A stretch of 36,642 nucleotides of DNA from a virus. Shown here in pieces: positions 1 through 36,642 of the stretch (positions are counted from its first letter, which is position 1; the number at the start of each line of letters is the position of its first letter). The notes under the pieces are model-generated. The model saw only the letters and a list, made by a program, of their open reading frames with translations. It was not told where the DNA came from and made no database searches. The stretch is from positions 1 to 36,642 of the IMG/VR virus record IMGVR_UViG_3300011116_000965. One strand, 5' to 3'. The position numbers and the translations under genes are program-made.

Positions 1-68
1 AGCATTTCCGCGACGGCGCACTGGGAGTCTACCAGGCGCCGAAGGGCTTTATATTCTTCCGAGGTCAT
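1..68 (-). CDS. Partial small hypothetical gene, N-terminus only
   Basis: The minus strand opens with ATG at 68-66 and reads MTSEEYKALRRLVDSQC onwards without a stop until the window edge, about 22 codons. The composition is that of a helical soluble protein. It is divergent from the gene at 152, with an 83-base repeat-rich spacer between them. The plus strand is also open over this stretch (3-80), but its translation is less protein-like. No family recognised. The gene is cut by the window, so its length and function are unknown. Confidence 0.45.
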   Translation of the reverse strand, partial: MTSEEYKALRRLVDSQCAVAEM

Positions 69-90
69 CGCGCACCATAGCCCAAGAAAA

Positions 91-142
91 AAAGTTGTCT
101 ATCGCCAACTTTCGGTGTTGACTCCAGCCAACTATACGGTAG
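91..142. promoter_or_regulatory. Divergent control region with inverted and direct repeats
   Basis: The spacer between two divergent small genes holds a perfect 7-bp inverted repeat, AAAGTTG (91-97) and CAACTTT (106-112). It also holds an imperfect direct repeat, GCCAACT followed by CGGT, near 105-115 and 127-140, and a TTGAC at 118-122. This is the layout of an operator or divergent promoter. I cannot fit a convincing -35/-10 pair with normal spacing. Regulation is inferred from layout only. Confidence 0.35.
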
Positions 143-151
143 AGTAAGGAC

Positions 152-346
152 GTGTATAACAGACACAACACTACCGCCAGCACCCATAAGGCGGAGGCAG
201 AACATGCGGGGCACGGTATAGGTCTCACCGAAACAGACCTCCGGCAGCTGGCCGAGGAGATTGTGGCTCACCACCCCAGTCTCACCCAGCTAATCCTCAG
301 TCTGCGGTTGCCACACGAGCCTGACCCGCTCGGCAGCCTCAACTGA
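152..346 (+). CDS. Small hypothetical protein (64 aa)
   Basis: GTG start. The protein is hydrophilic with a His-rich first third and an amphipathic, probably helical segment (about residues 25-52, around LRQLAEEIVAHHPSLTQLIL). No family recognised. Support for a real gene: it is followed within 3 bases by a strong hairpin terminator, it sits alone between control sequences, and the next gene restarts with its own start-site motif. The start is uncertain because AAGGA lies only one base from the GTG, too close for a normal ribosome site. Confidence 0.45.
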   Translation: MYNRHNTTASTHKAEAEHAGHGIGLTETDLRQLAEEIVAHHPSLTQLILSLRLPHEPDPLGSLN

Positions 347-348
347 GA

Positions 349-390
349 CAACAACCCTCGGCGGGCAACCGCCGGGGGTTCGTTGTTTCT
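349..390 (+). terminator. Hairpin terminator
   Basis: CAACAACCC-T-CGGCGG (349-364) pairs with CCGCCG-GGGG-TT-GTTG (369-385) around a GCAA tetraloop, with one bulged C, and TTT follows. The stem is about 16 bp. It closes the 152-346 gene and separates it from the gene at 414. Confidence 0.7.
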
Positions 391-413
391 GGCGTTGACT
401 GCCGAAAGCAAGC

Positions 414-1031
414 ATGGTGCCAAACGCCAACTTTCCGAGCGACAATTTAGCCGAGATCCCAACTCTGCGTCTGAGCATGCAAGCCGACACAGTAGACCAG
501 CCGGTGCTGCCGTGGGGCGGCACCTCTGCGTATTGGCGAGCATCCAGAGTCGCTGATTTTCGCGGCACCTGGCATTTTTACGTCGACGACTCAAAATTTG
601 CGGCCGTCTGGAAAAACCCGGACGCTATCCTCGCGACCGCGGCGCCAACCATAGTGGAGGTGAACTACTCGCTCTGCGACTCGACCCCTCTCTGGATGGG
701 CATCGAGCGCATCGGGCGGAAGCGCTGGCTCTCGCGTTATTGGCAGAGTCGCGGTCGCCGGATCTTGGTCGACCTTCACGTGCCGGACAAATACGCACAC
801 ATCAACCTATTAGGCGTCCCTCGAGGATGGCGCGCGTATGCGACCCGCGCGGCCGAGCGCAAAATTGCCGACCTAGAGTCCGAGCACATGCTAGCCATGG
901 AGCACGCTGGAGCGACCGAGCCGTCAGATCTGACATTTGTTGTCTACGGTGGCAACAGCCGAGTCCGTGACTGGTGCCGTCGACGCTCAGCCGAGTGGGT
1001 GCTCTCCGCGCGGGCAACAGCCAAGTCGTGA
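414..1031 (+). CDS. DUF4417-like phage protein
   Basis: 205 aa. The central part follows the pattern I know from DUF4417: an aromatic FYVDD segment (about 56-60), then VWKNPDAIL (65-73), a hydrophobic strand, a WMGIERIGRKRWLSRYWQ segment (about 94-111), a G-R-R-I-L-V strand, and a late strand with VVYGGN (about 176-181), which in the family is an 'I-x-Y-G' ending. The function of DUF4417 is unknown to me; it occurs in phages and mobile elements. The ATG lies 14 nt after TTGAC (395-399), the start signature shared with several genes here. It ends 7 bases from the stop of the convergent gene at 1039. Confidence 0.55.
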   Translation: MVPNANFPSDNLAEIPTLRLSMQADTVDQPVLPWGGTSAYWRASRVADFRGTWHFYVDDSKFAAVWKNPDAILATAAPTIVEVNYSLCDSTPLWMGIERIGRKRWLSRYWQSRGRRILVDLHVPDKYAHINLLGVPRGWRAYATRAAERKIADLESEHMLAMEHAGATEPSDLTFVVYGGNSRVRDWCRRRSAEWVLSARATAKS

Positions 1032-1038
1032 CAATCCG

Positions 1039-1440
1039 TCACGCATCAATCGGCACGACCTCTGCCTTGCGGATAACCGTCATTTGGCGGGCGCTCTCGC
1101 CAGGCAGGCGCAGACCGTAGCCCTCGCGGACGACTCTCACCCGATCGTCCGAGAAAACAGGCGCCTTCGATACCATCGTGGCGCCGCTAAAGTCGGCGCG
1201 GAGGCCCTCCTCATATAGTCTGCCGCCGCCCAAGGCCTCGAGGCGGTCGACGATAGACGATATACGCTCGTCAGTGCCCGGCAGCCGCTCGGTGCTAAGC
1301 GCTCCGGCCCACACGAGGAGGTCAGTAACCTCTGCGAGTCGCTCCGCACGCGTCATCTGGCTGACCGGCGTCGAGCCCACCGGCGGACCTAGTCCAGTCC
1401 GCCCTGATTGCCCGACGCCGCTGCCTTTGCCTCGTCCCAT
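1039..1440 (-). CDS. Hypothetical protein, leftward
   Basis: 133 aa. The first 28 residues are Gly/Pro/Ser-rich and likely disordered. From about residue 29 (MTRAERLAEVTDLLVW) the protein looks folded, with two amphipathic helices followed by a short basic beta-type segment (about 98-130). An internal Met at 29 could be the true start. The annotated ATG lies exactly 14 nt downstream of a minus-strand TTGAC (1459-1455), which favours the long form. It is divergent from the gene at 1484 and is the only leftward gene among the structural genes. No family recognised. Confidence 0.55.
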   Translation of the reverse strand: MGRGKGSGVGQSGRTGLGPPVGSTPVSQMTRAERLAEVTDLLVWAGALSTERLPGTDERISSIVDRLEALGGGRLYEEGLRADFSGATMVSKAPVFSDDRVRVVREGYGLRLPGESARQMTVIRKAEVVPIDA

Positions 1441-1454
1441 ATGCCCGCGGCCGA

Positions 1455-1467
1455 GTCAACCGTTGAC
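1455..1467. promoter_or_regulatory. Back-to-back TTGAC start motifs (GTCAACCGTTGAC)
   Basis: GTCAACCGTTGAC is a near-perfect inverted repeat in the 43-bp gap between divergent genes. Each arm gives a GTTGAC pointing at one gene: 14 nt to the leftward ATG at 1440 and 16 nt to the rightward ATG at 1484. It may be an operator or two copies of the start-site motif described in the findings. Confidence 0.4.
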
Positions 1468-1483
1468 ACTCCGTCAGGGGAGC

Positions 1484-2254
1484 ATGCCTGTCCCCGTTGT
1501 CGACAACACCACAAGCGTCCTAGCGTGGGTGCGCGGAAAATACTACGCTTTCCAGCCTGCGCTCGCTGCCGGAAGCGACGCGGCGACCGGCTGGAATATC
1601 GCCAGCGGCGCTCTCCCTGACGGAGTCACGCTTAACTCTACGACCGGCCTCATTTCCGGCACGGTAGACACCGAGGCCGAGGGCTCCATCTGGGTCGCCC
1701 AGCTTCGGGCCAGCAACGCATCTGGAAACTCGGCGCCGGTCAGGCTGACGTTCGGCGTCGAATATCCGGAGGTCGAGGCCGACGGCGCCTTGCACGCGCT
1801 GTTTGACCTCGATTCCGGCATGATCGCCTTCCGCGGCCTCGATCAGGTCTCCGAAGACGGCCTAGCAATCGCGCACGTCAAGGGTCGCGACGAGTTTCCG
1901 CTCGCGATCCAGTTCGTTCGCAGGAAGACCGTCATCGACCTTCCCGTAGTCGGCATTACGGTCGGAGCCAAACGCTACGAGCCGGAGGCGCTCATCAACC
2001 TTCAGGCCAACAACGACGACATCGTCTACCTCGAGGGCGACGGCGAGACCGCTCGCTACGTCGTTTGGCTCGACCTGTCCGCCTCTGCGCTGGCCAACGC
2101 GCTGGCCGATGAGGAGTCCGATGACGGGACCGCGGTTGCTGTCCTTGCCGAGCTGCAGGTCGAATACCTAGTGGACATGGGCGAGGAAGAAGAACGCACC
2201 GCCAAACGCACCAGTTTGTCATTTTGGCTCATGGTGCATAGAGATCTGATCTGA
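1484..2254 (+). CDS. Virion/tail-associated protein with Ig-like (He_PIG) domain
   Basis: 256 aa. Residues about 15-95 form an Ig-like domain of the He_PIG type: the hallmark is SGALPDGVTLNSTTGLISGT at 41-60, where P-x-G-L/V...T-G-x-I-x-G-T is diagnostic. The C-terminal half (about 100-256) is unassigned and beta-rich with an acidic patch (MGEEEE) near the end. In phages such domains sit on fibres and baseplates and are thought to bind surface glycans. The start at 1484 has a Shine-Dalgarno-like AGGGGAG and a TTGAC 16 nt upstream; the frame stays open further upstream, but that part would read over the opposite-strand gene. The next gene starts 2 bases after the stop. Confidence 0.6.
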   Translation: MPVPVVDNTTSVLAWVRGKYYAFQPALAAGSDAATGWNIASGALPDGVTLNSTTGLISGTVDTEAEGSIWVAQLRASNASGNSAPVRLTFGVEYPEVEADGALHALFDLDSGMIAFRGLDQVSEDGLAIAHVKGRDEFPLAIQFVRRKTVIDLPVVGITVGAKRYEPEALINLQANNDDIVYLEGDGETARYVVWLDLSASALANALADEESDDGTAVAVLAELQVEYLVDMGEEEERTAKRTSLSFWLMVHRDLI

Positions 2255-2256
2255 CC

Positions 2257-3189
2257 ATGACTGACAAAATCCCAAGCCGGATGCACTTTCCTTACGCGCT
2301 CCGGGTAGCGCGCAGGGGCTTTGCAATTCGGCGACTCAGCTGGACCGACGTCTGGTGGGTTTGGCGTTTTGGCGTCATGATCCGCATCGAGACTGGCGAG
2401 CCTGACCGCGTCGTCACCTCGACCGACTACGAGTCCGAGGATCTACTGTCTTGGGATTGGACCACGCTTCCGGCAGGATGCGAAGCGCTCGACCAATCGC
2501 CCGACATGGCGGAGCTGCTGACCGTCCGGCCATACGATGGCCTGCCGACCTCCGCCGATCCGCTCGGCCGCAAATGTGACTTGCCGACCAAGGCGGAGAC
2601 AATGGACGCGGTTGACTGGCCAACGCTGGCTCCGCCGAAGGTTGAGCGCCGCCGGGTCCAGTGGGCGCGACCGCCGTTTCCGCCTGCTCCGCCGCTACCG
2701 CAGAGTGACTGGCCGGTCAGCCAGTGGGACTTAAAAAAGCGCCGACGATTACCGCCCGGCGTGCAACCGCCGCCGCCGCCGCAGGCCGTTTCAGTGACGT
2801 GGCCGAACTTTATGTACCGCACCACGCAGGGCGGATCACTTAATTTTGTGCTTGGCAGCGCAAGCTGCCTGCCGTCGGGTCAGGGGCAAAGCATAACGGG
2901 GACATACGGACATTTTATTATCACCGGCGGACCCGCCGAAGCTGATTATGAAATTACGATCGGCCTCGCGAATAACGCAAACAGCCCGTCGAGCTTTACC
3001 TCTACGTGGTGGGAAGGCACGCGCGGCCCGTCCAATGACTGGTGGGCCTACGACGTCGACGGTTTGAACATATCTTACGAGGGCGGATCTGCGTCGATTC
3101 CGGCAGCGCTCCGCTACAGCCAAGTCGGAGGTGGCGCATCGGGCTGGATTGTCCGCAACATCTATTTTCCTGACGTCTGCGGCAGCTGA
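2257..3189 (+). CDS. Tad2/DUF2829-like N-terminus, Pro-rich linker, beta-rich C-terminus
   Basis: 310 aa in three parts. Residues about 9-72 match the DUF2829 pattern: F11, A14-L15, G21, R25, W29, a hydrophobic strand at 38-44, then DLLSWDW at 62-68, where the family has 'D-L-L/x-A-x-D-W'. Some DUF2829 proteins are Tad2, which binds the signal molecule of Thoeris defence. Residues about 118-180 are rich in Pro, Trp and Arg and look like a linker, including a PPPPP run. Residues about 180-310 are Gly/Ser/Trp-rich and probably beta-structured, with no family recognised; their codons are more A/T-rich than the neighbours, which hints at separate acquisition. It overlaps the glycosyltransferase start by one base. 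The domain call is from pattern memory, not a search. Confidence 0.5.
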   Translation: MTDKIPSRMHFPYALRVARRGFAIRRLSWTDVWWVWRFGVMIRIETGEPDRVVTSTDYESEDLLSWDWTTLPAGCEALDQSPDMAELLTVRPYDGLPTSADPLGRKCDLPTKAETMDAVDWPTLAPPKVERRRVQWARPPFPPAPPLPQSDWPVSQWDLKKRRRLPPGVQPPPPPQAVSVTWPNFMYRTTQGGSLNFVLGSASCLPSGQGQSITGTYGHFIITGGPAEADYEITIGLANNANSPSSFTSTWWEGTRGPSNDWWAYDVDGLNISYEGGSASIPAALRYSQVGGGASGWIVRNIYFPDVCGS

Positions 3190-4187
3190 TGAAGCGGCTC
3201 GACCCAAAACACGTCCGCGCAAAGTTCCGCGCACGAAAATCACGACCGCCTGCGGTGCTGGACCGCGCCGAGTCGGTGGAGCTAGGAGCCGTGGAGCAAC
3301 GCGCGCGGGAAAACATGCGCACCGGCCAACGTCCGGCGGCGAGCGGCAGGCTGAGAGTCGACGCGCTGGTCTGCGTCGCCACGCGTGAGGTTGCCGGAGA
3401 TCTGGCGCGGCTGATTCCGACGGCGCAATACCATATGCCGGAGCGGCCGCTCCATATCGTCTGTGACGCTGAGACTGGCAATTACGCACGCGCCATCTGC
3501 ACTCCGCTCGGTCTCGACAACGTCATCGCTCACGAGTGGCTGACGGCCGAGTCTCTGGCCATGGCTACATCGAGGCTCCGTCGCGTCGTCGAGCACAGCG
3601 ATTATTGGAAGCCCGCGCCACTCTGGTGGAAAATCGAAGGCCTCCGCAGGATCGTCCGACACTACAACGGCAACAAGGGCGTGCTCATGGTGGACTCGGA
3701 TATCGTTTTTGCCGCGCCCGTCACCGACTCATTCGTCGGCGTGGATACCGTGCTATCTCCGTTCCACTGGCCGGACCCAAACCTCAAGGTGCAGCGGTCG
3801 CCGCAAGACAAGACTATGATCCCGATCGCCGAGCGCGACGGTTGGTATAACGCAGGCTACCTACTGACGCGCTCAAGCGCCGTCTGCGACGCGTGGCTAG
3901 ACCTCTACGAGCGCGGAGTCGGCGGCTTTTACGAGCAGTGGATTCTCGGTCATCTGCCCGGCCTCTGCCGTCACGACATTTTCGGCACCGCGCATAACTG
4001 GGGCCAATGGAGGCGAGAGGTGCCGCGTGAGGACGTCGTCAGTCTACACATCCACGCCGCGACAAAACACAAGCCGCCCTTCGCGCTGGCGGTCCAGCAA
4101 CGGGCCGACTTCGAGGCCGAGCGCGCCGTCACGGCTCTTGCGCGTTTTGCCAAATTCACCGGCAGCCTGCCAACGCTCAACGAATGA
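3189..4187 (+). CDS. GT-A type glycosyltransferase (GT8-like)
   Basis: 332 aa. A basic N-terminus (1-55) precedes an alpha/beta nucleotide-sugar transferase core. The metal-binding DxD motif is in VLMVDSDIVF (D169, D171), followed by a GWYNAGYLL segment, where 'N-x-G' is typical for GT8-like acceptor-side loops, and a late LHIHAATKHKPP segment resembling the C-terminal His motif of these enzymes. It probably moves a sugar from a nucleotide donor to a protein or glycan acceptor in the cytoplasm. Overlaps of 1 and 4 bases tie it to the Tad2-like gene and the sulfotransferase, so the block is probably co-translated. Donor and acceptor cannot be told from sequence. Confidence 0.7.
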   Translation: MKRLDPKHVRAKFRARKSRPPAVLDRAESVELGAVEQRARENMRTGQRPAASGRLRVDALVCVATREVAGDLARLIPTAQYHMPERPLHIVCDAETGNYARAICTPLGLDNVIAHEWLTAESLAMATSRLRRVVEHSDYWKPAPLWWKIEGLRRIVRHYNGNKGVLMVDSDIVFAAPVTDSFVGVDTVLSPFHWPDPNLKVQRSPQDKTMIPIAERDGWYNAGYLLTRSSAVCDAWLDLYERGVGGFYEQWILGHLPGLCRHDIFGTAHNWGQWRREVPREDVVSLHIHAATKHKPPFALAVQQRADFEAERAVTALARFAKFTGSLPTLNE

Positions 4188-4855
4188 TCTGGCGAAACCA
4201 CAAAATCATTTTTTTGCATATCCCGCGGACCGGCGGCACCTCCCTGGAGATTGCGCTGTCAGGAGGCCGCGATCCGCTCGAGGTCGAGCAGGAAGAAGGC
4301 TACTGGCACAAGCACTTTGACGCGCTGCGCGCCGAGGCAATGTGGCCGGAGTTTGCCGCCCCTGACTATAGGGTCGTCGCCTTTGTTCGGCATCCGCTGG
4401 ACTTGGTTGCATCGCAATATCTCCAGACGCGAGCAAATCCGAGCGCGATCGGCTTCAACGCATGGATCCGGCGATGTCTTGAGGGCGGATATCCACTCTA
4501 CCCAGTATCTGCCGAGGTGGACGACTATATGTCAGAGCTAGTCCCGGCTGCATACTCGCGCACCTCCGCCGGAGACAGCCAACGCCGGTTTCTCGCGACT
4601 ACCAGTAGGCGGGAAATCCACATCTACAGATTCGAGCGACTCCGCGCCTCAATCAAAGCCGTCTGCGATCTGGCCGGGATAGCGGCGCCCTCACCGATGC
4701 CCGACTCCGGAATCAGGCTGCCGGGCGAGTATCCCGGCATCCCGCGAGACAAGCGCGGCGTCCTGCGCTACCGCGCCATGTACGAGCGCGACACCAAAAA
4801 GGCCGTGACGCAGCGACTCGCCGACGACTTAGCACTCTGGCAAAGCGCTCTATGA
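4184..4855 (+). CDS. PAPS-dependent carbohydrate sulfotransferase
   Basis: 223 aa. Residues 10-20, FLHIPRTGGTS, are the 5'-phosphosulfate loop of carbohydrate sulfotransferases (family form 'h-I-P-K-x-G-T/G-S/T'). FVRHPLDLVASQY (68-79) is the 3'-phosphate site, with R69 and S77 at the conserved places. A YRFERL segment near 148 matches the later conserved strand. The enzyme would transfer sulfate from PAPS to a sugar hydroxyl. It overlaps the glycosyltransferase before it and the small terminase after it (ATGA), so it belongs to the late operon. Sulfotransferases are rare in tailed phages; target and purpose are inferred only. Confidence 0.8.
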   Translation: MIWRNHKIIFLHIPRTGGTSLEIALSGGRDPLEVEQEEGYWHKHFDALRAEAMWPEFAAPDYRVVAFVRHPLDLVASQYLQTRANPSAIGFNAWIRRCLEGGYPLYPVSAEVDDYMSELVPAAYSRTSAGDSQRRFLATTSRREIHIYRFERLRASIKAVCDLAGIAAPSPMPDSGIRLPGEYPGIPRDKRGVLRYRAMYERDTKKAVTQRLADDLALWQSAL

Positions 4856-5463
4856 CCGCTGACACGCTCGCCGACGCTATATTGCAGCGCGATCTCGAAA
4901 ACCTGACTAAACGGGTCGAGGAGGGCGGGCGCTTGACCAAGGCGGAACGCGAGCTGCTCGAGCGAGCGGCCGGGCGGACGGATGAGCCGCCACCAGACAA
5001 GCCCAAGGCGATGGCTGGATGGGCGAAAAATTACGCGGAACTGGCAGTGGTGCTAGGCGTCTCGCGCAGGAGCCTAGTGAGTTGGCGTAAGTGCTCAGAC
5101 GCGCCCATCGCGCGGTCCGACGGCTCGCTTGATATTGCCGCATGGCAAGATTGGGTCCGAAAGCGCGAAGAGGGCCAAAAGACCACGCCGGACAACGACG
5201 AACTGAAGGCGAGAAAACTGCTGGCTGAGGTCGAAGACCGCGAATTGCGGGTTGCGATCAAGCGCGGGGATTTTATTCCAATTGAGCTAGTCGCCAACGA
5301 GTGGACCACGCGGGTGGGCAAAGCGGTTGCCTTGTTGCGCAACAAGTTTGAGAGCGAGCTGCCGCCGGTGCTTTCCGGCCTGGATGCGGCCGGTATCCAA
5401 GCGGAGTGTCGCAAGGCGATCGACGAGGTATTAACGCTATTGCACAACGACGATGCCAGCTAG
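4852..5463 (+). CDS. terS: Terminase small subunit (Nu1-like)
   Basis: 203 aa. Residues about 60-100 form a winged-helix/HTH (NYAELAVVLGVSRRSLVSW, then a DIAAWQDWV helix), like lambda Nu1, which binds the packaging start site. From about 115 a long helix (KLLAEVEDRELRVAIKRG) leads into the oligomerisation region typical of Nu1-like proteins. It overlaps the large subunit by 11 bases. One copy of the 16-bp palindrome CTTGTTGCGCAACAAG lies inside the gene at 5331-5346. Confidence 0.8.
   Translation: MTADTLADAILQRDLENLTKRVEEGGRLTKAERELLERAAGRTDEPPPDKPKAMAGWAKNYAELAVVLGVSRRSLVSWRKCSDAPIARSDGSLDIAAWQDWVRKREEGQKTTPDNDELKARKLLAEVEDRELRVAIKRGDFIPIELVANEWTTRVGKAVALLRNKFESELPPVLSGLDAAGIQAECRKAIDEVLTLLHNDDAS
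5331..5346. repeat. 16-bp palindrome, copy 1 (in terS)
   Basis: CTTGTTGCGCAACAAG, a perfect palindrome. Identical copies are at 12410-12425 and 33953-33968. Here it codes for LLRNK within the small terminase. Confidence 0.85.
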
Positions 5464-7261
5464 GACTCTCGACCAGATCTGGCGCGATTGCTGGCGACCG
5501 CCCGACCGTCGTCCTCCCTGGGCGTGGGCCGAGGAGCACATCGCCTCGATACCATATTCGCCCGTGCCCGGCCGCTTCCGGGCCGATAACTCGCCATGGG
5601 TCAAGGAGCCACTGGAAGCGTTGGTAGATCCAAACGTCCGCGTGGTGTGTTTGATGGCGTCGGTTCAATCAAGCAAAACCACGATCGCCGAAGTGGGCCT
5701 CTGCTACATCATCGCCAATTTGCCCGGCCCGACGCTCTGGCTTGACCAGACGGACGAGGACGCCCGCGACCAGGCGGAGAGCCGGATGGGTCTATTGTTT
5801 GGCGAGTGCGAGGCCGTCACCTCACTCTACCCGGCTGACCGGCACAAGATCAAGACCGCCACCAAACAGTTCACCAACGGCATGACCTTGTGGGTTTTGG
5901 GCGCACATAACAAAACCAACCTTCAGCGCCGATCCATACGTTGGCTGATCGGCGACGAGTGCTGGCGCTGGCCGAGTGGCCACATGGCCGAAGCCGAAGC
6001 TCGGGTCACGGCGTTCGGCTGGCTGGGCAAATGCCTATTTATGTCCCAGGGTGGCATTGCGGACGACGACATGCACAAGCGTTTTTTGGTCACCGACCAA
6101 CGCGAGTGGACGTTTGCCTGCCCAACATGCGAAGTGCGGCAGCCGTACAAGTGGAGCCAAGTCCAGTGGAGCCAAGACGCGCGCACTGACGACGGCTGGG
6201 ACTACAACGCAGTCCGCGGATCAACCGCGCTGGTCTGCGAGTACTGCGGAGAGCGTTTCACTGACGACGATCGCACGCGCCGAAAACTTAACTCATCTGG
6301 CGCTTATGTCAGGCAAAACGAAAACGCGGCACCCGAAAACGTAGGTTTTCACTGGAACGCGTTGTGCGCGATGAGCTGGGGACGGCTCGCCGAACTCTAT
6401 CTCCGCGCCAAAGCGGCCGCGCGTCTCGGTGACATCGAGCCGTTGCGGATCTTCTATCAGAAACGCCTCGGCCAGCCATGGGTGGAGGCATACGACGATT
6501 TCCGCGTCGACATCGAGCCGGGCCAGTTCGCTCTGGGCGATCAGTGGGAAAATGAGGCAGCCCTCGACCGATCCGGCCTCGTCTTGGCAGCTCCATACGA
6601 GCCAAGCATGGCATCCGCGCGGCTGCGTATTATCACGGTCGACTGCCAGATGGATCACTTGTTCGCGGTTGTCAGAAGCTGGGCCGCGGACGGTTCCTCG
6701 CGTTTACTCTGGCATGAGCGCATCCTGACCTTCACAGACGTCGACGATATGGCGCAAAAATACGACGTTCACCGGTCGCTTGTTTTCGTCGACGCCGGTC
6801 ACGCCACCTATGAGGTGTACAAAGCCTGCGCGGCTAAGGGCTGGACGGCACTCATGGGCGATCGACGGCCGGTCTACAGTCACCGTCTGCCGTCGGGCCG
6901 TCAGGTCTACCGGTTCTACAGCCCAAAACGGAAAGTGGTTTTGACCAAGAGCCAAACCGCCAACGTCTTTTATTGGTCGAACCTCAACATCAAAGATGTC
7001 CTCGCCCGGCTGCGGCGCAACCAAGACTCGAGCCGCGGACCAACGTGGGAGGTCCCAGCCGACGCCGGAGAGGACTATCTGAAACAGCTGGAGAGCGAGC
7101 GCCGAGTAAAAAAAGCCGACCGCTGGATCTGGGAGCAGATCGGCGATCGCCCAAACCACTATTTTGACTGTGAGGCGATGCAAATCGTCGCTGCCTGTAT
7201 GATCAAACTCGTGGGCCGAGACGCCAGCCCTGACGCGACAACAGAAACGGCCACAGATTGA
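5453..7261 (+). CDS. terL: Terminase large subunit (GpA family)
   Basis: 602 aa, close to the usual 600-640 for lambda gpA relatives. The ATPase part has a deviant Walker A (VQSSKT, 71-76, for the usual Q-x-G-K-T/S) and Walker B IGDEC (D168, E169). A zinc-ribbon pair CPTC (223/226) and CEYC (262/265) sits between ATPase and nuclease, as in GpA homologues. The nuclease part starts near 400 with ITVDCQMDH, and a second acidic strand VFVDAGH follows. It cuts concatemers and drives DNA into proheads together with TerS. The stop codon overlaps the TTGAC start motif of the next gene. Confidence 0.95.
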   Translation: MPARTLDQIWRDCWRPPDRRPPWAWAEEHIASIPYSPVPGRFRADNSPWVKEPLEALVDPNVRVVCLMASVQSSKTTIAEVGLCYIIANLPGPTLWLDQTDEDARDQAESRMGLLFGECEAVTSLYPADRHKIKTATKQFTNGMTLWVLGAHNKTNLQRRSIRWLIGDECWRWPSGHMAEAEARVTAFGWLGKCLFMSQGGIADDDMHKRFLVTDQREWTFACPTCEVRQPYKWSQVQWSQDARTDDGWDYNAVRGSTALVCEYCGERFTDDDRTRRKLNSSGAYVRQNENAAPENVGFHWNALCAMSWGRLAELYLRAKAAARLGDIEPLRIFYQKRLGQPWVEAYDDFRVDIEPGQFALGDQWENEAALDRSGLVLAAPYEPSMASARLRIITVDCQMDHLFAVVRSWAADGSSRLLWHERILTFTDVDDMAQKYDVHRSLVFVDAGHATYEVYKACAAKGWTALMGDRRPVYSHRLPSGRQVYRFYSPKRKVVLTKSQTANVFYWSNLNIKDVLARLRRNQDSSRGPTWEVPADAGEDYLKQLESERRVKKADRWIWEQIGDRPNHYFDCEAMQIVAACMIKLVGRDASPDATTETATD

Positions 7262-7279
7262 CACCCGAAAAAACATGCC

Positions 7280-7735
7280 ATGGCCGAACGTCCCACTGCC
7301 CGAAAACCAATCCGCAAACCGGCCAAAGCGCCGACTGCCGCGCCCGCCAAAGCGCCGGCGCCAAAGCCACAAGCGGCACCTGCCTCCGCTTCAAAGCCCG
7401 CTGCTCCGACCGCGCGGACAGCATTGCCTGCAACGCCCCCTCAGCCTGCCGCCACGACCGAGACGCCGCCGAAAAGCCGCCTAATTGCTCGAATTGGCGC
7501 AATGCTAGGCGGCAAGGCAAACGACGGCCCAAAGCAGTTCCTCCAAGGTCGGCTGACCTACCTTGGCGTCCTGCTGACCGCCGCCGGAACCGTCGGCAAA
7601 CTTTTTGGGTGGTACGTGCCGGTCGATGAGATCACAGGCGCTATTGACTTCGTGCAAGCACAATGGCCGGTCGTCATGGAGTTTGTCGGCATGGTCACGA
7701 CGATTTATGGGCGCCTTCGTATTGGCAGACGATGA
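7280..7735 (+). CDS. Membrane protein with Ala/Pro/Lys-rich N-terminus, holin-like
   Basis: 151 aa. Residues 1-65 are nearly all Ala, Pro, Lys and Thr and look disordered. Residues about 88-148 hold two hydrophobic stretches (around YLGVLLTAAGTVGKLFGWYV and PVVMEFVGMVTTIYGRLRIG). The final 'h-x-x-I-Y-G-R-h-R' resembles the end of known phage holins, which make the membrane lesion at lysis. It is followed by a second small membrane gene with an ATGA overlap. TTGAC lies 17 nt before the ATG. Holin is the likeliest role; another membrane role is possible. Confidence 0.5.
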   Translation: MAERPTARKPIRKPAKAPTAAPAKAPAPKPQAAPASASKPAAPTARTALPATPPQPAATTETPPKSRLIARIGAMLGGKANDGPKQFLQGRLTYLGVLLTAAGTVGKLFGWYVPVDEITGAIDFVQAQWPVVMEFVGMVTTIYGRLRIGRR

Positions 7736-7947
7736 CGCCGCACGAGCTACACGACCGAGTGAGTGACGGACTGGCGCTATCAGCCGGAGCGGTATTTGCC
7801 ATGGCAGCCAGCGAGGTGGATCTGATCCTCAAGATTGTCGTGGGCTTACTGACCTGCGTTTTCCTTGGCCTCGGGATCTACATTCGAGTGACCGAAATCC
7901 GCGGGCATAACAAACCCAAAACCACGCGCCGCCGAAAAGCCGAATGA
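7732..7947 (+). CDS. Small membrane protein, possible second holin
   Basis: 71 aa. A hydrophobic region from about residue 14 to 51 could form one long or two short membrane helices (GLALSAGAVFAMAAS and LILKIVVGLLTCVFLGLGIY). It is followed by a basic tail (TTRRRKAE), giving a cytoplasmic C-terminus by the positive-inside rule. It overlaps both neighbours by four bases. Paired small membrane genes are common for holin/antiholin systems. There is no sequence hallmark beyond topology. Confidence 0.5.
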   Translation: MTPHELHDRVSDGLALSAGAVFAMAASEVDLILKIVVGLLTCVFLGLGIYIRVTEIRGHNKPKTTRRRKAE

Positions 7948-8204
7948 GAGCACAAGGTTTATTCATCGTCGGCTTCACAGTCGAGGAGGTCGTGGCTATT
8001 CAGGCCCGAGCCAAGGAGCTTGTCCTTGAGGGCAAGACGCTTATGTCGTGGGGCGAAAGCGGGTCCAGCGCCACCAAACAATTCACCATGCCGGTCGCCG
8101 ACGTGCTGGCCGAATGCGCCTACGCTCTACCCGTTCTTGACCCGGAGACCTACGCGCCGCGCCGTTCCGTGGGTGTGTCGCGAATCGTTCACGTTCCTAA
8201 ATAG
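7944..8204 (+). CDS. gpW-like head-tail joining protein (probable)
   Basis: 86 aa, placed between terminase and portal where lambda-like phages carry gpW. The helical N-terminus (TVEEVVAIQARAKELVLEG), the central short strand segment with conserved-looking S-W-G-E-S-G and T-K-Q-F, and the second helix fit the alpha-beta-beta-alpha layout of gpW. Proteins of this type close the head before tail joining. The assignment rests on size, position and secondary-structure reading. Confidence 0.5.
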   Translation: MRAQGLFIVGFTVEEVVAIQARAKELVLEGKTLMSWGESGSSATKQFTMPVADVLAECAYALPVLDPETYAPRRSVGVSRIVHVPK

Positions 8205-8270
8205 CACCAACCTCAAAAATAACGGAAACTCGCGGTGCAACAAAACGCGCTGAACAGAAAAAAATAAACG

Positions 8271-9686
8271 ATGGCCAACCCGCTCCAGAAACTACTCGCT
8301 GAGCTACTGCCCGGGCTGGCACCGGCCGCGTGGACCTCGAGCTATGATAACGCTCAGGTGAGTGTTCGTCGCGGCAGCATCCCGGGTGCGCCCATCCGCG
8401 ACACAAGGCGTGATCTGACGCCGCAGACGCGCAAGGAGTTGGTCAGGCGCGCGCGTTATCTTGCCCGCAATTCTGGATTCGTGCGCGAGTTGGTGGCTAA
8501 CATGGCAACATACGCAGTCGGCGACGGCATTCGCGCTCAAGCCCAAAGCGCCGATCCGCAGTGGAACGCTAACGCTGAGTCATACTTTCGCGAGTGGTCG
8601 ACGCGGTGCGAAGTGACTGGCCGCTTTTCGTTCGACGAGGTGCAGGGCCTAGTCTGCCGCGCGATCGACGTCGACGGAGAAATCTTCGCCCTCAAGACAC
8701 GCGACAGGTTTGGGCTGCCGTCGCTCCAGCTAATTGAGACTCACCGAGTCGGTGGAGACGAATACGCCGGTGATTTCATCGACGGTGTAAAGCTTGATAG
8801 CTACGGTGCTCCCGCCCTCTACCGAATCGTCGAGGACCAAGGTTACCGCGACATTCCGGCATCCTCGCTCCTACATATCCTCGAGCCGGAGTCCGCGTCG
8901 GCAGTGCGCGCCGCTCCCACTATCCAGCACTCAATCAACCACGTGGTCGATGAGATGGAGCTCCTCGCGCTCGAAAAGCACGCAGTGAAAGACAACGCGG
9001 ACGTCACGCGCGTGCTGAAGAGCGAATCCGGCAAGCTGGAGGAAGGCACCGACTTCGAGTTCCGCGACGGATCGGAGCCGGTCGAGTCGTCGGATCCTGC
9101 CAGCCTGCAACAGATCACGGGCGGAAAGTTGGTCGCCCTAAAAATAGGCGAGTCGCTGGAGTCGTTCCAACCATCCCGACCAAGCCCGACCTTTACTGGA
9201 TTCCTCGAGCACCTCCGCCGGGACTGCGCTCTTGGCGTCCTACCATACGAGTTTGCCGCCGATGCCTCTAAAATCGGCGGAGCAAATACACGGCTGATTA
9301 TTGCCAAGGCCGACAGACGTTTCAGCCAGCGCCAGAACACGCTCATCCAGCGGTTGATTCGGCCGACGTGGTTTTACGTCATCGGTGACGCGATCAAAAC
9401 CGGCGCCTTGCCCGCTATCGCGGACTGGTGGAAAATCTCCGCCGTGACGCCGAGGCGAGTGACTGCCGACGCAGGGCGCGAAGCCCAGCAAAACCGGGCC
9501 GACGTCGAGATGGGACTCAAAACGCTCTCGGACCACTATGAGGAGCTGGGCGCCGACTTTGGTGAGGAGGTCCGTCGGAGGGCGCGTGATATGAGGCTGG
9601 TGCTCGACGTAGCTGCCGAGTTTGGCGTGCCGCCCGCGTTGCTCTGGTCGCCAGCCGGACCGGCGACGACTCCGCCCGTCGGCTAG
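8271..9686 (+). CDS. Portal protein (lambda gpB family)
   Basis: 471 aa. The N-terminal part has the R-R-D-L-T-P-Q-T-R-K-E-L-V-R-R-A-R-Y-L-A-R-N layout typical of lambda-type portals (about 45-68), then NMATYAVGDGI. The middle has FSFDEVQGLVCRAIDVDGE (about 119-137), where 'D-G-E/D' is strongly conserved, and LIETHRVGGD. The C-terminal section (WWKISAVTPRRVTADAGREAQQNRADVEMG) is the usual end. It forms the dodecameric ring for DNA entry and tail joining. The 66-base leader has no TTGAC; AAATAAACG precedes the ATG. Confidence 0.93.
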   Translation: MANPLQKLLAELLPGLAPAAWTSSYDNAQVSVRRGSIPGAPIRDTRRDLTPQTRKELVRRARYLARNSGFVRELVANMATYAVGDGIRAQAQSADPQWNANAESYFREWSTRCEVTGRFSFDEVQGLVCRAIDVDGEIFALKTRDRFGLPSLQLIETHRVGGDEYAGDFIDGVKLDSYGAPALYRIVEDQGYRDIPASSLLHILEPESASAVRAAPTIQHSINHVVDEMELLALEKHAVKDNADVTRVLKSESGKLEEGTDFEFRDGSEPVESSDPASLQQITGGKLVALKIGESLESFQPSRPSPTFTGFLEHLRRDCALGVLPYEFAADASKIGGANTRLIIAKADRRFSQRQNTLIQRLIRPTWFYVIGDAIKTGALPAIADWWKISAVTPRRVTADAGREAQQNRADVEMGLKTLSDHYEELGADFGEEVRRRARDMRLVLDVAAEFGVPPALLWSPAGPATTPPVG

Positions 9687-9698
9687 GCCCCAAATGCG

Positions 9699-9724
9699 AA
9701 AGCCGCACCCAAAGGCGCGGCTTT
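9699..9724 (+). terminator. Weak hairpin after the portal gene
   Basis: AAAGCCGC (9699-9706) pairs with GCGGCTTT (9717-9724) across a 10-base loop. There is no clear U-run, so it may attenuate rather than end transcription. The 133-bp gap between portal and protease (9687-9819) also holds the palindrome GCGCCGGCGC near 9775 and a TTGAC (9801-9805) at 14 nt from the next ATG. I see no gene in it. Confidence 0.4.
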
Positions 9725-9819
9725 GCGTCCCGCTGTCGAAGCTCACGGGAGGGATGTGCTGGGAGCATACATTAGGCGCCGGCGCTGTCAAGCCTGTAGG
9801 TTGACGCCGCGCGCGTCAC

Positions 9820-11031
9820 ATGCTTGACCTCCTGACCAGCCACTCGACGTGGCTAATTTCGGCCGACGGGCTCGACTACCTGGCCGCCCGCGCATCGGCC
9901 TATCAACTCGGCCAGCTGCGCCAGGAAGAGCCGCCGAAAAACTCGCTGATAGATATCCGCGACGGCATCGCAGAGATCGCGATCCGCGGGACGCTGATGC
10001 GGAGGCCTGACGCTCTATCCAGCTGGCTCCTCGGAGCTACGGACACGGACGAGATCCTAGACGCCGTCGAGCAGGCAGAGATGGACGACGACGTCAGGGC
10101 TGTGCTCCTCGACATTGACTCTCCGGGCGGGTCGGTCGCTGGCATCCCGGAGATCGCCGACGCCGTCGCGGAGCTGGCCAAACACAAGAGCGTTTACGCG
10201 TGGACGGGCGGCAGGATGGCTTCGGCAGCCTATTGGATTGCATCGCAGGCTGACGCTATCTACGCATCGCCGTCTGCTCGCGTCGGATCAATCGGAGTCG
10301 TCATCCCGTTTTTGGACCGGAGCAAGGAGATGGAGAAGGCAGGGCTCCGGATGGAGGTTTTTGCGTCCGGCAAATATAAGGGCGCAGGCATCCCGGGCAC
10401 GACTCTCACGGAAGAGCAACGCGCGATGCTCCAAGGCGACGTGGAGGAATTGTTCGGCGATTTCAAGGCCGCCGTGCTTGCTCGTGGCCGGAGAATCCCA
10501 GAGGAGGCGCTGCAAGGCCAGCTATTTTCGGCCCGCAAAGCCCAACAGCTCAACCTCGCGGGTATCGCCAAAAACAAAGACTCGGTCAGGAAGCGCGTTA
10601 TGGCGTTCGCGTCGATGAATAGGTCCGTGCCGGTTGACATTAGCCGACCCACAAATCTCGCGACTATGACTCTCGAAGAACAACTCGCCGAAGCTACCGC
10701 TCGTCTGGCCGCCATCGAGGCGAACCAAGAAACGGTCGTTACTTTCCAGGCCGCCCTTGAGACCGAGCGGGCCGCATATCAATCCCAGCTCGCAGGCATC
10801 CTCGATCAGGTGACCGCGCTCGAGCAAACCGCCGCGACTCTCGCCGAGCGCAACGCTGCCCTCGAGGCTCAAGCTGCTGACATTGAGACGCGGATCGCTC
10901 TTCGCTCAGCTCAGATCGCCGCCGAATCGGGCTCAATTCTTCCGGTCGCCGTCACCGCAGCCGGTGACGAACAACCTCAGAAGCCCCTGACGGCTGCCGA
11001 AGTCTGGAACCGCCAATTCACCCAACGCTAA
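9820..11031 (+). CDS. S49-type prohead protease with C-terminal scaffold region
   Basis: 403 aa. Residues about 45-265 form an SppA/S49 serine peptidase. The ClpP-like fold starts with DIDSPGGSVAG (98-108), the nucleophile Ser is S135 in GGRMASAAYW, and the basic residue is K185 or K187 in FASGKYKGAG. Residues about 285-380 are Ala/Glu/Gln-rich and predicted coiled coil, like the scaffold section of lambda gpC. It cuts scaffold and prohead proteins during head maturation. The start has the TTGAC-N14-ATG signature. It is placed between portal and capsid as expected. Confidence 0.88.
   Translation: MLDLLTSHSTWLISADGLDYLAARASAYQLGQLRQEEPPKNSLIDIRDGIAEIAIRGTLMRRPDALSSWLLGATDTDEILDAVEQAEMDDDVRAVLLDIDSPGGSVAGIPEIADAVAELAKHKSVYAWTGGRMASAAYWIASQADAIYASPSARVGSIGVVIPFLDRSKEMEKAGLRMEVFASGKYKGAGIPGTTLTEEQRAMLQGDVEELFGDFKAAVLARGRRIPEEALQGQLFSARKAQQLNLAGIAKNKDSVRKRVMAFASMNRSVPVDISRPTNLATMTLEEQLAEATARLAAIEANQETVVTFQAALETERAAYQSQLAGILDQVTALEQTAATLAERNAALEAQAADIETRIALRSAQIAAESGSILPVAVTAAGDEQPQKPLTAAEVWNRQFTQR
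10666..11031 (+). CDS. Possible nested scaffold protein (internal start)
   Basis: An in-frame ATG at Met283 of the protease gene would give a 121-residue product made almost only of the coiled-coil scaffold region (starting MTLEEQLAEATARL). Lambda and many relatives make their scaffold (Nu3) from such an internal start within the protease gene. There is no strong ribosome site before this ATG, so this is by analogy. Confidence 0.35.
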   Translation: MTLEEQLAEATARLAAIEANQETVVTFQAALETERAAYQSQLAGILDQVTALEQTAATLAERNAALEAQAADIETRIALRSAQIAAESGSILPVAVTAAGDEQPQKPLTAAEVWNRQFTQR

Positions 11032-11051
11032 CAATCTCACCACACTGACAT

Positions 11052-11951
11052 ATGTCCGTTCCCACCCTGCTTGATCTCGCCCGCGTCGACGCGGGCATCG
11101 CCTATCCCATCATCGAGGATAGTCTGAAATCCGCACCGGAACTGTCCGTCTTCCCGGCGGCCACCATCTCCGGCTCTACCATGGAGCTCACCGTGCGCAC
11201 CGGCCTTCCCAGCGTCGCCTTCCGCGACGCCAACGAAGGTGTGGCTCGTAGCAAGTCGAGCTACGACACCAAGGTCTTTCAAACGCACATCCTCGATCAC
11301 CAGATCGCCGTGGACAAGCAAGTCTTGACCGGCAGCAAAGATCCCGGCCGGTGGCTCCAAAATCACGCGACCGGCGCGATGGAGGCCGCGATGCGTTACA
11401 TCGGCAGCCAAATCTACTACGGCACCGGCAACGACGCCAAAGGCTTCCCCGGCCTGCTCGCTCAGTATTCGGCCGACGCCGACCACGAGGTGAACGCCTC
11501 CGGCTCGAGCAACAAGTCGTCCGTGTGGATGGTCCGTCTCGGAGTCGAGACGATCGAGCTGCTTTTTGGCAACGACCAGACGCTCCGCCTCAACGACACC
11601 TGGGAAACCGAAACCGTCTACGACGCCAACAGCCAGCCTTACCAAGCGTGGACCAACTGGCTGACCGGCCGGGTCGGTCTCCGCCTCGCAAACCGCCACG
11701 CCGCGGTGCGGATCAAAAACCTCGCCGCGAGCACGCAGATCCTGACCGACGCGCTACTCTACAAAGCCTACTCTCAGTTCACGGAGTTTGGTTTTGAGCC
11801 GACCCACATTTTTATGAACGGGCGTTCGCTGGAACAACTCCGCAGCGGCCGGACCGCGACCAACCCGACCGGTGCCCCGGCGCCACTCCCGACCAACTGG
11901 GAAGGCATCCCGATCATCCGGACCGCATCCATCACGAACTCCGAAGCCTAA
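11052..11951 (+). CDS. Major capsid protein
   Basis: 299 aa. The pattern matches a capsid family I recognise from phages of proteobacteria and planctomycetes: TLLDLARVDAG at the start, TGLPSVAFRDANEGVA (about 51-66), QIYYGTGNDAKGFPGL (about 120-135), ETVYDANSQPY, and a C-terminal IFMNGRSLEQLRSGRTATN then WEGIPI. The fold is presumed HK97-like. It sits between protease and cement protein. The leader has no TTGAC motif; the nearest match is CTGAC directly before the ATG. Confidence 0.9.
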   Translation: MSVPTLLDLARVDAGIAYPIIEDSLKSAPELSVFPAATISGSTMELTVRTGLPSVAFRDANEGVARSKSSYDTKVFQTHILDHQIAVDKQVLTGSKDPGRWLQNHATGAMEAAMRYIGSQIYYGTGNDAKGFPGLLAQYSADADHEVNASGSSNKSSVWMVRLGVETIELLFGNDQTLRLNDTWETETVYDANSQPYQAWTNWLTGRVGLRLANRHAAVRIKNLAASTQILTDALLYKAYSQFTEFGFEPTHIFMNGRSLEQLRSGRTATNPTGAPAPLPTNWEGIPIIRTASITNSEA

Positions 11952-11961
11952 CACCAATACC

Positions 11962-12354
11962 ATGAGCCAGACTCTTAACGACGCCCAACTCACAAAGACG
12001 ACCGCCCTCCCGGCGGCCAGCGCGACGGCTAACGGAGCGAGCATCGACCTCGGCACCACCAGCCTCGAGACCAACCTGTTCGACGTAGCGCTTAGCGTGC
12101 CCGCCACGCCCAGCCTGGTCGACACCAAACTCATCACCTTCACGCTCCAGGACTCGGCCGACAATAGCTCGTTCGCTCCGATCACCGGCCTGTCCACTCT
12201 CGTGGTGACCGGCACGGCATCCGGCGGACCGGCTACCGAGCGTATCGTGCGGCTCCCGCCCACGACTCGCCGGTATATCCGCGCCTCGGCCGCGGTCGAG
12301 TCTGGCGGCGGAAACAATACCGCCGTCAGCTTCACTCTGGCGCTCAATTTCTAA
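11962..12354 (+). CDS. Capsid cement (Bbp16-like) protein
   Basis: 130 aa, beta-rich. The order TALPAASATANGASIDLG, ALSVPATPSLVDTKLITFTLQDSADNSSF, then RRYIRASAAVESGGGNNTA matches the Bbp16-type cement protein family that decorates and stiffens the capsid. The ATG at 11962 is 10 bases after the capsid stop; the frame is open upstream but only as a shadow of the capsid gene. A strong terminator follows, closing the head operon. Confidence 0.75.
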   Translation: MSQTLNDAQLTKTTALPAASATANGASIDLGTTSLETNLFDVALSVPATPSLVDTKLITFTLQDSADNSSFAPITGLSTLVVTGTASGGPATERIVRLPPTTRRYIRASAAVESGGGNNTAVSFTLALNF

Positions 12355-12369
12355 GTCTGTTTGTGTTTG

Positions 12370-12404
12370 GGCCCGGCCAGCGGAAACTGGTCGGGCCTTT
12401 TTTT
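12370..12404 (+). terminator. Strong rho-independent terminator after the head genes
   Basis: An 11-bp GC-rich stem, GGCCCGGCCAG (12370-12380) with CTGGTCGGGCC (12387-12397) including one G-T pair, a six-base loop, then seven T (12398-12404). It should end or strongly reduce transcription of the head genes before the connector and tail genes. Confidence 0.92.
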
Positions 12405-12409
12405 CTAGC

Positions 12410-12425
12410 CTTGTTGCGCAACAAG
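12410..12425. repeat. 16-bp palindrome, copy 2 (intergenic)
   Basis: CTTGTTGCGCAACAAG, identical to copies at 5331 and 33953. This copy lies between the terminator and the ATG at 12437, a good place for an operator. Confidence 0.85.
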
Positions 12426-12436
12426 CCAAGTTTTAA

Positions 12437-12745
12437 ATGAGCCGGTATACTGAAATCGAAGCCGACTTGGCCGAGGTCCTTGCCGACATTGGCTTGTCCG
12501 TCACTTGGGATGGCGACGATTACGACGCCATGGTTAGCGAGCCCAGAGTAAATTTCGATTTACAGTCCGGCGGATTTTCGGCCGACGCGGATTTTTCAGT
12601 CAAGATCCGCCGAATGGACCTGCCCGCGGAAGGCGGACCGGCGCTCAAGGATATCATCACTATCCAAGGCGCGAGCTACGTCGTCCGCGGTATCACGGAC
12701 GCTCCGTCTAGCCCTCTACTCGTCTACCACGTCGCCAGAAAATGA
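12437..12745 (+). CDS. Head-tail joining protein (gpFII-like, probable)
   Basis: 102 aa. A short helical N-terminus ([16 protein letters not shown]) is followed by beta strands, including [11 protein letters not shown] and [14 protein letters not shown], where a late 'G-x-x-Y-x-V' strand is common in head-tail connectors of the gpFII type. Position after capsid and cement and before the tail-terminator-like domain supports this. It overlaps the next gene by an ATGA junction. No unique motif, so moderate certainty. Confidence 0.5.
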
Positions 12746-15294
12746 ACGCCTCCGTCGAACTTGGTTTTAGGAATTGGCTCGACGACTTGGTCGAGACGCC
12801 AGTATTTACGGGCTCAAACGACGGCGAGGTCCCGGCCGACGCGCTCGCTATTATTATCAGCTGTCCGATGCTCGAGACGGTCGTGCTCCCGCTATACCGA
12901 GCAACGGTCGAGGTCGTGGTGCAGGGTCCGGCGAGCCACGAGCCGATCCAGGATTACCGAGACGTAGCGGCCGAGGTGCTCGACTACCTCCGCGCCCAGA
13001 GCCTTGGCGCACTGGCCGATGACCTACTGGCCGCGTCTGACTATTATTTCGGCGGCTTGTGGGTCGCGCAAAGTCAGGAGTCGGTCGAAGACGAGTATTG
13101 GCGTCATACTATAGAGCTACGGGTCGGCCTCAAGCGCGAACAGGACGGCACGCTCTGGCGTAACGGGCTGAGCGCCTACGAGATCGCCGTCGTGAATGGC
13201 TTCGACGGCACCGAGGAAGAGTGGCTTGAGTCGCTGGCTGGGCCGCCGGGCGCACCCGGCAGCGCCGGCGCACCCGGAGCACCCGGAGCACCCGGAGCGC
13301 CCGGAGCGCCGGGCGAGACGATTACTGCAATCACCGACAACGGCAACGGCACCCTGACCGTCACGACAAGCGCGACGAGTTACGGACCGTTCCCGTTGCT
13401 GAACGGTCCCGCCGGACCACAGGGCGACCCCGGGCCGCCGGGCGACGACGCTCTATGGAATTTCACAGGAGCCTACAACCCGGGGGCGGGTTATGCTGTC
13501 GGAGATGTCGCCACTTACGACGGCCAGACATGGTATAGGCTTGATTCGCACGGTGGCAACGTAGGGGATACTCCGGCGGAAGGACAATTCTGGACGTTAC
13601 TGTCGGCCAAAGGCGCTCTCGGCGAATCCGCCTACGATATTGCGGTCGCGAACGGGTTTCTGGGCACCGAGGCGGCGTGGTTGGCATCATTGGTTGGCGC
13701 TGCCGGAAGTCAAGGTCCGGCAGGCCCAGCAGGTCCCGCCGGAGAGGCTGGCCCGCCCGGCGCCGCAGGCGCGCAAGGTCCCGCCGGAGCTACAGGCCCG
13801 GCGGGTCCGGCCGGTCCAAAGGGCGACACGGGCGACACCGGCCCAGCTGGCGCAACGGGAGCTACAGGCCCGGCAGGTCCGGCAGGCCCCGCTGGACCGA
13901 CAGGCTTGACCGGAGCTACAGGCCCCGCAGGTCCAAACTCGGTCTCAACCTCGACCGGATCGACGATCACGGGGCTGATCAAGGGCGCGAGCGGAAACCT
14001 AGCTGCCGCCGTGGCCGGAACTGACTACGCTGCCGCCTCGCACAAGCACTTCCTGAGCGACAGTATGCCAGATTTGTGGGCGAATGGTGCTAATTTGGCA
14101 TACCGCTATGCTCAGCAGGATTGGTATTTGCAGGCTGGCACGCAGACCATCCGTGTTTACAAAGATGGCTCGAACTGGAAACTCAACTTTGTAAATGATG
14201 ATCCAGAAGATACACAAAACGTCACGATCACTGGCGGAACTGGTATTTATCCGTGGACGTCGCCCCAAAATTTCCGCGACGCAGGATGGACAGTAAGACC
14301 CGTGTTATTCGAGCTGCTGATTGACCAACTTGGCCCCCCAACAGACAACACAGACCTCAACGCCACTACATCGGCGCACGGGCTGCTTCCCAAACTTGGC
14401 GGCGGCACAACCAATTTCCTGCGAGCCGACGGAACATGGGCCGTCCCTCCCGGCGCACCGGCGCCGGTGAACATCGGCCTTTACACCGCCAACGACACCT
14501 GGACGAATCCCTCACCGAGCGTCCCAAAGCGGGTGTTTGTCCGGTTGGTCGGAGGCGGCGGAGGCGGGGGGAGCGGGCGTAAGGGCCCGGCTGGCGGTTT
14601 CCGGTGTGGTGGCGGAGGCGGTGCGGGTGGGTGCGTTGTTGAGTTTTGGAGCCTGACCACCGACTTGGGCTCGACGGTCTCGGTGACTATCGGGGCGGGC
14701 GGAACCGGCGGTGCGGCGGTCGCGACTAATAGCACCAACGGTGCCGCTGGCACGGCTGGAGGAGCCACTACATTCGGCGGCGGCACAGCTTCAGGAGGCC
14801 CGGGAGGTGGAGCCGGGACAGCTAGTAGCGGCACTGCCGGGTTCGGCGTTACTGGGGGCAATTTATTTGACGATGGCGTGTCCACCGGTAGTCATGGCGG
14901 GGCGGCAAGCACGTCGGGAGGCGTTGGGGCCAATGGCACTGGGACGGCGGGATCACTGCCGAGCGGGGGCGGCGCTGGCGGGGGCATCACTAGCACAAAT
15001 ACTAACTCCGCCGGAGGCTCGGGAGGTGCCGTAGGGTCTGCTGCCATTGGGTTGATTGCTGGCGGATCTGCTGGAGCAGCGGCGGGGAACGGAGGCGCAG
15101 GGAATGCTGGGCGCGGGGTAGGCACTGGTGGCGGCGGAGGTGGCGGTGGTGGGACCGGGAACGTAGGAGGAGGTAACGGAGGCGGATTCGGAGCCGGAGG
15201 TGGCGGCGGTGGCGGCATCCTGAATGACACCGCAGCCACTAACGCGGGCGGGAACGGTTCGCCCGGGTATGCACTCATCGTCACCTATCTATGA
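12742..15294 (+). CDS. Tail-terminator-like domain fused to collagen-like, Gly-rich tail fibre
   Basis: 850 aa, multi-domain. Residues 1-135 look like a gpU-type tail terminator (segments [36 protein letters not shown]). About 146-166 is a [20 protein letters not shown] motif, repeated at about 297-316; this unit often precedes collagen repeats in phage fibres. Collagen-like G-x-y tracts lie at about 166-191 and 322-400. About 237-290 resembles a CBM5/12-type sugar-binding module ([20 protein letters not shown]). A lower-GC insert codes about 434-533. Residues about 602-843 are a Gly-rich adhesin like those at T-even-type fibre tips, which form receptor-binding loops. Fusion of a tail completion domain to a fibre is unusual. 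Confidence 0.7.
13237..13940 (+). repeat. Collagen-type G-x-y coding repeats (two blocks)
   Basis: Blocks at about 13237-13315 and 13705-13940 repeat 9-base units such as GGAGCACCC and GCAGGTCCG, coding for G-A-P and G-P-A triplets. Such repeats vary in number by slippage, so the fibre shaft length probably differs among relatives. Confidence 0.8.
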
Positions 15295-15680
15295 GACTAG
15301 CACATATTGAAAACGGAGAGGTCGTGAACGTATCGTTGGCGCCGGACGACTACGTCTTGCCCGACGACGGTAGCCAGATGCTGGAGGCTGATGCGTTGGC
15401 TGCCGGTTTGTTGCGTCGCGTGCGCCCCGGCGAAGCTCGCGAGCAAGCACGGCAGGCGCTTCGCGACCAGTGGGCCAGTCTCCCGGCCTGGATCCGTGGA
15501 CCGTATCATGCCGCGTTTGTGTCCGTCGCGCAACTGCTCGACTCGAGCGAGGACGATGCCGCCGAGGCGCTTATCCGCCTCGCCCCGCCTATGCCCGGCT
15601 TCTCCCTTGACCAGCTAGGCGAATTTGCCGAACTGCGCGAGCAGTTGGCCGATGCGATCGCTGACCTGCCCGCAATTTGA
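15291..15680 (+). CDS. Small fibre-associated protein, possible fibre assembly chaperone
   Basis: 129 aa. The first 40 residues ([20 protein letters not shown], then YVLPDDGSQ) resemble the N-terminal beta segment of small proteins encoded after phage tail fibres. The rest is helical and acidic ([17 protein letters not shown]). It overlaps the fibre gene by ATGA. No catalytic motif. A chaperone or cap role is inferred from position. Confidence 0.4.
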
Positions 15681-15695
15681 CACCTCCCTAAAAGC

Positions 15696-16016
15696 ATGGC
15701 CGCCCACCTCGGAGTAACCACCAATTTTGGACTGACAAAACCGGCAGGCTCGTATGTTAGCGAGTCATCGCGTGAGGAGAGCATCGACGTTGCCACGGTC
15801 CGCAACGAGTCCGGCGTGACTGTCGTGGCGGTCCCCAAGCCTCTCATCACGCGGACCGTCAACATCAAGGGTAAGGGCGACGCGGACCTTGCCGGAGTTT
15901 CCGCCGGAGCATTTACCGCTGGGACTCTCCGTATCACCGAAGCCAAGCAGTCCGAGAGCAACGACGACTTCCCTGACTTCGAGATCACGGGAGTTGCCTA
16001 CCTCGACATCGACTAA
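15696..16016 (+). CDS. Tail tube-like protein A
   Basis: 106 aa, beta-rich. It is paralogous to the next gene: both have an E-S-x-x-E segment near 23-27, a V-x-G-K/R-G-D strand near 60, and end with S-E-x-N-D-D-F followed by a (D/N)-F/S-x-(I/L)-(T/S)-G-x-x-Y strand. Small beta proteins before the chaperone/tape measure genes are usually tail tube subunits. It has the TTGAC-N14-ATG signature; the TGA inside TTGAC is the stop of the previous gene. Function is inferred from place and fold reading. Confidence 0.5.
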   Translation: MAAHLGVTTNFGLTKPAGSYVSESSREESIDVATVRNESGVTVVAVPKPLITRTVNIKGKGDADLAGVSAGAFTAGTLRITEAKQSESNDDFPDFEITGVAYLDID

Positions 16017-16026
16017 CCATACGACC

Positions 16027-16356
16027 ATGCCAGTAAATCTCAACGCCATCGGTATCCAGTCCATCGAGCTAACCCTCGCCGAGTCGGTCGAGCGGACGGC
16101 CAAGATTGAAACGGCCGCGGTCAACAACTACCTCGGCGGCTTCGGTCACGCAGCGACGTATGATCCGACGACGGATTTCTCGGTCTCTGGTCGCGGTGAT
16201 CTCCCGGCCGGTCTGGCTGTCGGAGTCTCCGGCGACGGCATTGACGGCCTTTTCGCTGGCGGGACGACGATCGTCACGAGCGTGACCGAGTCCGAGCGCA
16301 ACGACGACTTCAACTCGTGGGAGCTTAGCGGGACCAACTATCCGGGCGCCGATTGA
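16027..16356 (+). CDS. Tail tube-like protein B (paralogue)
   Basis: 109 aa. Aligns with the previous protein over nearly its full length; shared features include the G-R-G-D strand, A-G-G-T...I-V-T and SERNDDFNSWELSG near the end. The ATG at 16027 was chosen because the upstream extension is a shadow of the previous gene. Two tube-like paralogues may build a mixed tube or divide tube and adaptor roles. It overlaps the next gene at ATTGA. Confidence 0.5.
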   Translation: MPVNLNAIGIQSIELTLAESVERTAKIETAAVNNYLGGFGHAATYDPTTDFSVSGRGDLPAGLAVGVSGDGIDGLFAGGTTIVTSVTESERNDDFNSWELSGTNYPGAD

Positions 16357-16811
16357 GGACTGGCCAAAAAATCCACTTCGTCCGCGGCACCGATCATCCC
16401 GCGCGAGCAGGCGAGACCGGCATGGTCCTCGCCTTTCTCGTTTGCGGAGGAAAGCTAACGAGCGCGAAAGGTCTGGTCGACGTCGTCGAGGAAGTCGACG
16501 GGCGACCGCAGAGGTCGTTTAGCTGGTCGGTCGACGGCGGATGCGAAGTGACGTTCGCTCTTCCGTCAGGTGAGACCGAGTCGCTAGATTTCGGCGAGTT
16601 TCGCAAGCGGTGGGAAAGCGATGATTGGGTCAAGGCCAACGTCGACCATCCGCTGGCTTACCTCCGCGGCTACTCTGATGCTATGCTGGACGTGCAGGCC
16701 AAGCTCAGAGCTCAGAAGCCCTGCCTGTGTGTTCGGAAAGGCAGCCGGTTCGCCATCATTCCTCAAGACGCTGATCCGCAAAAAAAGGCTGAACTGCTCT
16801 CGCTCCTATGA
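16353..16811 (+). CDS. Hypothetical tail-region protein (152 aa)
   Basis: TTG start overlapping the previous stop (TTGA); ATG at 16422 is an alternative that would drop 23 residues. The N-terminal half is beta-rich (GMVLAFLVCGGKL, a DVVEEVDGR turn). The C-terminal half is helical and ends with Lys/Glu. Cys pair C-L-C near 132-134. It sits directly before the tail chaperone, so a tail assembly role is likely. No family recognised. Confidence 0.55.
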   Translation: MRTGQKIHFVRGTDHPARAGETGMVLAFLVCGGKLTSAKGLVDVVEEVDGRPQRSFSWSVDGGCEVTFALPSGETESLDFGEFRKRWESDDWVKANVDHPLAYLRGYSDAMLDVQAKLRAQKPCLCVRKGSRFAIIPQDADPQKKAELLSLL

Positions 16812-17218
16812 AGAAAGACGACCGAAATCAAAACCTCGAGGCGGCATTCTGCGAGCCCGAAAAGCTCACGGTCGGGACGCTATGTCTCCGTCCCTTCTCG
16901 CTCGGCACCTTGAATCTCTGCCGCCAGCTCGGCCTGACGATGTTCCTGGATGACTCCGCGGAGCTGACCGACCAAGAAAAACAGCGCCAGATCGTAGCCT
17001 TCGCGTGGGCGCAATCCGCGCCACTTCGGGAGGTTATCTCCGCCGTCCGCAAAGGTTCTTGGCAGGAGGCCGTAGATGAGTTCGCGTTCGGCTTGGCTGT
17101 CAGTGATCTTCCGGCCTTGCTGGCCGAGATCCAGCGCATCGGCGAACTGGCCGGCGCCGCCAGTGTCGAGGTCGCGCCCAAGCCCGGATCCTCCGACGAC
17201 GGCGCGCCGGGAAACTGA
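16808..17218 (+). CDS. Tail assembly chaperone, short form (lambda gpG-like)
   Basis: 136 aa. Typical layout of G-type chaperones: a strand region (LTVGTLCLRPFSLGTLNL), then helices, then a poor, Ser/Pro/Gly-rich end. It ends at TGA 17216-17218, directly after the slippery heptamer GGGAAAC. It overlaps the previous gene (ATGA). It should bind the tape measure protein and help assemble the tube. The long form is listed separately. Confidence 0.75.
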   Translation: MKKDDRNQNLEAAFCEPEKLTVGTLCLRPFSLGTLNLCRQLGLTMFLDDSAELTDQEKQRQIVAFAWAQSAPLREVISAVRKGSWQEAVDEFAFGLAVSDLPALLAEIQRIGELAGAASVEVAPKPGSSDDGAPGN

Positions 17219-17448
17219 TTGAGCCAGGGTGGACGGCCTCGATCGTCTTCACTCTGGCGCGAGAGACTGGCTGGCCCGAGGCCTTCCTCGTGTGGGAGCT
17301 GCCACTTCCGCGGGCGCTACAATATTATCACTGCGCTCTCCGGTCCGCACTTGCGTGGACCGTGCCGCCGAGCGAGCCTGCGCTGGATCAGCTCGCCCGG
17401 CTGGAGTCTCTCGTGGCTCTTGTGGAGGGCGCAGGCGACGATGATTGA
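16808..17448 (+). CDS. Tail assembly chaperone, -1 frameshift long form (gpGT-like)
   Basis: Slipping back one base at G-GGA-AAC (17209-17215) lets ribosomes read GGG AAA CTG ATT GAG and continue to TGA at 17446-17448, adding about 77 residues. The extension begins LIEPGWTASIVFTLARETGW and contains PLPRALQYYHCAL, a sensible T-type extension in the -1 frame with no other start. Lambda uses the related GGGAAAG for G/GT. A possible downstream stem is GGCCTCG (17235-17241) with CGAGGCC (17277-17283). Confidence 0.85.
17209..17215 (+). promoter_or_regulatory. -1 frameshift slippery heptamer GGGAAAC
   Basis: The heptamer is in the exact X-XXY-YYZ register relative to the chaperone frame, and the next codon is the zero-frame stop TGA. 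The -1 frame is open for 78 codons afterwards. Confidence 0.85.
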
Positions 17449-17463
17449 CTGCATCACAACATC

Positions 17464-18138
17464 ATGGGCGCGAAAATCCGACTCAATAGCAAAACGTTTG
17501 CTGCTCAGCTTGCCCGGCTGGCGTCCCAGTCCAAACGGTCGTTTGCAGTCGTCCTTGCGGAGCAAATGAAAGGCTTTGTCCGCGAGGTCATATCCGTGAC
17601 GCCGCCCGGCAAACCCACCCGCAAGGGCGAGTCCGGGCCGACGCCCAAGGCGCGCGGGACTCGCGCGGTCGCCAAGGACATTCGGCAGATCATGGTCGGC
17701 ACGACGACCGAACGCCGCATCGAGGAAACGGACGTGGCGGCTGTGCACGCTAGGTTCCGGTCGTCCAAAGACGGGCGCACGAGGAAGCAACGAAACCGAG
17801 TCCGCGTGCCCGCTGCCATCCTCCGGCAGTATATCCGCGCAAAACAGGCGCACGTTGGAAAGCTCGCCGCAGGATGGAATGCCGCCGCGCGCAAGGTTGG
17901 CTACAAGCCCCCGACGTGGATCTCGCGACATGCCGGGCAGGGGCAGGTGCAGGTAAAAGCGTCAGGCGACCGGTTTCGCTTCCGGGCCACTAACGCGACC
18001 AGATACGCTTCGGACCAATACGGCCTCGAGCGCCGGATTCAGGTTGGCCTGTACGTGCAAGCCAACAGGATGAAGCGTAGGGTTGACTCCAAAATAGCAG
18101 AAGACGCAAAAAAAGCGGGTCTGACCGCCAAACCCTGA
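17464..18138 (+). CDS. Basic tail/neck protein (HK97 gp10-like, tentative)
   Basis: 224 aa, strongly basic (many Arg/Lys). Residues about 12-50 are helical (FAAQLARLASQSKRSFAVVLAEQMKGFVREV) followed by TPPGKPT, a pattern found in gp10-like neck proteins that form a ring at the head-tail joint. It lies between chaperone and tape measure, which is not the usual gp10 position. It has the TTGAC-N14-ATG signature; the TGA in TTGAC is the long-form chaperone stop. Confidence 0.4.
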   Translation: MGAKIRLNSKTFAAQLARLASQSKRSFAVVLAEQMKGFVREVISVTPPGKPTRKGESGPTPKARGTRAVAKDIRQIMVGTTTERRIEETDVAAVHARFRSSKDGRTRKQRNRVRVPAAILRQYIRAKQAHVGKLAAGWNAAARKVGYKPPTWISRHAGQGQVQVKASGDRFRFRATNATRYASDQYGLERRIQVGLYVQANRMKRRVDSKIAEDAKKAGLTAKP

Positions 18139-18139
18139 C

Positions 18140-19990
18140 ATGGCCGCAATCACCGCCGAATTATCCCTCGACGCCGCGCAATTTGCGAACGGTCTGAAGC
18201 GCGCCGACGCTTCGCTGAAGCGTTTTTCAACGCGGGCGACCGCTACTGGCAGGACAGCGCAAAGAGGCATGTTCGGCGGCTTCGGCCGTGCAGCAAATGA
18301 GGCCGGCGAACTAATCGCTGGCGCTCTGACGGGGCGCTCTCCGGCGACTTTGCTGCACCGACACTTTGACGAGCTGGGCAAGGTTTTGGGTCCAGCGCTT
18401 GTCGGCGGCCTAGCTGCCGTGGGCATTGGCCAGCAGGTGGTCGGGGCGGTCAAAAAGTCCATGGAGGCTGAGACCATGGCGATCTCCATGGAGGTATTGA
18501 TCGGCGACGCCACCAAGGCCAAGCAGACGTTGGCCGACCTGCGCAAGATGGCGGCCGCGACGCCGTTTGAATTTCCGGATCTGGCCGACGCTACGAAGAC
18601 CCTGCTAGGGTTTGGCGTCGCAAATGAAGACGTGCTGGGCACTCTGGGCACCATCTCGGACGTCGCTCAGGGCAACTCCGAGACCCTGAGTCGCCTAGCT
18701 CTCGTCTACGGTCAGATTTCGTCCACCGGCAGACTGATGGGGCAGGATTTGCTCCAGCTAATCAACGCTGGATTTAACCCGCTCACTGTCATCGCCGAGC
18801 AGACCGGCGAGTCCATGATCGAGCTGAAGAAGCGCATGGAGGCTGGGCAAGTTTCGTTCGCGGAAGTGCAAGCTGCGTTTGTCTCGGTCACGAGCGAGGG
18901 CGGGAGGTTTTATAAGATGAATCAGCGCCAGTCTCAGACCGCGTCTGGCCTGCTCTCGACTCTGGCGGACGCATGGGGTGAGGTGCAGATGGCTTTCGGC
19001 GCTCCGATCGTGGATACCATCGGGCCGTTTATCCAAGGGACAATCGACCTTGTCAAGGGTCTGCAAGACGAGGCCGCGGCCTTCGGGCGCGCGGTGGCTG
19101 AGGCCATGCTGGCAGCTCAGTCGGTCATGGCTGCGTTTACCGGCGCCGAGATGGGCCAGCTCGTCATGCAGAGCCTAACGCTCGCGTTTAAAACGTCTCT
19201 CAACATTTTCGCCAGAGGCTTCGTGGGCACCATTTCGGCGTCTCTGCAATATATGCGCGAGCAGTTTGTCGCTCTCGTCGCGTTCTTGTCGGTGCTTGCA
19301 AAGCCGGAATTTTGGTCGGCGATCGGCAAGGCGTTGACCGCTATGGTCAACGGCGTTGGCGCGCTACTGATGGACCTCATTGCCCGCGCGCTTGACGGGC
19401 TGTCGAGAGTGCCCGGCATCGGCGCGAAAGCCGCCGAAGGAGCTGCGATATTCCGGCAGGGCGCAACAGACCTGAGTCAGGCGGCGGGGGCGGCAGTTGG
19501 TCAGGGGCGCGACCTTATTTCGCCTGTCCTCGGCGAGACGGCCAGCCGACTTAGGGAGTCGGGCGATCGTTTGGTCGGCGCGTTTCGCGCAGGATTCGAA
19601 AACACGGCTGATATATTTGCGACGGATGCCGAAAAGGCCGCGCTCGCTGGTGCAGCCGCCAAGCTGGCCGCGAGCCGGGCCAAGCTTGAGGATGAGAAGG
19701 CTGCCAAGGCTGCGGCTGCCGCGGCAAAGGGCAAGGCGGCGCCGACGCCCACCGGCATTGCAGCCGCTGGTCAGGCAGCAACCCAAGGTCTCGGTCGTCC
19801 GGTCGGGCGGCTGGCGTCGGCGATCAATCTTATAATGGGCCGGAGCGCCAACGAGCTGATGTATGACGAGGCCAAAAAGCAGACCGCCCAGCAAGAGCAG
19901 ATGAACAAGACTCTTAGTAACATCGACCGCAACACAAGACCGCGACCGGGCGCACCGGTGACCATCGGAGCTACATTCGGACGGCCATGA
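18140..19990 (+). CDS. Tail tape measure protein
   Basis: 616 aa. Residues about 115-265 are the conserved tape-measure N-terminal domain: FPDLADATKTLLGFGV, GNSETLSRLALVYGQISSTGRLMGQDLLQL, and INAGFNPL, then MNQRQSQTASGLLSTLADAWGEV. Long hydrophobic helices follow (about 320-420). The C-terminal Ala/Lys coiled segment (about 510-545) is low complexity. At about 0.15 nm per residue the tail would be near 90 nm, short for a siphovirus. A CTGAC lies 14 nt before the ATG, a one-base variant of the start motif. Confidence 0.93.
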   Translation: MAAITAELSLDAAQFANGLKRADASLKRFSTRATATGRTAQRGMFGGFGRAANEAGELIAGALTGRSPATLLHRHFDELGKVLGPALVGGLAAVGIGQQVVGAVKKSMEAETMAISMEVLIGDATKAKQTLADLRKMAAATPFEFPDLADATKTLLGFGVANEDVLGTLGTISDVAQGNSETLSRLALVYGQISSTGRLMGQDLLQLINAGFNPLTVIAEQTGESMIELKKRMEAGQVSFAEVQAAFVSVTSEGGRFYKMNQRQSQTASGLLSTLADAWGEVQMAFGAPIVDTIGPFIQGTIDLVKGLQDEAAAFGRAVAEAMLAAQSVMAAFTGAEMGQLVMQSLTLAFKTSLNIFARGFVGTISASLQYMREQFVALVAFLSVLAKPEFWSAIGKALTAMVNGVGALLMDLIARALDGLSRVPGIGAKAAEGAAIFRQGATDLSQAAGAAVGQGRDLISPVLGETASRLRESGDRLVGAFRAGFENTADIFATDAEKAALAGAAAKLAASRAKLEDEKAAKAAAAAAKGKAAPTPTGIAAAGQAATQGLGRPVGRLASAINLIMGRSANELMYDEAKKQTAQQEQMNKTLSNIDRNTRPRPGAPVTIGATFGRP

Positions 19991-20676
19991 ATTTTCAAAC
20001 GACAGGATGGTCTGCATCGCGAGACGAGCGCGGCCTTATTAGCGTGCAGGTGCCTATGTTCGTAGACAGCTTGGCGGACACCATGACGGTCTCCGGCGGA
20101 TCTCCGTATGGCTTGCCCGAGGTTGGTCGCCAGATCTCTCAGATCGAGGGCGCTGGCTACCAAGTCGTCATTACGTACGAGGGGTCCGAGGGCCAAGCGG
20201 CCGATGACGAGGAGGGCACCTATGAGTTCGACTCTTCGTTCAGGGAGGAGCCAATTGAGAGTCATCCGCAATGGCCGGTCATCAAAGCACGATTCGGCGG
20301 CTCGGTGCAGGACGACAAAGCGGTTTTTCCCGAGACCCTGCCGCGGGCTCAAATCTCCACCTATGGCCTGACTGGGAACGAGCCCGATGCTCAGGTAAAA
20401 AATCCGATGTTCGGCGTCCGGACATACCTCGCCCTCTATGTCGTGTTTCGGCGGACTTATGTCAGGCGTGCTTTTCCTCGCCATCTCCTCGACTCGGTCG
20501 GGACCACGCGCGAAAAGCTGCCGCGCGGGCTACCGACGCCCAAGGGCCGCAACTGGTTGGTCCAGCCGCCAAAAATCAGCAAGCGCGGTGACTCCTGGGA
20601 GATCGCTGAGGAGTGGACTCTATCCAAGCCTGGCGAAAAGTGGCCGCCTGCCATCTACCGCTATATCGCGCGATGA
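19987..20676 (+). CDS. Distal tail/tail-tip protein, unassigned
   Basis: 229 aa, beta-rich and Trp-containing. ATGA overlap with the tape measure gene, the place where lambda-like phages keep tail-tip (gpM/L) or Dit proteins. Contains ESHPQWPVIKARFGG (about 90-104), which looks like a surface loop, and a basic C-terminal half. No family recognised. Confidence 0.5.
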   Translation: MNFQTTGWSASRDERGLISVQVPMFVDSLADTMTVSGGSPYGLPEVGRQISQIEGAGYQVVITYEGSEGQAADDEEGTYEFDSSFREEPIESHPQWPVIKARFGGSVQDDKAVFPETLPRAQISTYGLTGNEPDAQVKNPMFGVRTYLALYVVFRRTYVRRAFPRHLLDSVGTTREKLPRGLPTPKGRNWLVQPPKISKRGDSWEIAEEWTLSKPGEKWPPAIYRYIAR

Positions 20677-21248
20677 TTGTCGACCTCCGAGACTTGATGG
20701 TGAAACCGGGCGACCCGGTTATGCCAGCGTGGCGTCGCCTATTGGACTGGGCCAAGCAGTTTCGGCTTTATTCCAGTAACGAGATTCGGCTGACCCGGAC
20801 GCCGCAGGGCACGTATATCGTTGCCGAGCCATCCGGAGTATCATTTATCCATCCGTTCCGCGTAAGTATAACATCCAGCCAGGTCATCATCCGGCCGGGC
20901 GCGGTCGAGGACATCTATCCTCGGATCGGCGGCGTCGCCATTGACGCGAAGCCCGCGCCACAATTGCAGTTGGGCAAACCAAACGCTGAGGGTCGGTCGT
21001 GGGTTGCCCTTGAGGTGACGACCAAGGACGGCGTGATCGACCCGGAGGATAAAGGCGCGGTCGTCATCCGGCACGTATCGAGCCTTGCCCGGACGCGCGA
21101 GGAGGTCGGTATCCAGCCACTCGCTATGCTGGTATGGTCAGGGTCGACAGTGTCCGAAGTCCACCAGATCGTCCATCACTCGCTCGGTCATTACTACGTC
21201 CGGCCAACCGAGGGCCGAGGCGGGCGCCATTTGTTTTTCGCGGTATGA
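20673..21248 (+). CDS. Tail protein, unassigned (191 aa)
   Basis: ATG at 20673 overlaps the previous stop. The N-terminus (MIVDLRDLMVKPGDPVMPAWRRLLDWAKQ) is helical, and the rest is strongly beta-patterned with a HHSLGHYYVRP segment near the end (about 168-178). The helix followed by an all-beta body resembles fibre or baseplate hub parts. No family recognised; the role comes from position in the tail operon. Confidence 0.5.
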   Translation: MIVDLRDLMVKPGDPVMPAWRRLLDWAKQFRLYSSNEIRLTRTPQGTYIVAEPSGVSFIHPFRVSITSSQVIIRPGAVEDIYPRIGGVAIDAKPAPQLQLGKPNAEGRSWVALEVTTKDGVIDPEDKGAVVIRHVSSLARTREEVGIQPLAMLVWSGSTVSEVHQIVHHSLGHYYVRPTEGRGGRHLFFAV

Positions 21249-22240
21249 CAAAAATCCCGGCCGCCGACTGGAACGCTCTCATCGACCAACTGGTACGCGA
21301 CCAGGTGATCGGTGCGACCGTGCTCGAGCGTGGCGGGTGGAGGCATCCTTGGCAGACGACAGTGCAGTGGGACGGTGAGATGTCGGCCTTTGCCGCTCAG
21401 ATCAAGCCTGGCTTCATAGGCGGCCTTGATCCTATCATCGCAACGGCCGGGAAATACGCTCCGGAAGCTACGCTCAAGCGGCTTGGCGTCTCACGCGCTA
21501 GGGTCCGATCCGAGCGCGTTGATGCCTACCTGACCGAGAGACCGCGCGTTCGACTCGACCAATGGCGAGCCATCGGGCGCGACGGCCAGCCTACCAGCCA
21601 GCGTGCGGTCAATGGTCGCGCGGTCGCCAGCTATGAGGCGGCGCCGCCTTTCCTTGTCGCGCAAGGTGCCGGGCAACCTCCGCAGGGAGACGAGGTTCCA
21701 AGGTCCGGACGGCTGGTCCGGGCGACGGAGATATTTTTGGTCAAAGCGCGATTCCAGACGACAACGCAGTGGACGTTCGGCCTTGGCGAGGATGGCACGC
21801 GGGCCAGCTTTGACTTGGCGTTTGCGCCACCACCGCCCGGAAGCGAGCGGGCCCGCATTGGCACTGAGAGGGCGACGACGCCGCCGACGCCGCCCGATCC
21901 GCTCGCTCAGCTGCTCACGGGCTACCAAGACACCGGGCAAGACAAACTTCCGCTCGCGACGGTCTATCTCCTCGGGCCAGAAAGCGCGTTTCCGGGTTAC
22001 GATATCGGCCCGGACTGGACGCCGCACGTGCAGCATCACCTATTTTATAATTTGGCCTACGACGTCTCAGCGATTGCGCCTCTCGAGATCGACGCCGGAA
22101 TTGGCATCCCGCGAGGGCTGGGGCTTGGCGTCGCCGATGCCACCATTGCCAACCTTGCCGGGCGCATCAATGACCTGAGCGATCAGCTGGCGGAATTTCT
22201 GGCAAACAACCGAGCCGAGGGTAAATTCTGGACGATATGA
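21245..22240 (+). CDS. Tail protein, unassigned (331 aa)
   Basis: ATG at 21245 overlaps the previous stop. Contains a Trp-rich N-terminal region (GGWRHPWQTTVQWDGEM, about 30-46), a Pro/Arg-rich middle (about 205-232) and a C-terminal coiled-coil-like helix (ATIANLAGRINDLSDQLAEFLANN, about 300-323), which is typical of trimeric fibre or hub proteins. No family recognised. It probably works with the proteins before and after it. Confidence 0.5.
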   Translation: MTKIPAADWNALIDQLVRDQVIGATVLERGGWRHPWQTTVQWDGEMSAFAAQIKPGFIGGLDPIIATAGKYAPEATLKRLGVSRARVRSERVDAYLTERPRVRLDQWRAIGRDGQPTSQRAVNGRAVASYEAAPPFLVAQGAGQPPQGDEVPRSGRLVRATEIFLVKARFQTTTQWTFGLGEDGTRASFDLAFAPPPPGSERARIGTERATTPPTPPDPLAQLLTGYQDTGQDKLPLATVYLLGPESAFPGYDIGPDWTPHVQHHLFYNLAYDVSAIAPLEIDAGIGIPRGLGLGVADATIANLAGRINDLSDQLAEFLANNRAEGKFWTI

Positions 22241-22398
22241 CTGAGGCGGAAGAGGAGCCAGACACTTTCGGCCTCGACAAGGATGCGCGGCTCGAATCAA
22301 AGCGCCAAAAAGCAGCTAACGAGGCCCGCGACGTCGATCCGCTTGATCCGCCATTCCCGTATTTTGTGATGCCGTTTGCTCCGCCCCGGGAGCGTTGA
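22237..22398 (+). CDS. Small acidic/Pro-rich hypothetical protein (53 aa)
   Basis: Reads MTEAEEEPDTFGLDKDARLES and ends PPFPYFVMPFAPPRER. The acidic start, charged helix and Pro/Phe-rich end suggest a linker or adaptor. ATGA overlap with the previous gene, and its stop (TGA 22396-22398) is part of the TTGAC before the next gene, which supports it being real despite its size. Confidence 0.6.
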   Translation: MTEAEEEPDTFGLDKDARLESKRQKAANEARDVDPLDPPFPYFVMPFAPPRER

Positions 22399-22418
22399 CA
22401 CTACCAAAAAACCGACCG

Positions 22419-24863
22419 ATGGAAGCCCTACTATACGCCAGCCTGACCAACCAGACCCTCTCTGAGACGCTCGGAGGGCCGGAATTTGACTGGCCAACCT
22501 TGACCGAGGGCGACAGCGTCAGGCTCGCTCTCCGGTTCGCCAACCGCATCGACGACGCGGACGTTGAGACCTATCCAGACGTCCAAACGGTAAGGTTGTC
22601 GATCGGCAGGATTGACTCTCGCCCAACCGGCGGGCAGTGGGCGCTAAAGCTTGGGGGCGGAAGCACGGTCGGCGGAACAAATACTACCGGCGCGCTTAGC
22701 TGGAATGCCACGGCGGCGCAGATCCAGACGGCGCTCGAAACGCTTATGGCTTCGCCGACGTTTGCCATCGCCGGTCAGGCCACCTTGCCAAACGCGGTCA
22801 CCGTAACCGCTAAAGATGGCTCGTTTTTGATCGTGTTCAATAACACATCGGTGGGTCAGTGGGCGAATGATATTACGCTTACCGCTGGGCTCAATACGCT
22901 CGACCCTGTGTCATTTGTCCGGCACCGGTCGTGGTTGTCCAATACGCAACGCATCCACGAGATCCGGCTAACCCAGTCTCCACTGGCGTTCGCGGATAGT
23001 TGGGATTTTGTTGTTCCAGCTGCACCAAGTGTTTCCGTTGTTCGGGAGGGCGGTGAATCCGCGGGTGTGAGTTATAACGAGATCCAGCGCCTTGATGTGC
23101 CGCCTGCGTTTCGTGGCAGCTACTATCTCCAACGCACCGACACCAGTCGGAAGAGCGAGCTGCTATCTACGGCCGACGGCCCGGAGGAAATCGCTCTGGC
23201 ACTTGGCAATCTCGCCGACGACGGAGGGCAGTTCGTGGTTACTAACCCGCTCAGTAATTCAGCCCACATTGAGTTCGCCGGATCCATGGGCGGCATTGAT
23301 CAGGATCTGCTCGAGGTCCACGTCGCGACGGCTCCGCCGGGAGACACGACGGTGGAGATGAGCCTGGCTACGGCCTCAGTGTATCAGCTTTTCCGAACCG
23401 CATCGCTCGTAGAGGGCTTGGCGCTCGAGCTGGAGGTTACATACGAAGGTCCGGACGAGGAGATCCGGACGTGGTCATACAGGACGACGGTCAGTATGCA
23501 GCGGGAGCTTATCTCTGCGGGACTGGCTGCCGCGCAGAATATTGACTGGCTTCGGCCTCCGGGTCCGCGCGACTACGTGCCGTTTTCGCCGAATCAGGTC
23601 ATCACTGGGAGCCAGCATTACGTTACTACGCTGGGGAACGGCGTGGACTCCGTCATTACCGTTGACCACAACCTCGACACCGAGGCTATTCATGTGACGA
23701 TCCGGGAAAACATCCCGGGAGGCGAGCTCCTTCGCCTCGGGTCCGACTACACGGTCGTCATCGACGACGAGAATTCGGTCACGGTCACGTTTGTTGCTGG
23801 CTATCCTGCGCTGGCCGAATACGCGGCTGTGATTACTTCAGCCGGGCCGACGTCGGCGTTTGTTAACCACACTCACACCATCGGGCAAATTACCGACTTG
23901 CAAAGCATCCTCGACGGTCTCGGTGAGCGGCTAAGCGACCTCGAGGAGCTGGCGCCCGCCGGAGTCCTTGCGTCTCCGGAGGCTACGTCGGTCTCGTCCT
24001 CGTGGACGTTGCCCAAGGTCTTTGAGGTTTACCCGGCGCGCGAGCCGGTCACGGCCGACAGCATCCAAGCGCTCATCGACGGCGACGTGGCGCTGCCAAA
24101 GGCTGGAGGACTGCTGGCGGCGATCCACGACGCGTCGACCGAGAGCCTGACGGTGCCGCTTCCTGCACCGGCGAGTAACCTCATCGGGCGCGTGTTCACG
24201 AACAACACCGGGTCGACCGTCACACTGCCGGGCGGTCTTGGACGGCGCGGCGTTTCGCTCAAAGCGGGCGAGTTCGCTGCGTGCGATGGCCGGGTGTGGT
24301 ATAAGGTTGAGCGATTTGGTGCGGAGTCGAGTTACTACCCGTCGGACTTCACGCGGGAGCTCTTTGCCTTGTTTGTAAACGAGCGCCAGTTCCGGCTCAA
24401 GACTGAGTTCAGTTTGCAGTTTGCCGTCGAGCTGGCAGTGCTCAAGAGCAACACGTCGTGCCAGTGGTCTCTCGAGATCCAGACTGGCACCGCGCCTCAG
24501 GACACGAGTCCCGGCACGACCGGCAGCAACCTCCAGAACGTGGTCTGGACCCCGACGCCCGTCTTAGCTCAACGGCTGATCCTGACGCCGGTTGCATGCC
24601 AGCACGTGTTCGGGCTGCGGGTCAAGCGCTCGCTCGTCGGTCTCACCGACACCATCACGCTCGACCAACTGCTCTACGGCGCGAGCATCGCCGGGACTGC
24701 TCCGGCGAGCGCCAATTTTGCGGTGCGGGCCCGACTTGTGCGCTTCGACACGGAAAACAGCCAAAGTGATCCGCGCGGATTCGTCGCGCTGAAAGGGCTT
24801 GGACTCACTAGCGAGCAGGCGGCGGAGTTCCCCGACATCGGCCGCGCGGTGATCCGTGCGTGA
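22419..24863 (+). CDS. Large tail/baseplate fibre-like protein (814 aa)
   Basis: The first half is beta-rich with repeated domain-like segments. A segment of about 75-150 (ATAAQIQTALETLMA then VTVTAKDGSFLIVFNN) resembles one at about 250-300 (PEEIALALGNLADDGGQFVVT), suggesting an internal duplication. Around residue 490 is VNHTHTIGQITDLQSIL, with the H-x-H type metal site often seen in phage fibres, followed by a short coiled coil. The start at 22419 is taken because the frame upstream holds only a TTG inside the previous stop; TTGAC is 19 nt upstream. It is the last rightward structural gene. Confidence 0.6.
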   Translation: MEALLYASLTNQTLSETLGGPEFDWPTLTEGDSVRLALRFANRIDDADVETYPDVQTVRLSIGRIDSRPTGGQWALKLGGGSTVGGTNTTGALSWNATAAQIQTALETLMASPTFAIAGQATLPNAVTVTAKDGSFLIVFNNTSVGQWANDITLTAGLNTLDPVSFVRHRSWLSNTQRIHEIRLTQSPLAFADSWDFVVPAAPSVSVVREGGESAGVSYNEIQRLDVPPAFRGSYYLQRTDTSRKSELLSTADGPEEIALALGNLADDGGQFVVTNPLSNSAHIEFAGSMGGIDQDLLEVHVATAPPGDTTVEMSLATASVYQLFRTASLVEGLALELEVTYEGPDEEIRTWSYRTTVSMQRELISAGLAAAQNIDWLRPPGPRDYVPFSPNQVITGSQHYVTTLGNGVDSVITVDHNLDTEAIHVTIRENIPGGELLRLGSDYTVVIDDENSVTVTFVAGYPALAEYAAVITSAGPTSAFVNHTHTIGQITDLQSILDGLGERLSDLEELAPAGVLASPEATSVSSSWTLPKVFEVYPAREPVTADSIQALIDGDVALPKAGGLLAAIHDASTESLTVPLPAPASNLIGRVFTNNTGSTVTLPGGLGRRGVSLKAGEFAACDGRVWYKVERFGAESSYYPSDFTRELFALFVNERQFRLKTEFSLQFAVELAVLKSNTSCQWSLEIQTGTAPQDTSPGTTGSNLQNVVWTPTPVLAQRLILTPVACQHVFGLRVKRSLVGLTDTITLDQLLYGASIAGTAPASANFAVRARLVRFDTENSQSDPRGFVALKGLGLTSEQAAEFPDIGRAVIRA

Positions 24864-25181
24864 CCATTTTGTTGACGCCGACAAAATGGGCCCAGGCCGA
24901 TCGCTCGGCCCGAGCCAGAAATTTCCGGTTTCGAATACCGTTTCGCAGATGCTCTGCACGTTGTCCTCGATCTCGCTCGGGTCATCCATTCCGGTTTCGG
25001 TCACGCGGATGGCGTAGCTGGTGTCGGTGCCGCCAAAATCGATTTCGGCTTCTGGATATTCGGCGAGGATGGCCTTTTCGTATTCGGCTTCGAGGGCCTT
25101 GCGGACTTCGACGAATTGCTCGTCGGAGTAGGTGGCGGATGGGTCGATGCTTTCTTGGTCGTGGCTGATGGTGATTTTCAT
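24564..25181 (-). CDS. Hypothetical acidic protein; C-terminal half antisense to the tail gene
   Basis: 205 aa as an open frame. Residues 1-92 look real: MKITISHDQESIDPSATYSDEQ, a helix VRKALEAEYEKAILAEYPEAEIDFGG, and a second helix ending FETGNFWL, which is a compact alpha/beta protein size. From about residue 93 the frame runs through two hairpins and then antisense to the last 300 bases of the tail gene, where composition changes to Arg/Ser-rich. The ancestral stop may have been lost. No ribosome site obvious; the upstream region is A/T-rich. No family recognised. Confidence 0.5.
   Translation of the reverse strand: MKITISHDQESIDPSATYSDEQFVEVRKALEAEYEKAILAEYPEAEIDFGGTDTSYAIRVTETGMDDPSEIEDNVQSICETVFETGNFWLGPSDRPGPILSASTKWSRTDHRAADVGELRRLLASESKPFQRDESARITLAVFRVEAHKSGPHRKIGARRSSPGDARAVEQLVERDGVGETDERALDPQPEHVLACNRRQDQPLS
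24864..24910. terminator. Two hairpins between converging genes
   Basis: CCATTTTGT (24864-24872) pairs perfectly with ACAAAATGG (24881-24889). Just beyond, GGCCGA (24895-24900) pairs with TCGGCC (24905-24910). They follow the stop of the large tail gene and lie inside the leftward open frame. A bidirectional terminator is likely, though T-runs are short. Confidence 0.5.
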
Positions 25182-25303
25182 TTTCGTGGTTTGGTTAGTG
25201 TTGCTCTTAGTATGCTTTTTATTAAGGTCACTTTTTACGGAGAATCTGCATAATGGATGCGTTCTTCATGCCTCATCATACAGCGAAGTTGACTGGCGTC
25301 AAC
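25182..25303. promoter_or_regulatory. A/T-rich gap before the leftward 25181 gene, with int-end hairpin
   Basis: 122 bases, clearly more A/T-rich than the rest. On the minus strand it contains AATAAAAAGCATACTAAG, a plausible -10 region, but I cannot place a good -35. At its far end AAGTTGAC (25286-25293) and GTCAACTT (25298-25305) form a hairpin directly at the integrase stop codon, likely the integrase terminator. Confidence 0.4.
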
Positions 25304-26485
25304 TTATTCTTCGGACAACCTGCTTGGAGGGGCTTGGAGCTGCCCGCCAGCGTACCAGTCAAGGAGCGTCTTTGGGTCGTGGCGCGTGTAGTTGGCGGCG
25401 CTTTTGATGTCCCAACCAAGATCCCGAATGCACCGCTCGACGAACTGCCGCCGGAGCGCCTGGTTGGGTTTGCTGCGATGGGCCTCGTAGGCTGGCCCGG
25501 CTGGCAAAAACTGGCGCAGCCAGGCTGCATGGCGGCGCTTGACCAGGTCGAATCGCTCATTGTCGGTGCCCTCGACGACGTGAGGGCCGGGGCCGGCGAG
25601 CAGCTCGGCAGCTAGGTCGGCGGCGATCGGGAGGCGCGCGAGGGCGGATGGGTTTTTGCCCTGCCAGCCCTCGTCCGCCGTCAGGCAAAAAAACCACTGG
25701 CCTCCTGACTGAACGAGCCAGTCCTGCCGCGCGGCTACCGCCTCGGACGACCGCAGTCCGATATCTCGAAGCATGAGGTGCGCGCGCCAGAGACGCGGCT
25801 CGAGGTCTTTAGAAGCCGCAACGATCGCCGCCATTGCGTCGTCCGGCAGTGGGCGGTAGTCTGGCCGTCGTGACCGCGGCAGCTCGGCGCGCCGAAACCC
25901 GGCGATGGATGGCGGGATGGTCCACTGACTGAGCCAGCGCCGGTGCCTTGGGCCGAACATCGACCGCGCTGCCAGCAGGCACGTCCTTTGGCTGTACGGC
26001 GTCGTGGTGGCCGCGGCGCAATAGCGGTAGACGACGTCCTCGTCGAGCCGGTCGAGGCGGTGCTTGGCCGGGTCCAGACCTGCGAGCGTGGCGACCTTGA
26101 TTAAGGAGCGGGCGTAGTTGCGGGCGGTCGAGGGCCGGTCGGACTGAGCTTGGAACGCCGCGGCAAACTCCGCGATGGTCGGAGTCGGCTTGCCTCGTGG
26201 TCCCGGCCCGGCTGGCGTCCACTCGCGTCCTTGGTCATAGAGTCGCTGGATCACGAGCGCCGCCCTGCGCCGTGCCTCGCCCAGGTCGTCGGTCCGGAGA
26301 CTCCGGCGGGCCGGAGGGCGGTCTGGCATGTTGAGTCTGAGCCATAGGTTGGCCGAGTCGCTGCGTCGGCAGAGGTCGGCGCTCTGGCGCACCTTCTGGC
26401 CGCCGACGTGGACGGTCACGGTCACGGTCTCGACATGGGTCACGAGCCCAGACTGTGCTCGTTTTGTGCTCGAGGCAAGGGCCAA
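25304..26485 (-). CDS. int: Tyrosine recombinase (phage integrase)
   Basis: 393 aa. N-terminal about 20-90 is an arm-binding-like domain; 100-190 is the SAM-like core-binding domain (TIAEFAAAFQAQ). The catalytic domain has R245 (GLRSSEA), K277 (GWQGK), R345 (QALRRQF), H369 (YTRHDPKTLLDWY) and nucleophile Y378. Spacing H-Y (9) and R-H (24) fits the family. The residue three before R345, normally His, is Gln342. It acts at the adjacent attP to insert the genome at a tRNA-Leu gene. The start is uncertain: TTG at 26485 lies in a tandem repeat, and no ATG is available close by. Confidence 0.9.
   Translation of the reverse strand: MALASSTKRAQSGLVTHVETVTVTVHVGGQKVRQSADLCRRSDSANLWLRLNMPDRPPARRSLRTDDLGEARRRAALVIQRLYDQGREWTPAGPGPRGKPTPTIAEFAAAFQAQSDRPSTARNYARSLIKVATLAGLDPAKHRLDRLDEDVVYRYCAAATTTPYSQRTCLLAARSMFGPRHRRWLSQWTIPPSIAGFRRAELPRSRRPDYRPLPDDAMAAIVAASKDLEPRLWRAHLMLRDIGLRSSEAVAARQDWLVQSGGQWFFCLTADEGWQGKNPSALARLPIAADLAAELLAGPGPHVVEGTDNERFDLVKRRHAAWLRQFLPAGPAYEAHRSKPNQALRRQFVERCIRDLGWDIKSAANYTRHDPKTLLDWYAGGQLQAPPSRLSEE
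26453..26472. repeat. Arm-type direct repeat, copy 1
   Basis: CTGTGCTCGTTTTGTGCTCG, matched 19 of 20 by the copy at 26648-26667. The pair flanks the att core on both sides in the same orientation, as integrase arm sites do. It lies inside the integrase 5' end. Confidence 0.6.
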
Positions 26486-26510
26486 AATCGGCCAAAATCG
26501 GACAAAATCG
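26481..26510. repeat. Three tandem 10-bp repeats at attP
   Basis: GCCAAAATCG, GCCAAAATCG, GACAAAATCG, head to tail and overlapping the integrase start codon. They may be bound by integrase, excisionase or a host bending protein, and could give integrase autoregulation. Confidence 0.65.
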
Positions 26511-26518
26511 CCCGATGC

Positions 26519-26532
26519 GCGGAAGCTTCCGC
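26519..26532. repeat. 14-bp palindrome GCGGAAGCTTCCGC
   Basis: Perfect palindrome between the tandem repeats and the att core. Could be an operator or part of the recombination site. Confidence 0.5.
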
Positions 26533-26546
26533 TTGCCGATCCGGCC

Positions 26547-26596
26547 TTCAGGATCTAGTGGGGAGACCCGTGGAGGTTCGAATCCTCTCGAGAGCA
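26547..26596 (+). other. attP: attP core: 3' half of tRNA-Leu(CAG)
   Basis: About 50 bases read as the 3' part of a type II tRNA. The anticodon loop TTCAGGA (anticodon CAG) and stem TCTAG are followed by a long variable arm GGG-GAGA-CCC and a T arm GGAGG-TTCGAAT-CCTCT. The 3' acceptor strand CGAGAGC with discriminator A ends it; CCA is not encoded. The 5' half is missing: CGGCC precedes the loop where CTAGA would be needed. Such partial copies let the phage restore the tRNA after integration. The position next to int fits attP. Confidence 0.8.
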
Positions 26597-26615
26597 CTCC
26601 CTCTGCATGAGGGAC

Positions 26616-27113
26616 TTACGCCGACAGCACATCACCGGCCGCGCAGGCTGTGCTTGTTTTGTGCTCGTCCCGCGGGTCGACGTCGCCCAAATCCGGTGCG
26701 TCGCCGGTCTGGCCTAGAGGGCTGTCGTAGCCCATCCAGTCGCAGAACTGCAAGAGCAGCCGCCTGAGTTCTGGGTCGCGCATCGCCTCCGCGAGCAGGA
26801 ATGTCATCCGGTTCAGCAGGTCGCCGTCCGGGCTGGCGCTCCACTCGCCGACGTGAGACAGCGGCAGGCCGCCGTCTCCGAGCAGCTCGGCATGCAGGTC
26901 GGGCGGTACGGTGTCACGCAGCCACGCGCCGAGCAGCTCGGCGCGGATGTCTGCCGGGGCGTGCTCGAGGTAGGCCGCTGTGTGTTGAGGCAACACGGGG
27001 GCCTTCCCGTTCATGTGCCGCGACACCGTCGGTCGCTGTATGCCTGTCCGGTCGGCGATTTCGACAGTGGACTCGGCCTCGGCCCACTTCCTGAGGACTA
27101 GTGCAGTGTTCAT
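26616..27113 (-). CDS. Repressor-like HTH protein (CI-type position)
   Basis: 165 aa. Residues 15-38 form a Cro/CI-type HTH (STVEIADRTGIQRPTVSRHMNG). The remainder is helical and Leu/Ala-rich, with no visible S24 peptidase serine/lysine pair, so induction by RecA-type autocleavage is not evident. It is transcribed away from the early operon; the spacer contains a cluster of operator-like repeats. Its gene end overlaps the right arm repeat of attP. It probably keeps the early genes silent in the lysogen. Confidence 0.75.
   Translation of the reverse strand: MNTALVLRKWAEAESTVEIADRTGIQRPTVSRHMNGKAPVLPQHTAAYLEHAPADIRAELLGAWLRDTVPPDLHAELLGDGGLPLSHVGEWSASPDGDLLNRMTFLLAEAMRDPELRRLLLQFCDWMGYDSPLGQTGDAPDLGDVDPRDEHKTSTACAAGDVLSA
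26648..26667. repeat. Arm-type direct repeat, copy 2
   Basis: CTGTGCTTGTTTTGTGCTCG, one mismatch from copy 1, 51 bases beyond the att core and within the 3' end of the repressor gene. Confidence 0.6.
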
Positions 27114-27125
27114 CGGTCAACGTAG

Positions 27126-27184
27126 CGTGCAAATTTTGCACGGCAAAACAAATTTTACAAAGCCGCTTGTAATTTGATTGCACG
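27126..27184. promoter_or_regulatory. Operator cluster between repressor and early genes
   Basis: A 17-base inverted repeat CGTGCAAATTTTGCACG (27126-27142) is followed after about 19 bases by CAAATTTTACA (27149-27159) and then by TGTAATTTGATTGCAC (27169-27184) in inverted sense. The three share CAAATT...CA and about helical spacing, as lambdoid operators do. On the minus strand TTGTAA plus 17 bases leads to AAAATT, a weak repressor promoter candidate. Confidence 0.6.
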
Positions 27185-27200
27185 TGTAAATAGTAATTAC

Positions 27201-27389
27201 ATGGACCAAGTGGCACCTACGGACGAACGGTCGGAGGCCCTCATGAGGGCGCTCCGGGAACATGCGGCGCTTGCCGCCTCTGCGAGCAAGCGGGCCAAGA
27301 CGCCAGCCGCGAGAATTGCCCACGCTGAAGTCGAGGGAGTCCTCCTTGATTTCGTCGACCAGATCAAGGCGCAGGAGGTGCCGGCGTGA
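27201..27389 (+). CDS. Small early protein (62 aa)
   Basis: First gene of the rightward early operon. ATG at 27201 is chosen over an earlier in-frame start at 27174, which lies in the operator. The protein (MDQVAPTDERSEALMRALRE onwards) is helical, Ala-rich with a basic middle (KRAKTPAARIAH). The place is that of a Cro, but no clear HTH is visible. It overlaps the GTG of the amidase. Confidence 0.6.
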   Translation: MDQVAPTDERSEALMRALREHAALAASASKRAKTPAARIAHAEVEGVLLDFVDQIKAQEVPA

Positions 27390-28066
27390 GTGCTCCGATC
27401 AAAGAGAGCCTGTGGACCATGCGGTGGCTAGCCGCCAACCGGTGGGATGACAGCGGTACCCGGGAGGAATTCCTCCGGTTGCTCAACGAAGCGCTGGGCG
27501 ACAGCCCTGACGCGGCAGAGGAGGCGCCGTTTCGGCTCTCGCCGCTCTTTCCCGGACCCGATTTTCCCGTGATCGGTCGGCCGCTGATGGTCGACCAGAT
27601 CCGGCGCTACGTAAGAGCCAGCCAACCGACCTGGGCGGCTGGGATCACCATTCACCACATGGCCTTCCCTTCGCTGGCTCAGCGACCGCAAGGGCTGCTG
27701 GAACAGCACATCCGCAACCTGCGGAGCTACTATATGGGGTTGGGCTGGTCGGCCGGTCCTCATTTCTTTATCGACGAGGATCAAGCGTGGGCTTTTTCGC
27801 CCCTTGCCAAGCCGGGAGTCCACGCCAAGAGCTTCAACCGCACCCACATCGGGATAGAGATGCTGGGCGACTACGACCGTGAGGATCCGTGGGCGGGGCG
27901 CGGCTTGCAGGTGCTGACCAATACCGGGCTGGTCGTCGGCGAGATCCTCCGCGGCCTAAATCTGCCCAAGGATGCGGTCAACTTCCACCGCGACGACCCG
28001 AAGACTTCCAAATCCTGCCCCGGCAGCAGGATCGAAAAGTCGCAATTCCTGAAACTCGTCAAATGA
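27386..28066 (+). CDS. Endolysin: N-acetylmuramoyl-L-alanine amidase (Amidase_2)
   Basis: 226 aa. Residues about 65-225 form the Amidase_2/PGRP domain. Zinc ligands are H90 or H91 in TIHHMAF, H201 in NFHRDD and C211 in SKSCPGS. GWSAGPHFFID (120-130) and IGIEMLGDYD (155-164) are the usual conserved strands. It cuts the amide between MurNAc and the stem peptide at lysis. GTG start overlapping the previous stop. Its position directly after the repressor, far from the holin-like genes, is unusual for an endolysin. No signal peptide is seen, so it needs a holin for export. Confidence 0.9.
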   Translation: MSAPIKESLWTMRWLAANRWDDSGTREEFLRLLNEALGDSPDAAEEAPFRLSPLFPGPDFPVIGRPLMVDQIRRYVRASQPTWAAGITIHHMAFPSLAQRPQGLLEQHIRNLRSYYMGLGWSAGPHFFIDEDQAWAFSPLAKPGVHAKSFNRTHIGIEMLGDYDREDPWAGRGLQVLTNTGLVVGEILRGLNLPKDAVNFHRDDPKTSKSCPGSRIEKSQFLKLVK

Positions 28067-28338
28067 TGGACCTCGAGATCACCGTCCCCATGGATGACCC
28101 TCGCGCTCTCGCGCGGCTGGTCGTGCATTTGCCCAGCGTCGTGCTGAGCGCCAGTCAGGTCGCGACGGCCTTTGGCATCGCTCTCGGCGTCGTCCTCGAC
28201 GACATCGCTGACGGCAGGCTCCCGGCCAGAAAAGGCCTCAAAAGCTGGTCCGTCACCGCCCGTGACGCCGCGCAGCTGTATGTCGTGCGGCCTATGCGGC
28301 AAGACCCTGCGATTAACCAAATCACGGAGGGAGTCTAA
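28063..28338 (+). CDS. Small HTH protein 1 (excisionase-like)
   Basis: 91 aa from the ATG at 28063 (MM; start may be the second Met). Residues about 28-70 read as a MerR/Xis-type winged helix: LSASQVATAFGIALGVVLDDIADGRLPA then SWSVTARDAAQLY, the 'h-x-x-h-A-x-x-G...G-x-L-P...W-x-V...D' pattern. Such proteins act as excisionase or regulators. A related copy follows at 28410. It overlaps the amidase stop. Confidence 0.6.
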   Translation: MMDLEITVPMDDPRALARLVVHLPSVVLSASQVATAFGIALGVVLDDIADGRLPARKGLKSWSVTARDAAQLYVVRPMRQDPAINQITEGV

Positions 28339-28341
28339 TCG

Positions 28342-28404
28342 AACCTGGATACTATCCTTTGCTTTCCGGGCAGCAGGATCGCAAAGGATCAATTTCAAAA
28401 CTAA
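28342..28404 (+). pseudogene. Tandem-duplication junction: exo start remnant plus amidase end remnant
   Basis: 28342-28368 codes EPGYYPLLS, the same nine residues as the start of the exonuclease at 28656, with several synonymous differences. 28360-28404, in another frame, codes CFPGSRIAKDQFQN then stop, matching the amidase end CPGSRIEKSQF; at DNA level GGCAGCAGGATCG(A/C)AAAG is shared with 28022. This is what the seam of an old 345-bp tandem duplication should look like. Confidence 0.7.
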
Positions 28405-28409
28405 GTAAC

Positions 28410-28655
28410 ATGGAAATTAAATCACACGTAAGCAACGAGAGGCGCTGGCTTCTGCGTATGTGCGCAACCAGCCCGGATGTCTTACTGACACTTGAGGAGG
28501 TTGGCACGGCCTTTGGCCGCACCGCAGAATCCGTCAACCTCGACGGCCTTTTTGGCAGATTACCGGTCGCCTATTATATGGGAGCGATGCTGGTCAAAGG
28601 CGGAGACGCCCTCACCTACTATCACGGCTATAACCAACCCCTGACCGCCGAATAA
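28410..28655 (+). CDS. Small HTH protein 2 (diverged duplicate)
   Basis: 81 aa. It aligns with HTH protein 1 over M-x-E-I, VLLTLEEVGTAFG and GRLP, then D-A-L-x-Y. The recognition part has changed (YYMGAMLVKGG for RKGLKSWSVTA), so DNA specificity may differ or be lost. ATG at 28410 corresponds to that of copy 1. It ends directly before the exonuclease ATG. Confidence 0.6.
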   Translation: MEIKSHVSNERRWLLRMCATSPDVLLTLEEVGTAFGRTAESVNLDGLFGRLPVAYYMGAMLVKGGDALTYYHGYNQPLTAE

Positions 28656-29720
28656 ATGGAACCCGGTTACTACCCACTCCTCAGCGAGGAGGAGCACCAT
28701 CGCCTCCCGTATCTTAGCAAGAGCGGAATCAAGCGCCTCCTCGTTTCCCCGCTGGAGTATTGGCTCCACAGCCCGGACAACTACGATCCGTCGGCCGAAA
28801 AGCCAACCAAGGACATGGTGCTTGGCTCGGCCCGGCATTGTATGCTCCTTGAGGGCGACGTGGTATTCGAGCGCCGCTACGGTATACGGCCTTGCCCGGA
28901 AACTCATCCGGCTGCTTTGCGCACTGTCGACGATATTCGGCAATGGCTAAAGTCCCAGGGCGTGACGCCGGTCGGCACTGCCAAGGCCAGCCTGGTCGAG
29001 CAGGCGAAGACGGTCAATCCCGCCGTCGAGATCCTCGACGAGCTCATTGCCGCGGCCGAGGAAAGCGGCCGAACCATGCTGCCGCTCGAGGACTGGCGCA
29101 GCGTCGACAAAAGCCGCGGTGTATTTAACGCTCTGGCGGGCCGACTTGGCAAGGGCCTCGGCGAAGTGACCGTCATTTGGGACGATCCGGCGCTTGGATG
29201 TCGGTGTAAAGCGCGGCTCGATTGGATCGGTCTCAGCCCAGACGGCCATGCGAGAATCGTCGAGCTAAAAGATTTTGCCCACCAAGGTCGCAAATGCAGC
29301 CTCAAAAGCCGGACAGATCAGATTTTTGCGCACGAGCGGCACGACATCGACATGATGTTCCAATACCGGGCGTGGAAGCATGCCCCGGGCGTCGTCTACG
29401 GAGCGACCAACGGCGAGACCAGGCTAATCAATGAGGTGAGGCTGCAACTGCCTCAATATTTGCCGCAGAGCCATCCGGAGATGCTTGTCTTATATTGTCG
29501 GAAGGATTCCGACATCCCGGAGTTTGTCATTCGGTCGGCATGGTTGGCCGACCAAGGCGGCTCCCTGACCGACATGGGCCAGACCGCGTGGGCCAGTATC
29601 CTGAGGGCGGCGGACGCTTACAACCAGTTCCGTGCTTCGCACGCTTTCGGCCAGCCATGGCATTCCGGCTGGGAGATCGTGCCAGTGGAGTTCGAGGAAA
29701 CCAGCCTTCGTTTTGCCTAA
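28656..29720 (+). CDS. RecE-like PD-(D/E)XK exonuclease
   Basis: 354 aa. LSKSGIKRLLVSPLEYW (20-36) and GSARHCMLLEG (57-67) are N-terminal marks of this exonuclease group. The active site is D189 (ARLDWIG) with E203-x-K205 (IVELKDF), followed by a QYRAW helix near 256. It should degrade one strand of double-stranded DNA ends 5'-3', feeding recombination. The next gene, a RecA-fold ATPase, is its likely partner annealase, giving a phage recombination pair. Confidence 0.85.
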   Translation: MEPGYYPLLSEEEHHRLPYLSKSGIKRLLVSPLEYWLHSPDNYDPSAEKPTKDMVLGSARHCMLLEGDVVFERRYGIRPCPETHPAALRTVDDIRQWLKSQGVTPVGTAKASLVEQAKTVNPAVEILDELIAAAEESGRTMLPLEDWRSVDKSRGVFNALAGRLGKGLGEVTVIWDDPALGCRCKARLDWIGLSPDGHARIVELKDFAHQGRKCSLKSRTDQIFAHERHDIDMMFQYRAWKHAPGVVYGATNGETRLINEVRLQLPQYLPQSHPEMLVLYCRKDSDIPEFVIRSAWLADQGGSLTDMGQTAWASILRAADAYNQFRASHAFGQPWHSGWEIVPVEFEETSLRFA

Positions 29721-29724
29721 TTAT

Positions 29725-30726
29725 ATGAGCACGTTCAAAATCCACGACGCGGTGCGAAAAAGCGCGCCAATCACCGCAGCTTTTATCGGGCCAAGCGGCT
29801 CCGGAAAGACCTATTCGGCCCTCCTGTTTGCGCGCGGCCTTGTCGGTCCGGGCGGCCGGATCGGCGTGATTGACACCGAGGGGCGGCGGTCTCTGATCTA
29901 TGCCGACGACCCGAAGATCGGCGGCTACCGGCACCTCGAGATGGGCGCGCCGTATACGCCGGAGCGCTGCATCGAGGCGCTTGATGCGGCGGTTGCCGAC
30001 GGATGGCAGGCTATCGTTTTTGACTCCGCCAGTCTCGAGCACGACGGCGAGGGCGGGTTGCTGGATCTGGCCGAGCAGGAGGTTGAGCGGTTGGAGGCTG
30101 ATGCCGCCAAGCGCGGCCGAGACAATAGGGCCGTGAGCCAGCAAAAGTGGACTCAGCCGAAGCTCCGTCATCGTCGGTTTCTCAATCACGCTGTCGGTTT
30201 GCCTGCCCACGTCATTATGACGTTCCGGCAGGTGCTCACGACCGATTTTTCGGCCAAGCCTCCGGTCACAGTGTTGAGTGAAGTGTGTGAAAAAAACACC
30301 AAGTTCTCGCTCGAGCTACACGCTACGTTTGCGGCCGACCATATCGCGACCTGGACGCGCGTGCCGGAGCCTTTTCGGCGGCACCTTCCTCAGGGCCAAC
30401 GTATCACGACGGCGATGGGTGCGGCTCTGTCGGGTGCGGTCGCGCCGCAGGTCGCGCCTGTCACGCGCGCCGCCGAGCCTGCACCGGTGCCGACGCCCGG
30501 AAGCCCGGCTTCGCCAAAAATGAGAGAGGCGGTAATGGCTTGGATGGAGGCTAACGGCGTCACCGAGGGCGATCTGAGCGACGCCTTGGCGCGGATGGGC
30601 AAGACGCTCGCCGCCGATTGGCGGACTTCGATGAGTCTGGCTCAGTGTCAGTGGATTTTGAGCGATGCTGGCAAGGCCAAATTGCTCACCCTCATCGACG
30701 CAATGGATCGAGAGCAACTTCTCTGA
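29725..30726 (+). CDS. P-loop ATPase, Sak4/RecA-core type recombination protein
   Basis: 333 aa from the ATG at 29725; the upstream frame overlaps the exonuclease. Walker A is GPSGSGKT (22-29), VIDTEG is a conserved strand, and AIVFDSAS is Walker B. The core ends near 240; the rest is Ala/Pro linker and a small helical C-terminal domain (MREAVMAWMEANGVTEGDL onwards) that may bind DNA or SSB. Adjacent to the RecE-like nuclease, so a single-strand annealing role is most likely; a helicase-loader role is the alternative. Confidence 0.75.
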   Translation: MSTFKIHDAVRKSAPITAAFIGPSGSGKTYSALLFARGLVGPGGRIGVIDTEGRRSLIYADDPKIGGYRHLEMGAPYTPERCIEALDAAVADGWQAIVFDSASLEHDGEGGLLDLAEQEVERLEADAAKRGRDNRAVSQQKWTQPKLRHRRFLNHAVGLPAHVIMTFRQVLTTDFSAKPPVTVLSEVCEKNTKFSLELHATFAADHIATWTRVPEPFRRHLPQGQRITTAMGAALSGAVAPQVAPVTRAAEPAPVPTPGSPASPKMREAVMAWMEANGVTEGDLSDALARMGKTLAADWRTSMSLAQCQWILSDAGKAKLLTLIDAMDREQLL

Positions 30727-30727
30727 T

Positions 30728-30946
30728 ATGAAAAACAAAATCGAAGAAATTGAGTGGGTTGCAGTCCGCCAAGGGCTGCCAGACGACGAGCAACGTGTTC
30801 TCGTCCACGACGACTCGGACGACGTCTGTATGGGCTACCATGACGGCACCGCCTGGTGGGCCTATACCGAGGACGGCGTCCGAAACATCAGCCTTGATGG
30901 GGTAACGGTGCTCCACTGGGCTAACGTGGAGGGACCACTGCCATGA
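30728..30946 (+). CDS. DUF551-like small protein
   Basis: 72 aa. Pattern of DUF551: W-x-x-V near the start (EWVAVRQGLPDDEQRVLVHDD), a G-Y-H-D-G-x-x-W strand, and an end in VLHWANVEGPLP ('x-x-W-x-x-x-P-x-P'). Phage-borne, function unknown. ATG one base after the previous stop; overlaps the next gene. Confidence 0.7.
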   Translation: MKNKIEEIEWVAVRQGLPDDEQRVLVHDDSDDVCMGYHDGTAWWAYTEDGVRNISLDGVTVLHWANVEGPLP

Positions 30947-31206
30947 GACATTACGTTGAGGCGGAGGTGGCGCTGGAGCGCGACGACGAGACTCTAAGCG
31001 TGGTGGCCTCAGGTCACTACGTCCCGGGCAATCCCGGCCGTCCTAATACGTGGGACGGTGACGGCTTTGCGGGCTGGGAGGCATTCGTTGAGGACGTCCG
31101 GGCTGAGGGGCTGGACGGCGTCGTCGTCGATCTCGACGAGTGGGAACTAGAGCTGTGCGAAGCCGCCCTGCTCGAGGCCGCCGAGGAGGAGGAATACTAT
31201 GACTAG
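30943..31206 (+). CDS. Small acidic early protein (87 aa)
   Basis: Beta-type N-terminus (HYVEAEVALERDDETLSVVASGHYVPGNPGRP) with a G-x-Y-x-P-G-x-P-G-R turn found in small phage early proteins, then an acidic helical end (ELCEAALLEAAEEEEYYD). It overlaps rusA by 8 bases. Function unknown. Confidence 0.6.
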   Translation: MRHYVEAEVALERDDETLSVVASGHYVPGNPGRPNTWDGDGFAGWEAFVEDVRAEGLDGVVVDLDEWELELCEAALLEAAEEEEYYD

Positions 31207-31615
31207 AGTCTCAGTGACTATACCCGGTCCGCCGACGCCGCAAAAACGGCACCGACACGTCGTGGTCGGTCACTCGGTCCGGACCTACGATCCGTCCGCG
31301 CGCGACAAGGCCGCTTTCCTCGCCGAGGTTGAGGCTCGGACCGCGGCTCGGCTCCTCGAGGGCCCGCTGGCTGTCAGGATTGAATGCTGGTTCCCGCGGC
31401 CCGCAAGCCACCTCCGCAAGGATGGAGGCTTGGCCAAATCGGCGCCCATCTGGCACACCCAGAGACCGGACGCCGACAACCTCGGGAAGTTCGTTTTGGA
31501 CGCCCTCAACGGCGTCCTATGGGCCGACGACAGTCAGGTCGTCGAGCTGACCGTCGCCAAAGAGTGGACTTTTTTGGCACCCCCTCACACACACATTAAC
31601 ATTTATCAACTATGA
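31199..31615 (+). CDS. rusA: RusA-type Holliday junction resolvase
   Basis: 138 aa. The active-site block RPDADNLGKFVLDALNGVLWADD gives D91, D93, K97 and D110/D111, matching E. coli RusA spacing (D70, D72, K76, D91). VTIPGPPTPQKRHR at the start is the usual first strand. It cuts four-way DNA junctions to resolve recombination and clear branched DNA before packaging. Part of the recombination cluster with the exonuclease and ATPase. Confidence 0.92.
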   Translation: MTRVSVTIPGPPTPQKRHRHVVVGHSVRTYDPSARDKAAFLAEVEARTAARLLEGPLAVRIECWFPRPASHLRKDGGLAKSAPIWHTQRPDADNLGKFVLDALNGVLWADDSQVVELTVAKEWTFLAPPHTHINIYQL

Positions 31616-31845
31616 ACACTAATCAATGGGGCCACGTCCCCGAAAACATTCCACCAGTGCAACTCGAGCTGCTTACCCAGACCCGACTCAAGGGGCTGCT
31701 GTTTTCTGCCGAGTATATTGGTCACGCCAAGTCCTTTGTGGAGGCCCATCAACTTCGAGAGGTTACGCTGTCATTTGTCGGGCCATCTGGGAAGCGCACG
31801 ACTATCATTGCCGAGGCCGGCCAACTTACGACCTACACGTCATGA
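31612..31845 (+). CDS. Hypothetical early protein (77 aa)
   Basis: Reads MNTNQWGHVPENIPPVQLEL; a helical first half and a beta second half (VTLSFVGPSGKRTTIIAE). ATGA overlap with rusA and next gene. No family recognised. Confidence 0.55.
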   Translation: MNTNQWGHVPENIPPVQLELLTQTRLKGLLFSAEYIGHAKSFVEAHQLREVTLSFVGPSGKRTTIIAEAGQLTTYTS

Positions 31846-32075
31846 AGATTAACCTCTATATTCGGGATTTTGCTTGGGCGCATACTGCCATTTGCGACGT
31901 CGACATCGCCCTGATCGACGGCCGTCTCGCCCTGTCTCGCGACGAGTGGCGCGACTTTCACCGGTTGCTCTGGGTTGCGGCCGAGGAGGATTATGAGCCG
32001 TCTAGGGAGGATGTGATCCTCCTTGAAGATCTGCTTGACCGGATCGAACCAGGCTGGAGCCGCTACGACCGCTGA
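31842..32075 (+). CDS. Hypothetical acidic early protein (77 aa)
   Basis: ATG at 31842 overlaps the previous stop; the longer frame upstream is a shadow. Acidic, helical, with DEWRDFHRLLWVAAEEDYEP in the middle. No family recognised. Ends 2 bases before the AP2-like gene. Confidence 0.55.
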   Translation: MKINLYIRDFAWAHTAICDVDIALIDGRLALSRDEWRDFHRLLWVAAEEDYEPSREDVILLEDLLDRIEPGWSRYDR

Positions 32076-32077
32076 TC

Positions 32078-32437
32078 ATGAGCGTAAAGACACCTATCCA
32101 CAAACGGCGCCGGATCTGGCGCGACTACCGAGACAAGCGGTGGCTGGCCGTGCCTAAAAATGGCGCGAGGCAGATATTTCTGGACTCGACGTATGGCGGG
32201 CCGGATGCCGCGCTTGAGGCCGCGATTGCCTACCGGGACGCTTGCGACGGACCGCCCGAGGTGGGGCTGGTCAATCCGAATAGGTATAAAGGGACGACTA
32301 CTGGCTATGCCGTCCTGATTAACCGTAAGGAGCGGTATGTTTTGGAGTATTTTGGCGTCCGGAAGCATAAAAGTCTCGAGGCCGCGCGCTTGGCGGCCGA
32401 GGAGTTTCGCGACCGGTCTCTAGCTGCGTTCGAATGA
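32078..32437 (+). CDS. AP2-like DNA-binding protein with tandem repeats
   Basis: 119 aa, basic. Two copies of a beta-beta-beta-helix unit: RWLAVPKNGARQIFLDSTYGG then ALEAAIAYRD, and GYAVLINRKERYVLEYFG then SLEAARLAAEEFRD. This 'W/Y-x-A...G...A-x-x-A' pattern is that of AP2 domains, which phages carry in regulators and next to homing nucleases. No HNH motif is present, so it is a stand-alone binder. It overlaps the replication gene. Confidence 0.65.
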   Translation: MSVKTPIHKRRRIWRDYRDKRWLAVPKNGARQIFLDSTYGGPDAALEAAIAYRDACDGPPEVGLVNPNRYKGTTTGYAVLINRKERYVLEYFGVRKHKSLEAARLAAEEFRDRSLAAFE

Positions 32438-33111
32438 ACTGGATCAACATTCCTATCACGTTCTTCATGTCGGAGGAGTTCCGCGGGTGCGAGCCGGTGG
32501 ATCGGGCAACGTGGCTGAGTCTCAACGCCTACTGCCACAGCCAAGAAAACGGAGGCGTCATTCGGGAAGCTATTGGCTGGGCTGACCGCAAGTGGCAGCA
32601 GGTCGCCGCTGTGACGCTGGTGGAAGTCCTGCGGGAGTGTGATCTCTGGCACTGGGACGAGGATGGGAATCTGCACGTCCATGGCTATCCGACAGACAAA
32701 GAGGCGGAAATTCGGCGCTTGCGGTCGATCGGTCAGTCATCAAGCGACGCAAAGGCGGCGGCGGCTCGCCAGAATGGGAGGGCTGGCGGCAGGCCAAAAA
32801 ACCCAACGGAAAACCCAACGGAAAACCCAACGGAAAACCCAACGGAAAACCCAACGGAAACCCACGAAAAACCCATAGAAAGGAAAGGAAGGGAAAGGAA
32901 AGGAAGGGAAGAGCCTCCGCCCCTTTGGGCGGTAGAGAAGGATTTGGCGCGTGCGATGGCGGACCTGATTTCCTTCGAGCAGAAAGAAGCGCATTACTTT
33001 TGGCCTCCCCCCGATCGCCGGAAAACGCTCAAAACGAAATTTCGGCCCGCATACGAAGCGCTGCGGGCTCGGATCGCAGACCTCGAAGCCCTAAAGCTCT
33101 TCGCCAAATGA
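32434..33111 (+). CDS. Replication initiator-like protein with internal iterons
   Basis: 225 aa. Residues 1-90 look like a winged-helix replisome organiser N-terminus (WINIPITFFMSEEFRG onwards). Residues about 122-141 are five N-P-T-E repeats, followed by a Lys/Arg/Glu tract (ERKGRERKGREE), then a C-terminal helical domain with an aromatic WPPPDRRKTLK segment. Phage initiators, like lambda O, often carry the origin in such a low-complexity middle. The DNA repeat is listed separately. Confidence 0.6.
   Translation: MNWINIPITFFMSEEFRGCEPVDRATWLSLNAYCHSQENGGVIREAIGWADRKWQQVAAVTLVEVLRECDLWHWDEDGNLHVHGYPTDKEAEIRRLRSIGQSSSDAKAAAARQNGRAGGRPKNPTENPTENPTENPTENPTETHEKPIERKGRERKGREEPPPLWAVEKDLARAMADLISFEQKEAHYFWPPPDRRKTLKTKFRPAYEALRARIADLEALKLFAK
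32798..32857 (+). repeat. Five perfect 12-bp direct repeats (possible origin iterons)
   Basis: AAAACCCAACGG is repeated five times exactly, plus part of a sixth. A purine-only-like tract of GGAAA and GGGAA follows (about 32877-32911). They code the N-P-T-E repeats. Iterons followed by a strand-biased tract inside a replication gene fit a phage origin; slippage of a low-complexity linker is the plain alternative. Confidence 0.7.
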
Positions 33112-33617
33112 ACGCCTACGAACTAACGCAGCGCCAACGAGAGGCAGAATACCGGGCCGCCTACGCTGAGTGGGTCGCCGGCCTGACCGCCGACGAGGTC
33201 GACGAGCTGCATCGACTTGGCCTTGACCGGCCGAGCGTGCCAGCGAACGGCGTCGGCCTGCCTGGTGGCGATCCGGCCGACTCACCGGCGGCCAGGTGCG
33301 CGCCTGACGACCTCGAGCCGGAGATGGAGGCGGAGACCTACCACGATATCCTTCGGCGGCTTGTCGGCGAGCTGCTCGCCCAGGACAACACGCGCCTCTC
33401 GCTCGAGTGCCTGGCGCTCGCTACCGGACTGGCCTACCTGGGCGACTCGATGACCGTCATCGCCAAGCGCCACGGCGTAACAAGGGCGGCCGTCTCGAAG
33501 CGGTGCGTGGAGCTCACCCGGGCGCTCAACCTTCAACCGAGCCGCGCGATGCGGTCGGTAGCGGCTCGCCGCAGCTACAGCGCCGCCCGCCATCGTCACC
33601 TCAACCCTGAGCGTTGA
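33108..33617 (+). CDS. HTH regulator (sigma-region-4-like)
   Basis: 169 aa. Residues about 113-138, SMTVIAKRHGVTRAAVSKRCVEL, form a clear HTH, with a basic C-terminus (SRAMRSVAARRSYSAARHRHL). The N-terminal half is acidic with a helical YHDILRRLVGELLAQ segment. Likely a transcription regulator of early or late genes. Overlaps the replication gene (ATGA); its stop lies in the TTGAC of the next gene. Confidence 0.65.
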   Translation: MNAYELTQRQREAEYRAAYAEWVAGLTADEVDELHRLGLDRPSVPANGVGLPGGDPADSPAARCAPDDLEPEMEAETYHDILRRLVGELLAQDNTRLSLECLALATGLAYLGDSMTVIAKRHGVTRAAVSKRCVELTRALNLQPSRAMRSVAARRSYSAARHRHLNPER

Positions 33618-33632
33618 CACCTTAGGCAAATC

Positions 33633-34307
33633 ATGCTGCCGGTCATGCTGCCAAGAAAAGTGTCCATATCCCGGACCGGGATGGCTGTCTCGGAGGATCT
33701 CACCTTCGAGGAGTGGGCCAGTCTCGGCCCGATGCTCTCGGAGGCCGCGCAATCGGTCGCCTTCGTCATCGGCGACTGGCTCCTCTACGGCGAGGACCAT
33801 TTCCGCGGACAAAATAGGCTGTCCGGCATGGAGCGCCTTCAGATCCGGTCGCGCGAAGTGTCGCCGGACCTCTACGACGAGGCCGTCCGCCAGACTCGGC
33901 TCGACCGCTCGACCCTCCTAGTCTACGCTCACGTCTCTAGGCGAGTGCCATCCTTGTTGCGCAACAAGGACCTGTCTTGGGAACATCACAAGATCGTCGC
34001 GAAGCTCCCGCCCGCGGACCAACAACGCTGGCTGCGCATCGCCGCCGACGCTCAGTCTAGCGGCGCGCCTATTTCCACCCGCGCGCTTCGCCGGTCAGTC
34101 AACGCCGGACGAATGCTGGCCGCGGAAGAGCTGACCGTGCCCGACAATGACAAGGGCGTCGAGAACCACATTCCCTTCGTAAACCGCTTGGTCGGCTGGT
34201 GGGCTAGGATGAGGGAAGCAGGCTGGCTGGATGACGCCACGCGCGAGCAACGCGCCGCTTTGAGGCGCGATCTCAAGCCAATCATCGATATCTACAACGA
34301 ATTATGA
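33633..34307 (+). CDS. Putative DNA-binding regulator (LmbU/ParB-like pattern)
   Basis: 224 aa. FEEWASLGPMLSEAAQSVAFVIGDWLLYGE, then a Tyr-rich helix, then LLRNKDLSWEHHKIVAKLPPADQQRWL. The 'W-x-I-G-D-W...Y-G-E...L-S-x-x-H-H-x-x-V-A-x-L' order is one I know from regulators in actinobacterial and PVC phages. The TTGAC-N14-ATG signature precedes it. A palindrome copy sits at 33953-33968, coding LLRNK. A second Met at 33645 is an alternative start. Function is inferred. Confidence 0.5.
   Translation: MLPVMLPRKVSISRTGMAVSEDLTFEEWASLGPMLSEAAQSVAFVIGDWLLYGEDHFRGQNRLSGMERLQIRSREVSPDLYDEAVRQTRLDRSTLLVYAHVSRRVPSLLRNKDLSWEHHKIVAKLPPADQQRWLRIAADAQSSGAPISTRALRRSVNAGRMLAAEELTVPDNDKGVENHIPFVNRLVGWWARMREAGWLDDATREQRAALRRDLKPIIDIYNEL
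33953..33968. repeat. 16-bp palindrome, copy 3
   Basis: CTTGTTGCGCAACAAG, identical to copies at 5331 and 12410, here inside the regulator gene and coding LLRNK as in terS. Confidence 0.85.
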
Positions 34308-34531
34308 ACCCTGACGACATCCACGCCAAGATCCTCGATCACATCGCCGAACTTCTCTCGGCTCACTGGCAGACGGCAGAATCCAGCGCTGACGACCAAG
34401 GCCGCTTTGGTTTGTCCTTCGCGGTCAAGGTCCAAGCAGGCAACCCGGTTAAGCTCAAGGTCCAGAGTCGCGTTACCTCAAGCGTGAGCGACTCCATTGA
34501 GTCTGCGATCCACACCACCGAGCCCACTTGA
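34304..34531 (+). CDS. Hypothetical protein (75 aa)
   Basis: Helical first third (DDIHAKILDHIAELLSAHWQ) then two beta strands (FGLSFAVKVQAG, VKLKVQSRV). ATGA overlap with the gene before and TTGA overlap with the next. Resembles small 'host-nuclease inhibitor'-sized proteins only in size. No family recognised. Confidence 0.55.
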   Translation: MNPDDIHAKILDHIAELLSAHWQTAESSADDQGRFGLSFAVKVQAGNPVKLKVQSRVTSSVSDSIESAIHTTEPT

Positions 34532-35487
34532 GCGAATCACTCCACAGAGACGCATCCGCGGAGACCACGGACCAGATGCGCGGCCGCCTAGCCAAACTCG
34601 AGGCCGAGCTGGCCCGCGAGCGAGCCAAGCGCGTTGATGTCGTCGAAGCCCTCGAGCGACTGCGGGCGAGCAAGGTCAAGGCCGCGCCAAGACCGGCCCG
34701 GGCCAAGCTGACGGGTGACCGCGTCGAGGTCATCACCGGCGACTGGCATGGCAATAAGGTCGACGCCACGGCCTTCGCGGCTTTCCTTGGCGATCTCAAG
34801 ACGCTCCGTCCTGACCGGCTATTCCTGGGCGGCGACATCCTTGACTGCGGAGGCTTCCTCGCCGAGCACCACGCGCTTGGATATGTGGCGGACTCGGCGG
34901 ACAGCTATGAGGACGACGTCGCAGCGGCCAACCAGCTACTCGACGCAGCCCAAGAGGCTTCCGGCGGGGCCGAAACTCACTACCTCGAGGGTAATCACGA
35001 GTGGCGGGTCGAGAGGTGGGCGCTCAGCCAAAAGCTGAGCCATGCCAAGGACGTCGACCTCCTCAGAAGGACGTTTTGTGCTGAATTTGTCCTCCGGCTG
35101 GCTCAGCGCGGGATTACCTACTATCGCTCCGGCGAAGTCCACGGCCAGTGCTCGACGCCGGGTTGGGTCCACCTCGACGGCCTACACTACGTTCACCGGG
35201 TCGGCAAAAACGCCAAGGCCGTCCTCGAGCGAGTGGCGGCGAACGTGGTCTACTTTGACACGCACCGCGCCGACTACTTGCCCTTGAGAAAAGTAGGCAC
35301 CGGCCACATAGGCGCCTGGAACCCGGGCTGTCTCTGCCGTTTTCAGCCTTTGTATTGCCAGCAGAGACCGACCGACTGGACCCATGGCTACCTAGTCAGG
35401 TTCATCTCGCGCACCGGCGCATGGCAAATGATCAACATTCCGATCCAAGACGGCGCTTCTTTCGGTGCCAGTATTTTCCGACGCTAA
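34528..35487 (+). CDS. Calcineurin-like metallophosphoesterase
   Basis: 319 aa from a TTG overlapping the previous stop. Residues about 15-50 are a coiled coil. The metal-binding motifs are GDWH (71-74), GGDILD (101-106) and GNHE (155-158); later histidines occur in FDTHRAD and GTGHIG. Phage enzymes of this type act on phosphoesters in DNA, RNA or nucleotides; the target is not visible. It follows the regulator genes in the early operon. The start codon is a guess supported by the overlap. Confidence 0.85.
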   Translation: MSESLHRDASAETTDQMRGRLAKLEAELARERAKRVDVVEALERLRASKVKAAPRPARAKLTGDRVEVITGDWHGNKVDATAFAAFLGDLKTLRPDRLFLGGDILDCGGFLAEHHALGYVADSADSYEDDVAAANQLLDAAQEASGGAETHYLEGNHEWRVERWALSQKLSHAKDVDLLRRTFCAEFVLRLAQRGITYYRSGEVHGQCSTPGWVHLDGLHYVHRVGKNAKAVLERVAANVVYFDTHRADYLPLRKVGTGHIGAWNPGCLCRFQPLYCQQRPTDWTHGYLVRFISRTGAWQMINIPIQDGASFGASIFRR

Positions 35488-35488
35488 C

Positions 35489-35734
35489 ATGAGCCGAAAA
35501 CGCCCAGACTCACAACTTGCCTCCGACGCGACTTACGACGTAGACGCAGTGCCGCCCGGGTGGCGCAGTCTCCGCCAGATCGCGGCCGACGAGGGCTACT
35601 CTCGCGCCCACACTGGAGCGCTCATGTCGCGATGCGTCGACGCCGGAACGTGGCAACGGCGGGATTTCCGGGTCGTCATTCACGGCACTCGACGTGTCGT
35701 GCCGCATTATCGCCGGACGCCCGACGCCCCATAG
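35489..35734 (+). CDS. Small winged-helix-like protein (81 aa)
   Basis: ATG at 35489, one base after the phosphoesterase stop. Residues about 27-65 read as an HTH with wing (WRSLRQIAADEGYSRAHTGALMSRCVDAGTW). Basic C-terminus. Probably a regulator or host-takeover protein; no family recognised. Confidence 0.55.
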   Translation: MSRKRPDSQLASDATYDVDAVPPGWRSLRQIAADEGYSRAHTGALMSRCVDAGTWQRRDFRVVIHGTRRVVPHYRRTPDAP

Positions 35735-35934
35735 TGTTCAGGTGAATGAGCAGGCCCGAAAAAAGAATTTTCACAAAATTCGCGGATGGGCGCGAAGCCC
35801 CAAGCCGCGTCTGTCCCCCACCAAAAAGATTCCTTGTCACGGGCCCGAAAATGCCCCTAAAACCGCTCCAAACAACAAAGTAATACCCCGATGCCAGAAA
35901 GCCCTAACCTCGCCCAAAAAGGCCTTGTAGCTCC
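35735..35934. other. 200-base gap without a confident gene
   Basis: Rich in A and C on this strand. A frame from GTG near 35742 to 35930 would give a Lys-rich, Pro-rich peptide of low quality, which I do not accept. A short hairpin-like GGCGCGAAGCCCC is present, but no terminator with a T-run. It may hold a promoter for the genes that follow. Confidence 0.3.
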
Positions 35935-36075
35935 ATGATGCACCGAGACTCTAATTTCCTCCATTGGCTGGCGTGGGTGCTGACCCTAACGCTGATCTCC
36001 TGGGCCTGCGTCGTCGCGGGCTGGCAGATCTGGGAATTCGCCAACTGGGCCGCCGAACAAACACTCGCAGAGTGA
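35935..36075 (+). CDS. Small single-pass membrane protein (46 aa)
   Basis: Starts MMHRDSNFLHWLAWVLTLT, with one hydrophobic stretch of about 22 residues (WLAWVLTLTLISWACVVAGW) and an acidic end (AAEQTLAE). Four bases precede the next ATG, so it is probably co-translated. A membrane-active early protein such as a superinfection factor is possible; it could also be a spanin-like or inhibitor protein. Confidence 0.5.
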   Translation: MMHRDSNFLHWLAWVLTLTLISWACVVAGWQIWEFANWAAEQTLAE

Positions 36076-36079
36076 TCAA

Positions 36080-36370
36080 ATGAACAAACCTATCAAAATC
36101 AAACTCGACGTCACAAAGCTGGACAAATCAGCGTTCTTTCGCTCTGACAAGGGCAACATTTACGTCGACCTCGTGGCATGGCCAGTCAAGGAAAGCAAAT
36201 TCGGCGAGACTCATATTGTGAGGCAGGATTTTGGCCAAGATGACGAGCGCGGCAAGGTGGCCGCTATCGCCGGACGACTCACCCTACCAGACGCGCCACT
36301 TCCCACCGCGTCAGGCATCGAGCGACTGACGCCGCCCCAGCCAGACACGGAGGAAGACATCCCGTTTTGA
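36080..36370 (+). CDS. Single-strand-DNA-binding-like protein with SSB tail
   Basis: 96 aa. Residues 1-70 are beta-rich, fitting a small OB-type fold (IKIKLDVTKLDKSAFF, then IYVDLVAWPVK). The linker is Pro-rich and the C-terminus is PDTEEDIPF, the acidic D-x-P-F tail by which SSB proteins recruit repair and replication partners. Likely coats single strands made by the RecE-like exonuclease or during replication. Confidence 0.65.
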   Translation: MNKPIKIKLDVTKLDKSAFFRSDKGNIYVDLVAWPVKESKFGETHIVRQDFGQDDERGKVAAIAGRLTLPDAPLPTASGIERLTPPQPDTEEDIPF

Positions 36371-36375
36371 CCGCC

Positions 36376-36642
36376 ATGACCGCCCCCACAGACGACTCTC
36401 TCTACACCTACCGCGCCGTGGTGCGAGGCAACTACGACGGCGACACCGTGAGGGTGGACGTCGACCTCGGTCTCGGCATCTGGCACAAGGGCCCGGCAGG
36501 CAAGGGTGTGGCCCTCCGGCTGCTCGGCGTGGACGCGCCGGAGATCCGGAGCGCGGATGCCGAGCTCAAGGCCAAAGCAAAAACCGCTCAGCGCGCGCTG
36601 AACAAGCTAATCCCGCCGGGCAGCCAAATCACGATCCGCACG
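36376..36642 (+). CDS. SNase-like (thermonuclease) protein, truncated by window end
   Basis: 89 codons visible. VVRGNYDGDTVRVDVDLG (about 15-32) and ALRLLGVDAPE (about 46-56) are the Snase-domain strands, with calcium-binding and catalytic-type D and R residues in place. The C-terminal half lies outside the window. It begins 5 bases after the SSB-like stop. It probably degrades nucleic acid in early infection. Confidence 0.8.
   Translation, partial: MTAPTDDSLYTYRAVVRGNYDGDTVRVDVDLGLGIWHKGPAGKGVALRLLGVDAPEIRSADAELKAKAKTAQRALNKLIPPGSQITIRT

Follow-up and report, generated by a model that had tools for sequence, protein, structure and literature searches.

In the virus record studied here (36,642 bases, in the following called the window), a predicted GT-A-fold glycosyltransferase (GT; ORF 3189-4187) and a PAPS-type sulfotransferase recognised by homology (ST; ORF 4184-4855) are encoded by two overlapping genes directly in front of the terminase genes, and both the enzyme classes and the linkage of the pair are well supported. 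We incline, with some reserve, to the view that the pair constitutes a cytosolic module which glycosylates, and then sulfates, a surface protein of the virion; the target protein, the reaction order, the sugar and the benefit are putative. Glycosylation of phage virions as such is known: in mycobacteriophages (Che8 and relatives), capsid and tail/tail-tube proteins are reported to be glycosylated, which has been linked to phage glycosyltransferases (Freeman et al. 2023, PMC10527164, as cited in PMC11256854 and PMC12619734). Its role would be of the same kind as that proposed here, whereas the mycobacteriophage systems, as described in these papers, are without a sulfotransferase and belong to other hosts. 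Concerning phage-encoded glycan sulfation, no description was found in the openly accessible literature (subscription papers lay outside the search).

The window contains tailed phage genes, namely a GpA-type terminase, a lambda-type portal and a tape measure, and an integrase-family gene at 25304-26485 (weak match); the phage is probably temperate. The large terminase subunit has at least 80 IMG/VR relatives and 16 genome relatives among the matches listed. Since its closer relatives in bacterial genomes all derive from Verrucomicrobiota (Akkermansiaceae, Akkermansia, Opitutales and one Spartobacteria genome), the host is probably a member of this phylum. The features at the beginning of the window are as follows:

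353-380, + strand: strong terminator-like hairpin upstream of the operon, with a 12-pair stem followed by a T-rich tail (consensus match only)
414-1031, + strand: DUF4417 / phrog_940 'nuclease' ORF, first gene of the operon (Pfam DUF4417 9e-23, phrog_940 1.9e-24)
1484-2254, + strand: Ig-like (He_PIG) protein (Pfam He_PIG 8e-10)
2257-3189, + strand: orf2257, with a weak Tad2-like N-terminal domain, a Pro-rich linker and a variable C-terminal domain; putative displayed substrate
3189-4187, + strand: predicted GT-A fold glycosyltransferase (GT), 332 aa, with D169-S170-D171 (predicted structure, PDB fold matches, homologues)
4184-4855, + strand: putative PAPS-dependent sulfotransferase (ST), 223 aa (L100 homology, phrog_3347, PAPS motifs)
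4852-5463, + strand: terminase small subunit, TerS (phrog_57 4e-9)
5453-7261, + strand: terminase large subunit, TerL, GpA type (Pfam GpA_ATPase 4e-35)

The seven genes form a tight run on the + strand, and from orf2257 to TerS each gene overlaps the next by 1-4 bases: orf2257 and GT share the sequence TGATG, and four bases are common to GT and ST (ATGA at 4184-4187) and likewise to ST and TerS (ATGA at 4852-4855), with TerL next. Both the four-base overlap and the attachment of the pair to the terminase genes in a late operon had been proposed in an initial annotation and are confirmed here. The stretch from 414 to TerL shows no promoter-like site on the + strand. For the Ig-like ORF, ATG 1484 is a more probable start than GTG 1178, because the homologues in sister phages begin at the same Met. 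GC and GC3 of GT and ST equal those of the rest of the phage, such that there is no sign of a very recent foreign origin.

Concerning the GT, the family libraries (Pfam, PHROG, NCBIfam) yielded no convincing match. An AlphaFold2 model, computed with three phage homologues, has a confident core (pTM 0.70, pLDDT 63.9) and low-confidence stretches at 1-47 and 192-222, plus shorter ones. Against the PDB, this model best matches glycogenin in Foldseek (E 8e-7) and LARGE1 in VIA-align (Z 11.9, 205 residues at 3.6 A); further GT-A matches in these two programs are GlyE and LgtC, and many viral glycosyltransferases are among the matches in the BFVD library. The motif D169-S-D171, noticed already in the initial annotation as that of a GT-A enzyme, is situated directly after the core strand 165-168 of the model, and both of its Asp residues are invariant in the homologues, which are 33-43% identical. 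The predicted fold and the DXD after the core strand are thus shared with GT8-type GT-A enzymes (glycogenin, LARGE1, LgtC, GlyE), whereas identity to these amounts to 8-15% only and the GT is without a Pfam family match. The fold matches span several families (GT6, GT8 and others), and for CAZy GT8 in particular no convincing Pfam or NCBIfam match was obtained. A search of the GT profile against PDB sequences returned only poxvirus F1 proteins, which are unrelated.

Concerning the ST, the best family match is phrog_3347 ('Galactose-3-O-sulfotransferase', E 1.4e-5). In Pfam, Sulfotransfer_2 (PF03567) is found with E 0.0066, missing the curated cut-off (17 bits vs 22), and Sulfotransfer_1 with E 0.03. 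Neither GT nor ST attains the Pfam gathering cut-off, which makes a reading by sequence alone uncertain; from the structure and profile comparison suggested earlier for both proteins, the GT-A fold of the model and the phrog_3347 match emerged, but no hit above the Pfam cut-offs. A bacterial homologue (L100) aligns to nearly the full length of the ST (BLASTP 5e-13, 29% identical) and is itself a clear Sulfotransfer_2 protein (61.1 bits, 2.3e-16), so that homology of the ST to this family is reached via L100, the formal family cut-off being missed. The motifs on which the initial annotation had based a PAPS-type sulfotransferase are both intact and normally spaced, namely the 5'-PSB loop IPRTGGTS at 13-20 and the 3'-PB motif FVRHP (R69)...S77. 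P14, T16, S20, R69, P71 and S77 are invariant across seven aligned STs, and His42/His44 are candidate catalytic residues. Among 200,000 composition shuffles of the ST, not one had both motifs at normal spacing, and among 353 six-frame open stretches of the window only the ST itself did; as the patterns were chosen post hoc, both counts are indicative only, and the homologues, the synteny and a pN far below pS are stronger evidence than the shuffle test. A single-sequence AlphaFold2 model of the ST, computed without an alignment, reached a pLDDT of only 36. Among PDB sequences, the best match of the ST profile was sulfotransferase 5x2b (E 0.016 only); matches to cGAS were judged to be due to chance, because they did not cover the P-loop. 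As single proteins, neither ST nor GT found anything relevant among PDB sequences.

The pair is not confined to the window contig, a point on which the initial annotation had made its proposal depend. A profile built from the window GT and the GT part of prophage copies (see below), and including no ST, matched four loci in IMG/VR, which represent three distinct phages (L109; L111; L110/L112). L110 and L112 carry the same gene and L113-L117 are duplicate records of the same phages, and neither were counted apart. In all three phages, an ST follows the GT and starts within its last four bases (ATGA); in L111 and L112, a second ST is situated behind the first. The ST of L109 is 31% identical to that of the window (2e-23). 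Additional GT profile scans returned the same phages. Scans of viral contigs with GT or ST as single proteins yielded nothing, such that the relatives were reached only by the profile with the prophage copies, and a scan with the Ig protein found no relatives either. No match to the window GT and ST, the GTs of L109 and L112, the second ST of L112 or the ST-like part of the prophage protein was found by tblastn in 50,697 phage records. Among 35 TerL-related viral records, many of them fragmentary, phrog_3347 was absent, and the GT profile had no match in 21 of them; the pair is therefore not general to this terminase clade.

The prophage copies are located in an Akkermansiaceae genome (UBA5020) whose TerL is 73% identical to that of the window. 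Two near-identical prophage ends (L106 and L107) encode a single protein of about 650 aa, consisting of an N-domain, a GT part (38% identity to the window GT, E 3e-28) and a C-part with the sulfotransferase-like motifs VRSWGTHL and LVRDPREVLVS. The C-part has no Pfam match and an hhalign probability of 5.7% against the ST profile; because this profile support is weak and the assignment rests on the motifs, a fusion of GT and sulfotransferase is graded as probable. One of the loci adjoins a tyrosine integrase, the other a serine recombinase. As the GT profile matched only this one of 388 Verrucomicrobiota genomes, and there beside such genes, the GT family looks phage-borne.

The genes next to the pair are in several cases virion genes. 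L111 and L112 exhibit the order tail protein (homologue of window 22395), Ig protein, Tad2-like/variable protein, GT, ST, ST, which agrees with Ig, orf2257, GT, ST in the window. In both, the Ig-like homologue thus lies two genes upstream of GT, and the gene directly upstream is by position and layout the counterpart of orf2257, homologues of which also directly precede the fusion gene in L106/L107. The orf2257 homologues diverge strongly in their C-terminal parts. L109 has a different neighbour, which is not orf2257-like: here the pair follows right after the second copy of a head-associated gene (5009-5404 vs 2502-2846, 47% identical; phrog_673 match for the first copy), whose other copy precedes the major head protein. 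This recurrence beside virion-protein genes in unrelated viruses suggests that some phages provide their particles with a coat of sulfated sugars.

Between L111 and L112, synonymous sites of the enzyme genes are saturated (pS 0.83-0.88), and pN amounts to 0.15 in GT, 0.25 in the first ST and 0.17 in the second; purifying selection on all three is strong. The block from the Ig protein to the second ST is 64-82% identical at the protein level vs 43% in the flanking tail protein, for which reason it is considered to act as a unit. Saturated pS, low pN and block identity together imply that the enzymes are under selection and travel with two displayed-type proteins. The N-terminal part of orf2257 and its homologues (window 2257-2610; L004 4725-5072; L107 3-1061) gave repeated weak Tad2-like matches, with PF11195 (Tad2-like, Thoeris anti-defence) at E 0.16-0.46 in orf2257 and two homologues; in orf2257 this domain is part of a larger, probably displayed protein.

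According to the proposed mechanism, GT and ST would be made late, together with the packaging proteins, as a glycan-building module. The GT would move a sugar from a cytosolic nucleotide sugar onto a phage structural protein, or extend an existing sugar, and the ST would sulfate the added sugar with host PAPS, giving an acidic sulfated glycan on the virion. Both donors, nucleotide sugar and PAPS, are cytosolic, virion proteins are likewise synthesised in the cytosol, and no membrane segments were found in GT and ST. For the supply of PAPS, the related Akkermansiaceae genome encodes an APS kinase; a recognisable one occurs in only 18 of 59 sampled Verrucomicrobiota and in none of nine viral records. 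The acceptor would most likely be a surface-exposed neighbour product, i.e., orf2257 or the Ig-like protein. The probable benefit would be altered adsorption to, or shielding from, the environment of sulfated polysaccharides around the host. A virion protein as target, one of the options of the initial annotation, is thus favoured by the gene order in related phages, but the acceptor itself we only infer.

The other option, that the pair alters a surface or capsular glycan of the host and thereby mediates superinfection exclusion during infection or seroconversion in the lysogen, is rather unlikely. It could draw on the integrase-family gene of the window, on the recombinase genes adjoining the prophage copies, which is a usual site of conversion genes, on the GT-A fold, which is common to many surface-glycan transferases such as LgtC, and on the PHROG category of phrog_3347 ('moron, auxiliary metabolic gene and host takeover'). 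However, the genes lie inside the packaging operon, overlap their neighbours by 1-4 bp and are without a promoter-like site of their own on the + strand, so that they are unlikely to be switched on in a lysogen; the enzymes are without membrane segments, and it is virion genes, not surface-glycan export genes, that recur as linked genes across phages. The host-surface claim thus found no support, and late co-expression with packaging genes fits modification of the virion better than surface conversion of a lysogen.

Sulfotransferases are reported from other phages as well, namely in marine phage genomes, including Sulfotransfer_3 genes of OM43 phages, where 'the biological function ... remains unclear' (PMC10580990), and as annotated Sulfotransfer_2 genes in Stenotrophomonas phage DLP_6 and Phage CBW1004C-Prop1. 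Together with phrog_3347, these modify the earlier statement that such enzymes are very rare in tailed phages, which is only partly right. By sequence they belong to the same PAPS sulfotransferase class as the window ST, whereas those of DLP_6, CBW1004C-Prop1 and the OM43 phages are annotated or reported singly and the window ST forms a two-gene module with a GT. In CBW1004C-Prop1 (L124 3886-5516), the Sulfotransfer_2 gene shares a single base with the end of the gene for the major head protein and has no annotated GT alongside, and an ST can therefore occur alone. Accordingly, the substrate of the ST could be a protein tyrosine or a small molecule, with the GT acting elsewhere and the operon being shared as small modifying cargo only, and the ST subfamily is compatible with various acceptors. 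We regard such separate targets as unlikely, given that all three phages found by GT alone have GT and ST side by side with an identical overlap, that both are probably fused in the prophage protein, and that the closest PHROG family bears the name of a galactose sulfotransferase. Hypermodification of phage DNA, by a sugar on a modified base and then sulfate, is highly improbable: phage glycosyltransferases putting glycans on DNA are reported (Pyle et al. 2024, as cited in PMC12619734), but a reading of the ORF list of the window brought to light neither a pyrimidine hydroxymethylase nor a thymidylate-synthase-like gene, and the gene order goes with virion proteins rather than with replication genes.

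Modification of a displayed virion protein is also indicated by the closest sister phages (L002-L011, L050; TerL 76%). In these, the Ig protein is retained, as is the N-terminal part of orf2257, and the slot before TerS is occupied by a mucin-like Pro-rich ORF in which a PPPSS-type repeat occurs 9 or 15 times, followed by a fusion of a methyltransferase and a sialyltransferase-like GT29 domain (Pfam GT29 E 1e-14). The two genes are situated at 5072-7167 in L004 and 4961-7167 in L005, and are also found in L002, L003, L007, L011 and L050; more distant relatives possess other genes in the slot. Like the window pair, the fusion places a glycan-type enzyme between a displayed-type protein and TerS, but it is unrelated to the window enzymes (sialyltransferase-like and methyltransferase vs GT-A and ST). 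That one slot beside one and the same displayed-type gene holds two unrelated sets of glycan-type enzymes suggests that the product of this gene is modified.

A wider generalisation is tentative and, on balance, doubtful: phages of Verrucomicrobia-type and other bacteria might coat virion surface proteins with sulfated glycans ('sulfo-mucins') by means of an exchangeable enzyme slot (GT and ST, or methyltransferase and sialyltransferase-like) beside the gene of a fast-changing displayed protein, their particles mimicking or binding the sulfated polysaccharides around the host. Verrucomicrobiota live amid sulfated mucus and algal polysaccharides. The conserved pair with its fixed overlap, its linkage to virion genes and the probable fusion lead to a testable question, i.e., whether a sulfated sugar is present on the particle. 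If so, tailed phages would have sulfation, besides glycosylation, as a modification of the virion, which would bear on the adhesion of phages to sulfated mucus and algal polysaccharides and on their passage through them. Concerning further possible acceptors, the window encodes at 12742-15294 a collagen-like repeat protein with a weak CBM_5_12 match, which is likely a fibre.

What the first reader, a model, noticed from the sequence alone, without database searches (positions are those of the whole stretch)
12742..15294. Tail-terminator-like domain fused to a collagen/Gly-rich adhesin
The first 135 residues resemble gpU-type tail completion proteins, and without a stop the frame continues through two collagen blocks, a sugar-binding-like module and a large Gly-rich adhesin. 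This would place fibres at the head-proximal tail end (a collar fibre) rather than at the tip. The gene's location among connector genes agrees.
Basis: partly seen in the sequence, partly recalled or inferred. Interest (0 to 1): 0.6.

Follow-up and report, generated by a model that had tools for sequence, protein, structure and literature searches.

The report
Tail-terminator-anchored collagen neck fibre
In this metagenomic siphophage, probably of a Verrucomicrobiota host, the protein that caps the head end of the tail continues without a stop into a collagen-and-glycine-rich fibre, which should place a sticky fibre at the virus's neck instead of its tail tip; its closest relatives build a different kind of neck fibre onto the same cap protein.

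Summary
12742-15294 is one uninterrupted 850-aa frame. Residues 1-135 are predicted to have the tail-terminator fold: AlphaFold2 pLDDT 88, VIA-align Z 13.2 to lambda gpU and T5 p142. The gene lies between the stopper and the tail genes. A linker, collagen blocks, a weak CBM5/12-like module and a Gly-rich tip follow in frame. Standalone relatives end at the domain boundary.

The strongest evidence comes from relatives with 85-86% identical capsid protein. Their terminator is also C-terminally extended, but by a bead domain (phrog_4368). The next gene encodes a protein 43% identical to gp81, the shaft of the EM-documented neck fibre of Anabaena phage A-1(L), followed by a Gly-rich tip homologous to the window's tip. 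So in this lineage the terminator appears to replace the usual fibre anchor, and the shaft is exchangeable (bead chain or collagen). The codon signal stays in one frame across the junction and no credible internal start exists.

This is a new variant of a known kind, neck (collar) fibres. Neck location, trimer-on-hexamer geometry (two fibres predicted) and adhesive function are inferred, not shown. The collagen version is known from one contig only.

The parts
12437..12745 (+). Head-tail stopper/attachment protein (gpFII / Hc1-like), immediately upstream and overlapping by ATGA
   Evidence: Pfam Phage_attach E=1.8e-5; PHROG 82 head closure Hc1 E=1e-3
12742..13134 (+). Tail-terminator domain, residues 1-131 of the 850-aa fusion
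   Evidence: AF2 pLDDT 87.7; Foldseek/VIA-align hits to lambda gpU, T5 p142 and other terminators, Z up to 13.3; 30-43% identity to relatives' terminators
13159..13239 (+). Linker with 'SAYEIAVxNGFxGTExEWLxSL' module, copy 1 (about residues 140-166)
   Evidence: Repeated at 13609-13695, 71% DNA identity over 69 nt; same motif in many phage fibre genes
13240..13320 (+). Collagen block 1, residues 167-193 (9 Gly-X-Y triplets)
   Evidence: Pfam Collagen with 4 stretches
13405..13449 (+). Short Gly-X-Y run, residues 222-236 (5 triplets)
13471..13578 (+). CBM5/12-like module, residues 244-279 (weak)
   Evidence: Pfam CBM_5_12 E=0.0028, below cut-off
13609..13695 (+). Second copy of the NGF linker module (about residues 290-318)
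   Evidence: repeat D3
13696..13938 (+). Collagen block 2, residues 319-399 (27 Gly-X-Y triplets)
   Evidence: Pfam Collagen best stretch 319-376, E=5e-15 for the protein
13954..14451 (+). Shaft-tip connector (residues 405-570)
   Evidence: Residues 429-647 align to the L003 tip protein at 48% identity; alignment A3
14452..15291 (+). Gly-rich tip (residues 571-850), presumed adhesin
   Evidence: PHROG 754 E=9e-14 and PHROG 863 E=2e-17 (tail); homologous to the separate tip genes of L003/L005/L007/L009; Gly_rich_2 weak, E=0.014
15291..15680 (+). Small gene overlapping the fusion by ATGA; candidate fibre assembly chaperone or cap
   Evidence: First 45 residues 60% identical to the gene that follows the tip gene in L003; no family match; function inferred from position
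15696..16356 (+). Two small genes in the tail-tube position (15696-16016 and about 16027-16356)
   Evidence: Their homologues follow standalone terminators directly in L013, L022, L023, L031, L040; role inferred from position
18140..19990 (+). Tail tape measure protein
   Evidence: PHROG 9959 tail length tape measure E=2.6e-48

Best explanation
The 850-aa protein is the phage's tail terminator with a fibre built onto its C-terminus. Six copies of the N-terminal domain should form the ring that caps the tail tube and docks to the stopper. Their C-terminal arms leave the ring, pass through a short linker and pair in threes through the collagen blocks. Six arms in trimers give two collagen-shafted fibres per virion. 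Each fibre carries a CBM5/12-like module part-way along the shaft and ends in a Gly-rich tip, probably folded or capped with help of the 129-aa gene behind it. The fibre projects from the neck and probably gives low-affinity contact with host or extracellular polysaccharide, as proposed for neck fibres of other phages; receptor binding at the tail tip would be left to the distal tail proteins. Shown here: the single frame, the predicted terminator fold, the gene context, the modular swap in relatives, and homology of the relatives' shaft to a documented neck fibre. Inferred: hexamer, trimers, fibre number, neck position in the particle, and adhesion.
For: Terminator fold. Gene order stopper, this gene, tube-position genes, tape measure. 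In relatives the same domain stands alone at 129-137 aa (122 in one) between stopper and the next tail gene. In the closest relatives (L003, L005, L007, L009) the terminator continues into a 120-residue bead domain matching phrog_4368 (E=3e-9). The next gene matches the same family (5e-12) and is 43% identical to A-1(L) gp81 (E=1e-25 in the phage collection). A-1(L) gp81 (4e-22) and the C-terminal half of gp82 (3e-13) also match phrog_4368. A-1(L) gp82-gp81-gp80 form five about 100-nm fibres at the head-tail junction, with gp82N as anchor, gp82C/gp81 as trimeric beads and gp80 as tip (PMC10966104). The relatives' third gene is a Gly-rich tip homologous to the window's C-terminus, and the small downstream gene is shared. 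The extended terminators group together on the tree, support 77/76. Junction in frame with no credible internal start.
Against: No particle has been seen. The collagen fusion is known from one contig; in other phages and prophages the domain is usually standalone. Tree support for one origin of the extended forms is modest. A C-terminal His-tag on T5 p142 caused aberrant polymerisation, and the authors suggest the tag may fold into the lumen (PMC11784142), so a C-terminal arm on a terminator is not obviously harmless. Only the bead family of A-1(L)'s fibre is recognisable in the relatives by sequence, and none of it in the window protein itself. The tip model was too poor to interpret (pLDDT 45). 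The CBM match is below cut-off. The distal CBM of A-1(L) gp80 did not bind its host (PMC10966104), so adhesion may be weak or absent.
Confidence: 0.72

Rival explanations
1. Terminator and fibre are made or matured as two separate chains (internal start, or proteolysis at the linker). The fibre then goes elsewhere, for example to the tail tip, and the fusion is only a genetic arrangement.
For: Relatives encode a tip and shaft as separate genes. The linker after residue 131 is hydrophilic, and a GTG exists at residue 151.
Against: The GTG has no clear ribosome-binding site and would cut a conserved linker module that is complete in its second copy. There is no in-frame ATG between residues 43 and 442. 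In relatives too the terminator carries a fibre domain directly. No cleavage evidence was found.
Confidence: 0.13
2. The fusion is a sequencing or assembly artefact joining a standalone terminator to a separate fibre gene.
For: Only one contig shows the collagen fusion, and many relatives have a standalone terminator. Repetitive Gly-X-Y DNA can misassemble.
Against: The frame is open across 850 codons and the codon signal does not change frame at the junction. A separate fibre gene would lack a good start. Several relatives from independent metagenomes also show an extended terminator, and the extension begins at the same boundary.
Confidence: 0.06
3. The N-terminal domain has the terminator fold but has been recruited only as a fibre anchor, and the true terminator is another protein in this phage.
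For: Fold does not prove function; other phage ring proteins are built from related domains.
Against: The gene sits exactly where the terminator sits in relatives with a single standalone copy. The profile search found only one such domain in each of the relatives' virus records G003 and G004, and a protein search found only one in the window. A divergent second terminator would escape these searches.
Confidence: 0.07

Closest known systems
Tail terminator proteins (lambda gpU, SPP1 gp17, T5 p142, R4C terminator)
   Same: Predicted fold and position between stopper and tube; size of the domain
   Different: Those end at the domain; here a fibre of about 719 residues follows. No sequence-family match.
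Neck fibre of Anabaena phage A-1(L) (gp82-gp81-gp80; PMC10966104)
   Same: In relatives L003/L005/L007/L009: anchor with C-terminal bead, separate bead gene (43% identical to gp81), separate tip gene. The window has the same order of anchor, shaft and tip in one chain.
   Different: A-1(L) anchors the fibre by gp82N on a 15-mer neck protein, not by the terminator. The window uses a collagen shaft instead of beads. A-1(L) is a myophage with five fibres.
Lactococcal neck passage structure (NPS) of 936 and P335 siphophages (PMC6669499)
   Same: Neck-located trimeric fibres ending in carbohydrate-binding modules, proposed accessory adhesion
   Different: NPS begin with a BppU-like beta-sandwich and a coiled coil; here the anchor is the terminator and the shaft is collagen.
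Phage collagen-like fibres (E. coli prophage collagens, PMC3368898, seen here as title and abstract only)
   Same: Gly-X-Y shaft in a phage protein
   Different: Not known to me to be joined to a terminator
Neck-fibre-like cassettes in Flavobacterium phage 11b, Pseudomonas phage KPP25, Acidovorax phage AP1
   Same: Mini-collagen and bead gene, then a bead gene, then a tip-like gene; in 11b placed between stopper-like and terminator-like genes
   Different: They seem to use their own anchor and not the terminator; roles read by eye, no structure test

Membership tests
Phage tail terminator (gpU/gp17 fold) | Terminator alpha/beta fold | tested here: met
   AF2 model 87.7 pLDDT; VIA-align Z 8-13 to some 50 entries, nearly all terminators and cap proteins
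Phage tail terminator (gpU/gp17 fold) | Gene between stopper and tail tube genes | tested here: met
   Stopper upstream by Pfam and PHROG; tube role of the downstream genes is by position only; same order in relatives
Phage tail terminator (gpU/gp17 fold) | Hexameric ring capping the tube | not testable with these tools
   No multimer prediction or particle
Phage tail terminator (gpU/gp17 fold) | Match to a curated terminator sequence family (supporting, not defining) | tested here: inconclusive
   No useful Pfam or PHROG match for residues 1-145; terminators are known to be sequence-diverse
A-1(L)-type bead-chain neck fibre | Bead domain (phrog_4368; gp81/gp82C) | tested here: not met
   No blastp match of the window protein to gp81 or the relatives' bead; present in relatives L003/L005/L007/L009. 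The window is therefore not filed as a member, only as working like one.
A-1(L)-type bead-chain neck fibre | Fibres visible at the head-tail junction | not testable with these tools
   Needs electron microscopy
Phage collagen-like fibre | Gly-X-Y collagen repeats | tested here: met
   Pfam Collagen E=5e-15; 9+5+27 triplets
Phage collagen-like fibre | Trimeric triple helix | not testable with these tools
   Needs circular dichroism or a structure
Lactococcal-type neck passage structure | BppU-like N-terminal domain and coiled-coil shaft | tested here: not met
   N-terminus is a terminator fold; shaft is collagen

The most novel reading that the evidence does not exclude
In a lineage of phages, probably of Verrucomicrobiota, the tail terminator itself has become the anchor of neck fibres. 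The shaft behind it is an exchangeable cassette: a bead chain homologous to the A-1(L) neck fibre in one branch, a collagen rod with an internal CBM-like module in the other, with related Gly-rich tips. A hexameric ring and trimeric shafts would give two neck fibres per virion.
Probability: 0.6. Interest if true: 0.66.

Novelty: new variant of a known kind. Interest (0 to 1): 0.56.

Why it matters
Neck fibres have been seen in T4, A-1(L), lactococcal and other phages, but how they are anchored differs and is often unknown. Here an essential tail-capping protein would double as the anchor, which ties a fibre to the last step of tail assembly. The relatives form a natural series (no extension, bead extension, collagen extension), and the work gives a neck-fibre reading to the unannotated family phrog_4368. 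No report of a terminator-fibre fusion was found in the open-access literature searched.

Tried and rejected
Pfam and PHROG searches with the isolated N-terminal domain gave nothing useful, and tblastn of it in annotated phages found nothing; only the structure search settled the fold. Scans of viral and genome contigs with the single N-terminal sequence found no relative; searching with the major capsid protein did. PDB sequence searches gave no credible hit for the terminator profile; for the L003 terminator the A-1(L) neck fibre chain 8keg appeared only at E=0.35 and was not used as evidence on its own. A LacI-family hit (E=0.006) was judged chance. AlphaFold2 of the tip region gave pLDDT 45 and was not searched further. 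A sequencing frameshift at the junction and an internal start near 13150 were tested and disfavoured. Akkermansia phage Chantilly was fetched as the nearest annotated phage by capsid protein, but its genes between capsid and tail are unnamed and were not compared further. A profile search of 384 genomes of the class of the MAG CE-Jul18-43 found nine with the terminator, none in a frame longer than 230 codons, so no second fused case came from there.

Full report
What is in the sequence. The window is a whole IMG/VR virus record of 36,642 bases. The frame 12742-15294 is open over 850 codons, starts with an ATG that overlaps the stop of the upstream gene (ATGA), and is followed by another ATGA overlap with a 129-aa gene. 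The upstream gene matches the head-tail attachment protein family (Pfam Phage_attach; PHROG 82 head closure). Further upstream lie a GP7-like major capsid protein, an S49 protease and a portal protein. Two small genes in the tail-tube position and a tape measure protein follow downstream.

The first domain. Residues 1-135 have no useful sequence-family match, but with five homologues aligned the AlphaFold2 model is confident (pLDDT 87.7, pTM 0.83). Foldseek returns phage tail terminators and their cap homologues nearly exclusively. The VIA-align second look gives Z 13.3 for the Sf14 neck chain, 13.2 for lambda gpU and T5 p142, 12.4 for Mu and the gene transfer agent, 10.9 for R4C and 9.4 for the A-1(L) terminator. 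Together with the gene order this makes the assignment as tail terminator very likely (about 0.95).

The rest of the chain. After residue 131 come a linker with a 'SAYEIAVxNGFxGTExEWLxSL' module, 9 Gly-X-Y triplets, a spacer with 5 more triplets, a weak CBM5/12 match (E=0.003), a second copy of the linker module, 27 Gly-X-Y triplets, a connector and a Gly-rich C-terminus. The linker module is common in phage fibre genes. The C-terminus matches tail-fibre PHROGs.

Is the fusion real? Codon-usage likelihood, trained on other genes of the window, favours the same frame on both sides of the junction, with no sign that another frame takes over; the signal is weak within the collagen and Gly-rich parts, as expected from their composition. 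The only candidate start between residues 107 and 218 is GTG 151, which would cut the linker module. No read data were available, so an artefact is not strictly excluded.

Relatives. Searching with the capsid protein found related phage contigs and Verrucomicrobiaceae MAGs. Three states occur in the slot between stopper and tube genes. (1) A standalone terminator, with the next tail gene directly behind it: L013, L022, L023, L031, L040, L041, L043, L046, L048; L042 has a separate 311-aa gene with a CBM5/12 match in the slot. (2) A terminator of 253 aa whose last 120 residues form an extra domain, followed by a 171-aa gene, a 296-435-aa Gly-rich gene and a 127-aa gene: L003, L005, L007, L009 and copies from other metagenomes. 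(3) The window: one chain. In a 14-row tree the extended forms fall on one side of a branch with support 77/76, which is compatible with one origin of the extension followed by a shaft swap, but does not show it.

Why this points to the neck. The extra domain of state 2 and the following gene both match phrog_4368, as do gp81 and the C-terminal half of gp82 of Anabaena phage A-1(L). The 171-aa protein is 43% identical to gp81. In A-1(L), gp82, gp81 and gp80 form five beaded fibres of about 100 nm at the head-tail junction: gp82N anchors, gp82C and gp81 are trimeric beads, gp80 is the tip (PMC10966104). State 2 has the same order, with the terminator in the place of gp82N. The window's tip is homologous to the tip gene of state 2 (48% over 235 columns with L003), so the collagen fibre of the window is best read as the counterpart of a neck fibre, not of a tail-tip fibre.

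How it probably works. Terminator rings in solved phage structures are hexamers, and collagen and gp81-type beads are trimeric. Six arms therefore suggest two fibres per virion. This is an inference. Adhesion is suggested by the CBM-like module and the Gly-rich tip and by the low-affinity binding seen for a lactococcal neck-fibre domain (PMC6669499); A-1(L) gp80 showed no binding to its host (PMC10966104), so a non-adhesive role is possible. The 129-aa gene, conserved over its first 45 residues in relatives, may be an assembly factor; this rests on position only.

Limits. One contig shows the collagen form. The tip model failed. A C-terminal tag on T5 p142 perturbed assembly (PMC11784142), so the path of the arm out of the ring is the main open structural question. 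The literature search covers open-access full texts only.

Noticed in passing
L026:8144-10501 (Flavobacterium phage 11b), L027:3669-6617 (KPP25), L028:4977-7539 (Acidovorax AP1): Gene groups of a small anchor-like gene, a mini-collagen+bead gene, a bead gene and a tip-like gene that look like neck-fibre cassettes; relatives of the bead protein occur in 63 phage records, most annotated 'hypothetical'.
   Followed up: partly
L042:1871-2806: Verrucomicrobiae-class genome with a separate 311-aa gene holding a CBM5/12 match (E=5e-6) in the slot between terminator and next tail gene.
   Followed up: partly
window 4184-4855 and 3189-4187: Sulfotransferase-like protein (E=0.007, below cut-off) beside an unassigned 332-aa protein that looks glycosyltransferase-like by eye, ahead of the terminase.
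   Followed up: no
window 22395-24863: 822-aa protein at the end of the tail genes with a weak 'phage tail repeat' match and a head-decoration-like stretch (phrog_2647 at 404-466, E=1e-4); candidate distal receptor-binding protein.
   Followed up: no
window 1178-2254: 358-aa protein with a putative Ig domain (He_PIG, E=8e-10) upstream of the terminase, possibly another surface protein.
   Followed up: no
window 25304-26485 (-): Integrase-like protein by sequence reading (only a weak DUF6538 match), suggesting a temperate phage.
   Followed up: no
phage hits H84, H116, H117 and others: The same NGF linker module lies in genes annotated 'tail sheath' in phiKZ-like and Acinetobacter phages; those names may be mis-annotations or fusions.
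   Followed up: no
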